Shown: positions 1 to 64,000 of the stretch, one piece after another | How positions within the stretch are numbered: the first letter of the stretch is position 1 | How the letters are laid out: each line of letters opens with the position of its first letter | NCBI GenBank assembly: GCA_028871795.1 | Contig: JAGWMG010000014.1 | Location: 28,272 to 92,271 of the forward strand | Length of the DNA stretch: 64,000 nt | Reading direction: 5' to 3' | DNA from: Alphaproteobacteria bacterium | Lineage (GTDB): Bacteria; Pseudomonadota; Alphaproteobacteria; Micropepsales; Micropepsaceae | The notes under the pieces: generated by a model | What the model saw: the letters and a program-made list of their open reading frames with translations, nothing else | What the model was told of the DNA's origin: nothing | Databases searched by the model: none | Program-made: the position numbers and the translations under genes

Positions 1-996
1 GGACCGCTGGCGAACGGCGCCACGACGCTGATGTTCGAAGGCGTGCCGAACTACCCGACCTCCTCGCGCTTCTGGGAGGTGATCGACAAGCACAAGGTCA
101 ACACCTTCTACACCGCGCCTACCGCGATCCGCGCGCTGATGCGCGAAGGCGAGGCGCCGGTGAAGAAGACCTCGCGTGCGTCCCTGCGGCTGCTCGGCAC
201 CGTGGGCGAGCCGATCAACCCCGAAGCCTGGCTGTGGTATCACCGCGTCGTCGGCGACGGCCGCTGTCCGATCGTCGATACCTGGTGGCAGACGGAGACC
301 GGCGGCATCCTGATCTCGCCGCTGCCCGGCGCCACGGACCTCAAACCGGGCTCCGCGACCAAGCCGCTGTTCGGCATCCGGCCGCAGATCGTCGATGCCG
401 AAGGCAAGCCGCAGGAAGGCGCCGCCAGCGGCAACCTGGTGCTGCTCGACTCCTGGCCGGGGCAGATGCGCACCGTCTATGGCGATCACCGGCGCTTCGC
501 CAACACCTACTTCCGCACCTACCGCGGCAAGTACTTCACCGGCGACGGCTGCCGGCGCGATGAGGATGGCTATTACTGGATCACCGGCCGCGTCGACGAC
601 GTCATCAACGTCTCCGGCCACCGGCTGGGGACGGCGGAAGTGGAATCGGCTCTGGTGGAAAACACCAAGGTCGCCGAGGCCGCCGTGGTGGGCTTCCCGC
701 ACGACGTCAAGGGACAGGGCATCTATGCCTTCGTCACGCTGAAAGCGGCGGAACACGGATCGGCCGCGCTCAACGAAGAGCTAAAGCAGTTCGTATCGCG
801 GCAACTGTCGGCCATCGCCAGGCCGGACGTGATCCAGTTCGCGCCCAGCCTGCCCAAGACGCGGTCGGGTAAGATCATGCGGCGCATCCTGCGCAAGATC
901 GCCGAGGGCGACGTCTCCAACCTGGGCGACATCTCGACCCTGGCCGATCCGGCGGTGGTGAACGATCTGGTCGAGCACTCCAAGCGCTCGACTTAG
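1..996 (+). CDS. acs: Acetyl-CoA synthetase, C-terminal part (5' end outside the window)
   Basis: Frame is open from base 1 ([19 protein letters not shown]...). Motifs [40 protein letters not shown] and [16 protein letters not shown] are characteristic of Acs. Confidence 0.95.
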
Positions 997-1286
997 CGCC
1001 CTTTTGAATATTCCTCCATCGCCTTCGCCATCTCGATGTCCTTCTGCGTGACGCCGCCCGCGTCATGGGTGGAGAGCGTCACCTCGATTTTGTTGTAGAC
1101 GTTGAACCACTCGGGATGGTGGTCGAGCTTTTCCGCCAGCAGCGCCACCCTGGTCATAAAACCGAAGGCGTGGTTGAAATCCTTGAACTGGAACAGGCGG
1201 GTGATTGCGTCCCGGCCCTTGATCTCGCGCCATTCCGGAAATTCCCTTAAAAAGGCGGTTCGGGCGGCGGTATCGAGCTTTTTCAT
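993..1286 (-). CDS. 4a-hydroxytetrahydrobiopterin dehydratase (pterin-4-alpha-carbinolamine dehydratase)
   Basis: 97 aa [19 protein letters not shown]...[54 protein letters not shown]; the HHPEW and [10 protein letters not shown] motifs fit PCD/DCoH. Confidence 0.93.
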
Positions 1287-1313
1287 GCTGCGTACTCCAT
1301 CGGGCTGGCGGCG

Positions 1314-1712
1314 ATGAACTGGACGGGCATCGAAGCACCTTCCATCGACGAGATCGAGCGTCTCGCGCGCGAAGCCTACGCGGGCCTGCCGGAGAAATTC
1401 CGCGCCTTGTGCGGCGACGTGGTGTTCCTGGTGCAGGAATTCCCCGCCGAAGAGGTCATGCGCGACCTGGATCTCGAGACGGAGTTCGATCTTCTGGGCC
1501 TGTTCCAGGGTTCGACCCTGGCGGACCGGGTCGGCCACCATGGTCAGCCGGAACCGACGATGATCTTCCTCTACCGCCGGCCGATCCTCGACTACTGGGC
1601 GGAGCGTCACATCTCACTGGACGTCCTGGTGCGCCACGTGATCGTGCACGAGATCGGCCATCACTTCGGCCTGTCGGACGACGACATGGAAGCGATCGAG
1701 GGTGCGGCCTAA
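1314..1712 (+). CDS. Metallopeptidase family (zincin-like) protein
   Basis: [22 protein letters not shown] motif of the small alphaproteobacterial zincin-like family. Confidence 0.85.
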
Positions 1713-1715
1713 GGC

Positions 1716-2246
1716 CTATTTCAGCCGGTACGCCTTCTCGGCCCGGTAGATGCTTCCGTTCGGCGTGAGCAGGCTGGAATACAGAATGAAGCCATCCGCC
1801 GCGAACGGCCCGCTCGCATACAGCGCGTGATCGGTGAGAAAATCCATCACGTGCCCGTTTTGCGTTCCCTTGAGCTTGGCGAGACTGACATGCGGCTTGT
1901 ATTTCCGGCCGTCGGCTTCGAGGCCGATGCGCTGCAGCGCGCTCTCGATCTTGCGCTGCAGGTGAAGAAGCGCGTCGTTGGCCGCTACACCCGCCCACAG
2001 CGCGTGGGGATGCTTGCCGCCGAACGACCCCACACCCTTCAACTCCACCGAAAACGCGGGAACGGAAATCGTCGCCAACGCGTCGTCGATGGCCGCCGCA
2101 TCGCGCCCGTCCACCTCGCCGATGAAGCGCAGAGTCAGGTGCAACTGGTCGCGCGTCTGCCAGCGCGCGCCCGGCACGCCGGCCTGCAGCAGCGCGAGGG
2201 ACTGCGCCACGGCATCGGGAAGGGCAATTGCCACGAACAGTCTCAT
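1716..2246 (-). CDS. thpR: RNA 2',3'-cyclic phosphodiesterase
   Basis: MRLFVAIALPD..., HLTLRFIGEV and KPHVSLAKLK (two HxS/T motifs) of the 2H phosphoesterase family. Confidence 0.88.
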   Translation of the reverse strand: MRLFVAIALPDAVAQSLALLQAGVPGARWQTRDQLHLTLRFIGEVDGRDAAAIDDALATISVPAFSVELKGVGSFGGKHPHALWAGVAANDALLHLQRKIESALQRIGLEADGRKYKPHVSLAKLKGTQNGHVMDFLTDHALYASGPFAADGFILYSSLLTPNGSIYRAEKAYRLK

Positions 2247-3772
2247 CGCCTCAGCCTTTCGAGCGGCAAGAATTTGCGGAAGGCCAATGCCGCGATCCCA
2301 TAGCTGAGCCCACCGGCGAGAACCGCAAGCCCGAGGATGACTTCGTCCCGCAGCAACCCCGGATGCAGCACGAGATTTTCGCCCAGCGCCTCGCCCGCAA
2401 GCGCGCCGGCCCCGACCGCCGCCGCGGCGATGATTGTCGGCGCCAGCGAACGCCAAAAGTTCCGATTGACCGACAACAGCGAGCGACGCTTCGCCATCCA
2501 CGCCAGCATCCCGACATTCGCCCAGGCGCCGAACGAGGTGCCGAGCGCGATGCCCAGCACGCCGAAATGCAATCCCCAGACGAGCACGACTTTCAAGGCG
2601 ATATTCAGGACGACCGAGACGATGGTGGCCCGGGCCGGGCTCGCCGTGTCGTGGCGCGCATAGAAGCTGGCCGAAACGATGCGCACCAGCACGAAAGCGG
2701 GCAAGCCCGCGCCGTAGCCGGCGATTGCCGCGGCCGCCATATGGCCGGCGACGAGGTCGGACGCGACATGGGGAAACAGCCCGCGCATGATCGTCATGGG
2801 CACGGCGAAGAAAGCGGCGGCGAACGGCAATGTCAGGAAAAGCACCAACGCCGCGGCGCGGTTCTGGGCGGCGTTGGCGCCCGCCAGATCGTTTTTCGCC
2901 AGAAGATTGGACATTTCCGGCAGCAGCACCGTCCCCATCGCGATGGCGAGCGTGCCCGTGGGCAACTGGTTGATGCGGTCCGCGTAGTAAAGCGCGGTGG
3001 GACCGTCCGGCAGATAGCTCGACAGCACCGTGTCGATGAACACGCTGATCTGGATGCTGGCGGAACCGATGGTCGCCGCCCCCAGCGCCCACAGAAATTC
3101 CCTCACCTGCGGCGTCCAGCGCGGAATGCGGATATGCAGGCGCAGATGGCTTCTCGCGGCGGCGACGGCGATGAAACCGAGCTGCGTCACGCCACCCAGG
3201 AATACGCCCCAGGCGGCGGCATACGCCGCGTTGGGAAACCAGTGTGCGAGGAGCAGCGTCGCCGTCATCGCGACATTGAGCAGGATCGACCAAGCGGCGG
3301 CGGCGGCGAATTTCTCCACAGCATTCAGCATCGCCGAAAGCTGTACGGAGGAAACCGTCATAATCAGGTACCAAAAGGTGATGCGGCTGAGCGCGGTCGC
3401 CAGCTCGAACTTCTCGGGATAGGCGTTGAAGCCGGGCGCCAGGGCGGCGATGACATAGCGCATGCCCACCAGCGCCGCGACCAGCAGGACGAGCTGCGCA
3501 ACGATCTGCCAAGAATAGATGGCGTCGGCGAATCGATCCGCCGCTTCCGGCCCCTCCTGGGTGCGCAATTTCGCGAACCGGGGCAGGAACGCGGCATTGA
3601 AGGCGCCTTCGCCGAAGATGGCCCGGAAATTGTTCGGCAGCCGAAAGGCCACCATGAACGCATCCGACATCGGGCCGGCGCCCAACACGAAGTTCATAAC
3701 GATGTCGCGCAAAAAGCCGGTCACCCGCGAGACCGCGGTAAAGCCGGCAACGGTGAGAAGGCGTTTGAACAT
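2243..3772 (-). CDS. murJ: Lipid II flippase MurJ/MviN
   Basis: MFKRLLTVAGFTAVSRVTGFLRDIVMNFVLGAGPMSDAFMVAFRLPNNFRAIFGEGAFNAAFLP is a canonical MurJ N-terminus. Confidence 0.95.
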   Translation of the reverse strand: MFKRLLTVAGFTAVSRVTGFLRDIVMNFVLGAGPMSDAFMVAFRLPNNFRAIFGEGAFNAAFLPRFAKLRTQEGPEAADRFADAIYSWQIVAQLVLLVAALVGMRYVIAALAPGFNAYPEKFELATALSRITFWYLIMTVSSVQLSAMLNAVEKFAAAAAWSILLNVAMTATLLLAHWFPNAAYAAAWGVFLGGVTQLGFIAVAAARSHLRLHIRIPRWTPQVREFLWALGAATIGSASIQISVFIDTVLSSYLPDGPTALYYADRINQLPTGTLAIAMGTVLLPEMSNLLAKNDLAGANAAQNRAAALVLFLTLPFAAAFFAVPMTIMRGLFPHVASDLVAGHMAAAAIAGYGAGLPAFVLVRIVSASFYARHDTASPARATIVSVVLNIALKVVLVWGLHFGVLGIALGTSFGAWANVGMLAWMAKRRSLLSVNRNFWRSLAPTIIAAAAVGAGALAGEALGENLVLHPGLLRDEVILGLAVLAGGLSYGIAALAFRKFLPLERLRR

Positions 3773-4006
3773 CAGGAAGCCAAGTTCAATTCAGACTCAC
3801 CAGCGACTGCTTCGGAATAGACGATTTTTCATGCACCAGACAGGGCGCCCTGCGTCAAGTTCGCGGGATGACCAATCCGTCATGGTCTTGTGCTTCGTTA
3901 ACCCCCTATATCGGCCCGAATTTTTCGGAATGCCTTGATACCGAGGCGCCCAAGCACGATATTAGAGTGCGTTGCGGCCCTTTGGGGCCGAAAGGAAGGA
4001 TTCTCC

Positions 4007-4747
4007 ATGGCGGACTTCGACAATAGGCTTGCTCGCGGCCAGACGGCCGAGGCAGGAGTCATCGACTCCGGCCTGCGCGCCTACATGCTGCGCGTCTACA
4101 ACTACATGCTGGTGGGCTTGGTCCTGACGGGTGCGACAGCCTGGCTGACGGCCTCCACCCCGTTGCGCGACGTATTCTTTCAGGTTCAGCCGCAGACCGG
4201 CATGATCGGCCTGTCGATGCTGGGCTGGGTGGCGCTGATCGCCCCGTTCATCTTGGTGATGTTGCTGTCATTCCGCATCCAGCGCATGAGCCTGGCTACC
4301 GCTCAGGCGACATTCTGGGCCTATGCCGGGTTGATGGGCATATCGCTGACACCGATTATCTGGGTCTATACGGGCGCCGCGATCGCTCAGACGTTCTTCA
4401 TTACCGCGGCGACGTTCGGCGCGATGAGCCTGTGGGGCTACACCACCGGCCGCGACCTGACCGGGCTCGGCTCCTTCCTGTTCATGGGCCTGATCGGGAT
4501 CATCATCGCGTCGGTGGTGAACATATTTGTGGCGTCCTCGATGATGAGCTGGATCGTCTCCGTAGCCGGCGTGCTGATTTTCACCGGCCTGACGGCTTAT
4601 GACACCCAGTGGATCAAGAACAGCTATTCGGTCAACGACGACGGTTCCGTGGCGGGCCGCAAAGCAATTTTCGGGGCGTTAAAGCTGTATCTCGACTTCC
4701 TCAATCTGTTCCTGATGCTGCTGCGTCTGCTGGGCAACCGCCGCTGA
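4007..4747 (+). CDS. Bax inhibitor-1/YccA family membrane protein
   Basis: Multi-TM protein; GLTAYDTQWIKNSY and C-terminal LYLDFLNLFLMLLRLLGNRR are typical of the BI-1 family. Confidence 0.92.
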   Translation: MADFDNRLARGQTAEAGVIDSGLRAYMLRVYNYMLVGLVLTGATAWLTASTPLRDVFFQVQPQTGMIGLSMLGWVALIAPFILVMLLSFRIQRMSLATAQATFWAYAGLMGISLTPIIWVYTGAAIAQTFFITAATFGAMSLWGYTTGRDLTGLGSFLFMGLIGIIIASVVNIFVASSMMSWIVSVAGVLIFTGLTAYDTQWIKNSYSVNDDGSVAGRKAIFGALKLYLDFLNLFLMLLRLLGNRR

Positions 4748-4770
4748 GCAGTCCGGCGGAAAACACGAAA

Positions 4771-4798
4771 GGCCCCGATGGCGACATCGGGGCCTTTT
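4771..4798 (+). terminator. Rho-independent terminator downstream of the BI-1 gene
   Basis: GGCCCCGATG-gcga-CATCGGGGCC followed by TTTT. Confidence 0.85.
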
Positions 4799-4922
4799 CG
4801 TTTGTCGGCGAATCGATATGCCGAGCGCACATCGCGGGGCTGCACGATGTCGCAGCCTTGATTCGCTTAAATATTCTTCAGATTAAGTCACGAAACCGCC
4901 ACGATTGGACCACCGCGAAGCC

Positions 4923-5048
4923 TTACTCGACCGGCAAGTTCCGCCCCGTCGGCTGGTTCGAAACGAAGGACCGTCCTGCGACTTTCAAGCCCCCCAGCCC
5001 CCAGTCCGGGGTGGTCCTGATCGGCCAGCCGACCTCTTGTCTTCCCAC
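4923..5048 (-). other. Candidate 41-aa small ORF (GTG start) or structured RNA; nature uncertain
   Basis: Minus-strand reading MGRQEVGWPIRTTPDWGLGGLKVAGRSFVSNQPTGRNLPVE*; the same region lies within an 8-bp inverted repeat (GGACCACC 4907-4914 / GGTGGTCC 5010-5017). Confidence 0.25.
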
Positions 5049-5057
5049 TCTCCATCT

Positions 5058-5423
5058 CTAGAACCCGAGCTTGCGCAGGTTCGCGGCTATCTGGCCGAAG
5101 AGCCCGCCCACGCCCCCGGTGAGGATCGAAATGCCCGTCCCGATCGCGACCATCGAGGCGTAGGTATCGCCGAACAGCACCGACAGCCCCACGGCCGGCA
5201 CCACGCACAGCCCGCCGGCGAGCGCTCCGCCCAGCGCGCCGACGGCGAAGCCCCGGCCGAAGTCCATTGCATAGAGGTAGCCCGCGGTCGCCGAAATCAT
5301 CATGCGGCCGAACACGAAAAGATGGACCGCCACCCAGGGGGAGAAATGGCCGATCCCCGCCAAGGCAAATTGCAAGCTCAGCCCGACGAACGTTGCGCGC
5401 AGCAGAATACGGGCGCTGACCAT
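5058..5423 (-). CDS. Hypothetical membrane protein
   Basis: MVSARILLRATFVGLSLQFALAGIGHFSP...; Gly/Ala-rich hydrophobic segments; no family recognised. Confidence 0.6.
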   Translation of the reverse strand: MVSARILLRATFVGLSLQFALAGIGHFSPWVAVHLFVFGRMMISATAGYLYAMDFGRGFAVGALGGALAGGLCVVPAVGLSVLFGDTYASMVAIGTGISILTGGVGGLFGQIAANLRKLGF

Positions 5424-5536
5424 GGCATTTTCCTTCCTTTTCGCCGGTCGATGTCCCATTCGTAATCCTTCCGGGCTTGCGAGCGAAAGGCGATTTCTCT
5501 AAGGGGATTCGTGCCGTCAACCCGCCGCCTATCTCC

Positions 5537-6499
5537 ATGATCGAAATCGAGGGCCTGACCAAACGCTTCGGTGCCGTCACGGCGGTGGCTGGCCTCAGCC
5601 TGAAGGTCGGTAAAGGCGAGGTGCTGGGGTTTCTCGGCCCCAACGGCGCGGGCAAATCCACCACCATGAAAATGGTGACGGGCTACCTCGCGCCGACGGA
5701 CGGCAAAATCCGCGTCTGCGGCCACGACATCGAGACGGCGACCGTCGAAGCGCAGGCTTTGATCGGTTACCTCCCCGAAGGAGCGCCTTCCTACGGCGAT
5801 ATGACGGCCGGCCGCTTTCTTGCCTTCATCGCGGAAGTGCGCTGCTTCCGGGGGACGGAAGCAAAAGCGCGGGTGAAAGACGCCGTCGAAAAGACCGAGA
5901 TCGGACCGGTCCTCGATCAGCCGATCGAAACGCTGTCCAAGGGTTTCAAGCGCCGCGTCGGCCTGGCGCAGGCCATCCTGCACGACCCGCCGGTCCTCAT
6001 CATGGACGAACCCACCGACGGCCTCGATCCCAACCAGAAACATTCCGTGCGGACGCTGATCCGCGCCATGGCGGCCGAAAAGGCGATCATCATCTCGACG
6101 CATCTGCTGGAAGAAGTGGAAGCGATCTGCACCCGCGCCGTCATCATCGATCGAGGCGCCGTCGTCGCCGACGGCACGCCGGGGGAGCTTCTGGCGCGCT
6201 CGCGCTATCACAATGCGGTGACGGTCGTGCTACCCGAAAGCGAAGCCAATGCCGCTGCCGCGAAACTCAAGGGACTTTCCCCTGTTGCCGGCGTCGAGCG
6301 GACCGCGCGCCCCGACGGCATCGTCCAACTCACCGCCTTCCCCAGGAGCGGCGCGCTCTTGATCGAGGCCGTGAGCGCATTGGCAATGCGCGAAAAGTGG
6401 ACCGTCAGGGAGATGGTCGCCGAGCCCGGCCGCCTGGACGAGGTCTTCCGCGCCATCACGACCGACGATGCCCAGCGTGCCAAGGCGGCAAGGGCATGA
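5537..6499 (+). CDS. ABC transporter ATP-binding protein (GldA/CcmA-like)
   Basis: Walker A GPNGAGKST, signature LSKGFKRRVGLAQA, Walker B VLIMDEPTDGLDP. Confidence 0.93.
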   Translation: MIEIEGLTKRFGAVTAVAGLSLKVGKGEVLGFLGPNGAGKSTTMKMVTGYLAPTDGKIRVCGHDIETATVEAQALIGYLPEGAPSYGDMTAGRFLAFIAEVRCFRGTEAKARVKDAVEKTEIGPVLDQPIETLSKGFKRRVGLAQAILHDPPVLIMDEPTDGLDPNQKHSVRTLIRAMAAEKAIIISTHLLEEVEAICTRAVIIDRGAVVADGTPGELLARSRYHNAVTVVLPESEANAAAAKLKGLSPVAGVERTARPDGIVQLTAFPRSGALLIEAVSALAMREKWTVREMVAEPGRLDEVFRAITTDDAQRAKAARA

Positions 6500-7230
6500 A
6501 TTACGTCCTGCCCATCTTCAAGCGCGAGTTCGCCGCCTACTTCGCGACGCCGCTGGCCTACGTCTTTATCGTGATCTTCCTGTTCGCGATGGGCGTATTC
6601 ACTTTCTATGTCGGCCATTTCTACGAGAACGGGATCGCCGACCTGTCGGTGTTCTTCGGCTTTCATCCGTGGCTCTACCTGTTCCTGGTGCCCGCCATTT
6701 CCATGCGGCTGTGGGCGGAGGAGCGCAAAAGCGGCACCGTGGAACTGCTGCTGACGCTGCCCGTGCCGCTGTGGGCGAGCGTCGTCGGCAAGTATCTGGC
6801 GGCGTGGGTTTTCACTGCAATCGCACTTCTGCTCACCTTTCCGATCTGGCTGACCGTGAATTTCCTCGGCGAGCCGGACAACGGCGTGATCCTGGCGAGC
6901 TATATCGGCAGCTTCCTGATGGCGGGCGGATACCTTGCCATAGGGGCGTGCATATCGGCGGCGACAACCAACCAGGTGATCGCCTTCGTGGTGAGCGTCG
7001 TCGTCTGTTTCCTGTTCACGGTTTCCGGCGCGCCGCTGGTGCTCGATTTCTTCCGCGCCTGGGCACCGCTGCCGTTGATCGAAGCCGTCTCGTCGTTCAG
7101 CTTCCTCACCCATTTCACGGCGATCACGCAGGGCGTGATCGATCTGCGCGACGTCGTGTTCTTCGGCTCGCTGATAGCGCTGTTCCTGACCGCGAATGTC
7201 GTGATCGTCGATCTGTCGAAGGACCGCTGA
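6496..7230 (+). CDS. ABC transporter permease (GldF-like, ABC-2 type)
   Basis: MNYVLPIFKREFAAYFATPLAYVFIVIFLF...; ATGA overlap with the upstream ATPase gene. Confidence 0.88.
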   Translation: MNYVLPIFKREFAAYFATPLAYVFIVIFLFAMGVFTFYVGHFYENGIADLSVFFGFHPWLYLFLVPAISMRLWAEERKSGTVELLLTLPVPLWASVVGKYLAAWVFTAIALLLTFPIWLTVNFLGEPDNGVILASYIGSFLMAGGYLAIGACISAATTNQVIAFVVSVVVCFLFTVSGAPLVLDFFRAWAPLPLIEAVSSFSFLTHFTAITQGVIDLRDVVFFGSLIALFLTANVVIVDLSKDR

Positions 7231-7234
7231 GACG

Positions 7235-9109
7235 ATGAACCCGCTCTCCCGCCGCCTTTACGCGATCGGCGCCATCGTGCTGGCGGCGGTGCTGTTCGTC
7301 GGCTTCAATATCGCCGTCGACGCCTCGATCACCACCGCCCGCCTCGATCTGACGGAACACGGGCGTTTCACGCTGTCGCGCGGCACACGCAACATCATCG
7401 CAGGCCTGCAGGAACCGATCACGCTGAAATTCTTCTACTCGAAGAAGGTCGCCGCCGATTACGCCCAGACCCGTGCCTACGCGAATCGCGTGCGCGACCT
7501 GCTGCACGAATACGCCGCGCTGAGTCACGGCAAGATCGTCCTGGAAGAGGTCGATCCGGAGCCCTACACGCCCGCCGAAGACGAAGCCACCGCCGACGGC
7601 CTCACCGCCGCGCCGACCGATTCCGGCGACGTCGTCTATTTCGGCCTGGTCGGCTCCAACCGCATCGATGGAAGAGAGGCCGTTCCCTACTTCACGCCCG
7701 AGCGCGAACCGTTCCTCGAATACGACCTTTCCTCGCTGATATATCGCCTGGCGACGCCCAAGAAGCCCAAGCTCGCCATCGTCACGAGCTTGCCGCTCGA
7801 CACCGGCATCGGCGGCATGGCAGCGGCGATGCAGGGCACGGCGCAGCCCTTTGCCATCTATCAGGAACTGTCCCAGACCTACGACACGCAGATGCTCGAT
7901 CGCGCTTTCACGAGCATCCCGTCGGACGCCGACGTGCTGATGATCGTGCAGCCGGGCGCGCTGACGGACGAGCAGAACTACGCCATCGACCAGTTCGTGC
8001 TGAAGGGCGGCCGCGCGCTGGTCTTCGTCGATCCCAATTCGGAGCTGGCTGCGGGCGCAGGCGGCACCGATCCGTCCATGTCTCCTCCGGCGTCGTCATC
8101 GCTGCCGCGCCTGTTCCAGGCCTGGGGCCTGGGCTTTTACGCCAACAAGGTGATCGGCGATCTGAAGCTGGCGCAGCGCGTACAAACCTCCCAGAACGGC
8201 GAGCCGGTCAGATACCCCGTCTGGCTGCATCTGGCGCACGATCAGTTCGACGCCAGCGATCCCATCACCGCGAATCTTCAGGTGCTCAACCTGGCAAGCG
8301 CCGGCGCGCTGTTTCCCCGCAAAGACGCCACGACGCATTTTGCGACCCTGGCCGCCTCGTCGCCGCAATCCGCCCTGCTCGATTCCGAGGAAGTGCGTCT
8401 GAACGCCAAACCGGAGGATTTGTCGTCCGACATCACGCCCGGCGGCAAGCCGTTCGCGATCGCGGCGCGCATTTCCGGTCCGGCCAAGACGGCGTTTCCC
8501 GACGGGCCTCCCGGCGTCGGCGGCGTGCAGGTGAAAAGCGCAAAAAACATCAACGTCGTGGTCATGGCCGACACCGACATCTTCGACAACCGTTTCTGGG
8601 TGCGCTTGGGCAGTCTCTACGGCAAGCAGGTTGCCGCGCCATTCGCGGACAATGGCGCCTTCGTGATGAACGCGGTCGAGAATCTGATGGGCTCCGGCGA
8701 TCTGATCTCGCTGCGCACCCGCGCGACCGACGACAGGCCCTTCACCGTGGTGCGTGACCTGCAGGCGCAGGCGCAAGCGCAGTACCAACAGGAGGCGGAA
8801 GCCTTGCAGACGCGCCTCACCGACACCCAGCAGCGCCTGCACGACCTGCAACAGGGCCAGGGCGGCAAAGGCGACAGCGTGACGCTCACTCCGCAGCAGC
8901 AGACCGAGATCGAACGCTTCAAGCGCGAACTGAGCCGGACCCGCGAACAATTGCGGGAGGTGCAACGCAATCTGCGCAAGGACATCGACCTGTTGGGCTC
9001 CGTCCTCGCCTTCGCAAACATCGCCCTCGTGCCGCTTCTCGTCGCGGGTTTCGCGCTCGCGCTGGCCGCCCTGCGCCGCCGGCGCCGGGCGCGCGCCATC
9101 AAGATTTGA
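7235..9109 (+). CDS. GldG-family ABC-type uncharacterized transport system protein
   Basis: N-terminal TM, LDLTEHGRFTLSRGTRNIIAGLQEPITLKFFYSKK, DVLMIVQPGALTDEQNYAIDQFVLKGGRALVFVDP, C-terminal coiled coil and TM. Confidence 0.85.
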   Translation: MNPLSRRLYAIGAIVLAAVLFVGFNIAVDASITTARLDLTEHGRFTLSRGTRNIIAGLQEPITLKFFYSKKVAADYAQTRAYANRVRDLLHEYAALSHGKIVLEEVDPEPYTPAEDEATADGLTAAPTDSGDVVYFGLVGSNRIDGREAVPYFTPEREPFLEYDLSSLIYRLATPKKPKLAIVTSLPLDTGIGGMAAAMQGTAQPFAIYQELSQTYDTQMLDRAFTSIPSDADVLMIVQPGALTDEQNYAIDQFVLKGGRALVFVDPNSELAAGAGGTDPSMSPPASSSLPRLFQAWGLGFYANKVIGDLKLAQRVQTSQNGEPVRYPVWLHLAHDQFDASDPITANLQVLNLASAGALFPRKDATTHFATLAASSPQSALLDSEEVRLNAKPEDLSSDITPGGKPFAIAARISGPAKTAFPDGPPGVGGVQVKSAKNINVVVMADTDIFDNRFWVRLGSLYGKQVAAPFADNGAFVMNAVENLMGSGDLISLRTRATDDRPFTVVRDLQAQAQAQYQQEAEALQTRLTDTQQRLHDLQQGQGGKGDSVTLTPQQQTEIERFKRELSRTREQLREVQRNLRKDIDLLGSVLAFANIALVPLLVAGFALALAALRRRRRARAIKI

Positions 9110-9116
9110 GGCCGCG

Positions 9117-10193
9117 ATGGAGCTGAAGACCACCTTTTCCGATCCGCGACGGCGCAACCTGGCGATCCTTGCCGCACTGGCGCTGGCCAGCGTGCTCCTC
9201 GCCGTGCTGGCGCTCGACCGACGCGCGGCGGAAGTGGCGCCGAAATACCCGCCGCAGACGTTCTTTCCGGGGCTGAGCGGCAGGCTGGGCGAGGTCACAC
9301 GCATCCACATCGAGTCCAAGAAGGACGGCACTTTCGACGTGGCGTTCGTACCGATGAAGGGATGGGTACTGCCCGGCCGCAGTAATTATCCCGCTTCGTT
9401 CGAAGAAGTGCGCAAGACGTTGCGCAGTCTCGCGGATCTGCAAACCGTCGAACCCAAGACCGCGCGCCCCGATTGGTTCCACTATGTCGATCTCGAGGCG
9501 CCGCCCAAAGGCGAAGGCGTGCTGATCTCCCTGCGCGGCGACAGGGACCGGGTGCTGGCCTCGCTGATCGTCGGCAAAAACGAGGACGTCGGCGGCGACT
9601 CCGATTCCGTGGCGTTGTTCGTGCGCAAGCCGGGCGAGACGCAAAGCTGGCTGGCCAGCAGTCCGTTCGCCCCGCAGGCCAGCCCGTCCGACTGGCTGAG
9701 GAAGAATGTCGTCGACGTGGACCGCTCCCGCATCCAGGAAGTCGACGTCCGTCCGCCGGCGGGAGCGGCCTACACCGTCCGCCGCGACAAGCCGAGCGAC
9801 GCCGATTTCGCTCTGACGCCGGTGCCGCGCGGCCGCGAGGTGTCCGACCCAGGCTCTCCCGACGGTGTGGCGTCCGCCATCGCCGATTTCTCGTTCACCG
9901 ACGTCCGGCCCGCCGTCGATTTCGACTTCGACGATCAAAGCTGGCACACGGTCACCAGGACCTTCGACGGTTTGATCGTGAGCGCGGACGTCGTCAAGCA
10001 AGGCGCGGATACCTGGGCGCGCGTGTATGCCGATGCCGTGCCCGGCAAGCCCGACGCCGCCAGGGAGGCTCACGACATCAACGCCGACGCGCAGGGCTGG
10101 GCCTACAAGCTGTCAGCCTACAAAGGCACGCAGTTCACCACGCCCGTCGACGGTCTGCTGAAGCCCCGCACAAGCGCGAAAGCCGGCAAATAA
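9117..10193 (+). CDS. DUF4340 domain-containing protein
   Basis: N-terminal TM then FDVAFVPMKGWVLPGRSNYPASFEEVRKTLRSLADLQTVEPKTARPDWFHYVDLE; typical partner of GldG-type proteins. Confidence 0.8.
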   Translation: MELKTTFSDPRRRNLAILAALALASVLLAVLALDRRAAEVAPKYPPQTFFPGLSGRLGEVTRIHIESKKDGTFDVAFVPMKGWVLPGRSNYPASFEEVRKTLRSLADLQTVEPKTARPDWFHYVDLEAPPKGEGVLISLRGDRDRVLASLIVGKNEDVGGDSDSVALFVRKPGETQSWLASSPFAPQASPSDWLRKNVVDVDRSRIQEVDVRPPAGAAYTVRRDKPSDADFALTPVPRGREVSDPGSPDGVASAIADFSFTDVRPAVDFDFDDQSWHTVTRTFDGLIVSADVVKQGADTWARVYADAVPGKPDAAREAHDINADAQGWAYKLSAYKGTQFTTPVDGLLKPRTSAKAGK

Positions 10194-10227
10194 AGCGCTC
10201 CGCAACGGAAATATCGACAATCCCGCC

Positions 10228-10256
10228 TTGATGTTGATCCGGGACGCGGATATGCC
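10228..10256 (+). promoter_or_regulatory. Putative sigma70-type promoter upstream of the carB leader
   Basis: TTGATG (10228-10233), 17-nt spacer, TATGCC (10251-10256). Confidence 0.35.
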
Positions 10257-10376
10257 CCCCTACGGTATCACCGCCTCTGGAAGGCGTGGGCCGTGTCGGC
10301 GGCGGGTGGCGTCCCGTCCGTCAATCCGGTAGAGGAAAAACGCCGCGATGGCGAAGTCGAGGACAGCAATCGGACG

Positions 10377-10406
10377 GCCCTCCCGGCACCCGGCGAGGGC
10401 TTTTTT
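10377..10406 (+). terminator. Intrinsic terminator or attenuator immediately upstream of carB
   Basis: GCCCTC...GAGGGC stem followed by TTTTTT, ending 15 nt before the carB ATG at 10422. Confidence 0.7.
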
Positions 10407-10421
10407 ATGGGTATGAGTTGA

Positions 10422-13802
<3,381 letters not shown>

Positions 13803-13901
13803 CAAGGGATTAGGGCAGAACTTCGCGACTTTCGCATCTGGCTGCGTTGCCTGCGCAAGGCGGGACGCAGCGATTGTGCCGTTAACGGGATTGTTGGTGA
13901 C

Positions 13902-14375
13902 ATGGAACGCATACCGATGACCGCCGCGGGCTACAAAGCCCTGGAAGACGAGGTCAACCAGCTCAAGAACGTCGAACGCCACGCGATCATCAAGATGATC
14001 GCCGAAGCACGCGGTCACGGCGATCTGTCGGAGAACGCGGAATATCACGCGGCCAAGGACCGTCAGGCGTTCATCGAGGGGCGTGTGATCATGCTGGAGG
14101 ACCAGCTCGGCCGCGCCGACGTCATCGACGTGTCGAAGCTGTCCGGTACAACCGTGAAGTTCGGGGCGACCGTCACGCTGTCCGACGAAGACACGAACGA
14201 ACGGCGCACCTATCAGATCGTCGGCGATCTCGAGGCGGACGCCAAGAACGGCCGCATCTCCATCTCCTCGCCCTTCGCACGCGCCCTCATCGGCAAGCGC
14301 AAGGGCGACACGGTTGAAGTCTCGGCTCCCGGCGGCCCGCGGTCTTACGAGATTCTGAAAGTGGAGTGGGTTTGA
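13902..14375 (+). CDS. greA: Transcription elongation factor GreA
   Basis: [61 protein letters not shown]. Confidence 0.97.
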
Positions 14376-14437
14376 CGGCGCTGGCCCATGCCCGCCCGAT
14401 GTGACACTTTCCACCGCGAATCCTTCGAGGGGGCATC

Positions 14438-16426
14438 GTGAGCTCGCCATCCGCCGCCAAACGCGTCACCGAACTCACGATCCGCGGGCTTATCCTCGGC
14501 GTTTTGATTACGGTCATTTTTACGGCGGCCAACATCTATATCGGCCTCAAGGTGGCACTGACCTTCGCCACCTCCATTCCCGCAGCGGTGATTTCGATGG
14601 CCGTGCTGTCTTCCTTCAAAGACTCCTCCATCCTGGAAAACAACATCGTGCAAACCGTCGCCTCGGCGGCGGGCACATTGTCCTCTGTCATTTTTGTCCT
14701 TCCGGGACTGGTGATCGTGGGCTGGTGGACCGGCTTTCCGTTCTGGACCTCATTCTGGATCTGCGCTTCCGGCGGCGTGTTGGGTGTTCTGTTCACGATC
14801 CCCTTGCGCCGCGCCATGGTGACGACGTCGGATTTGCCCTACCCGGAAGGCGTGGCGGCGGCTGAAGTCCTCGAAGTCGGCGATCAGGCGCGCAAGACCG
14901 CCGGCACCGATACGCCCTCCGACGCCGGCGAAGGTTTGCGCGCGGTTATCTACGGCTCGATTGCTTCCGCCGGTTTGGCGATCTTCGCGGCGACGCGCGT
15001 CATGGCGGGCGAAGTCACCGGCTATTTCCGGCTGGGTCCAAATTCGGCCAGCGGCTACGACATGTCGTTCTCGCTAGCGCTTCTGGGCGCCGGTTATCTT
15101 GTCGGTCTGTCCGTCGGCATGGCGATGCTGCTCGGCCTTCTCATCGCCTGGGCGGGCGCCGTGCCGATCCTGGCGTTGTTCGAGCCGTCCCACGGGGGGG
15201 TGGCGCTCGGCGACTATGTTACGGGCATCTGGCACGACAAGGTCCGCTTCATCGGTGCCGGCGCCATAGCCGTGGCCGCCATCTGGACGCTGACGAAACT
15301 GGCCGGACCCGTGGTGCGCGGCGTGATCTCCACAATGACGGCAACGCGAGCCAAGACCCACGCGGGGGATACGCGCGATGTCGACATGTCACCCGTCTGG
15401 ATTGCGCTCCTCGCGGTTGTTTGCCTGATCGTCATCGCGTGGCTGCTGCAGACGTTCCTCGGAACCACACCGTTGGCGAGCCAGATGTCGCAACTGGTGA
15501 CCGCCATCGTGCCGTTCATTTTCATCGGCGGGTTCCTGGTGGCGGCGATTTGCGGCTACATGGCCGGACTGATCGGCGCCTCCAATAGCCCTCTCTCAGG
15601 CGTCGGGATTCTAGCCATCATCTGCTGCGCGGTGTTACTGATTATGGTGGCCCATCCGGCGGAAGATACGCGCAAGGCCCTCGTCGCCTATGCCCTCTTC
15701 GCGACCGCGATCGTGTTCGCCATCGCCACCATCTCCAACAACAACCTGCAGGATCTGAAGACCGGCCAGTTGGTGGGCGCCACACCGCGCGCCCAGCAAT
15801 GGGCGTTGATTATGGGCGTGGTCGCGGGCGCGGCGGTGATCCCGCCTGTGTTGAACCTGCTCAATCAAGCTTACGGCTTCGCCGGCGCGCCTCGTCTCGC
15901 AAGTGCCGTAGCCCAGCCTCTCGGAGCGCCGCAAGCGAATCTGATCTCCGCGCTGGCGCAGGGCGTCATCGAGCAAAAGCTCGAATGGAGAATGATTGCA
16001 ATTGGCGGAGCACTCGGCGTCGTGCTCGTGGTGCTAGACGAATTTCTGGGAAGGCACAAATGGCTTCGCCTACCCCCGCTGGCGGTCGGAATCGGCATCT
16101 ATCTGCCGATGTCGGCGACCTTGCCGGTCGTGATCGGGGCGGTGATCGGCCACTTCTACGACCGCTGGGCCAAGCGCACCAAAGAACCGAATTACACCAA
16201 GCGGCTGGGTGTCCTGGTCGCGTCGGGCATGATCGTCGGCGAGAGCCTGTTCGGCGTCGTCCTGGCGGGACTGATCGTGGCGTTTTCCACGGACGCGCCG
16301 CTGGGGCTGGTGCCCGCGGATTTCTGGCCGGCGCCTTACGTGGGCTGGGCGGCGTTTGCCGTGCTGATCCTGGTTTTATACGGTTGGATGATGCGCAGAG
16401 CCGCGGTCCGCCGGGGCGGGGCGTGA
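14438..16426 (+). CDS. OPT family oligopeptide transporter
   Basis: ELTIRGLILGVLITVIFTAANIYIGLKVALTFATSIPAAVISMAVL; many TM segments; GTG start. Confidence 0.93.
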   Translation: MSSPSAAKRVTELTIRGLILGVLITVIFTAANIYIGLKVALTFATSIPAAVISMAVLSSFKDSSILENNIVQTVASAAGTLSSVIFVLPGLVIVGWWTGFPFWTSFWICASGGVLGVLFTIPLRRAMVTTSDLPYPEGVAAAEVLEVGDQARKTAGTDTPSDAGEGLRAVIYGSIASAGLAIFAATRVMAGEVTGYFRLGPNSASGYDMSFSLALLGAGYLVGLSVGMAMLLGLLIAWAGAVPILALFEPSHGGVALGDYVTGIWHDKVRFIGAGAIAVAAIWTLTKLAGPVVRGVISTMTATRAKTHAGDTRDVDMSPVWIALLAVVCLIVIAWLLQTFLGTTPLASQMSQLVTAIVPFIFIGGFLVAAICGYMAGLIGASNSPLSGVGILAIICCAVLLIMVAHPAEDTRKALVAYALFATAIVFAIATISNNNLQDLKTGQLVGATPRAQQWALIMGVVAGAAVIPPVLNLLNQAYGFAGAPRLASAVAQPLGAPQANLISALAQGVIEQKLEWRMIAIGGALGVVLVVLDEFLGRHKWLRLPPLAVGIGIYLPMSATLPVVIGAVIGHFYDRWAKRTKEPNYTKRLGVLVASGMIVGESLFGVVLAGLIVAFSTDAPLGLVPADFWPAPYVGWAAFAVLILVLYGWMMRRAAVRRGGA

Positions 16427-16508
16427 AACCGTCGCAAACCCGCGCCGGTGGCGCTTTGTTTTGCGCCGTATGGCCTTATACTAAGTGGGGATTCTGGCGG
16501 CTGGAGCC

Positions 16509-17204
16509 ATGGCGGACATCGCGCTTGTAGACGACGACAAGAACATCCTTGCTTCGGTATCGATGCTGCTGGAGCAGGAGGGCTATCACGTGCGCACCTT
16601 CGCGGACGGCGCTTCCGCCCTGACCGCACTCAGCGCCTCACCGCCGGACCTTGCCATCCTCGACATCAAGATGCCGCGCATGGACGGGCTGGAACTGTTG
16701 CGCAGGCTGCGGCAAGGCGCCGATCTGCCGGTGATCTTCCTGACTTCGAAGGACGAGGAGATCGACGAGCTGATGGGGCTCAATGCCGGCGCCGACGACT
16801 ACATCCGCAAACCGTTCTCGCAGCGCCTCCTGCTGGAACGCGTGAAAGCCGTGCTGCGCCGCGCTGAAGGACACAAGGCCGGCGCCCCGGACGGAAAAAA
16901 GGAAGCGCTGGTGCGCGGCAAGCTCGGACTCGATCCGCAGCGCCACGAATGCACCTGGGAAAACAAGCCGGTGCGCCTGACCGTCACGGAATTCCTCATC
17001 CTGCAGTGCCTTGCGCAACGGCCGGGCTTCGTCAAAAGCCGCGACAGTCTCATGGATGCGGCCTATGACGATCAGGTCTATGTCGACGACCGCACCATTG
17101 ACAGCCACATCAAGCGGCTGCGCAAGAAATTCAAGCAGGTCGACGACAGCTTCGAGGCGATCGAAACGCTTTACGGGGTCGGCTACCGCTATCGTGAGAC
17201 GTGA
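16509..17204 (+). CDS. chvI: Two-component response regulator, OmpR family (ChvI-like)
   Basis: [41 protein letters not shown]; wHTH C-terminus [35 protein letters not shown]; followed by a ChvG-like kinase and hprK. Confidence 0.9.
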
Positions 17205-17258
17205 TAAAGCGACACTGACCGTCACAGCGATACACCAGCCGAAGGCGAGCTTCGCCGG

Positions 17259-18833
17259 ATGACGATGTTCGATTACAAGCTCCCTTCGCGCCGGTCCGGG
17301 CTGCGGCGGCACATCATTTTCATCAATGCCCTCGTCTTCGCGTTCTTGACCGCGGGCGTGATTACGGTGCAGTCGAGCCATGAGGGCCTCGTCGACGAAC
17401 GGCTCACCGGCATCGAGGAGCAGGCCCGCATCGTCGCCGGCACGCTGGCGGAATACGCCAGAAACACCGACACCCGTTCGCTCAAAATCTCCGACGCGGC
17501 CCCGCTGCTGCGCGATTTTCTGGCACCAACGCGGTTGCGCGCCCGCCTGTACGATACCGACGGAAAGCTGGTCATAGATACGCGCAACCTCCTGGCGCGC
17601 AACATCGTGCAGACCGTGCCACTGCCGCCGATCGACGACTGGAGCCGTTTCGAGGCGACCGTCGGCCGCCTCTACGACGGCGTGATCGGCGTGCGTCCGT
17701 TCGCCAAGCTGGATCCCTATTTCGAAGCCGGCGAGGACGGGCGCGTCTATCACGAGGTCGGCACGGCATTGCAGGGCGAGGAGGCGACCGCCGAACGCGT
17801 CGACGAGCAGAACAAGCTCGTCCTCTCCGTCGCCGTGCCGGTGCAGCGTTTCAAAGCCATCTACGGCGTGCTGTTCGTTTCCACCGAAGGCGGCGACATC
17901 GACGACATCCTGCGCCAGGAACGCGCGAAATTGATAATGTACATCGCCCTCGCCCTTGCCGTGATGATCGGTTCCAGCCTGTACCTTTCGGGCACCGTCG
18001 CCGACCCGCTGCGCAAGCTCGCCGCGGCGGCGGAACGCGTGCGCCGGCAACGCGGCGGCCGCGAAACGGTTCCCGACATCGACCGCAACGACGAAATCGG
18101 CGAGCTTTCGCAAAACTTTTCCGCCATGACGCGCGCGCTCTACGACCGTATCGACGCCATCGAAAGCTTCGCCGCGGACGTGGCGCACGAACTGAAGAAT
18201 CCGCTCACCTCGCTCAAGAGCGCCGTGGAGATGTTCTCCCGGGCAGCCGACGACGAAGCCCGCACGCGGCTGATGAATATCATACGCGCGGACGTCAAAC
18301 GCATCGACCGGCTGATCACCGACATTTCCGACGCGTCGCGTCTGGACGCCGAACTGAGCCGCGAAACGAGCGAACCAGTGGACATAGCCCGCCTGCTGGA
18401 GGGCATCGCGGAAGCGTACGGCCTCATGGAACTGCCCCGCGGGGTGAAGCTCGCACTCGACCTTCGTTTGCCGCCGGAGGCGATCGTCATCGGCCGCAAC
18501 GAACGGGTCGGACAGGTCGTCCGCAATCTCGTCGACAACGCCGTATCGTTCAGCCCCGCAGGCGGCACCGTGACCGTTTCGGCATGGGTCGAGGGCACCA
18601 GATTGCGCTTCGCGGTCGAGGACGAAGGCCCGGGCATCCCGCCCGACAATCTCGAAACCGTCTTCGGTCGCTTCTACACCGAACGCCCGTCGGATCACGA
18701 TTTCGGCAAGAATTCCGGCCTCGGTCTTTCCATCGCGCGGCAGATCGTGACGGGCGTGTACGGCCGCATCTGGGCGGAGAACCGCGAACAAGGCGGGGCG
18801 CGATTCGTCGTGGAGCTGCCGTGGGCGCGATGA
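17259..18833 (+). CDS. chvG: Sensor histidine kinase (ChvG-like)
   Basis: Two TM regions, HAMP, AADVAHELKNPLTSLKSAVE H-box, HATPase GLGLSIARQIV. Confidence 0.88.
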   Translation: MTMFDYKLPSRRSGLRRHIIFINALVFAFLTAGVITVQSSHEGLVDERLTGIEEQARIVAGTLAEYARNTDTRSLKISDAAPLLRDFLAPTRLRARLYDTDGKLVIDTRNLLARNIVQTVPLPPIDDWSRFEATVGRLYDGVIGVRPFAKLDPYFEAGEDGRVYHEVGTALQGEEATAERVDEQNKLVLSVAVPVQRFKAIYGVLFVSTEGGDIDDILRQERAKLIMYIALALAVMIGSSLYLSGTVADPLRKLAAAAERVRRQRGGRETVPDIDRNDEIGELSQNFSAMTRALYDRIDAIESFAADVAHELKNPLTSLKSAVEMFSRAADDEARTRLMNIIRADVKRIDRLITDISDASRLDAELSRETSEPVDIARLLEGIAEAYGLMELPRGVKLALDLRLPPEAIVIGRNERVGQVVRNLVDNAVSFSPAGGTVTVSAWVEGTRLRFAVEDEGPGIPPDNLETVFGRFYTERPSDHDFGKNSGLGLSIARQIVTGVYGRIWAENREQGGARFVVELPWAR

Positions 18834-19336
18834 CGCATCGGGCGCCTGTGAACATCCACGCAACCTGCGTGCGCTTGGACCGCGCCGGCGCCGCCTTCGG
18901 CGCGCCGCCGGACGCGGGCATCCTTCTGCTGGGACACAGCGGCGCGGGGAAATCCGACCTGGCGCTCAGGCTGATCGCCCTTGGGGCCAAGCTCGTCGCC
19001 GACGATCGCACCGATCTTTACGTCTGGCACGGAAAACTTTATGCGCAGGCGCCCGCCCGTCTCGCAGGGCTGATCGAGATCCGCGGCGTCGGCATCATCG
19101 AGCTTGCCCATGCGCCGCGTGCGCGCGTGGCCTTGGTCGTCGAGGTGGGCCGGGGTTCGCAGCGCCTCCCCAGCCATCGCCGGTACCGGCCGCCCGCGAC
19201 CCTGGCGCTGGTCCCGAAAGCGGCCCCGCCGATCGTTAAAATCGCTCCGTTCGAGGCTTCCGGGCCTGCGAAAATCGTTGCCGCTACGGCGGCTTATGCG
19301 TTTTGCTTGCATCGCGACAATGTCAAGCCCATTTAA
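18830..19336 (+). CDS. hprK: HPr kinase/phosphorylase, short alphaproteobacterial form
   Basis: Walker A GILLLGHSGAGKSDLALRLI; LIEIRGVGIIEL; ATGA overlap with chvG; EIIA and HPr follow. Confidence 0.88.
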   Translation: MTHRAPVNIHATCVRLDRAGAAFGAPPDAGILLLGHSGAGKSDLALRLIALGAKLVADDRTDLYVWHGKLYAQAPARLAGLIEIRGVGIIELAHAPRARVALVVEVGRGSQRLPSHRRYRPPATLALVPKAAPPIVKIAPFEASGPAKIVAATAAYAFCLHRDNVKPI

Positions 19337-19390
19337 GGCTTCCCTGGAGCGGCGGGATTGCTATCGTTCGCCGCTCAAACGGACACACCC

Positions 19391-19798
19391 ATGATCGGCA
19401 TCGTTCTGGTAACCCACGGCCGCCTGGCGCAGGAATTCATATCGGCGATGGAGCATATGGTGGGCCCGCAGACCCATCTGCGCGCGGTCTGCATCGGCCC
19501 CGAGGACGACATCGAACGGCGCCAGCGCGAGATCGCCGCGGCCGTGAGGTCGGTCGATCTCGGCAAGGGCGTCGTCATCGCCACCGACATGTTCGGCGGG
19601 ACGCCGTGCAACCTGTCGCTGACGCTGCTCGAGAAAGGCAAGATCGAAGTGCTGGCCGGCGTCAACCTGCCCAGCCTCATCAAGCTGGCCGATGCGCGCA
19701 CCAAGATGGGGCTGGAACAGGCGGTCAAGGAGGCCATCGACGCCGGGCGCAAATACATGCGCGCGGGCTCCGCGGATCTCGTCGGCAGCGGGGTCTGA
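19391..19798 (+). CDS. PTS mannose-type EIIA domain protein
   Basis: MIGIVLVTHGRLAQEFISAMEHMVGPQ; VVIATDMFGGTPCNLSL. Confidence 0.92.
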   Translation: MIGIVLVTHGRLAQEFISAMEHMVGPQTHLRAVCIGPEDDIERRQREIAAAVRSVDLGKGVVIATDMFGGTPCNLSLTLLEKGKIEVLAGVNLPSLIKLADARTKMGLEQAVKEAIDAGRKYMRAGSADLVGSGV

Positions 19799-19803
19799 GG
19801 CCG

Positions 19804-20085
19804 ATGTCCGACGCCGCGCGGCTGAGCGCCGTCGCCAGGATCACGAACAAGCGCGGCCTGCACGCGCGCGCCTCCGCCAAGCTGGTGGAGGCCGCCTCCC
19901 GCTTCAAGGCCCACATCACCGTCAGCAAGGACGGCCACTCGGTCGAAGCGCGTTCGATCATGGGCCTGATGTTGCTGGCGGCGAGTCTGGGAACCGACGT
20001 GGAGCTCTGCGCCGAAGGCGAGGACGCACAGGAAGCGCTGACCGCCATCCTGGCTCTGATCGCGGCCAACTTCGGCGAAGAGTAG
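19804..20085 (+). CDS. HPr family phosphocarrier protein
   Basis: ITNKRGLHARASAKLVEAASRF (active-site His15 motif) and SIMGLMLLAASLG. Confidence 0.93.
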   Translation: MSDAARLSAVARITNKRGLHARASAKLVEAASRFKAHITVSKDGHSVEARSIMGLMLLAASLGTDVELCAEGEDAQEALTAILALIAANFGEE

Positions 20086-20094
20086 GCGAAGCCC

Positions 20095-21708
20095 CTACTT
20101 CACGTTGTCCGTCGCACGGACGAAGGCGGCGACGTTGTCGTGCAGTTCCTTTGCCGATTCCTCGTGCGCGTAAACCATGTGTCCCGACCGATAGTAGTGG
20201 AACTCGATATTGCCCTGAAGGCTCGGCGGGATCGGCAGGTGATGATCCTCGTACCAGCCTTCATAGTACGGCGTCGCCAGATCGAAGTAGCCGCCGTTGA
20301 CCATCACCTTGAGGCCCGGATTGTATTTCATGGCGCTGGCGAGGTCGGGCATCACGTTGGTGGCGCCCGGAAACGCGAAGCCGGCGCCCGGCTGCTGGTG
20401 CTTGAAGTCCCAAAACTTGAACAGCTCGATTTCCGGATTGTAGGTCTCGCCTTCCCCGTACTTCAGTTCGCTGCGGACATAGTGGTTGAAGGCGGAGACA
20501 TAGGCCGAGCTGATCGCCGCGGACTGCGGATCGTAGTCGGCCTGTTTGCTCAGCGGGTCCATCGTCGGGCCCGAAAAGCGCGTGTCGAGGCGGCCCGTCG
20601 TCATGTTGGCCGAATCCTGCAAGTTCTTCTCGAATTCCCCGCCATTGATGCGCAGGTCGGCCTTCAGGATATAGGCGACGGGAAGCCCGGTGTACTGGTG
20701 CAGCTTCTCGGCGATCGCCGCGCGCTCTTTCGGGCTGAGGCTGGTGCCGACCGAAAGCGCGCGGGCGTAGTCGGTCATGGCGAAACGTTCCACCTGCTGC
20801 ACGAACGCAACGAGGTCGCCGGGCTGTTTACCCGGCAGCTTGTGGTGATACCACGCGGTCGCCGCGAAGGTCGGCAATCCCAGCTCGTAAGGCAAATCGA
20901 CGCCCGGATTGGCTTCGGCACCGTCCACGTCCAGGTCGAAGTTCAGGATCTGCGACAGCAGGATCACACCGTTGAAATCGACGTCGTCCCCGGTTTCCAG
21001 TTCGTTCACCATCACCGCGGACCGCGGCGTGCCGTAGCTTTCGCCGAACAGATATTTGGGCGAGTTCCAGCGCCCGTATTTCGCCAGGAACTGCTTGACG
21101 AAGGAAGCAAAGGCATGGGCGTCGGGATCGACGCCGTAGAACGCTTTTTCCTTATCCTTGCCGGCGATGCGACTGAAGCCCGTTCCCGGCGCGTCGATGA
21201 ACACGAGGTCGGCCACGTCGAGCAGGCTGTACGCATTGTCCACCACCTTGTACGGCGCGGCGGGCGTGTGCGTATCGTCGGCGGTCACCACGCGTTTCGG
21301 GCCGAACGCCCCCATGTGCAGCCACACCGTCGAAGAGCCGGGTCCGCCGTTGTACAGGAACATGATCGGCCGGCTGGCCGCGTTCGCACCCTTGCGGAAA
21401 TAGGCGACGTAGAACATCGCCGCTTCGGCCGTCGGATTGGCGTCGGCCGCGGCCTTGTCCTTGTCCTTGTATTCGTCGGCAGTGTCGTCCCAGCCCTTGG
21501 GATGGACGATCAGCGTTCCCGCCACTGCGTCGTAGGGGATCGAGGACAGCCCGGCCCTGATGGTGCCGGAGGTTTTGACCTCGCTGGGCTGCAGATAGCC
21601 GGTTTTTGCGGGCACGCTGGCGCTCTTGTCTTTGGAGGCGATGGTCGCGGCGACAGCGGCCGTGGCAACGAGCAGGACCGCGGCGATCAAAACGTAGGCA
21701 TACTTCAT
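20095..21708 (-). CDS. S10 family serine carboxypeptidase-like peptidase
   Basis: MFLYNGGPGSSTVWLHMGAFGPKRV; LFGESYGTPRSAVM; C-terminal GYFDLATPYYEGWYEDHHLP. Confidence 0.88.
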   Translation of the reverse strand: MKYAYVLIAAVLLVATAAVAATIASKDKSASVPAKTGYLQPSEVKTSGTIRAGLSSIPYDAVAGTLIVHPKGWDDTADEYKDKDKAAADANPTAEAAMFYVAYFRKGANAASRPIMFLYNGGPGSSTVWLHMGAFGPKRVVTADDTHTPAAPYKVVDNAYSLLDVADLVFIDAPGTGFSRIAGKDKEKAFYGVDPDAHAFASFVKQFLAKYGRWNSPKYLFGESYGTPRSAVMVNELETGDDVDFNGVILLSQILNFDLDVDGAEANPGVDLPYELGLPTFAATAWYHHKLPGKQPGDLVAFVQQVERFAMTDYARALSVGTSLSPKERAAIAEKLHQYTGLPVAYILKADLRINGGEFEKNLQDSANMTTGRLDTRFSGPTMDPLSKQADYDPQSAAISSAYVSAFNHYVRSELKYGEGETYNPEIELFKFWDFKHQQPGAGFAFPGATNVMPDLASAMKYNPGLKVMVNGGYFDLATPYYEGWYEDHHLPIPPSLQGNIEFHYYRSGHMVYAHEESAKELHDNVAAFVRATDNVK

Positions 21709-21849
21709 CGGAGCTCCCCAACGGCTGGTCCGCAGGTGCGGATTCGACCGCCGGATGCTGGCATATCTCCGCCCCGTTCAAAACGGTGTCGGTCCGGGGG
21801 GCCGGTCATTTATGCGTGAAAGGCCAAAATTCCTCCGACTTTCAAACAA

Positions 21850-21873
21850 ATAAGGATATGCACATTTCTTTAT
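21850..21873. promoter_or_regulatory. Imperfect inverted repeat upstream of ahcY, candidate regulator operator
   Basis: ATAAGGATATG-CA-CATTTCTTTAT, 9 of 11 arm positions complementary, about 70-90 bp upstream of the ahcY ATG. Confidence 0.45.
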
Positions 21874-21940
21874 ATACTTCTTGCCCAGGCCCGGAACCGC
21901 TGCTATATCCGGCGCGCCCGCCAACGAAGGATCGTTCTCC

Positions 21941-23344
<1,404 letters not shown>

Positions 23345-23411
23345 GCGGATTGTCCTTTCGCAATCCCCTCCGGTCCATTAGTTTCCCCTGCGCAAATCGG
23401 CGGGACGTGCC

Positions 23412-24365
23412 GTGGTGATTTCGTCGAAATGGCAAGCGTGCGCGGTGCTCGGGCTCGGCCTGCTGGCGCTGGCGGGCTGTGGCGACAAATCGTCCGGCAA
23501 GGCCGCGGTCAGGGAACCCGCCGCGCCGACGATGGGTGTCAGGCTGGCCGCCGACGACGCCGAGGATCTCGGAATCCGTACGGCGCTCGTCCGCGCCGCC
23601 ACCTACACGCCGCAGATTCACGGTTACGGCGAGGTCAGCAACTTCGAGACACTGGCACAGGCGGCATCCGACGTGACGACCGCCGAAGCCGCCGTGCGTC
23701 AAAGCGCGGCCGCACTCAAGCGCGTCCGCAATCTCGCCAGCGGCGACGCCATCTCGCGCGAAGCGCTGGATGCGGCCGAGAAGCAGGCCGCGACCGACGC
23801 CGCCGCGCTCACTCTGGCCCAGCGCAAGGAGGAGACGAGCTATGGTCGCGATGCGCCTTGGCTGCGCGACCGCGCGATCCTGACCAAGCTGGCGCACGGA
23901 AAGCTTGTGCTCGTTCATCTCACCTTCCCGTTGTCCGCGGACGGCACGCCCAGCGAACTGATCGTGGAGCGCATCGGCCATGCGCCGAATGCGGCCGGCT
24001 GGACGACCAAGGACATCTGGAACGCGCCCGCCGACGCCGCCATTCCGGGCCGGGGATACTTCGCACTTGTGGCCGGCAGCAATCTGGCCGAGGGCGACCG
24101 CGTACTGGTCTCCATGCCCTCCGGCAAGCCGGTTGCCGGCGTGTTGATCCCCGCCGACGCCATGGTGCTCAGCGGCGACAAGGCCTGGTTCTATACGGAC
24201 GATGGCCACGGGGCGTTCGCGCGCCACGCGCTCGACGTCGCAAGGCCGATGGACGGCGGGTATTTCGCAACGGGCGGCGTCGCGCCGGGACGCCCCGTGG
24301 TGGTCGAGGGCGAGAGCCTGCTCATCGCGCGCGAACTCAATCCTCCCTCCGCCGCGGGAGATTGA
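23412..24365 (+). CDS. Efflux RND transporter periplasmic adaptor-like lipoprotein
   Basis: Lipobox LALAGCGDK; PQIHGYGEVSNFETLAQAASDVTTAEAAVRQSAAALKR adaptor hairpin; directly followed by an RND permease. Confidence 0.75.
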   Translation: MVISSKWQACAVLGLGLLALAGCGDKSSGKAAVREPAAPTMGVRLAADDAEDLGIRTALVRAATYTPQIHGYGEVSNFETLAQAASDVTTAEAAVRQSAAALKRVRNLASGDAISREALDAAEKQAATDAAALTLAQRKEETSYGRDAPWLRDRAILTKLAHGKLVLVHLTFPLSADGTPSELIVERIGHAPNAAGWTTKDIWNAPADAAIPGRGYFALVAGSNLAEGDRVLVSMPSGKPVAGVLIPADAMVLSGDKAWFYTDDGHGAFARHALDVARPMDGGYFATGGVAPGRPVVVEGESLLIARELNPPSAAGD

Positions 24366-24369
24366 GGCG

Positions 24370-27300
24370 ATGCGCTGGCTGGCCGCGCTGTGCCTGCGCA
24401 GGAAGGGAGCCGTCGCCGCGCTGGCATTGCTGATGCTGGTGCTTGGCGGGATCGCCACGTTCCAGGCGCCGCTCGACGTCTTCCCGGAATTCGTCCCGCC
24501 CCAGGTTGAAATCCAGACCGAGGCGCCGGGCTTCGCCCCCGAACAAGTCGAGCAGCTCGTCACCAAGCCGGTCGAGAACGCGGTCAACGGCGCACAAGGC
24601 CTGCTGACGTTGCGCTCGGAATCGATTCCCGGCCTGTCCGTCATCACCATCCAGTTCGCCGACGGGATCGATCTTTATCACGCGCGCCAGAGCATCTCGG
24701 AACTGCTGTCGGAAGTCCAAACCAGCCTGCCGACCGGCGTCGGGCCTCCGAAACTCTCGCCCTTGTTCTCCAGCACGATGGACCTGCTCCTCATCGGCCT
24801 CACCTCGGACAAGGTCGACGACTACACCTTGCGCGACCGCGCCGACTGGTTCCTGAAGCAGCGTCTGCTCGCCGTTCCCGGCGTGGCGCATGTGGTCGTG
24901 TTCGGCGGCGCGGTGCGCCAAATCCAGATCCAGCCGGACCTGCAGAAGCTCACCAGCTACGGCTTCACGCTCGGCGACGTCGCCGACGCGGCCCGCAAGA
25001 CGCTGGCGCTGCGCGGAACGGGTTTCATCGACACCAAGAACCAGCGCATCCTTCTGCAGTCGCCGACCCCGACACCCGACCTGCAGGCGCTGCGCGACAC
25101 CGTCCTGGCGGTGCGTTCGAATACGCCGATCCTGCTGCGCGATGTGGCCGTCGTGAAACAGGCCCCGGCTCTGCGCTCCGGAGACGCCCTGGTCCAGGGC
25201 AAACCCGGCGTGCTGCTTTCCCTCGCCAGCCAATACGGCACCAACACGCTCGCGGTGACCCGATCCGTCGAGGCCGTGCTGGGTGAACTCAAGCCGCGGC
25301 TCGAAGCCGAGGGCATTCGCGTCTATCCCGCATTGCAACGCCCAGCGAATTTCGTCGAGCGGGCGCTGGGCAACCTCGAATGGGCGCTGGCCATCGCCGG
25401 ACTTCTCATCCTCATCGTCCTTTATCTCTTCATGCGCGACTGGCGTTCGGCGCTCATCACGTTTACGGCGATTCCGCTGTCGCTGATCGCGGCGGTCGCG
25501 GTGCTGCGCTGGCGCGGCGAGACCCTGAACACGATGACGCTCGGCGGCTTCGCCGTGTCGCTCGGCATGCTGCTGGACGATGCCATCATCGGGATCGAGA
25601 ACATCCTGCGGCGGCTGCGCGAGAACGCCCAGGCCGGCCGGCCGCACACGCGCACGGAGATCATCCTGGAGTCCGCGCTGGAAGTGCGCACACCGATGAT
25701 CTACGCCACGCTCGTCGTCATCGCCGTCTTTCTGCCGGAGTTGTTCTCGACCAGCGTCCAGGGGCACTTCGTCAGCCCGCTGGCATTCTCCTTCATCCTC
25801 TCGGTTCTCGCCTCCCTGGTCGTGGCGATCACGGCGACACCGGCGCTCTGCGCCCTCTTTCTCACCGAGAAGGACACCCACGCCGACCCGCGCTGGCTGA
25901 TCCGGCTGAAGGCGCTGCAGGGGGCCGCCATCGGCCGTGCGGACCGCCACTTCAAGCTCGTCGCCGGCGCGCTGGCCGGACTGTTCGCGGCGGCGCTTCT
26001 GCTGCTGCCGTTCCTCGGCGGCACGCTGATGCCCGACTTCAAGGAGGGCCATTTCGTCCTGCAGGTATCCAGCGCCGTTCCCGGCACCGGGCTCGACGAG
26101 ATGATGCGGGTCGGAAAGCGCATTTCCGACGAGGTGTTGAAGCTTCCCTACGTCGCCAGCGTCTCCGAGCAGATCGGCCGCGCCGAACTTTCCGAGGACA
26201 CCAGCGGCCCGCACCGCGGCGAATTCCAAGTGGAACTGAAGGACGATGTCCCCGTCGATCAGACCGCGGCCGAGGAGCAGCTGCGTGAAATCCTTTCGCA
26301 CTATCCGGGTTTCCAAACCGACGTCGTGACCTTCCTGGGCGACCGCATCAGCGAGAGCCTGTCGGGCGACACCTCGCAGGTCGCCGTCCAGGTCTTCGGC
26401 GACGATCTCGATACGCTCGACTCGGTGGCGACCGAGATTGTCCATACGGTTTCCGGCGTACCGGGCGTTGTCGATCTCCAGTTCGCGCGCCAGAGCGGAA
26501 CGCCGCAATTGAGCATTCGCCTCGCACCCGACGCCATGGCAGCGGCGGGCTTGAATGTGCAGGACGTCCTGGACGCCGTCGAGGCGGATTATGCCGGCCT
26601 GACCGTCGGCCAGACCTATGTCGGCACGCGCTCGATCGACGTCGCCATCCTGCTTCCTCCCGGTCAGCGCCGCGGCCCGGAGGATCTTTCCAACGTGATG
26701 ATCGGCGGGCCGCTCGGCGCGGTTCCATTGTCGCAGGTGGCCGACATCAAGCCGACCGACGGGCGCTACAGCATCCGCCACGACGGCGGCCAGCGCTTTG
26801 TCCCGGTGACGTTCAACGTCTCCGGACGTTCGCTTCAGGGCGCCGTGACGGATGCGAAAGCGAGAATCGCGCAAAATGTGGCGCTTCCTCCGGGCACCTT
26901 CCTGGAATTCGCCGGCGCCGCCGCGGCGGAACAAGCGGCGCGAACGCAGTTCCTGCTCTACTCCGCATTCGCGTTCGTCCTCATCGTCATGCTGCTTGTC
27001 ATGTGCTTTCGCTGGCCCGCGCACGCGTGGCTCGTCATGGCCAATCTGCCGTTCAGCCTGATCGGCGGGATATTCGCCGCAGCCCTGTTCGGTCTCGGCC
27101 TTTCGCTCGGCGCACTAGTCGGCCTGGTGACGGTGTTCGGCGTCAGCGCCCGCAACGCCATCCTTCTCCTGGCGCACTACGAGCATCTGGTGGAGGAAGA
27201 GGGTCTCGACTGGAATCCGGCGACGATCCTGCGCGGCGCCCAGGAACGACTCATTCCGATTCTGATGACGGCTTCGGTGACCGCGCTCGCCTTGCTGCCG

Positions 27301-27462
27301 CTGGCGCTGGCGATGGCAAAACCCGGTCAGGAGGTCCAAGGCCCGATGGCCGTGACGGTGCTCGGAGGGCTCTTGACCTCGACCGTTCTCAACCTCGTTT
27401 TCCTGCCTGAGCTGGCGCGGCGATTCGGCCGGAACCAGAAGCTCAGTACTCGGATTTCTTAA
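24370..27462 (+). CDS. Efflux RND transporter permease (CusA/CzcA-like)
   Basis: RWLAALCLRRKGAVAALALLMLVLGGIATFQAPLDVFPEFVPPQVEIQTEAPGFAPEQVEQLVTKPVENAVNG, GMLLDDAIIGIENI. Confidence 0.93.
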   Translation: MRWLAALCLRRKGAVAALALLMLVLGGIATFQAPLDVFPEFVPPQVEIQTEAPGFAPEQVEQLVTKPVENAVNGAQGLLTLRSESIPGLSVITIQFADGIDLYHARQSISELLSEVQTSLPTGVGPPKLSPLFSSTMDLLLIGLTSDKVDDYTLRDRADWFLKQRLLAVPGVAHVVVFGGAVRQIQIQPDLQKLTSYGFTLGDVADAARKTLALRGTGFIDTKNQRILLQSPTPTPDLQALRDTVLAVRSNTPILLRDVAVVKQAPALRSGDALVQGKPGVLLSLASQYGTNTLAVTRSVEAVLGELKPRLEAEGIRVYPALQRPANFVERALGNLEWALAIAGLLILIVLYLFMRDWRSALITFTAIPLSLIAAVAVLRWRGETLNTMTLGGFAVSLGMLLDDAIIGIENILRRLRENAQAGRPHTRTEIILESALEVRTPMIYATLVVIAVFLPELFSTSVQGHFVSPLAFSFILSVLASLVVAITATPALCALFLTEKDTHADPRWLIRLKALQGAAIGRADRHFKLVAGALAGLFAAALLLLPFLGGTLMPDFKEGHFVLQVSSAVPGTGLDEMMRVGKRISDEVLKLPYVASVSEQIGRAELSEDTSGPHRGEFQVELKDDVPVDQTAAEEQLREILSHYPGFQTDVVTFLGDRISESLSGDTSQVAVQVFGDDLDTLDSVATEIVHTVSGVPGVVDLQFARQSGTPQLSIRLAPDAMAAAGLNVQDVLDAVEADYAGLTVGQTYVGTRSIDVAILLPPGQRRGPEDLSNVMIGGPLGAVPLSQVADIKPTDGRYSIRHDGGQRFVPVTFNVSGRSLQGAVTDAKARIAQNVALPPGTFLEFAGAAAAEQAARTQFLLYSAFAFVLIVMLLVMCFRWPAHAWLVMANLPFSLIGGIFAAALFGLGLSLGALVGLVTVFGVSARNAILLLAHYEHLVEEEGLDWNPATILRGAQERLIPILMTASVTALALLPLALAMAKPGQEVQGPMAVTVLGGLLTSTVLNLVFLPELARRFGRNQKLSTRIS

Positions 27463-27593
27463 TGCCCTGATTTGACTCGAAGATTAACCATTAGCCCTAA
27501 AACTGGCCTTCGACCCCACATCTGGTTTTTTACACTTTTTTAACCACATTCTATTGCGCGGCTCGTTAACGACCGTATCATCTTGATTCCACA

Positions 27594-30044
27594 GTGATTC
27601 GCCGCATGGGGCGGGAATCGGGGGAAGCCGGGATGGGTCCCAGAATGGGACAAAACAAAAACCCGGGTGCGGGGTTCACCTACGGAAGGCGGCGGGGCCT
27701 GGGGGCCGCGCTTGCCAGCTTTGCCCTAGCGGCCCATCCGGCTTTGGCGTCTTCGCTCTTCGCCGAACACGACACGATTGCGACCGCCATCGCCGCCGGT
27801 GCCGCAGCGATCGCGATTGCCGCGGGCCTGTGGGCGCTGGCCGAACAGAAGCTCGCGACGCGGCTGCGCCGCGTGCTGCGGAATTCGGCGGCGCGCACGC
27901 GGGCGGCCGTCGGCGAGCGCGACGCTCTGCTGGGCGCGGGGCGCGAGGCCTTGATCGTCTGGGGCCGCGACGGCGCCGGGCCCTATTTCTACGGCGGCGG
28001 GGAAGCGCTGCTGGAATCCTGCCTGAAAGGTGCGAAGGCGACGCAACTCGCCAAAGCGCTCGACGATCTGAGCGACCGCGGCGTCGCGTTCGTTCTGACC
28101 GCTCGCGACGCGCTGGAACGCAAGGTCAGTGTGCGCGGACATGCGGTCGGCGGCATGGCTGCCGTCTGGATCGAGCTCGAATCCCAGGCGGCGACGGACA
28201 CCACCGATTTCCGTGCGGTCCTCGACGCCCTGCCCGTTCCGGTGTGGCTGCGCGACCGTAGCCTGTCGCTCGCCTGGGCCAATCGCGCGTTCCTGTCGGT
28301 GGTCGGCGCCGCCGACCTGGACGCCGCGAAACGCGAGCAGGTGGCGCTGGAGAAAACGGAACGCGACCTCGCCGCCGCCGCGCGGTCGCAAAGCCGGGCG
28401 GTGGAATCCAAGCGCTTCGCCATCGTCGCCGGACAGCGCCGCGCGCTGGCGCTCACCGAAGTGCCCGTGGAAGCCGGCGTCGTCGGCACCGCGAGCGACG
28501 TCACCGACGTGGTGGCCGGCGAAGCGCGCCTGCAGCAGCATATCGACGCCCACACGGACACGCTCGACAAGCTGGCGACGGCGGTCGCCATCTTCGACCG
28601 CGACCAGAAGCTGACCTTCTTCAACCGCGCCTTCGCCAAGCTGTGGAACCTGCCCGAAGCGTGGCTCGACACCCATCCCGCCGACGGCGACATCCTGGAT
28701 CGCCTGCGCGAGGCGCGCAAACTTCCCGAGCAGCGCGATTATCAGGGATGGAAACGCGAACGGCTGGCGCTCTACCACGCGGCGCGCGACTACCCGTCGG
28801 AAGAATTGTGGCACGTGCCCGGCGGCAAGACCTTGCGCGTGGTGGCGCAGCCCCATCCCTTCGGCGGACTGACCTTCCTCTATGAGGACGTCACCGAGCG
28901 CATCACGCTGGAAAGTTCGTACAACACGCTCATCAAGGTGCAGTCGGCGACGCTCAACACGCTGCAGGAAGGCGTCGCCGTGTTCGGCCCCGACGGCAAG
29001 CTCAAGCTGCACAATGCGGCGTTCGAAACGATCTGGGACTTGACCGCGAAAGAACTGACGGGGGAGCCCCATGTGCGCACTATCGCCGCGGCGTGCGCCG
29101 AGAAATTCGGCGACGGCCTGGTGTGGGAACGCCTGATCCAGAACATCGTCTCGGGCGCCAATGTGCAGCGCGACATGGGCGAGGTCGAACGCAACGACCG
29201 CACCATCCTTTCGCTGGCGCTGGCGCCGCTGCCGGACGGCGCCACGCTGGTCACCTTCGCCGACGTGACCGACCGTTTCCGCATCGAGAGCGTGCTGCGC
29301 GAACGCGCCGAGGCGCTGGAGGCCGCCGACCGTCTGAAATCCGATTTCATCAAGCACGTGTCCTACGAGCTGCGCACGCCGCTCAACACGATCCTGGGTT
29401 TCGCCGAGCATCTCGCCACCGAAGTGCCCGGCTCGCTCAACGAGCGCCAGGGCGAATATGTGCAGGCGATCGTCTCCGGATCGAACACGCTGAAGAACCT
29501 GGTCAACGACATCCTCGATCTGGCGCTGATCGAATCCGGCGCCTTGCGGCTGGAACTCGAACGTATCGACCTGCGCCTGCTGCTCGTCGATGTGGCGGCA
29601 CATGCGAACGACTGGGCCGCGAAGATGGGCCTGAGCCTGGAAGTCGACTGCCCGGAGGACGCCGGCTCCTTCCTGGCCGACGCGCGCCGCATCCGCCAGG
29701 TGGTGTTCAACCTGCTGTCCAACGCTTTCAAGTTCACGCCGAAGGGCGGCGTCATCGTGCTCGGCGGACGCATCGACGGCGAGGACGTGCAAATCTCCGT
29801 ATGCGACAACGGGCCGGGCATCGCCCCCGAAGTGCGCGCCAACGTCTTCGAACGCTTCTCCGCCAAGAGCAACGCCGGGCAGCGCGGCGGCGCCGGCCTC
29901 GGGCTGGCGCTGGTCAACCGTTTCGTGGAACTGCACGACGGCTGGGTCGAGATCGAAAGCGAGGACGGCACGCTGGTGCGCTGCCACTTGCCGCGGCGCA
30001 TCCACGATGCGCCGACGCCCGGCGAAGAACGAAAAACAGCATAG
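27594..30044 (+). CDS. divL: PAS-domain histidine kinase-like protein with Tyr in place of the H-box His (DivL-like pseudokinase)
   Basis: FIKHVSYELRTPLNTILGFAEHL (Tyr where His is expected); HATPase NLLSNAFKFTP...GAGLGLALVNRFVELHDGWV; neighbours tsaE/addAB. Confidence 0.82.
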   Translation: MIRRMGRESGEAGMGPRMGQNKNPGAGFTYGRRRGLGAALASFALAAHPALASSLFAEHDTIATAIAAGAAAIAIAAGLWALAEQKLATRLRRVLRNSAARTRAAVGERDALLGAGREALIVWGRDGAGPYFYGGGEALLESCLKGAKATQLAKALDDLSDRGVAFVLTARDALERKVSVRGHAVGGMAAVWIELESQAATDTTDFRAVLDALPVPVWLRDRSLSLAWANRAFLSVVGAADLDAAKREQVALEKTERDLAAAARSQSRAVESKRFAIVAGQRRALALTEVPVEAGVVGTASDVTDVVAGEARLQQHIDAHTDTLDKLATAVAIFDRDQKLTFFNRAFAKLWNLPEAWLDTHPADGDILDRLREARKLPEQRDYQGWKRERLALYHAARDYPSEELWHVPGGKTLRVVAQPHPFGGLTFLYEDVTERITLESSYNTLIKVQSATLNTLQEGVAVFGPDGKLKLHNAAFETIWDLTAKELTGEPHVRTIAAACAEKFGDGLVWERLIQNIVSGANVQRDMGEVERNDRTILSLALAPLPDGATLVTFADVTDRFRIESVLRERAEALEAADRLKSDFIKHVSYELRTPLNTILGFAEHLATEVPGSLNERQGEYVQAIVSGSNTLKNLVNDILDLALIESGALRLELERIDLRLLLVDVAAHANDWAAKMGLSLEVDCPEDAGSFLADARRIRQVVFNLLSNAFKFTPKGGVIVLGGRIDGEDVQISVCDNGPGIAPEVRANVFERFSAKSNAGQRGGAGLGLALVNRFVELHDGWVEIESEDGTLVRCHLPRRIHDAPTPGEERKTA

Positions 30045-30137
30045 AGCGGCCCAAGGATCTTTTTTCGACTTCGTTTTCGGCGGACTCCTCCCGCCCGACA
30101 TTTGCGACTCTTTGAAAACACACCGTTCTTCTCCTAT

Positions 30138-30286
30138 TTCGTCATGGCCGGCTTGACCCGGCCATCCAGAAGGTCTCACGCGGAGGCGCAAAGACCGCGG
30201 AGAAGATGAACACTCCGCGTTCCTCGCGTCTCCGCGTGCAAATCGCACGGGGCTGGATGGCCGCCTCGGGGGGCGGCCATGACGAA
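30138..30286. repeat. Nested palindromic intergenic repeat (composite)
   Basis: Arms TTCGTCATGGCCG/CGGCCATGACGAA, GGCCATCCAG/CTGGATGGCC, CACGCGGAG/CTCCGCGTG, CGCGGAG/CTCCGCG nested one inside the other. Confidence 0.85.
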
Positions 30287-30443
30287 GGGAGGTTAGGCCG
30301 CGTCGCCGCAGCCTGCCGTCCGGTCGCCGATGTCGTGATATAGGGAAAATGGTCGTTCGACCTTGCCGGTTCAAGGGGAGGCTGGAAAAATATTCGCTTG
30401 AGAATGCGCTCGAGTCGCAAGACTGCCCGGTGACCGCGACGCG

Positions 30444-30764
30444 TTAATGCTGGCTCTTGGGCGTGCGCACGACGAGGCCGTCGAGTTCCGGCGTCACCTT
30501 GATCTGGCAGGACAGCCGGCTGTTGGGCCGCACGTCCTGCGAGAAGTCCAGCATGGTTTCTTCCATCTCCTGCTTGGGCGGGAGTTTGTCGAGCCACGGC
30601 GGCTCTATGTAAACGTGGCACGTCGCGCAGGCGCAGGCGCCGCCGCAATCCGCGTCGATGCCGGGAATGAGATTCTTCACCGCCCCTTCCATCACCGTCC
30701 AGCCCACCGGCACCTCCACGACGCGCTCGCGGCCGGTCTCGTCGATGTATTTGATCTTGGGCAT
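30444..30764 (-). CDS. 2Fe-2S ferredoxin
   Basis: [17 protein letters not shown]...SRLSCQIKV cluster-binding cysteines. Confidence 0.93.
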
Positions 30765-30774
30765 GGACGGGCCT

Positions 30775-31986
30775 TCAGACGATATTCTTCATCGGAACCG
30801 ACGCGTCCGCCAGCCGTTCCGGCGCGACGCGCGTTCCGCCGGCGATCAGCTTGCGTCCCACAAGATACTCCGACGGCGCGTTGACCGCCTCAACCGCGGC
30901 GACCGCACCGTCGCGCAAATGGAAGGCGGCGAATTTCCGCGACGCGAGGTCGCCGCGCAGGACGATCCGGTCGCCCCCGCGCGCCAAGCCCGCGATCTGC
31001 AGCTTCACGTCGTACTGGTCGGACCAGAACCACGGAACTTCGCGATAGGGCCTGGGCCGGCCCGCCATCGCATAGGCCGCGTGCTTGGCCTGGTCGATGG
31101 CGTTCTGCACGCTTTCCAGCCGCAGCGCGATGCCTTCGCGCCCGACATGCCAGGTGCAATCGCCGGCGGCGAAGATCGCGGGATCGGCGGGCGAAGCGCA
31201 ATTCCCGTCCACGACGATGCCGTCCTCGCACGGCAGACCCGCGTTGCGCGCGATTTCCATGTTGGGGATGACGCCGATGCCGACCAGCGCCAAATCGGCC
31301 GGATAACTCTTGCCTTCCGCCTTCACCGCCTCCAGACGGCCCGATCCTTCGAACGCGGCGACGCCGGTATTCAGCAACAGCTTCACGCCCGCGGCCCGGT
31401 GCAACCGTTCGAAGAACGCGGAGACGGGTCTGGACACGGCCCGCGCCATCACCCGGCTCATGGCTTCGAACACCGTCACGTCGAGGCCGTGCTTGACCGC
31501 CACGGCCGCGACTTCGAGTCCGATATAGCCGCCGCCGACCACCGCCAGCCGTTTGCCCTTCCGAAGCGCCGGACGCAGCCGGTCCACGTCGGCGATGCCG
31601 CGCAGGTAATGAATGCCGGCCAACTCCGCACCGGGGCAGCGTATCGGGCGGACCCTTGTCCCCGTCGCCAGCAAGAGCCGGTCGTAAGGCAGCGAACGTC
31701 CGTCGGAGAGCGCCACCGCCTTCGCCTTGCGGTCGATGGCGCGCACGCCGACGCCCAGGATCAATTCGCAAGCGGATTCGCGGTAGAAGGCGTCCGGCTT
31801 GAGAAACAGCCGGTCGCGCTCGAACGTCCCCAACAGGTAGGCTTTGGACAGCGGCGGACGCTGGTAGGGCGCAAAAGGCTCCTCGCCGATCATGGTGACG
31901 GCGCCGGAAAACCCCTCCGCCCGGAGAGTGAAGACGGCCTGGGCGCCGGCCTGACCGGCGCCGGCAATGACGATGTTCTTCACCAT
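30775..31986 (-). CDS. FAD/NAD-dependent oxidoreductase (ferredoxin reductase family)
   Basis: [72 protein letters not shown]. Confidence 0.92.
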
Positions 31987-32101
31987 GACGATCCGGAAGA
32001 AGAAAAGGCAAAAAAGCGCGGGTAAGATGGGCGAGCGGGCACTGGGAATCAACCGTCAGCAACCCGTTGAGGGTCCCGCCCGACCGCGTTAGAACGATGC
32101 T

Positions 32102-32584
32102 ATGAACGCGGACTCGCTTGGGTTTTCGATGTCGGTCCTTCTCGCGGGGCTTGCGGCCACGGAGGCGCTCGGCGCGCGGATTGCCGCGGGACTGCGGGCG
32201 GGCGACGCCGTGGCGCTGAAAGGCGACCTGGGTGCCGGCAAGACCACGCTGGCCCGCGCCATCCTGCGCGCGCTCGGGGTAGCGGAAAGCGTGCCAAGCC
32301 CAACCTTCACGCTCGTCCAGACCTACGAGACGCCGTGCCTCGTCGTGTGTCACTACGATCTCTACCGCATCAGCAATCCGCGCGAAGTGGACGAACTCGG
32401 GCTCGAAGACGCGTTGGAGGACGGCGTGGCGCTGGTCGAATGGCCGGAGAATGCCGGCAATCGTCTGCCCCACGACGCGCTCACGATCGTGTTGACCGCG
32501 ACCGGGGCGGAGTCGCGCCGCGCCGACGTCGCCGGACCGGCCCGCTGGGCGCCATTCCTGTCGGATGCCGCCCTTGCCCGCTGA
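32102..32584 (+). CDS. tsaE: tRNA threonylcarbamoyladenosine biosynthesis ATPase TsaE
   Basis: LKGDLGAGKTTLARAILRALG; VPSPTFTLVQTYE; CHYDLYRI. Confidence 0.93.
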   Translation: MNADSLGFSMSVLLAGLAATEALGARIAAGLRAGDAVALKGDLGAGKTTLARAILRALGVAESVPSPTFTLVQTYETPCLVVCHYDLYRISNPREVDELGLEDALEDGVALVEWPENAGNRLPHDALTIVLTATGAESRRADVAGPARWAPFLSDAALAR

Positions 32585-33686
32585 ACGCAACGAGGCCATG
32601 CGGGAGTTCCTCGCCCGCGCCGGATGGGGCAAAGCGGACAGTATTCCCCTGCCCGGCGACGCCTCCACGCGGCGCTACATCCGCCTGCGGCTCGGGGACC
32701 GCGCGGCGCTGCTGATGGATCAGCCGCAATCGGCCGAGACTCCGGCGGCATCGTCCGGCGCCACGCCCGACGAGAGACGCGCGCTCGGCTACAACGCGGT
32801 GGCCAGGCTGGCGGGCGCGGACTGCGCCCGCTTCGTCGCCGCCGCGAACTACCTGCGCAGCAAGGGTCTCAGCGCGCCGGAAATTTATGCGCACGATGCC
32901 GCGCAAGGCTTCGTCCTGATCGAGGACCTCGGCGACGATCTGTTTGCCGACGTGCTGAGGCGCGGCGCCGACGAGCCGGCGCTTTATGCCGCCGCCGCCG
33001 AGGTGCTGGCGAAGCTCCATGCCGACGCGGCGCCGAACGTGTTGCCGCCCGACAAAGATCTGCATGTTTACGACGAGACCGCGCTGCTGGCCGAAGTCGA
33101 TCTGCTCACCGAGTGGTTCTTCCCTGTCGCGCTGGGACGCAAAGCCGACACGGCCGAGAGCGAGGAACATCGCCATCTGTGGCGGCTGGCGCTGGCGCCG
33201 CATCTGCGCGCGCCGCCGGTGTTCGTCCACCGCGATTACCACGCGCAGAATCTGCTGTGGCTGCCGGCGCGCGGCGGCGTGGCGCGCGTGGGACTGATCG
33301 ATTTCCAGGACGCGGTGGCCGGGGCGAAAGCCTACGATCTGGTGTCGCTGATCGAGGATGCGCGCCGCGACGTGGCGCCGGCCGTTGGCGAAGGCGCCGC
33401 CGGGATCTATCTGAAAAACATGCGCGAGCAAGGTACCGCGCTCGACGCCGACGCCTTCGCGGCGGAAATGGCCGCGTTCGCCGCCCAGCGCAACGCCAAG
33501 ATCGTCGGCATTTTCGCGCGGCTGTTCCGGCGCGACGCCAAGCCGCGTTATCTGACTTATCTGCCCAGGGTCTGGTCCTATCTGGGGCGGGACCTCCAAC
33601 ATCCCGCGCTCGCCGCGCTCAAATCGTGGTATGACCGCGCCGTTCCCCACGAAGCGCGAGGCGTCCCGCGCCACGAAGGAGTATGA
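32565..33686 (+). CDS. amgK: Aminoglycoside-phosphotransferase-fold sugar kinase (AmgK-like)
   Basis: GDASTRRYIRL, FVHRDYHAQNLLWL, VGLIDFQDAV; immediately followed by a MurU-like nucleotidyltransferase. Confidence 0.8.
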   Translation: MPPLPAERNEAMREFLARAGWGKADSIPLPGDASTRRYIRLRLGDRAALLMDQPQSAETPAASSGATPDERRALGYNAVARLAGADCARFVAAANYLRSKGLSAPEIYAHDAAQGFVLIEDLGDDLFADVLRRGADEPALYAAAAEVLAKLHADAAPNVLPPDKDLHVYDETALLAEVDLLTEWFFPVALGRKADTAESEEHRHLWRLALAPHLRAPPVFVHRDYHAQNLLWLPARGGVARVGLIDFQDAVAGAKAYDLVSLIEDARRDVAPAVGEGAAGIYLKNMREQGTALDADAFAAEMAAFAAQRNAKIVGIFARLFRRDAKPRYLTYLPRVWSYLGRDLQHPALAALKSWYDRAVPHEARGVPRHEGV

Positions 33687-33687
33687 C

Positions 33688-34413
33688 ATGAGTTCACCCA
33701 GGCGCGCGATGATCATGGCCGCCGGGCTGGGAACGCGCATGAGGCCGTTGGCCAACGATCTGCCCAAACCGCTGGTGAAGGTCGGCGGCAAGGCGCTGAT
33801 CGATCATGCCATGGACCGGCTGGCCGCGGCGGGCGTCACGACGATGGTCGTCAATCTCCACTACAAGGCCGATCTGGTCAAAGAGCACCTGGCCCGGCGC
33901 AAGGGCTTCGAGATCGTCTACTCCGACGAAAGCGACGGATTGCTGGGAACCGGCGGCGGAGTCGCCAAGGCATTGTCGCATTTCGGGAGCGAGCCCTTCT
34001 TCATCCACAATTCCGATACCGTGTGGGTGGAAGGCTACGGCGCCGCGCTGGAACGCATGAAGTCGCGCTGGGACCCGGCGGATATGGACGCGCTCCTGCT
34101 CATGGCGCCCATGGTCACCGCCATGGGTTACGAAGGTACCGGCGACTTTATGATGGACACCGCGGGCCGGCTGACGCGCGTGCCGCCGAGCCGCGTTTCG
34201 CCATTCGCCTATCCCGGCGTGCAGATCGTGCATCCGCGCCTGTTCGAAAATCTGCCGAGCGGAGGCTTCTCGACCAACGTCCTGTGGGACCGGGCCATCG
34301 AAAAGGAACGGCTGTTCGGCGTGCGTCTCGACGGCGTGTGGATTCACGTCGGCACCCCGGAAGCCGTCGCCGAGGCCGAAGCATATCTGGCAGACCTTGC
34401 CCCCGCCGTCTGA
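33688..34413 (+). CDS. murU: N-acetylmuramate alpha-1-phosphate uridylyltransferase-like nucleotidyltransferase
   Basis: AMIMAAGLGTRMRPLANDLPKPLVKVGGKALIDHAMDRL. Confidence 0.82.
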   Translation: MSSPRRAMIMAAGLGTRMRPLANDLPKPLVKVGGKALIDHAMDRLAAAGVTTMVVNLHYKADLVKEHLARRKGFEIVYSDESDGLLGTGGGVAKALSHFGSEPFFIHNSDTVWVEGYGAALERMKSRWDPADMDALLLMAPMVTAMGYEGTGDFMMDTAGRLTRVPPSRVSPFAYPGVQIVHPRLFENLPSGGFSTNVLWDRAIEKERLFGVRLDGVWIHVGTPEAVAEAEAYLADLAPAV

Positions 34414-37375
34414 CAACGCGCGCGGCGCCAACGTCTTCACCATCCCCGCCGGCGCGCCCTTTTCCGCGACCTTGGCGCAGGGACTTTTGCGCCGCCTCGG
34501 AACCGACGGGCCGTTCGCTCTCGCCGACGTCACGATCTATCTGCCGACGCGGCGCGCGGCACGCGGCATCGCCGAGATCTTCGCCAAGGAAGCCGGTGGC
34601 GCCGCGTTGCTGCCGGACTTCAGGCCGCTGGGCGACGTGGACGAAGACGAGCTGCTGCTCGCCGACGAGGCGCTGGACCTGAAACCGGCGATTGCGCCGC
34701 TGCGCCGGCGCCTGCTGCTGGCGGCACTGATCCGCCGCTGGAGCCTGGCGCGAGACTACGGACGCATGAACTTCGGGCAGGCGGCAGGCCTCGCCAAGAG
34801 CCTGGCCGGCGTCATCGACGAAGTGGAACGGCAAGGCGCCGATCTGAAAAAGCTCGACGACCTCGCGCCGCTGGCGTTGGCCGAGCACTGGGCCGAGGTC
34901 AAGGAATTCCTCTCACTGATCCGCACGCAATGGCCCGCGCTGCTGGAGGCCGAAGGCTGCGTCAATCCCGAAGCGCACCGGGGCGAAGCGCTGCGCGCCT
35001 TGGCGAAACGTTTGCAGGAAGATCGGCCCGACCGTCCCATCGTCGCCGCCGGTTCCACCGGCAGCATTCCGGCAACCGCGGAACTGCTTGGCGTCGTCGC
35101 GCGCCTGCCGAAGGGCGCCGTCGTCCTGCCGGGGCTGGACCGCGAACTGGACGAAGACAGCTGGCGGCGGCTCGATCCCGGCCATCCCCAATTCGCCTTG
35201 AAGCAGTTGCTGGAACGGATCGGCGTCGAGCGGCGGCGTGTCGCCGATTGGATGCCGCCGGCGGGGTCGCAGCGGCGCGAGCAAATCCTGCGCGAAGTGC
35301 TGCGCCCGGCACCGACGACCGATGCCTGGCGAACCCTGGCGGAAAAGGACACCGGCGAGCTGTCGAATGGCCTCGACGGACTGTCGCTGGTGGAAGCCGC
35401 CGACCCGGCGGAGGAAGCGTCCGTCATCGCGCTTCTGCTGCGCGAAGCTCTGGAGGCGCCGGCACAAACGGCAGCGCTAGTGACGCGCGATCGGTCGCTG
35501 GCGCGGCGCGTGACGGCAGAGCTTGGCCGCTGGTCGATCGCCATCGACGATTCCGCCGGCCGTCCGCTGGCGCAAACCGAGGCCGGTGCTTTTCTTTGCC
35601 TGATCGCCGAAGCCGTCGACAGCGGCTTCGCGCCGGTGCCACTGCTGGCTCTGCTCAAGCATCCCTTCGCCGCGATGGGCCAGGATGCCGCCGTTTTCCG
35701 CGCGCGGGCGAGAGACCTCGATCTGGTGCTGCGGGGGCCGCGCCCCGATTGGGGCCTGGACGGCATCGCCTCCGCTGTCGCTCATGCCTTTGAAGAAGCG
35801 GACGAAGAAGACCGTCCCGCACGGTCGGCACTGCGGACCTGGCTCGCAAAGGTCGCCGAGACGCTGGCGCCGTTCGCAACCGTCCTGGCAAAGCCCGACG
35901 TCGCGATCGGCGAGGCGCTGACGGCGCATGTCGCAGCCGCGGAAAGACTGGCGCAGGAACAAACGTTGTGGCGCGGGACGGCGGGCGACGTCGCGCACCA
36001 GTTCGTCAGGGAGCTGTCGGAGGCGGCCGCGGATTTGCCGCCCATCGAAGCGCGCTCGTACACGGCATTGTTCCGCGCCTTGGCGGAAGAACCTTCCGTG
36101 CGACCCCCATTCGGCCGTCACCCCCGCCTTGCCATCCTGGGGCCGCTGGAAGCCCGCCTGCAGCATTTCGATCTGGTCGTGCTCGGCGGTCTGAACGAAG
36201 GTTCGTGGCCGGCGTCCGCCGCCAACGACCCCTGGTTCTCCCGCCCGATGCGGCGCACGCTGGGCCTGGAGCAGCCCGAACGCGCCATCGGCCTTTCCGC
36301 GCACGATTTCGCGATGCTGGCGGGGGGACCGCGCGTCGTGCTGACGCGGGCGGTCAAGTCCGAAGGAGCTCCGACCGTGGCCTCGCGCTGGCTGCAGCGT
36401 CTGATCCAGCTCACCCGAGGCTTGAAGCTCGAAACGGCGTTGACGCCGCCTGCGCCTTACCGGCAGATCGTCGCGGCGCTGTCCGATCCCGGCAAAGCGA
36501 CGCCGATCGCCCCGCCCTCGCCGCGACCGCCGGTGGAGGCGCGGCCGCGCAAACTGTCGTTCACGGAAATCGAAACCTGGGTGCGCGATCCTTACGCCAT
36601 CTACGCCAAGCGCATCCTGAGGCTGAAGCCGCTCGATCCGCTGGATGCGCAGATCGGGCCGATGGAACGCGGCAGCGCTCTGCATCGCGCGCTGGAACTG
36701 TTCGTCCGACGGTTCCCGCACGAATTGCCGACCGATGCCGCCATGCACCTGGTCTCGATCGCCGACGAGGTGTTCGACGAACTGGGCACGCCGAAAGCCA
36801 CCCTGGCACTGTGGCGGCCGCGCTTCCTGAGAGCCGCAACCTGGTTCGTCGAGCAGGAACGCAAACGGCGCGGGACCATCGCCGAGAGCTTCGTCGAAAT
36901 CAAAGGCGAGCGAACGTTCAAGGGGCCGGCGGGAGATTTCGTGCTTTACGGCCGGGCCGACCGCATCGACCGGCTGAAAACGGGCGGCGGAGTCGTCCTT
37001 GACTACAAGACGGGCACCCCACCCACCGATCCGCAGGTGCTCAAGCATCTGGCGCCGCAGCTGCCGCTGGAAGGAGCCGTGCTGATGGCGGGCGGCTTCA
37101 AGGAGATCGGACCGCTGGAGCCGATGGAACTGGTCTACGTGCGCATCACCGGCGGCGCGGAAGCGGGCGAATTCAAAACCGTCAAGACCGACGCCAAGGA
37201 CATCGCGCGCGAGTCGGCCGAAAGGCTTGCCCGGCGCATCGCGGCATTCGACGACGAAGGGAAAGCCTATGAATCGCGCGTCGGGCCGCTCTTCGCCAAG
37301 GTGGCGAGCGACTACGATCATCTGGCGCGCGTGCGGGAATGGTCGGTTAGCGGCTGGAGCGGAGAGCGCGAATGA
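34397..37375 (+). CDS. addB: Double-strand break repair protein AddB
   Basis: LDLVVLGGLNEGSWPASAANDPWFSRPMRR and C-terminal nuclease VLYGRADRIDRLKTGGGVVLDYKTG; adjacent to addA. Confidence 0.93.
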   Translation: MPPPSDNARGANVFTIPAGAPFSATLAQGLLRRLGTDGPFALADVTIYLPTRRAARGIAEIFAKEAGGAALLPDFRPLGDVDEDELLLADEALDLKPAIAPLRRRLLLAALIRRWSLARDYGRMNFGQAAGLAKSLAGVIDEVERQGADLKKLDDLAPLALAEHWAEVKEFLSLIRTQWPALLEAEGCVNPEAHRGEALRALAKRLQEDRPDRPIVAAGSTGSIPATAELLGVVARLPKGAVVLPGLDRELDEDSWRRLDPGHPQFALKQLLERIGVERRRVADWMPPAGSQRREQILREVLRPAPTTDAWRTLAEKDTGELSNGLDGLSLVEAADPAEEASVIALLLREALEAPAQTAALVTRDRSLARRVTAELGRWSIAIDDSAGRPLAQTEAGAFLCLIAEAVDSGFAPVPLLALLKHPFAAMGQDAAVFRARARDLDLVLRGPRPDWGLDGIASAVAHAFEEADEEDRPARSALRTWLAKVAETLAPFATVLAKPDVAIGEALTAHVAAAERLAQEQTLWRGTAGDVAHQFVRELSEAAADLPPIEARSYTALFRALAEEPSVRPPFGRHPRLAILGPLEARLQHFDLVVLGGLNEGSWPASAANDPWFSRPMRRTLGLEQPERAIGLSAHDFAMLAGGPRVVLTRAVKSEGAPTVASRWLQRLIQLTRGLKLETALTPPAPYRQIVAALSDPGKATPIAPPSPRPPVEARPRKLSFTEIETWVRDPYAIYAKRILRLKPLDPLDAQIGPMERGSALHRALELFVRRFPHELPTDAAMHLVSIADEVFDELGTPKATLALWRPRFLRAATWFVEQERKRRGTIAESFVEIKGERTFKGPAGDFVLYGRADRIDRLKTGGGVVLDYKTGTPPTDPQVLKHLAPQLPLEGAVLMAGGFKEIGPLEPMELVYVRITGGAEAGEFKTVKTDAKDIARESAERLARRIAAFDDEGKAYESRVGPLFAKVASDYDHLARVREWSVSGWSGERE

Positions 37376-40300
37376 GCAGCGACGCCCTCGCCGCTTCCGA
37401 CCCGAGGCGCTCCGCCTGGGTTTCCGCCAATGCCGGCGCGGGAAAGACGCACACGCTGGCAAATCGCGTGACGCGGCTACTGTTGGCCGGCGCCCGCCCC
37501 GAACGCATCCTGTGCCTCACGTATACGAAGGCCGCAGCGGCTGAGATGGCGGGACGGCTGTTCGATCAGCTCGGCCGCTGGTCGATGCTGCCCGACCAAG
37601 AATTGACGAAGAACATTGCCGACGTCGGTGCCGAGGCTGGCGGGGGGAAAGAACTGAAGAAGGCGCGCCGCCTGTTCGCCGACGCACTGGAAACGCCCGG
37701 TGGGCTCAAGATCCAGACCATCCACGCCTTCTGCCAGTACGTGCTGACGCGCTTTCCGCTGGAAGCGGGAGTGCCCGCATCGTTCCGCGTGCTCGACGAA
37801 CGCACCGCCCGCGACCTGATGGCGCAGGCTCGCGCCCGCGTGCTGGAGCGCGCCGGCTCCGGCGATACGCCGCGCGCCGCCGCCATCGCCTATCTGGCCA
37901 CCCATCTCAGCGACTTCCGGCTCGAGCGCATTCTCGACGCCGCGCTGGGCACCGACCGCAACAAGCTCGACGCTTTCCTGGCGAAGGCCGCCGCGGACGA
38001 GTGGAAGGGTTTGCTTTGCCGGGCGCATAGCGCCGATCCCAACGACACGGCGGATTCCATCGCGGCGGCCTTCGCCCATGGTCTGGACGCCGAGGAGGCG
38101 GCTTTGCGCGCTACTGTCGCCTGGCTGACCGCAGGCAGCACGAACGACACCAAGCGCGGCATGGCATTGGCCGTCGCCTTGGAAAACATAGATGCATCCG
38201 CGCGGCTCGAGGCCGTTCGAGACGCCCTTCTCACCCAGGATGGTGCGCTTCGCGCCACCTTGGCGACAAAGGCTCTGGCGCAGGCCCGCCCCGATCTTCT
38301 TGCCTATCTGGAAGCACTCGGCCGCCGCGTGCTGGAGTTCGAAAACCGCCTGCGTGCGACACATGCTGCCGCGCTCGCCGAAGCGGCGCTGACGATCGTC
38401 GCCGCGGTGCGCGAGGTCTATGCCGCGGAGAAGCGCGCCCGCAGCGCGCTCGACTACGACGATCTGATCGTCGAAACGCACCGCCTGCTCAAGCAATGCG
38501 GCGCGGCCTGGGTCCTCTACAAGCTCGACGAAGGCATCGACCACATCCTGATCGACGAAGCGCAGGACACCAGCGCCCTGCAATGGGACATCATCCAGAG
38601 CCTGACGGACGAGTTCTTCGCCGGCGAAGGCGTCGAGCGGGCGATGCCGAGAACCCTGTTCGCGGTGGGCGACGAGAAGCAGTCGATCTTCAGCTTTCAG
38701 GGCGCCGATCCGGTGCAGTTCGACATCCGGCGCCGGTTCTTCGAGAGCCGGGCCATGCAGGCCGGCCGCGATTTTTCCTACAAGCATCTGCGCACCTCGC
38801 GGCGGTCGGCGCCGGAGATCCTGCGTTTCGTGGACGAGACCTTCGCCGATCCGGCGGCACGCGAGGGACTGACCTCCGGCAATCTGGAAATCGGGCATGA
38901 GGCGTTGCGCACCGAAGCCAAGGGCCGCGTGGAATTCTGGCCGACGCTGAAGCCAAGCGATGCGCCCGCCCCCGATCCCTGGGATCTGCGCCCGGTCGAT
39001 CTGGAGCGCAGCGACAGCCCGGTCGTGCGCCTCGCCGACCGCATCGCCGACCAGATCAAGGACTGGCTGGAGCGGCGCGTCACCCTGCCGGGCCGTAAGG
39101 AGGCGATCAAGCCCGGCGACATCATGGTCCTGTTGCCGCGGCGCGAGCCGTTCGGCGGTGAAATTATCCGCAAGCTGAAGGATCGCGGCGTGCCGGTGGC
39201 GGGCGCCGACCGCATCAAGCTCACCGAACAGATCGCGGTGATGGACCTGATCGCGCTGGGGCGCTTTGCGCTCCTGCCGGAAGACGATCTCAATCTGGCG
39301 GCGCTGCTGCGTTCGCCGCTGGTCGGGCTCGGTGAAGAAGACCTCTTCGCGCTCTGCCACGCGCGCCAAGCGACGCTGTGGCAGGAGATTTCGCAACGGC
39401 GCGAGAAATTCGTACAAGCACACGTCTTCCTGGCGGAGGTGCGCGCGCGCGCCGACCGCACGCCGCCGTTCGAATTCTACGCCCAGGTTCTGATCCAAAC
39501 CCGCAAGAAGCTGCTGGCCCGCCTGGGTCCGGAAACCGGCGATTCGATCGACGAATTCCTGTCGCTGGCGCTGGCTTACGAAAGCGCCAACACGCCGTCA
39601 CTGGAAGGTTTCCTGCACTGGATCGAGTGCGGCGGTGCCGAAGTCAAACGCGACATGGAACGTGGCCGCAACGAAGTGCGGGTGATGACCGTGCACGGCG
39701 CCAAGGGGCTCGAAGCCGACATCGTCATCCTGCCGGACACCGCCTCGCTGCCCGATGTGGCCAAGGGACATCTTCTGTATACGGATGAAGGCGTGCTGTT
39801 TCCGCTCTCCGACAGGGCCGCGCCGGAAAAGGTCAGGCAGGCGAAACTCGCGGCCCAGGCCGAGGCGCTCAAGGAGCACCGCCGCCTCTTCTACGTCGCG
39901 CTCACCCGCGCCAAGGAGCGGCTCATCATCTGCGGCTTCGAGAACAAGAAGGGCATCAAGGAAGGCTCCTGGCATCGGCTTGCCGAACGCGCGGCAAACG
40001 CGCTGGGGACCGAAACCGCGCAGGACGACGCGACCATCCGGGTCTTTGGAGACGCGATCCCCGGCCCATCCGCCGGCGAGGCCGCAGCCGCGCCCGCCGC
40101 CATCGTGATTCCCGATTGGGCGCACACGCCGCCGAAAACGGAACGTCCGTCGCCCTGGCTCATCCGGCCCTCCGCGGCGGCGGGCATCGACGAGCCGGCG
40201 CTGCCGTCGCCGCTGGGACAGAATGGCGCAGCGCGATTCCGCCGAGGGCGTCTCGTCCACGCCATGCTGGCGCATCTGCCCGGCGTGCAACGCGAGCGGC

Positions 40301-40770
40301 GCGAAGCGGCAGCGCGAAAGTTCCTGCGGGCGCGCGGGCTCGACGAGCCAGAAGCCGCCCGCTTGTCCGCCGAGACACTGGCCGTCCTCGACGATCCGAG
40401 GTTCGCAGCCGCCTTCGCGCCCGACAGCCGTGCCGAAGTCGCCATCGTCGCCGATCTGCCGGAATTGGGCCCCGGCGCCCGCGTCCATGGCCGCGTCGAC
40501 CGCCTGGCGGCCGACGGCGACAATGTCCTCATCGTCGATTTCAAGACGAACCGCCCGCCGCCTGCCCGCGAACAGGACGTGCCGCAAATCTATGCGACAC
40601 AAATGGCCCTATATCGCGCCGCGGCGGAAAGGATATTCCCCGGAAAGCGAATCGACTGCGCGCTGGTGTGGACCGAGGGCCCCACCTTGATGCCGCTGAG
40701 CGACACCCTGCTAGACGCCGAAACGGGCCGCATTCGCGCCCGCCTTGACCGCGATGGGCCCGGTTCCTAG
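37372..40770 (+). CDS. addA: Double-strand break repair helicase AddA
   Basis: SAWVSANAGAGKTHTLANRVTRLLL; HILIDEAQDTSALQWDII; VMTVHGAKGLEADIVIL; VLIVDFKTNRPPP. Confidence 0.96.
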   Translation: MSSDALAASDPRRSAWVSANAGAGKTHTLANRVTRLLLAGARPERILCLTYTKAAAAEMAGRLFDQLGRWSMLPDQELTKNIADVGAEAGGGKELKKARRLFADALETPGGLKIQTIHAFCQYVLTRFPLEAGVPASFRVLDERTARDLMAQARARVLERAGSGDTPRAAAIAYLATHLSDFRLERILDAALGTDRNKLDAFLAKAAADEWKGLLCRAHSADPNDTADSIAAAFAHGLDAEEAALRATVAWLTAGSTNDTKRGMALAVALENIDASARLEAVRDALLTQDGALRATLATKALAQARPDLLAYLEALGRRVLEFENRLRATHAAALAEAALTIVAAVREVYAAEKRARSALDYDDLIVETHRLLKQCGAAWVLYKLDEGIDHILIDEAQDTSALQWDIIQSLTDEFFAGEGVERAMPRTLFAVGDEKQSIFSFQGADPVQFDIRRRFFESRAMQAGRDFSYKHLRTSRRSAPEILRFVDETFADPAAREGLTSGNLEIGHEALRTEAKGRVEFWPTLKPSDAPAPDPWDLRPVDLERSDSPVVRLADRIADQIKDWLERRVTLPGRKEAIKPGDIMVLLPRREPFGGEIIRKLKDRGVPVAGADRIKLTEQIAVMDLIALGRFALLPEDDLNLAALLRSPLVGLGEEDLFALCHARQATLWQEISQRREKFVQAHVFLAEVRARADRTPPFEFYAQVLIQTRKKLLARLGPETGDSIDEFLSLALAYESANTPSLEGFLHWIECGGAEVKRDMERGRNEVRVMTVHGAKGLEADIVILPDTASLPDVAKGHLLYTDEGVLFPLSDRAAPEKVRQAKLAAQAEALKEHRRLFYVALTRAKERLIICGFENKKGIKEGSWHRLAERAANALGTETAQDDATIRVFGDAIPGPSAGEAAAAPAAIVIPDWAHTPPKTERPSPWLIRPSAAAGIDEPALPSPLGQNGAARFRRGRLVHAMLAHLPGVQRERREAAARKFLRARGLDEPEAARLSAETLAVLDDPRFAAAFAPDSRAEVAIVADLPELGPGARVHGRVDRLAADGDNVLIVDFKTNRPPPAREQDVPQIYATQMALYRAAAERIFPGKRIDCALVWTEGPTLMPLSDTLLDAETGRIRARLDRDGPGS

Positions 40771-40801
40771 ATATAGAACCGTCACATGTGAGGAAATGCG
40801 T

Positions 40802-41125
40802 ATGTCTTCGCCGATTAAGATCTCCGATGCGTCGTTCCAGAGCGATGTCCTGAATGCGAAAAAGCCAGTCCTGGTCGACTTCTGGGCCGAATGGTGCGGA
40901 CCTTGCCGCATGATCGCCCCGGCGCTCGAAGAACTGGCGGCGGAACTCGGCGACAAGGTGACGATCGCGAAGCTCAACATCGACGACAATCCGACGACGC
41001 CGCAGAAATACGGCGTGCGCGGCATTCCCACCATGATGATCTTCAGCCAGGGCCAGGTGGCGGCGACCAAGGTCGGCGCCCTGCCCAAGTCGAAGATCAA
41101 GGAATGGATCGAAAGCTCGATCTAA
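40802..41125 (+). CDS. trxA: Thioredoxin
   Basis: VLVDFWAEWCGPCRMIAPALEELA...IPTMMIFSQGQVAATKVGALPKSKIKEWI. Confidence 0.97.
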   Translation: MSSPIKISDASFQSDVLNAKKPVLVDFWAEWCGPCRMIAPALEELAAELGDKVTIAKLNIDDNPTTPQKYGVRGIPTMMIFSQGQVAATKVGALPKSKIKEWIESSI

Positions 41126-41670
41126 CGCAGCGGGTCCGGCCCGAAACGGTTTTCGCCGGACGTGCCGCGGAAGAAGAACAGCTCGATAAAAGCCCAAAGC
41201 CCAAGAATCGTGCCGACGAGATGGGCCATTCCCGGCCCCATGCCCAACGGACCAAAAAACGGTCCCATGGCAAAGACGTTCGGCGCAGCCATTGAATGAA
41301 AGATGGCCAGCCCCCACGGAATGAAGACGAATGGGAGCAGCCACCAAGCGCTCTTGTTGCGGTCGTGGAGCCTCTTTGTATACACGGCCAGAAGCGCAAA
41401 GAAGTACAGCAGAACAAGCAGCGCGATGACGCCGACAGCGATCCAGCCAGTTCCGTTGACCGGATCGGGCCACGGCAGCGGCGCACGTCCCAGCGCGTAC
41501 CCCGCCTTGGAGTTCTCGGCCATCGCGTGAAAAGAATGGACATAGTTCGTCCAACTCAACCCAAACCTCGCGACAAGGCCGACCACGATTTCCCACGCGA
41601 GCGTAACCAGAATGAACAGCCAAATCTTGGCGCGGTTGATCCGGCCCTGAAAGCTGAAAAGGTACGACAT
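41122..41670 (-). CDS. DUF805-family membrane protein
   Basis: MSYLFSFQGRINRAKIWLFIL...YTKRLHDRNKSAWWLL motif. Confidence 0.85.
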   Translation of the reverse strand: MSYLFSFQGRINRAKIWLFILVTLAWEIVVGLVARFGLSWTNYVHSFHAMAENSKAGYALGRAPLPWPDPVNGTGWIAVGVIALLVLLYFFALLAVYTKRLHDRNKSAWWLLPFVFIPWGLAIFHSMAAPNVFAMGPFFGPLGMGPGMAHLVGTILGLWAFIELFFFRGTSGENRFGPDPLR

Positions 41671-41753
41671 GAATCCCCCCCATTTAGTCCCAGCACGCAA
41701 CTATGACTTGAACTAAGAGTTTAGGGAAGCCACAGGACTGAGACTGGAACACC

Positions 41754-43067
41754 TTATCCGTTCTCCGCCAGCACCTGGCCCGCCAGATAAAGCGAGCCGC
41801 AGATGAGGATGCGCGGCGGCGCATCGCGCGGCTCGATGCGGGCGCGCGCCGCGATCTGCATCATGGCGTCTTCCACATCCTCGGCAGGCGCGGCGTCGAG
41901 GCCTGCCGTGCGCGCGCAGTCGTACAGGGCGCCGGCGCCCAGGCTCGCTTCCTCGCCGGGAATGTCGACGGTGACGATGTGCCGCGCGAGGCCGCGGAAG
42001 GCGGACAGGAAGCCGACGGCATCCTTGGTCTTCAGCATTCCGCAGATGAGATAGAGGGGTTTTTGCGCCCGCTCCTCGAAATCCGCCATGGCGCGCGCCA
42101 CGGCGACGGCGCCGTGCGGATTATGCCCGCCGTCGAGCCAGACTTCGGCACCGTCCGGCGCGGCGTCGATCAGCGGACCGCGCGACAGACGTTGCAGGCG
42201 CGCCGGCCATTCGACGGTTTTCAGGCCCTGCTCGATGGCGCCGTCCTTGGCCCAAACACCTCCGACGCGCCGTAAGCCGGCAATCGCCAGCGCGGCATTT
42301 TCGATCTGATGACGCCCTATCAGCCGCGGCAACGGCAGGTCCAGCAATCCGTCGTGATCCTGATAGACCATGCGGCCGTGTTCCTGGTGGGCGAAGAAAT
42401 CCTGACCGAACATCGAAGCCGGCGCGCCCAACGCGTCGGCGCGGCGCAGGATCACGTCGCGCGGCGCATCGTCCTGCGGGCCGACGATCACGGGCACACC
42501 CGGCTTGATGATGCCGGCCTTCTCGGCGGCGATGTCGGCCAGCGAATTCCCGAGAAATTCGGCGTGGTCCAGGCCGACGGGCGTGACGACGGTCAGGCGC
42601 GGGCGGGCGATCACGTTGGTGGCGTCGTATGTCCCGCCGAGGCCGACTTCCATCACCAGCGCATCGCCCGGACGACGCGCGAAGGCGAGCAAAGCCGCCG
42701 CCGTGGTGATCTCGAAGAACGTGATGGGCCGGCCCTCGTTCGCCTGCTCGCACTCCAGCAGGAGGCCCATCAGCTCCGCTTCGCTGATCAGGTTGCCCGC
42801 CACGCGGATGCGCTCGTGGAAACGCACCAGGTGCGGCGAGGTATAGACATGCACCCGACGGCCGCCCGCTTCCAGCATGGAGCGGACAAAGGCGCAAACC
42901 GAGCCCTTGCCGTTGGTGCCGGCGACATGGATCACCGGCGGCAGACGCTTCTCGGGATGGCCGAGCGCGCCCAGCAACTGAAGAATCCGATCTAGCGCCA
43001 GATCGATTCTCTTGGGATGGAGCTTCAGAAGTCGGTCGAGGATCGCGTCGCTGCCGGCGCGGCTCAT
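41754..43067 (-). CDS. folC: Bifunctional folylpolyglutamate synthase/dihydrofolate synthase
   Basis: [43 protein letters not shown]. Confidence 0.96.
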
Positions 43068-43996
43068 ACGGCGTTTCCGGCCGGCAGGCGCGCGACGCCG
43101 GCGTTGATCACGGTGGGCGGCGCCTGCCGCACCTTGGGCCGCGGGCGCTTCATCAGCAGATGCACCACGCGGGAGAGCGTCTCGCGCATCCGATGGCGAT
43201 GAACGACCATGTCCACCATGCCGTGCTCGAGCAGATATTCGGCGCGCTGGAAGCCTTCAGGAAGATGCTCGCGCATGGTCTGGGCGATGACGCGCTGTCC
43301 GGCGAAGCCGATGAGCGCGCCGGGTTCGGCGATGTGCACGTCGCCGAGCATGGCGTAGGAAGCGCTGACGCCGCCGGTCGTCGGATCGGTGAGCACGACG
43401 ATGTATGGCAGCCCCGCCTCGCGCAACATGTCCACGGCGATGGTCACGCGCGGCATCTGCATCAGCGACAGCAGGCCTTCCTGCATGCGCGCCCCGCCCG
43501 AGGCGACGAACAGGATGAACGGGCGGCTTTCCGCCGCCGCCGTCTGCATGGCGTTGATCAGGGCCTCGCCCACCGCCATCCCGAGGGAACCGCCCATGAA
43601 ATCGAAGACCTGCACGGCCACCATCACCGGCAGCCCGTCGAGCGTGCCGCGGGCGGCGGCGAGCGCGTCGATGCGCCCGGTCTTGGAGCGCGCCTCCCGC
43701 AGCCGGTCGGAGTAACGCTTCTCGTCGCGGAAGCGCAGCGGGTCGGCCGGCACCTCCGGCGGAATCAGTTCGTCGTACGACGCACCGTCGAACACCGCTG
43801 TGAAGCGTTCGGGGGCGCCGATGCGCAGATGATGGCCGCACTGCGGACAGACGTTCTGCGCCGCGATCAGGTCACGATGGAAGATCATCTCGCCGCAGGC
43901 GGGACATTTCTTCCACAGGTTTTCCGGCGTGTCGCTCGTCCGCCCGCCGATCAGGCTCTTTATCCGTGGCCGGACGAAATTGGCGATCCAGTTCAT
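43064..43996 (-). CDS. accD: Acetyl-CoA carboxylase carboxyltransferase subunit beta
   Basis: [35 protein letters not shown] zinc ribbon; [16 protein letters not shown]. Confidence 0.97.
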
Positions 43997-44000
43997 GGCG

Positions 44001-44819
44001 TCATTCTAGCACGCCGCGCGCCGAATGCACGGACTGCGCCAGAGAAGCGCAGAATTCCAGGGCATCGCGGATGCGCTCGTTCTTATCGCCGGCCGCCGCC
44101 ATGCGTTCGACGATCGCCGAGCCCACCACCGCGCCGTCCGCAAAAGCCGCAACCCCGGCCGCCTGCTCCGGCGTCCTCATCCCAAACCCGACCACGCAGG
44201 GCAGCCCGCTCGCCGCCTTCAATCTCGCCACCGCGCCTCGCACGTCGCTTTCGGCAAAGCTCTTGGTGCCGGTGATCCCGGCGATCGAGACATAATAGAG
44301 AAAGCCGCCCGCGCCATCGAGCACGGCTTCGAGGCGTACGTCGTCGGTGGTCGGCGTGGCCAGCCGCACGATGTCGAGACCCTGCGCGGTAGCGGGCAGG
44401 CGCAGCACTTCATCTTCTTCCGGCGGCAGGTCCACCGTGATCAGACCATCGACGCCGGCCTCGGCGGCGTCCTTGGCGAACCGCGCGGTGCCGTAGGCGT
44501 GAATCGGATTGTAATAGCCCATCAAGACGAGAGGCGTCGTCTGGTCGATCTTGCGGAACCTGCGCACCACATCGAGCACCTTCTGCAGCGTCATGCCGGC
44601 ATCGAGCGCGCGCAACGACGAAGCCTGGATCGCCGGTCCGTCCGCCATCGGATCGGAAAACGGAACGCCCAGTTCGATCACGTCGGCGCCGGCGGCCGGA
44701 AGCTTCGCCAGCAGCGCGCACGTCGTCTCCGCATTGGGATCGCCCGCGGTGATGAACGGCATGAAGGCGGTGCGGTTGGCGGCCTTGAGTTCGGCGAAGC
44801 GCTGCGCGATGCGGCTCAT
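44001..44819 (-). CDS. trpA: Tryptophan synthase subunit alpha
   Basis: [47 protein letters not shown]. Confidence 0.98.
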
Positions 44820-46033
44820 GTCGTCTCCCCCAGCGCGGCGGCGACGGTCATCGCATCCTTGTCGCCGCGGCCGGACAGGCAGATCGCGATCAGCTTGTCT
44901 TTCGCCATCCGCGGCGCCACCTGCATGACGTGGGCGACGGCATGCGCCGATTCAAGCGCCGGAATGATGCCTTCGAGCTTCGACAGCGCCACGAAAGCGT
45001 CGAGCGCATCCTTGTCGGTGACGGAGAAATACGTCACGCGGCCCTGGTCCTTGAGCCAGGAATGCTCCGGCCCGACGCCGGGATAATCGAGGCCGGCGGA
45101 GATCGAATGCGCTTCCTGGATCTGGCCGTCGCGATTCTGCAGGAGATAGGAGCGCGCGCCGTGCAGCACGCCGGGCGTGCCCTTGGACAGCGTCGCCGCG
45201 TGGTGCTTGGTGTCTGCACCCTCGCCCGCCGCCTCGACCCCGTGGATTTCCACTTCGGGATCGTCGAGGAAGGGGTGGAACATGCCGATCGCGTTCGAGC
45301 CGCCGCCGACGCAGGCCGCGATCAGATCGGGCAGGCGGCCTTCGCGCTCCAGCATCTGGGCGCGGGTTTCGCTGCCGATCACCGTCTGGAAATCGCGCAC
45401 CATCGCCGGATAAGGATGCGGGCCGGCCGCCGATCCGATGATGTAGAAGGTGTCGTGCACGTTGGCGACCCAGTCGCGCAATGCTTCGTTCATCGCGTCC
45501 TTCAAGGTGCGCGAACCGGACGTCACCGTGCGGACTTCGGCGCCCAAGAGCCGCATGCGGAAGACGTTGGGCCTCTGCCGCTCGGTATCGACCTCGCCCA
45601 TATAGACGACGCACGGCAGTCCGAAGCGCGCGGCAACGGTCGCCGCGGCGACACCGTGCATTCCGGCGCCGGTCTCGGCGATGATGCGCGTCTTGCCCAT
45701 GCGCCGCGCCAGCAGGATCTGGCCGAGGCAGTTGTTGATCTTGTGTGCGCCGGTGTGATTGAGGTCTTCGCGCTTCAGATAAATCTTGGCGCCGCCGAGC
45801 TTTTCGGTGAGGCGTTCGGCGAAATAAAGCGGGCTTTCGCGGCCGACATAATGCTTGAGCAGCCCGTCGAGTTCGGCGTGGAACGACGGATCGCGCTTGG
45901 CCGCTTCGTAGGCGCGCTCCAGCTCGAGGACCAGCGGCATCAGCGTCTCGGCCACGAAACGTCCGCCGTAAGCGCCGAAGTGGCCGCTTATGTCGGGACC
46001 GGTGCGGAAGGAATTGGGAGGAAACTGATTCAC
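44816..46033 (-). CDS. trpB: Tryptophan synthase subunit beta (GTG start)
   Basis: [47 protein letters not shown] overlap with trpF. Confidence 0.98.
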
Positions 46034-46692
46034 GAACGAACCTCGGCGGCTTGCGCGTTGCGGGCGGCGGCTACGAAATCCGCGATCAGTTGCGGACTCT
46101 TGACGCCGGGCGCGGTTTCGACGCCCGACGAGACGTCGACGCCGGGCGCGCCGGAACTGGCGATGGCGCGGGCGACGTTGGCGGGTGTCAGGCCGCCGGC
46201 GAGCAGCCAGGGCCGCGAGAAACGCCGCCCGCGGAGCAACTGCCAGTCGAAGGAGGCACCGTGACCGCCAGGACGCAGCGCGCCGTCGGGCACCTTGGCG
46301 TCGAACAGAAGAATATCGGCGGCGATCTCGTAATCCGGCACTTGGGCGAAGTCCGCGGCCTCGGCCACGGCGATCGCCTTGATGACCGGCAGACCGAAGC
46401 GGGCGCGCACTTTGCTGGTGCGTTCCGGCGTTTCGCGGCCGTGAAGCTGGATATAGACGGGCCGCACCGCGCCGACGGCGGCGGCGATGGCCGCGTCGTC
46501 GGCATCGGCCACCAGCACGACCAGCCGCAGCCGTCCGCGCAGCCGCTCGGCGAGCGCGCGCGCCGCATCGAGCGACAAGTGCCTGGGCGATTTGGGATGG
46601 AACACCAGCCCGCCAAGATCGGCACCCGCCCGCACGGCCGCGTCCGCCGCCTCGGCGCTGTTGATGCCGCAAACCTTGACCAGGACGTTCAT
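46030..46692 (-). CDS. trpF: Phosphoribosylanthranilate isomerase
   Basis: [74 protein letters not shown]. Confidence 0.97.
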
Positions 46693-46749
46693 GGGTCGCG
46701 CCTTATGGCCGTGGGGCCACGGGAAATCAAGCAGAGGGTGCCGGATTAC

Positions 46750-47466
46750 TTAAGGTCTTGTTCTGGAAAGCTCTTGGGCGATGGACTGGGCGGCCTTGGC
46801 GGGGTCCGCGGCGGCTGTGATCGGCCGGCCTACGACCAGGATGTCCGCCCCCGCCGTGCAGGCTTCCGACGGCGTCATCACCCGGCGCTGATCCCCTGGC
46901 GCGCTGCCGGACGGACGGATGCCGGGAACCACCGTCAGAAAATCCGGGCCGCAAACCTTGCGCACCAAGGCGATCTCGTGGGCGCTGCAGACCACACCGT
47001 CCAGTCCGCCGGCCTGGGCGAGCGCCGCCAGGCGTTCGACCTGCTCCGCCGACGAGCCGCGTTGGCCGACAGCGGCAAGCGCCGCATCGTCCAGGCTGGT
47101 CAGCACCGTCACCGCGATCAGCAGCGGACGCGGATGCACGTCGGTGATCGCTTCGGCGGCACCGCGCATCATCGCCTCGCCGCCCGAGGCATGGACGTTG
47201 AACATGGCGACGCCGAGCATCGCGACGGCCCGCGCCGCGCCAGCGACCGTATTGGGAATGTCGTGGAACTTGGTATCGGCAAACACCGGCAAGCCGACCT
47301 CGACGATCCGGCGCACCGCATCGGGACCCAGCGCGCTGATGAATTCGAGCCCGACCTTCAGGCCGCCGACATGCGGTTTCACGGCATGCGCGACGGCCAA
47401 GGCGCGCGCCAGATCGGGTGTGTCGAGGGCGACAAAAACGGGATTGGCAAAACGCGCCGCGCTCAT
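46750..47466 (-). CDS. pyrF: Orotidine-5'-phosphate decarboxylase
   Basis: PVFVALDTPDLARALAVA; VFADTKFHDIPNTVAGAAR; VPGIRPSGSAPGDQRRVMTP. Confidence 0.96.
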   Translation of the reverse strand: MSAARFANPVFVALDTPDLARALAVAHAVKPHVGGLKVGLEFISALGPDAVRRIVEVGLPVFADTKFHDIPNTVAGAARAVAMLGVAMFNVHASGGEAMMRGAAEAITDVHPRPLLIAVTVLTSLDDAALAAVGQRGSSAEQVERLAALAQAGGLDGVVCSAHEIALVRKVCGPDFLTVVPGIRPSGSAPGDQRRVMTPSEACTAGADILVVGRPITAAADPAKAAQSIAQELSRTRP

Positions 47467-47505
47467 TTCAAACGCTTTCAAACAGGCTCAACCGAGGGTG
47501 CGGCG

Positions 47506-47796
47506 TCACGCCTTGCCGTTGCCGTTCAGCCGCTCGCGCAATTCCTTGCCGGTGCGAAAGAACGGCGCGCGCTTTTCGTCGACCTCGACCGGCTCGCCGG
47601 TGCGCGGATTGCGCCCCATGCGCGACGGGCGCACCTTCACCGAGAACGCGCCGAAGCCGCGAAGCTCCACGCGATGGCCGTCCGCCAGCGCTTTCGTGAT
47701 GTTGTCGAGAACAGTCGAGACGATCCGCTCCACGTCGCGGTGGTAGAGGTGCGGATAACGTGCGGTGAGACGCGCAACCAGTTCGGATTTGATCAT
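47506..47796 (-). CDS. ihfB: Integration host factor subunit beta
   Basis: [70 protein letters not shown]. Confidence 0.95.
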
Positions 47797-48121
47797 CCCA
47801 TGCCCCCGAAAGGACAGCTTGGCCCGATATTGCCAAAACCTGTCCCGGCAAGTGTTAACCCTGTCAGAGGACGGTGCTTTCGTCAACCGGAACCCACTGA
47901 AGAATCAGCATTTTCCATAAATGTGACGAAAACCCCTCAGCCTGGGAAGCGACTATTTGAAGCGGGTTGGCTGACCGGGAAGGGCGACTCAGGGGATGGG
48001 GGCCAAGCCTCTGGCATTCGGGCAGGCCGCCAAAAGCGGCGCCCGACAAGACGTGGCTCCCTCTAAGGTTCGACGCCGATCCGACCAACCAACCTTACTT
48101 CGTGTTGCGGAGGACGTAATC

Positions 48122-48200
48122 CCTTCACCCTCCGACAAGCTCAGGGTGAAAGGTTTATCCAAACCCTCATGCTGGTCGGCAAGCTGTCGAAGCCTGAGGG
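48122..48200. repeat. Intergenic palindromic repeats (two hairpins)
   Basis: CCTTCACCCTccgacaagctcAGGGTGAAAGG and CCCTCatgctggtcggcaagctgtcgaagcctGAGGG. Confidence 0.7.
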
Positions 48201-48239
48201 CGATGTAGCGTGTTGAAAGAAAAAGGCTCGGCGCGAGGC

Positions 48240-50024
<1,785 letters not shown>

Positions 50025-50075
50025 TAATTCCTCTGGGTTGAACGGGCGTGCCGGCCGGATCGCTCCGGCGGATTT

Positions 50076-50097
50076 CCACGCGGGCGCGCCCGCGTGG
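50076..50097. promoter_or_regulatory. 22-bp perfect palindrome in the cmk-rpsA intergenic region (rpsA leader)
   Basis: CCACGCGGGCGCGCCCGCGTGG is self-complementary over its full length. Confidence 0.6.
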
Positions 50098-50152
50098 CGG
50101 TGATGGTTTCTGCTAAGTTCGGGGCCGCTCGGGAGAGGCGCCGCCGGGTCTC

Positions 50153-50812
50153 CTAACCCCCTTGGCGGGCCTTGAGCGCGTTCTCGACGCCGGGTTTGAC
50201 CAGCGCGAGGGCTGCCGCGAACGCGGCGTCTATATCCAAATACGAGGTGTCGAGCAAGTACGCGTCGGCTGCGGGCTTGAGGGGGGCTACGGCGCGGTTG
50301 CGGTCGCGGGCGTCGCGGGCCTCGATTTCCGCCAGAATGGCGGATTCCTCGCGTGGATGGCCGGCAGCCTGCAGCTCGAGCCAGCGGCGATGTGCGCGCA
50401 CCTCGGGGGCGGCATCGACGTACAGCTTGGCCGTCGCATCGGGGCAGACGACCGTGCCGATGTCGCGCCCGTCGATCACGGCGCCGGGCAAGGCCGTCGC
50501 CGCGAAGGCCCGCTGGAAATCCAACAGCGTGGCGCGCACGGCGGGGAATGCGGAGACGACGGAGGCGACGTTGGCGATCTCGGCCGTGCGGATGACGGGA
50601 TCGCCGGCGCGCTTCGGATCGATGGCGCGCGCGGCTTTCAACGCATCGGCTTCGTTCGCCGGATCGCCGTGCGCCTGCACCACGCCCAGCGCCACGAGAC
50701 GATACAGCGATCCGGAATCCAGATGCGCGAACCCGAAATGGCGCGCCAGCCTCTTGGCCAGCGTCCCCTTCCCCGACGCGGCAGTCCCGTCAACGGCGAT
50801 GACGATGGTCAT
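50153..50812 (-). CDS. cmk: (d)CMP kinase
   Basis: MTIVIAVDGTAASGKGTLAKRLARHFGFAHLDSGSLYR; VIDGRDIGTVVCPDA. Confidence 0.96.
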   Translation of the reverse strand: MTIVIAVDGTAASGKGTLAKRLARHFGFAHLDSGSLYRLVALGVVQAHGDPANEADALKAARAIDPKRAGDPVIRTAEIANVASVVSAFPAVRATLLDFQRAFAATALPGAVIDGRDIGTVVCPDATAKLYVDAAPEVRAHRRWLELQAAGHPREESAILAEIEARDARDRNRAVAPLKPAADAYLLDTSYLDIDAAFAAALALVKPGVENALKARQGG

Positions 50813-51087
50813 GGTCGGTGCCGGTCCTGAGCGCCGTGCCAAACGGCAAGAATGTCGATATTCGTGCCGGTGACGCGGTAGACGATCACATAAGGCCAAA
50901 CGGTCGTAAGCTCGCGGGTGCCGCGCCGCAACCCCGGACGGCCACGTTCGGGGAAATACTCAAGCCGGTCGCAGGCCGCGACGATCTCCACCGCCACGCG
51001 AGACGCGGCGCGGGGATTGTCGTTTGCGATATGGACCCGGATATTGGCGAGATCACGCAATGCCCGGCGCGTGAAGTTCACGGGCAT
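50809..51087 (-). CDS. Type II toxin-antitoxin system RelE/ParE-family toxin
   Basis: MPVNFTRRALRDLANIRVHIANDNPRAASRVAVEIVAACDRLEYFPERGRPGLRRGTRELTTVWPYVIVYRV...ILAVWHGAQDR. Confidence 0.9.
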   Translation of the reverse strand: MPVNFTRRALRDLANIRVHIANDNPRAASRVAVEIVAACDRLEYFPERGRPGLRRGTRELTTVWPYVIVYRVTGTNIDILAVWHGAQDRHRP

Positions 51088-51260
51088 TTGGGCGGGGGCA
51101 ATTCCTTGTCGCTGCCCCACGACAGAAGCCAGCGCCGGATTTTCTCATAAGGCATGATGCGCCCCGCCTTGGTATCGGCAAGGCCCTCGTCCACGGCGGC
51201 GAGATATTCGGCGCGGTCTTGGGCGTCTTGATCGGCGGCGGGCGCGTGTTTCGGAGCCAT
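51078..51260 (-). CDS. Probable cognate antitoxin
   Basis: MAPKHAPAADQDAQDRAEYLAAVDEGLADTKAGRIMPYEKIRRWLLSWGSDKELPPPKCP; overlaps the RelE/ParE start; WLLSWG C-terminal motif. Confidence 0.75.
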   Translation of the reverse strand: MAPKHAPAADQDAQDRAEYLAAVDEGLADTKAGRIMPYEKIRRWLLSWGSDKELPPPKCP

Positions 51261-51365
51261 GGCACTATCATAACCCGGATAGGGGGAAAGCAAAAGCCGG
51301 GGGCAAAATCTCCAATGACGCGAAAAGGTGCCTTAGTGCAAAATTTCTGAATTTTGAAACATACA

Positions 51366-51620
51366 CTATTTTGACATGTAAAGGGCAAAGAGGGCCGCTC
51401 CGGCGCTGATAACCGATGCAATCGCTGACATGAGCGCCACCAACCATAAGCGGTTTTCTCGAATTGAACGCTCAGCCTCTATCAAGCGCCGCTGCAATTC
51501 ATAATCGGAAGCTCGCGGACTAGAGCCGGATGAACTTTGGGTGCGTGGTGTCCCTTGCGTATCGACGCCAAGTTCGCGGCATCGTCGTTCGAGTTCCTCA
51601 CCTCCTAAAATTTTTGCCAT
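51366..51620 (-). CDS. Small hypothetical protein with C-terminal TM segment
   Basis: MAKILGGEELERRCRELGVD...SIRENRLWLVALMSAIASVISAGAALFALYMSK. Confidence 0.6.
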   Translation of the reverse strand: MAKILGGEELERRCRELGVDTQGTPRTQSSSGSSPRASDYELQRRLIEAERSIRENRLWLVALMSAIASVISAGAALFALYMSK

Positions 51621-51655
51621 TGATGAGCGCCTCTTTTCGTTGAGTTTGTTGCGAC

Positions 51656-53008
51656 TCACCCCACCCCCTCGAACCGCGCGCCGAGGTGGCGCATCAGATG
51701 CTCGAATTCGGGGAAGCTGGTGGCGATCACCGAGGCGTCGTCCACGCTCATCGCCTCGCGCGACCCCAGCCCCATGACCAGGAACGACATGGCGATGCGG
51801 TGATCCATGCGGGCCGCGACATGACCGCCGCCGGGAACGCCGTCGGCCCCGCGGCCTTCCACCATCATGCCGTCTTCCAATTCCTGCACGGCGATGCCGC
51901 CCGCGCGCAGGCCGACGACGATGGCCGCCAGCCGGTCGCTCTCCTTGACGCGCAATTCCTCCAGCCCGCGCATCACCGTCGGCCCTTCGGCGAAGGCCGA
52001 TGCGACCGCCAGGATGGGATATTCGTCGATCATCGACGCCGCGCGCGCTTCGGGAACCTCGACGCCCTTCAGCGCGGAGCCGCGCACCACGAGATCGCCG
52101 ACCTTCTCGCCGCCGCTCTCGCGCGGGTTGGCGACTTCGATTTGTGCTCCCATTTCCAGAAGTGTTTCGATCAGCCCGGTGCGCCGCGGATTGAGCAGGA
52201 TGCCCGGCAAGGTGATCTCCGAACCCGGAACGATCAGCCCGGCGACAATGGCAAAGGCGGCCGACGACGGATCGCGGGGCACCTCGACGCGCGCGCCCTT
52301 CAATTCCGCCTCGCCCGTGAGCGAGACCGCTTCGCCGCCTTCGGGCAAGGGCTCGACGGAAACCTCGACTCCGAACGCCGCCAGCATGCGCTCCGTATGG
52401 TCGCGGGTGAGAGTCGTTTGCGAAATCCGCGAACGGCCCGGCGCATTCAGCGCCGCCAGCAGCATGGCCGACTTCACCTGCGCCGAGGCGACGGTCACCG
52501 TGGTGTCCACGCAGATCGGACGCGCCGCGCCTTTCAGCATCACCGGCATCAGCCCGCCCCCCCGCGTCTCGTATTCCGCGCCGAACAGTTTGAGCGGCGC
52601 CAGCACCCGGCTCATCGGGCGCTTGCGCAATGAAGCGTCGCCGGTGAACACGGCGGTCACGGGCGTCGTCGCCATCGCTCCCATCACCAGCCGCGACCCG
52701 GTGCCGGAATTGCCGAAATCGAGCACGTCTTCCGGTTCGCCCCAGCCTCCCACGCCGGTGCCGTGGACATGCCAGGCGCCGCGGTCGCCGACGCGGATCA
52801 CCCGGGCGCCGAAGGAGCGCACCGCCTCGGCGGTGTTGAGCACGTCCTCCGCCTCGAGCAGGCCCGTAATCCTGGTCTCGCCGAGCGCCAGCGCCCCCAG
52901 GATCAGCGCGCGGTGGGAGATCGATTTGTCGCCCGGAACGGCGGCGATGCCTTTCAAGGAAGCGGAACGGAGTGCTTTCAGCGGGCGGGATCGGGCGAGA
53001 TCGGGCAT
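51656..53008 (-). CDS. aroA: 3-phosphoshikimate 1-carboxyvinyltransferase
   Basis: [54 protein letters not shown]. Confidence 0.96.
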
Positions 53009-53139
53009 TCTGAGTCCCAGCAAAAAGGCAAGGATTGCCTAACCTAATAGTTGCCCTCGTCAAGGGCTTTGACAGGTGGCCGCAGCCGTGGCAAACGACC
53101 CCCCCTTCGGCAACGGATCATCAGGCGGGACAGACGGCA

Positions 53140-53619
53140 TTGGTCAAAGGCGATCTCGGAACGAAACGTGTTTGCCCGAGTTGCGGCGCACGCTTTTACG
53201 ATCTCTCGAAGCGGCCCATCGAGTGCCCGAAATGCAATTTCGCGTTCGAGCCGGAGGCCATGTACAAGCAGCGCCGTCCGCGGCAGCCCGAACCGGCGCC
53301 GGCGCCCGAGCCCGTGGCGGAAGTCGAGGAAGAGGAGGAAGAGGTCGAGGAGGCCGAGGAAGAGGCCATCGTCGAGCCGGTAGCGGACGAGCCCGCAATC
53401 GAAACCGCCGAGGAAGAGGAAGAAGAAGCCGCGCCCGAAGAGCCTGAGGCTCCCCGGGTCGGCATCTCGGTCGTCGAAGGCGAAGACGCCGCGATCGAGG
53501 ATATCGAAGAGACTGAGGACGAGGAAGAGGAAGACGACAGCCTCCTCGAAGAGGTCGAAGAAGACGAAGACGATGTCACCGGAATCATCGACGCGGACAT
53601 CGAGAAGGACGAGCGCTAA
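53140..53619 (+). CDS. TIGR02300 (FYDLN acid) family protein (TTG start proposed)
   Basis: LGTKRVCPSCGARFYDLSKRPIECPKCNFAFEPEA followed by a Glu/Asp-rich tail. Confidence 0.88.
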   Translation: MVKGDLGTKRVCPSCGARFYDLSKRPIECPKCNFAFEPEAMYKQRRPRQPEPAPAPEPVAEVEEEEEEVEEAEEEAIVEPVADEPAIETAEEEEEEAAPEEPEAPRVGISVVEGEDAAIEDIEETEDEEEEDDSLLEEVEEDEDDVTGIIDADIEKDER

Positions 53620-53656
53620 AGTATTTTGCTCCCGGTCCCCAAACCGGGCGGCACAT

Positions 53657-53732
53657 GGGGCCATAGCTCAGCTGGGAGAGCGCCTGCATGGCATGCAGGA
53701 GGTCAGCGGTTCGATCCCGCTTGGCTCCACCA
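53657..53732 (+). tRNA. tRNA-Ala (GGC anticodon)
   Basis: GGGGCCATAGCTCAGCTGGGAGAGCGCCTGCATGGCATGCAGGAGGTCAGCGGTTCGATCCCGCTTGGCTCCACCA; cloverleaf pairs; anticodon loop ATGGCAT. Confidence 0.97.
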
Positions 53733-53733
53733 C
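53719..53733. repeat. attL core at tRNA-Ala 3' end
   Basis: GCTTGGCTCCACCAC, repeated exactly at 63701-63715. Confidence 0.8.
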
Positions 53734-53822
53734 TCATCATTGAAATATAAGGATAATTTCGAGTTTTTTATCCTTACCTACACAAGCACCCGCCAAACGG
53801 CGTGACATCGTGTGAGACGCAG

Positions 53823-54506
53823 TTAGACCGCCTGAACTAAGCTCGGATCATCGTTTTTCACGTTGCCCACAGCTTTCGTGACCGGCCAAGCCGTCATGCG
53901 CCCGGCTGGAAACGGGGCCAGCATTGCCTTGAGCCGATCCGGCGCAACCGGCCCCGCCCCCTCGCCTAACCAGCGCGGCCAATTATCGGGTGCAAGGATC
54001 ACCGGCATTCGATCATGCAACGGCGCAATCAATTCGTTCGCTGTTGTCGTGATGATTGTGAACGTCTCAATTAGATCGCTCACGTCATTCGGTTTCCAAT
54101 GCTCAAACAGGCCCGCAAACGCAAACGGTGCATTGTCCTTCAAAGTGATGAAGTACGGTTGTTTCGCTTTAGCAGATTCCTTTTTCCATTCGTAAAATCC
54201 ATCTGCAATGACAAGGCAGCGGCGACGCTGAAATGCGTTCTTGTAGGCAGGCTTGTCCGCAACCGTTTCTGCACGCGCGTTTATCAATTTTGCGCCGCCG
54301 TTCGCATCTTTTGCCCACGATGGAACGAGGCCCCATTTTAGAAACGCAATTTCGCGTGTGCCGTCTTCCAATCGAACAACAGGCGCAATTTGCGTCGGGG
54401 CGATATTGTATCGCGGCCGGAAATTTGATTGTGGGAAGCCGACAGACAGCATGTAGAGCGCGTGAAGCTCGCGCCATGTGTAGCGATTAGTAAAGCGACC
54501 GCACAT
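53823..54506 (-). CDS. SRAP (SOS response-associated peptidase/YedK-like) protein
   Basis: MCGRFTNRYTWRELH...RYNIAPTQIAPVVR...WGLVPSWAKDANGGAKLINARAETVADKPAYKNAFQRRRCLVIADGFYEWKKE; catalytic Cys2. Confidence 0.95.
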   Translation of the reverse strand: MCGRFTNRYTWRELHALYMLSVGFPQSNFRPRYNIAPTQIAPVVRLEDGTREIAFLKWGLVPSWAKDANGGAKLINARAETVADKPAYKNAFQRRRCLVIADGFYEWKKESAKAKQPYFITLKDNAPFAFAGLFEHWKPNDVSDLIETFTIITTTANELIAPLHDRMPVILAPDNWPRWLGEGAGPVAPDRLKAMLAPFPAGRMTAWPVTKAVGNVKNDDPSLVQAV

Positions 54507-54516
54507 AGCGTCACTA

Positions 54517-55071
54517 TTAGGCAAAAATTTCCGCGATGACCTTCAAAATCCGCTCTTGCAATAGCTCTTTCGTCAATTCGGAGATTTTTACTTCACCGGC
54601 AGGCCCACTATGTCCGCCACGTCCCGGCGAGGATGTAGATTCATGAAAGAGAACGGTCCCGCGCGATTTTTCGCAGATAACCGAAAAGCCCGGATACTCA
54701 TAGTCGGGAAGGTTGCGGTCCCCTAGAAGAAACGTCAGCCGAATTGAAGCCGGAACTTCGCGACGATCACGACCAGGTTCAAACCCACCATTCACCACTG
54801 AAATCTCATAGGTGTAGCCCTTGGCCTTGATGTACTCGCCAATCTCTTTCATTGCCGGGCCGATCAAGGTGTGCCGCACAACAGCGAACGCCTCAAGACA
54901 CTCATCCTCTTTGTTCTTTGCAATCCGTTGCACTTGAGCAGCAGCAGCTTTTGACGCTTCATGCTTTATAAAAACTGAGTCGAGTTTGGTTTGAAGTTCG
55001 TCTTTCATGTCGTTCGTCCCAAAATTTGCAGTCAGAATTTCAGTGAGTAGTGTGTCTGTCGATACAAGCAT
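54517..55071 (-). CDS. Hypothetical protein (mobile element)
   Basis: 184-aa ORF on the element's coding strand; start could be the internal MKDELQTK. Confidence 0.6.
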   Translation of the reverse strand: MLVSTDTLLTEILTANFGTNDMKDELQTKLDSVFIKHEASKAAAAQVQRIAKNKEDECLEAFAVVRHTLIGPAMKEIGEYIKAKGYTYEISVVNGGFEPGRDRREVPASIRLTFLLGDRNLPDYEYPGFSVICEKSRGTVLFHESTSSPGRGGHSGPAGEVKISELTKELLQERILKVIAEIFA

Positions 55072-55274
55072 AATTTCAAGTTGAGACTGTAGCGACCACG
55101 AAGCAGAACAAAAATCGTGCTTTGCCCTATTTCTTGGTCGCTAAAAAAAGACGCATTGCCTAGTTGCGGGGGTGTTTGTGTGGTTTACACCTTGCACGTC
55201 GAATATCATCAATGAATTCAACACATAATGGCGGACTGATCCTCCGCCTTTGTTCGATTTGCCCACATTGAATG

Positions 55275-55501
55275 TATAGTGCAGCGGCAGAGAATATAGC
55301 GAGTTGTAGAGTAGCTAACTCATTGGTTTACTTACATATATAGTATATATAGTAGTATAGTAGTAGTGAGAGGGGGTTTTCTAATTACGCAATAATGTTT
55401 CAATCCAGGTTGTCGGGGTTTGTGAGTGACAAGCACTATATTTGCTAAATCGCTATATATCGTTCTATTTCAAATAGTTAGGCACTATACGCGGCACTAT
55501 A
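55275..55501. repeat. Cluster of four GCACTATA 8-mers (candidate iterons)
   Basis: TATAGTGC 55275-55282 (inverted); GCACTATA 55433-55440, 55482-55489, 55494-55501; AT-rich, ORF-poor segment. Confidence 0.6.
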
Positions 55502-55713
55502 AAAGCGGCGTGTGCAATCTGGCCCACCTCAATCGACCGTGCCCGGCACCGTCCCCTTTCATGTGCGCAATCCCCGGCGTCCTGCCCGAACGAGGCTCGC
55601 CTGAGTCGATTGTCGCCATAGCGGCTAGGGTGTGGACACGGACACGCGGAACGGCCTCAGCGAGTCTCTTTGTGGGCACACTGAGGATTGCCCGATGCCA
55701 GTCCCTGTCGAAT

Positions 55714-56154
55714 TCAGTGAATTGAATTCAAAATCGTTTCTTCAATTTTGCCGCGAGACTCACACGCTACATCTCCGACAGGATTGCGGTACAAATCTCC
55801 CAGGGTTTGATGATATGTGGCATTGATGCTGACTTGAGTACGCATGTCGGCTAGCTTCTGTACGAAAACATTTAGCGACACGGAACTATTCAGCGGCTGC
55901 GTCATCGGATGACTGCCACAATCCGCGTCGCCAACATCGAATGAAAGTCTTTCGGCATAGATCACACCGCTGTCCTTAGCGATGGTTTTGATCGGAATAT
56001 TGTTGGTCGCAAAGAATTGAACCGTTTGCGTCCAAACCGTGTCGAATCCTTCGTTATAGACCCGACTATGCTCAAAGTCAGTTTTGACGGGCGCGGTAGC
56101 GCATCCCGCAACAAATATAAGTGCTGTCGTTGCGATCAAATGTAAGCGCTTCAT
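55714..56154 (-). CDS. Hypothetical lipoprotein
   Basis: MKRLHLIATTALIFVAGCATAPVKTDFEHSRVYNEGFDTVW; lipobox VAGC. Confidence 0.75.
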   Translation of the reverse strand: MKRLHLIATTALIFVAGCATAPVKTDFEHSRVYNEGFDTVWTQTVQFFATNNIPIKTIAKDSGVIYAERLSFDVGDADCGSHPMTQPLNSSVSLNVFVQKLADMRTQVSINATYHQTLGDLYRNPVGDVACESRGKIEETILNSIH

Positions 56155-56346
56155 TGTTGCCTCCAAATAGTCAGAGCCTTCGCATGTCAACTCTGATCCC
56201 CGCTGCAACTTATTCCTACAACTTATTGTTGACAACGGATAACTGGGCAACGCTTCATTGTCTCAACAATAGACGGATTCTAAATTTGATTGCGATAAGA
56301 CGCCTGCTACTTGAATTAGCGAGACACGTTTCAATCGTGTGGACAC

Positions 56347-56622
56347 CTATTCCTGCCCCGTCACCTCCCGCAACACGGCGGCATAGCCCACAAGGTCAAC
56401 CACGCTGTCACGGTGGCGCGGATCATGGCAAAGGCGGGTTAGCTTCAAATCCATCATGCACAAGACGGCCTCCGCTGGCGTGACGGTGCGCCCTAACGTG
56501 ATTGACCATCGCCGGGCAACATTCTCAAAAAACAAAACAGGATCGCCATACGATTTGCGGCGTCCATCAACCGTGCGTGCGGCCTCTGCCAACAAGTCTG
56601 AATTTGCGGAATGCTTTTTCAT
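56347..56622 (-). CDS. DUF6378-like phage-associated protein
   Basis: LLAEAARTVDGRRKSYGDPVLFFENVARRWSITLG...VLCMMDLKLTRLCHDPRHRDSVVDLVGYAAV. Confidence 0.75.
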   Translation of the reverse strand: MKKHSANSDLLAEAARTVDGRRKSYGDPVLFFENVARRWSITLGRTVTPAEAVLCMMDLKLTRLCHDPRHRDSVVDLVGYAAVLREVTGQE

Positions 56623-56626
56623 TCAC

Positions 56627-58009
56627 TCAATATCCGGCGAGCTTCACGCGCTGCATTTCAGACCGCAATTTAAGGCAACCATATCGAACAGCATCGGCGG
56701 CATGATCCGGCCCTTGCGAGTCAACATCTTCAACTCGTTTCATATCGCGACCGAGATAGGGCACGGTTTCCCAAAAGTAGGTGCAACCACGGCTTACATA
56801 CAGGCCGGGAACATCGGGCTTGCCAGCGTCTTGCAGCAACCGGCGCATCATGTTCCAGCCGGTAATTCGATCCGCTTTCTTCGCGGGTCTAAAGTACACT
56901 CCGCAGCGTGTGAATTCATCGGCGATGCTGCCGGTACTGTGGCCCGTCTTGGCAAAGCAGGCATCGTCCGCGACACCTTGGGGCCTAATTTTCCATCGCT
57001 TGCACATGGCGACAATTTCTTCGGCCAGGATCGGCACGGTCCAGCCTAAGCCCTCGTTAGGACGGTCGGGCTTGTTGGTCGCAAGCTCGTCCACAAGGAT
57101 CAAACTATCGCGCGGATACCAACGACCATCCGGGCCTTCGGCACCCGGAGATTTCACAACAACGTAAGTCGCGGACGGTGCAGAGCTTCCAAAATCGTGG
57201 GCAAGGTAGTTTTCCCACATGCCCCAGCCGCGTGTCGGTATCGCTTGCCACGGATCAATTGCATTTCGTTTTTCATCTAAGACGGATGCGAAATATGCAC
57301 CGCGCGAAACCGTCCAATCGCCCTCAACCCACGCACGCAACAACTCAGGATCATGTGGGCACGAACTTTCGAGTTGGTCGCGGTATTGATCGCGGTCAAT
57401 AAATTGATTTTCAGAAAACGTCGAAGGTGCATAGACCCAAGTGCGCTTAGATTTTTCTTCATAGAACGGTGTCCAAGGCGCGGCTTTGAAAACATATCGT
57501 TTCGCAACCCACGCATGACCGGGACCACCGGGATTTGCGGCGAACACTACGCGCACCGGAACATCTTTCGGGCCGCGAAGATTTGAACGAAGCAAATCTA
57601 AAAGATCAGGGGTTTCAAATTGTCCAATTTCATCGCCCATCAACAACGTGAAAGAACGGCCTTGGTACTTTGCATAATCGCCATGCGTTTCAAGCTGGCC
57701 CAATTCGAGATAGGCATTATTTGGGAATCGCCACACATGCTCTGCACCGTTGTAGCGAGCGCCATTGCCGTACACTTTGCCGAATAGCTCCCGCGTCAAC
57801 AATTCAAAATCGGCAAGTCCTTTGTAAGTTTTTCGGATGTAGAGAACTCGCGCGCGCTCGTCATATTGCTCGACGTGACGAAGCCCTAGCACCCCCAAAC
57901 CATACGATTTACCACCGCCGCGCCCACCGCCACAAAAAACGTCAAGTTCCTCTGGCAACAACAACGTTTTGTGTTGAAACTCGTTCAATGGAATTGTCTC
58001 TTGGTTCAT
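56627..58009 (-). CDS. Phage terminase large subunit
   Basis: FCGGGRGGGKSYGLGVLGLRHVEQY Walker A; DFGSSAPSATYVV nuclease motif; FAANPGGPGHAWVAKRYV. Confidence 0.92.
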   Translation of the reverse strand: MNQETIPLNEFQHKTLLLPEELDVFCGGGRGGGKSYGLGVLGLRHVEQYDERARVLYIRKTYKGLADFELLTRELFGKVYGNGARYNGAEHVWRFPNNAYLELGQLETHGDYAKYQGRSFTLLMGDEIGQFETPDLLDLLRSNLRGPKDVPVRVVFAANPGGPGHAWVAKRYVFKAAPWTPFYEEKSKRTWVYAPSTFSENQFIDRDQYRDQLESSCPHDPELLRAWVEGDWTVSRGAYFASVLDEKRNAIDPWQAIPTRGWGMWENYLAHDFGSSAPSATYVVVKSPGAEGPDGRWYPRDSLILVDELATNKPDRPNEGLGWTVPILAEEIVAMCKRWKIRPQGVADDACFAKTGHSTGSIADEFTRCGVYFRPAKKADRITGWNMMRRLLQDAGKPDVPGLYVSRGCTYFWETVPYLGRDMKRVEDVDSQGPDHAADAVRYGCLKLRSEMQRVKLAGY

Positions 58010-58427
58010 GTTCTATAACCTTTGTCAGCTTTGAAAATTCGTCCATAGAAATTGCACCGGGCAACTGAAAATTGATTTGAATTTTATTTCCGGTTTCCGC
58101 TTGGTCCCCTTCGCGGTACCCGTGACGGCTTTTCAACAAGAACATTGCGGCAGTTGCATTTCCCTTTTCCATTGCCTGCCGGTAAAGCATGTTGTGCAGC
58201 GCATAGCGTTCTTTCTCGCGCCCATTATCAAATGCTTCCTGCAACTCCGCGTGTTCATCAAGCCACTTGCGGAACGTATCTTGCGCCACGCCTAGTCCGG
58301 CGGCGACGCCACGAATTGAAAAGCCATCCGCTGCGAACGCTTCAATGCGTGTCGCGGCATCGCGCGGCGGTTGTTTCGGCTTGCGGCCTTTAGCAAGTAA
58401 CGGCCTGTCAGTAATCTTGCGCGTCAT
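57942..58427 (-). CDS. Probable terminase small subunit/HTH protein
   Basis: IEAFAADGFSIRGVAAGLGVAQDTFRKWLDEHAELQEAFDNGREKERYALHNMLYRQAMEKGNATAAMFLLKSRHGYREGD; directly upstream of TerL. Confidence 0.8.
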   Translation of the reverse strand: MTRKITDRPLLAKGRKPKQPPRDAATRIEAFAADGFSIRGVAAGLGVAQDTFRKWLDEHAELQEAFDNGREKERYALHNMLYRQAMEKGNATAAMFLLKSRHGYREGDQAETGNKIQINFQLPGAISMDEFSKLTKVIEHEPRDNSIERVSTQNVVVARGT

Positions 58428-58464
58428 TTCAAAATCCAATTCAATTAATTCTGTGCAAGCACAA

Positions 58465-59196
58465 TCAATTCTGCATCGCCTTTGCGCGTGCCACACCATA
58501 GGAGGTCAGCAACGCACCAAATGCCCACGCAGCTTTGTGGGCATGGTGCATCAATTCGGTGTCTCTCTCATAATGCTTGTCAGCGGCACTCGACTGCGCA
58601 AGTCGTTCAAAAATCTCTTCGCGCGTGCACTGGTCCTTTGCAATATCGGCATCAATTGGCGCATTCCAGGCAGCAATTCTTTCCGCCGTGCCGCCGTGCG
58701 TAGCCCTGCGAGCGCGGTTGGAAACAAAGGCATCCTCAATAACTGCAAGCAAAATCAGCAACCAAGTTATATTCTGGCTCTCCACTTCAACGTGGACGTT
58801 GCGATACGCGGTCCAGAACATTTGTGCGAGACTTTCGCTGTGCCCTTGCATTTCAAACGGCAGATGCACTTCCTTAGAGAGCTTGTCAGCTTTTTGGTCC
58901 GCTTCCTTGGCGTGTTTTGCAGATAGTGCTGCGTCGTGTCGTGCATCGACCGGCTTGCGATTTTTGTAAGGCAGTTGAAACAACGTCTCTGCTTCACGGA
59001 AGCCGAACGCGGCGGCACGCAGCTTGGCGATATTTTCGAGAGTTTCGCCTTCACGTCTAGCGACGCCACCGGCTGCGCATTCAAGATCAGCCGCAGCATC
59101 GAGAATTCCGACAATGTAGCGGGGATCGCCGTCAACAATTTCACGCATTTGAGTATTCCCATATAGGCAAGAGTGGAAAGCATTTGCGCTGCCCAC
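58465..59196 (-). CDS. Hypothetical protein (mobile element)
   Basis: Long ORF on the element's coding strand; probable start at MREIVDGDPRYIVG; no family recognised. Confidence 0.5.
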   Translation of the reverse strand: MGSANAFHSCLYGNTQMREIVDGDPRYIVGILDAAADLECAAGGVARREGETLENIAKLRAAAFGFREAETLFQLPYKNRKPVDARHDAALSAKHAKEADQKADKLSKEVHLPFEMQGHSESLAQMFWTAYRNVHVEVESQNITWLLILLAVIEDAFVSNRARRATHGGTAERIAAWNAPIDADIAKDQCTREEIFERLAQSSAADKHYERDTELMHHAHKAAWAFGALLTSYGVARAKAMQN

Positions 59197-59204
59197 CGCT
59201 GCAA

Positions 59205-59933
59205 TTATTCAGCATCAGCAGGAATTGGTTTCGTGCCCGGCAGAGGTTGTGGCGTCTCGCGCGCTGGCGTGGGAAAAATGTTTTCGGCTTCTCGCATGGC
59301 GCGCGCGTCCTGCAACTTTTGAACGCTAACCGCCTTCTGCGTACCGGCAGCAATTCGATAACTTGAAAGCGCAGCAGCGGCGTGCGCTTGTGCGACCGCG
59401 ACGGCCTGCAACACTTCGTCGCGGCCTTCGTATTTGAATTTCTCAAGAATGGAGACGCGGGTGAATACTTCCTTGAAATCCTCTTGACGCGCACGCTGCA
59501 AGCTCACGCGATAGATTTGGTATCCCGTCGCGATGTCGTTCTTCGCAATTGCCGCGTCCAGGTGAAGCTTTACGAGCGGCGCAGGCAGGTGAAGCAATTC
59601 TTGAAAAAGTTGATTGCGAAGTGAAGCATCGCCCGATTTCCCGCTCCCGAATTCGGCTTGGCTTGCAAGAAACGCGAGGTTCTCATGGAATTGTTTTTCG
59701 GCTTTGAGTTCTTCGCCAATCGTTGTTGCCTCCCTCCACAGAGGGACCATCGCTTCGGTGTGCTTTTTGCGCGCGTCAGCCACAAGCCTAATTTTTTTCT
59801 CCGCATCGTAACTGGCATTGTCTTGGATTGCTTCTACGTCTTGCAACGCCGCTTCCGCAGCCGCAGCTAGTTTTGTGGCGAGCGCTTTTGATTTGGCCGC
59901 TTTTGCTAGAATGTCTGATGGTGATAGTTTCAT
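59205..59933 (-). CDS. Hypothetical Ala/Lys-rich, likely coiled-coil protein (mobile element)
   Basis: MKLSPSDILAKAAKSKALATKLAAAAEAALQDVEAIQDNASYDAEKKIRLVADARKKHTEAM. Confidence 0.6.
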   Translation of the reverse strand: MKLSPSDILAKAAKSKALATKLAAAAEAALQDVEAIQDNASYDAEKKIRLVADARKKHTEAMVPLWREATTIGEELKAEKQFHENLAFLASQAEFGSGKSGDASLRNQLFQELLHLPAPLVKLHLDAAIAKNDIATGYQIYRVSLQRARQEDFKEVFTRVSILEKFKYEGRDEVLQAVAVAQAHAAAALSSYRIAAGTQKAVSVQKLQDARAMREAENIFPTPARETPQPLPGTKPIPADAE

Positions 59934-59987
59934 TTGAATTGGTCCTTCCTTCTATGGTTTCGGAAACCGCCGAAACACGGTTCACAT

Positions 59988-61376
59988 TCAATTTTCATCC
60001 GGCAAAAATACTTCCGGCTTTGAAATCATAAACGCTCGCGCATAGGTGCCAAATTGTTGCACCATTTGAGTTCTTGGGATTTCGCGAAGCTCATCATTCT
60101 CGCGCATATTTTGAAGCGTCGTTGTAATTGCCTTTGTCGCGCCGTATCGCGCCTTACGAAAGGCGGCGGTGTCACCAAGGCGGCGTTGCAGATAACTTTG
60201 CGGGATGACTCTCGCGGAGTGCAATTTTTCGCTAATGCCGTACTTCCGCAATTTCTCGAACGGTGTTGTGGCGTATTGGAACATTGCCTTGATAATCTCT
60301 TTGCGTCGTAGGTTTTCGTTGTCTTCAACAGCGCCCACTTCACCATTTGTGAATTTTGCCCTTAGCGCTATCGTTTGCGCGTGAATTTGATTGCACGCCC
60401 ATTGCGCTTGTTTCGCGTCGATAGTTGGAAAATGTGGATTGACGCCGACAGCTACAAGCGCCGCCAACTTAAGCGCCTTAAGGTGAGCGCGGTTCCATAG
60501 TTCGCGCCCCGCAACACATTCGTTATCATCATTGATTTGCGCATCGGCGTACTCATTGAACCGATCAAAAATTGCATCGGCGTCAGTATCCGCACGCACG
60601 TCATGCACTTGACCTGTCGCCGCATTTAGACCCGCACAATGCGCAACAAGTCCGGCCAGCCTCACTACAAGGTCCGGTGACGGGATCGCTTGATTGTGGG
60701 CTTTGCAGAGCGGAACACGTTTGCCGGTGTATTCGATAACAAGAAACCGTGGCAGCACGCCGTTTGAAATTAGCCCCTCGCTGATATTTTCAAAGAAAAC
60801 CTGCGGTGTCGTTTCACCTAGCAACGTGAACGCGGGAGCCGAAATGACCGGAGTGTTTTCTTCACGTTTTGAATATGCCATTGCGCCAAGTTTGCTTGTC
60901 TTTTTTGATTTGCTGTACAGATTGAGCAATGCGCGTTTTAGCCCGGCGACGTGTGCAGGTGCATGAGGCTCAGACATTTCTTTGAGTTTCAATCCGAGTT
61001 CGCCAACAACACAGTAGATACATGGCGAGTCAGCCAACCATTTCAATATTGCTTGAGCGGATGCAATCTCGGTCGGGCCTTTGAACTGTGTTGCAGTTGG
61101 TGCGGTTTGCGCGACCGCTTCCATGAGCGCATCAATGCCGTCGCTTGCAGCTTCTTTGCCGCGTCCGGTTTCAGCGATGATTATAATGTACTGATTTAGT
61201 CCTGTTCCGCTGACGTTATAAGCGCGTCCGGTAATTCCAGCGAACAAACCAATTGCACCCGCAAGCGCAATCTTAGCAACAGGACGCGGTGCAGCGTCAT
61301 AAATGAATTGCGCAATCTCCCCGACAAGGCCGGGTGGAAAGTCATTGCCCGTTTCTCCGGGCGTCGCAGTAGTCAT
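59988..61376 (-). CDS. DUF3987-type (primase/helicase-associated) protein
   Basis: RPVAKIALAGAIGLFAGITGRAYNVSGTGLNQYIIIIAETGRGKEAASDGIDALM; SAPAFTLLGETTPQVFFENISEGLISNGVLPRFLVIEY. Confidence 0.75.
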   Translation of the reverse strand: MTTATPGETGNDFPPGLVGEIAQFIYDAAPRPVAKIALAGAIGLFAGITGRAYNVSGTGLNQYIIIIAETGRGKEAASDGIDALMEAVAQTAPTATQFKGPTEIASAQAILKWLADSPCIYCVVGELGLKLKEMSEPHAPAHVAGLKRALLNLYSKSKKTSKLGAMAYSKREENTPVISAPAFTLLGETTPQVFFENISEGLISNGVLPRFLVIEYTGKRVPLCKAHNQAIPSPDLVVRLAGLVAHCAGLNAATGQVHDVRADTDADAIFDRFNEYADAQINDDNECVAGRELWNRAHLKALKLAALVAVGVNPHFPTIDAKQAQWACNQIHAQTIALRAKFTNGEVGAVEDNENLRRKEIIKAMFQYATTPFEKLRKYGISEKLHSARVIPQSYLQRRLGDTAAFRKARYGATKAITTTLQNMRENDELREIPRTQMVQQFGTYARAFMISKPEVFLPDEN

Positions 61377-61500
61377 TATAAAAGCGTCCTAAAATGATTG
61401 CGCAACTTGCGGAAATGCGATTGCCAACCGATTGAAATTGAAATGGTGCCACAGCGGGCACACGGTCTATATTGGGGATGATTTGATAATGGGGCATTGG

Positions 61501-61719
61501 TCAATCGACCTGAGCCGTCGTGCGAGCGGCCATCCAAGCACGCACATCTTCCACACGCCACGCGGTGCAACGCTCGCTTAATTTGATCGGCGCGATGAAC
61601 GTACCCGCTTTGACCTTGCGCCAGAGCGTCGCGCTACTAAACGGGATAATCGTCAGGAGCGTTGCCTGCCGAATGTATCCCGTGGCCGGTAGCTCACTGA
61701 GTTGTGCGGGGGTAGCCAT
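61501..61719 (-). CDS. AlpA-family HTH regulator/excisionase
   Basis: GYIRQATLLTIIPFSSATLWRKVKAGTFIAPIKLSERCTAWRVEDVRAWMAARTTA. Confidence 0.88.
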   Translation of the reverse strand: MATPAQLSELPATGYIRQATLLTIIPFSSATLWRKVKAGTFIAPIKLSERCTAWRVEDVRAWMAARTTAQVD

Positions 61720-61808
61720 TGACGCGTCCTCGTATTTGACGCGTAGAGACTGCCTATGAAATTACACGGCGTCTCCGGACAAATGTAGGTGGGGTATTGT
61801 CCGCTCGG

Positions 61809-62306
61809 CTATGGCTGGGCGCTTATTCGTATTCGATTGCGCGTAACTATTTTCTCTACCGCGTCTGGACTCATATTTAGTTCGGCAGCAACTTTCACGT
61901 ATACATCTTCCATGCTTTTCATAATGGGATCAGCAGCAGAAAATTTTGTCTTGTCGATTTGTTCGGGATAATCTTTTGCGTATACGCGCAACCAATTATA
62001 CAGAGAGACGTGAGTTAATACCGAGTGTTTGCGGTATATGGCCTTTTCTCGCTTCGTCGCTTTGAAAGTGCCTTTCAGCAGGTCAGCGACAAATTGAGAA
62101 GGCTCGCTTTCGGCAATTAGACCATGCTTGCATACTAGATTTGCGAGGCGGCTGCGATCCCCAGCTTTTGCCTCTAGGATTGCGAGCGGCCACACATTTC
62201 CATTTCGCGCTTCGGTACAAACCTGATCTACCTCCGACAACAACCCCATTTCAGGAAGCATATCTGTTACGACGCCGTTTCCGTCCTTATCTCTCAGCCG
62301 TCTCAT
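61809..62306 (-). CDS. Hypothetical protein translationally coupled to the integrase
   Basis: ATGA overlap with integrase stop; MRRLRDKDGNGVVTDMLPEMG...; no family recognised. Confidence 0.6.
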   Translation of the reverse strand: MRRLRDKDGNGVVTDMLPEMGLLSEVDQVCTEARNGNVWPLAILEAKAGDRSRLANLVCKHGLIAESEPSQFVADLLKGTFKATKREKAIYRKHSVLTHVSLYNWLRVYAKDYPEQIDKTKFSAADPIMKSMEDVYVKVAAELNMSPDAVEKIVTRNRIRISAQP

Positions 62307-63541
62307 GCGCGCACCTTCTTACTTTTTATCGAAACCACATTGCCACTTTCCGTTTTTGCACAGAATGCAGCCCAATCTTGCATCATCAATTTGCGTTTCT
62401 CAAACAAATCGCCCCGCCGATATGCAGCTTCAACTTTGTTCCCGATACTGTGGGCAAGCGCCATTTCGGCAGCATTGTGGGGGTAGTTCGTTTGTTCCGA
62501 GGCCCAATCCCGGAACGATGAACGGAAACCATGCACCACGGCGTTGACGCCCATGCGCCGCAAAACGGCAACCATCGTCATGTCGCTCATCGGCCCACCG
62601 CGCGAGGCCGGGAAAACTAAGGCCGTGCCCGCCATGCGGGGCAGAGCGCGTAGCAGCTTCACAGCGTCGGCGGATAGGGGCACGCGGTGTTCCTTGCCAG
62701 CCTTCATGCGTTCGGCAGGCACGGTCCACACAGCAGCTTCCATGTCGATTTCGGACCAAACCGAAAGGCGCACTTCGCCGCTGCGCGCGGCGGTCAAGAT
62801 CGCAAATTCAACCGCTCGCGCGCCCGTGCCTTCCTGCTTGCGAAGGCGTTTCATAAAGTCGCCCATTTCGGAAAACGGCAGGGCCGCGTAGTGCTTGACC
62901 TTGGCGATTTTGGCGGGCGCGGTGAGCGTCTTATCAAGGTGCCCCCGCCAGCGGGCCGGGTTAAGACCGTCCCGGTGCCCGCACACCGCCGCATAGTCCA
63001 ACACCTGTTCGATCCGGCCCCTCAACCGCGTGGCGGTTTCGGTTTTCGTCTGCCAAATCGGCTCTAGGATCGCCATGACGTGCGGCAATTCGACATCCCG
63101 CACCAACATGTTCCCGATTTTCGGGTAAGCGAAGCTGGCTAGGCTATGTCCCCACTGTTCGCGGTGCTTGGCGTTCCGCCACCCGGCTTCATGCGCAGCG
63201 ATGTAGTCTTCGGCACACGCCTTGAACGTTTTTTCCTTGCCCTGTGCAGCGCTCAGGGCCGACCGTGCGGCCTTCTTTTCCGCGATAGGGTCAATGCCCG
63301 CCCTGATCTGCTCGCGGGCCTGCCGTGCCGCGTCACGCGCGCCAGCGACCGTCAGAGTGGGGTAGCTGCCCAGCCCCATTTCGCGCCGCTTGACGCCCGC
63401 GCTGTACCGCAGCAGCCATGACCGCGCTCCGGCCTCAGTCACTTGAAGGGTGAGGCCGTCAACGCCGCCTACAGCGTGCGCGCCCGGTTCCGTCAAACGT
63501 GATACCGCCAAGGCCCCTAGCTCTTTCGCTTTGCGTGGCAT
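62303..63541 (-). CDS. Tyrosine recombinase/integrase (P4-like, DUF4102 N-terminus)
   Basis: GGVDGLTLQVTEAGARSWLLRYSAGVKRREMGLGSYPTLTVAGARDAARQAR; ILTAARSGEVRLSVWSEID; VHGFRSSFRDWASEQTNYPHNAAEMALAHSIGNKVEAAYRR. Confidence 0.96.
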   Translation of the reverse strand: MPRKAKELGALAVSRLTEPGAHAVGGVDGLTLQVTEAGARSWLLRYSAGVKRREMGLGSYPTLTVAGARDAARQAREQIRAGIDPIAEKKAARSALSAAQGKEKTFKACAEDYIAAHEAGWRNAKHREQWGHSLASFAYPKIGNMLVRDVELPHVMAILEPIWQTKTETATRLRGRIEQVLDYAAVCGHRDGLNPARWRGHLDKTLTAPAKIAKVKHYAALPFSEMGDFMKRLRKQEGTGARAVEFAILTAARSGEVRLSVWSEIDMEAAVWTVPAERMKAGKEHRVPLSADAVKLLRALPRMAGTALVFPASRGGPMSDMTMVAVLRRMGVNAVVHGFRSSFRDWASEQTNYPHNAAEMALAHSIGNKVEAAYRRGDLFEKRKLMMQDWAAFCAKTESGNVVSIKSKKVRA

Positions 63542-63700
63542 CCTTCCGCCCCTTCAATTTGACCCCATACCTACCCACCAATAGCTGCGCTATCTCGTGC
63601 GTTGTCAAGAGTCCGCATGAGACGATGCCATCGCGATAAATACTGTCAAATATGGATTTTTGAGACGGTGTGAGACGGGGTGAAGTTCGATTCCGGGGGA

Positions 63701-63715
63701 GCTTGGCTCCACCAC
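63701..63715. repeat. attR core
   Basis: Exact copy of GCTTGGCTCCACCAC from the tRNA-Ala 3' end. Confidence 0.8.
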
Positions 63716-63805
63716 CCTATGCTTCGCAGCTTCGGGTGGCGCGCCGCCAAATCCGAATTCAGCGTAGGGTGCCTCCCGAAGCTTCAGCGCAGGGAGGCTG
63801 ATGCC

Positions 63806-63916
63806 GTGTGGCACGTTTACTGTCTTGAGCCGGATGCGGAGGATAAGGGCACGGCAAATTCCGGCTTGTGCGGCTGCGACAAATCCGACAAGACAGGAGC
63901 GCGCGGAGGCCGATAG
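63806..63916 (+). pseudogene. Possible GIY-YIG nuclease remnant flanking attR
   Basis: VWHVYCLEPDAEDKG... resembles the M-W-Y/H-V-Y-x-L-E start of GIY-YIG proteins but terminates early; preceded by palindromic spacer. Confidence 0.35.
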
Positions 63917-64000
63917 CATCGGTGGTGCGTTGTCGCGTGGGTTCTTCGAAAGGCGGGCGCATTGAGCGCATTCATCGACGCCCGGGCCGTCCCCGAAGGC

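Follow-up and report, generated by a model that had tools for sequence, protein, structure and literature searches.

Portal-less tRNA-gene islands with their own terminase in Alphaproteobacteria: a probable family of motor-carrying phage satellites

In the window, i.e., the whole 64,000-nt stretch of alphaproteobacterial DNA analyzed here, we uncovered a genomic island that is quite probably an integrated phage satellite, which carries its own terminase and would bring it to the procapsid of a helper phage. It belongs to a widespread and apparently undescribed family of motor-carrying, portal-less elements that, judging from their genes, probably use the shells of an infecting phage to package their own DNA. 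Hardly any satellites are known in Alphaproteobacteria, and those described in general either bring a complete head module (cfPICI) or depend on the motor of the helper (P4, SaPI, PICMI); if the reading is true, a family with a motor but never a portal would be intermediate between those two strategies. The evidence counting for it comprises a shared plan in three other genomes (G013, G358 and G241) and in IMG/VR, bounded and circular forms, the absence of a portal, purifying selection, the swapping of capsid genes with those for a helical protein, C9, and a front end (int, an ORF overlapping it by 4 nt, alpA and prim) whose order matches that of the PICMI islands.

The island adjoins a tRNA-Ala(GGC) gene (53657–53732, plus strand; ARAGORN and Rfam), which is the integration target and whose 3′ end constitutes attL. 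The sequence-only reading had described an exact 15-bp direct repeat of this 3′ end bounding about 10 kb; both copies of the 15-mer, GCTTGGCTCCACCAC, which consists of the final bases of the tRNA plus one, were indeed located, as the attL core at 53719–53733 and the attR core at 63701–63715 (both plus strand), with a spacing of 9,982 bp. No longer exact direct repeat spans the island, and the chance of a preset 15-mer recurring within 10 kb is about 1e-5. The GC content drops from about 65% in the host to about 51% in the island, lying mostly at 0.45–0.54 between the repeats except in int, the only island gene near the host value (64%). Only 285 bp of the contig (G000:C15) follow attR, a right flank too short and repetitive for locating an empty site in the genus.

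Twelve ORFs, all intact and all on the minus strand, fill the island, and the ORF list bears out the gene order that had been proposed. The first codes for a tyrosine integrase (Int, 412 aa; 62303–63541) with arm-binding, core-binding and catalytic domains (Pfam, PHROGs), which shares 55% identity with its counterpart in the G358 element. It is followed by the gene for P2 (165 aa; 61809–62306), which overlaps the stop of int by 4 nt (ATGA), and by those for an AlpA-type excisionase/regulator (72 aa; 61501–61719; PF05930 at 24.6 bits against a cutoff of 21; phrog_66) and a replicative helicase (Hel, 462 aa; 59988–61376). Two ORFs of unknown function, the predicted all-helical P5 (242 aa; 59205–59933) and P6 (243 aa; 58465–59196), an orphan in Pfam, PHROG and IMG/VR searches, separate the latter from the small (TerS, 185 aa; 57942–58499; phrog_309, E=4.7e-16) and large (TerL, 460 aa; 56627–58009; phrog_2, 2e-23; PF04466, 1e-8) terminase subunits, with the ATPase and nuclease motif positions of TerL being intact. 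Beyond these lie genes for a DUF6378 protein (91 aa; 56347–56622; PF19905, E=3e-22), a lipoprotein-like cargo protein (178 aa; 55714–56250; weak LPAM_1 match), a further cargo protein from the ORF list, P11 (184 aa; 54517–55071), and an SRAP (HMCES/YedK-type) protein (233 aa; 53823–54524; PF02586; NF007413 at 6e-35, under that model's cutoff). No meaningful family match to P11 was found in PHROGs or NCBIfam, and a SopE2 hit of 19 bits against a model cutoff of 205 was taken as chance.

Pfam and PHROGs agree with the identities first suggested for Int, AlpA, TerS, TerL, DUF6378 and SRAP. The exception is Hel, previously called DUF3987-type, which has no DUF3987 match; it hits phrog_3022 (“DNA primase”, E=1.4e-128) along profile positions 356–782 of 788, that is, the C-terminal, helicase half, and is 48% identical to residues 328–771 of Kakheti25 gp38. 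By these alignments, Hel is the C-terminal half of a Septimatrevirus-type primase-helicase with the primase half absent, a feature that counts against the satellite reading. The claim that the terminase stands without portal, capsid or tail genes held up, as no such gene was detected in the island; portal and MCP profiles found no match anywhere in the window, and since only Int, Hel and TerL exceed 243 aa, there is no room for a hidden ordinary portal or major capsid gene.

Related elements with the same plan are found in several genomes and in many viral contigs. Among 96 genomes of the window's taxonomic family, one other (G013) has a close TerL relative, in an element coding for int, a 4-nt-overlapping ORF, AlpA, a primase, TerS, TerL and a 252-aa ORF, followed by Dcm and Vsr, and bounded by exact 39-bp copies of the 3′ end of tRNA-Thr, 11,993 bp apart. 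The two best further TerL matches in 385 genomes of the class, in G358 (tRNA-Ser) and G241 (tRNA-Thr), show the same arrangement, while two weaker ones (G185 and G213) sit, by gene size and order, in ordinary prophage surroundings; a survey of 399 genomes of the phylum yielded no additional close TerL. In IMG/VR, TerL searches with single-sequence patterns gave no match, and relatives surfaced only with a four-sequence TerL alignment, which recovered 80 loci. A group of these (L037–L063), on contigs mostly of 4–17 kb, have TerLs 49–76% identical to that of the window, and in many of them int, AlpA, primase and TerS are arranged as in the window; the TerS cluster is present in 23 loci, and almost every member has retained TerS alongside TerL. 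Thus, the common plan of int, AlpA, primase/helicase, TerS and TerL, without a portal, recurs in three other alphaproteobacterial genomes and many IMG/VR contigs.

Nine IMG/VR contigs of 7.7–13.7 kb are bounded or circular. Six are delimited by tRNA repeats (L040, 13.5 kb; L043, 9.8 kb; L059, 13.7 kb; L062, 10.1 kb; L073, 11.9 kb; L077, 11.4 kb), and three have the overlapping ends of circles (L049, 9.8 kb; L063, 7.7 kb; L071, 8.5 kb), with L063 displaying a tRNA T-arm immediately upstream of int, as expected for attP. A syntenic, size-conserved family in several tRNA genes, for which the sequence-only reading had proposed a search, therefore exists in these bounded and circular forms. Like the island in the window, they have the general structure of a phage satellite: a conserved, size-limited integrated element with a recombinase and att sites and no full virion set.

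We scanned the non-core proteins of the members with PHROG, Pfam and profiles built in this analysis. A full virion set was seen neither in the window nor in any bounded member, and a portal was absent from every bounded or circular member with the PHROG, Pfam and purpose-built profiles; phrog_145, the portal, is confined to the true phages L064, L066, L067 and L070, apart from a fragment in L069. Individual virion genes are nevertheless scattered across the family: the capsid phrog_247 (L041–L043, L049–L051, L054, L055 and L062), joined by the scaffold phrog_206 in L041, L042, L043 and L062 and weakly in L055; a neck protein, phrog_169 (L037, L038, L040, L057 and L059); a tape measure (L039, L057, L058 and L061); and an adaptor (L051 and L072). 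C9, a helical protein of 220–411 aa (typically about 250 aa), is carried by L017, L018, L030, L037, L038, L040, L048, L056–L061, L063, L065, L069, L071, L078 and L079. Capsid and C9 never occur in one element, an exclusion that is firmest in the bounded members (capsid in L043, L049 and L062 versus C9 in L017, L030, L040, L059, L063 and L071), the contents of partial contigs being incomplete; the TerL tree nonetheless has at least five switches from one state to the other. The model of C9 is all-helical and confident (pLDDT 90.5); its fold had no match in the PDB or BFVD at E<0.001. For the C9 member of G013, a search of 50,697 phage records gave no match.

In the window element, P5 and P6 occupy the place of the capsid–scaffold or C9 genes of other members. 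From this position, our guess is that P5, and perhaps also P6, might redirect or tune helper capsid assembly, with P5 as the candidate. P5 has no match in phages or PHROGs, and neither protein has relatives in IMG/VR. Kinship of P5 and P6 with C9, C10, C13, scaffold or neck proteins was unsupported by hhalign, and the 0.1% probability of P5 against the C9 profiles counts against the satellite reading. The predicted structure of P5 (mean pLDDT 58.8) is too low in confidence for a fold search, and the resemblance of its helix layout to that of C9 is only suggestive.

The principal alternative, which we consider unlikely, is that the island is a decayed prophage whose head, tail and lysis genes are gone and in which int, replication and terminase genes survive by chance. 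The derivation of TerL and the helicase from tailed phages and the missing primase half would fit such decay, as would a related piece in G020, a genome of the same genus, which lies beside the same tRNA-Ala with AlpA (66% identity), helicase (50%) and P5 (77%) and is cut by a contig end, with int and the terminase not in view. However, all ORFs of the island are intact, and the capsid-less, portal-less plan recurs at several tRNAs and as circles of 7.7–9.8 kb; repeated chance loss down to an identical gene set is improbable. Moreover, the pN/pS ratios are 0.21–0.23 for TerL (window versus L037 and L039; synonymous sites are saturated), 0.26 for P5 (window versus G020) and 0.36–0.46 for TerS, Hel, AlpA and Int, a clear direction indicating that these proteins are maintained, with TerL and P5 under purifying selection over a long divergence. 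Of the two options that the sequence-only reading had entertained, a satellite or a stripped prophage, the syntenic tRNA-integrated family, its circular forms and this selection thus support the former.

The TerL tree bears on both the ancestry of the island and its probable partner. The window and satellite TerLs form one strongly supported clade with those of the portal-bearing phages L064, L066, L067 and L070, apart from other phage TerLs. An exclusive satellite TerL clade is ruled out, as these phages nest inside it and a single satellite clade excluding them is rejected (AU p=5e-5); the satellites, therefore, have either multiple origins or a history of trading TerL with phages. Accordingly, TerL alone cannot define satellites, which counts against the satellite reading, and the comparison with phage TerLs suggested at the outset succeeded in finding close portal-phage relatives, some within the family clade, but not in delivering a satellite-only group. 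Because such TerLs lie both close outside and inside the family, the island likely descends from a phage, its present state being that of a maintained element. The portal, scaffold and capsid families used by the phages of the clade are also those that supply the satellite parts; hence, we infer that they are likely to represent the helper type. No prophage with a phrog_145 portal was found in the 96 host-family genomes, in a search that likewise gave no match in any control genome; this also counts against the satellite reading, and it makes a virulent helper possible.

If the island is a satellite, infection by or induction of the helper would switch on AlpA, and Int together with P2 would excise the element, which would then replicate with its own helicase and a borrowed primase. 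The island TerS would mark island DNA, and TerL would dock on the helper portal and pump this DNA into helper procapsids, the filled heads being completed by helper tails and released in helper particles. Interference with the helper is frequent among the packaging proteins of satellites, and one could accordingly propose that the element uses the entire packaging machinery of the helper, with TerS–TerL serving mainly to block helper packaging; the cargo-like SRAP, P11 and lipoprotein, and the restriction-modification genes of other members, would suit such a defensive role. We deem this rather improbable, as a complete TerL in which the ATPase and nuclease positions are conserved would be costly for interference alone, and TerS and TerL are retained together in nearly all members. 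Gene-transfer agents are common in Alphaproteobacteria, yet movement of the island by one of these or by general transduction, with the terminase as an idle passenger, is very improbable given the circular members with attP-like sites and a terS–terL pair conserved under selection.

By its gene content, the island would behave like a satellite, yet it falls outside the PICI/SaPI, P4, PICMI and cfPICI groups by their defining features. It resembles P4-like elements in tRNA integration, AlpA and a primase/helicase; P4 relies on the helper terminase, and no match to Psu, Sid, Delta or the alpha-type primase was found in Pfam, PHROGs or NCBIfam. With PICIs and SaPIs, it shares int, a regulator, replication and TerS; SaPIs, however, supply TerS and use the TerL of the helper, whereas the window element carries its own TerL and has no match to a PICI-specific packaging or interference protein in PHROGs, Pfam or NCBIfam. 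In marine bacteria, VEIMEs and tycheposons are integrated, virion-packaged islands, some of them reported to have capsid-assembly or packaging genes, and an overlap of our family with these is possible. Our literature search, with the primary VEIME and tycheposon papers outside its scope, found no described alphaproteobacterial satellites and no capsid-less TerL-bearing satellites.

There is a likeness in gene arrangement to the phage-inducible chromosomal minimalist islands (PICMIs) of Vibrionaceae (PMC10803314), which are similarly small, share the order of int, a 4-nt-overlapping gene, alpA and prim, and have no recognized capsid-remodelling genes. In PICMI115, the overlapping gene, iolg, is essential for excision (PMC10803314); P2 has the same position and overlap, the likeness being one of gene arrangement, and the counterpart of prim is a helicase only. 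PICMIs, unlike our tRNA-borne, terS–terL-bearing family, adjoin fis and have neither terS nor other packaging genes (PMC10803314). The cfPICIs also pair an int–AlpA-type front with their own TerS and TerL, and some of our elements have a capsid and scaffold of their own; however, the cfPICI gene set includes capsid, protease, portal and connectors, so that tails are all that the helper must provide (PMC10690885), whereas the portal is missing from every bounded member of our family, and a capsid gene is lacking in the window element. The Streptomyces satellites MulchRoom and MiniFlayer likewise encode a terminase but differ in having portal, capsid, scaffold and adaptor and in lacking a primase; their helpers are virulent (PMC10690885).

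It is conceivable, with the balance falling slightly short of even, that the family exemplifies a large class of motor-carrying satellites, which have their own TerS–TerL, always borrow the portal and plug single interchangeable virion parts (a capsid of their own with its scaffold, a helical C9-type protein of 250 aa, in the place of which P5 would stand here, a neck or a tape measure) into the helper particle, as a modular hybrid-virion strategy between those of PICIs and cfPICIs. If true, this would show a piecewise swapping of virion parts between satellites and phages, and the parts that have to fit each other could be put to the test: TerL with portal, and capsid or C9. A separate element in G090 combines a helicase with a C9-like protein, without TerL. 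In the window element, an A+T-rich non-coding gap (55072–55713; ORF list and GC profile), in which searches for RNA families and repeats gave weak repeats only and no RNA family apart from the tRNA, is a possible origin or packaging site.

Among the related elements, the all-helical, ~250-aa C9 protein stands in opposition to a self-encoded capsid: L041-L043, L049-L051, L054, L055 and L062 carry their own capsid gene, whereas L017, L030, L037, L040, L056-L061, L063 and L071 code for C9. The two never occur together in one element, and these states exchange repeatedly along the TerL tree. In the satellite-like contigs L039, L057, L058 and L061 a tape-measure gene adjoins TerS-TerL, with which the element could reset tail length. 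Some members also bear, at their cargo end, genes for Dcm, HNH and Vsr or an apparent restriction-modification pair (L017:3873-6088; L073:9310-11919), resembling the defence hotspots of known satellites. In the circular 9.8-kb member, the presumed attP contains a tRNA-Val-like gene in full (L049:3587-3666). In one TerL lineage (L044-L048, L052, L053 and L078, on contigs from several samples), the gene is broken at identical points into consecutive ORFs of ~48, 278 and 81-88 aa, possibly reflecting an intron, a frameshift or an inactivation common to the lineage.

Closer to the window element, a congeneric genome (G020, contig C37) has a related element at the same tRNA-Ala, beside aroA (L016:1-4039), in the inverted orientation relative to that in the window; it codes for AlpA, the helicase and P5, with int and TerL absent from the stretch up to the contig end. 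In the window, the int gene (62303-63541) has a host-like GC of 0.64 as against ~0.51 in the remaining island, a sign of mosaic origin. The final 149 bp of the contig (window 63852-64000) recur as an exact inverted copy at the start of contig C2, and this shared repeat probably caused the assembly break.
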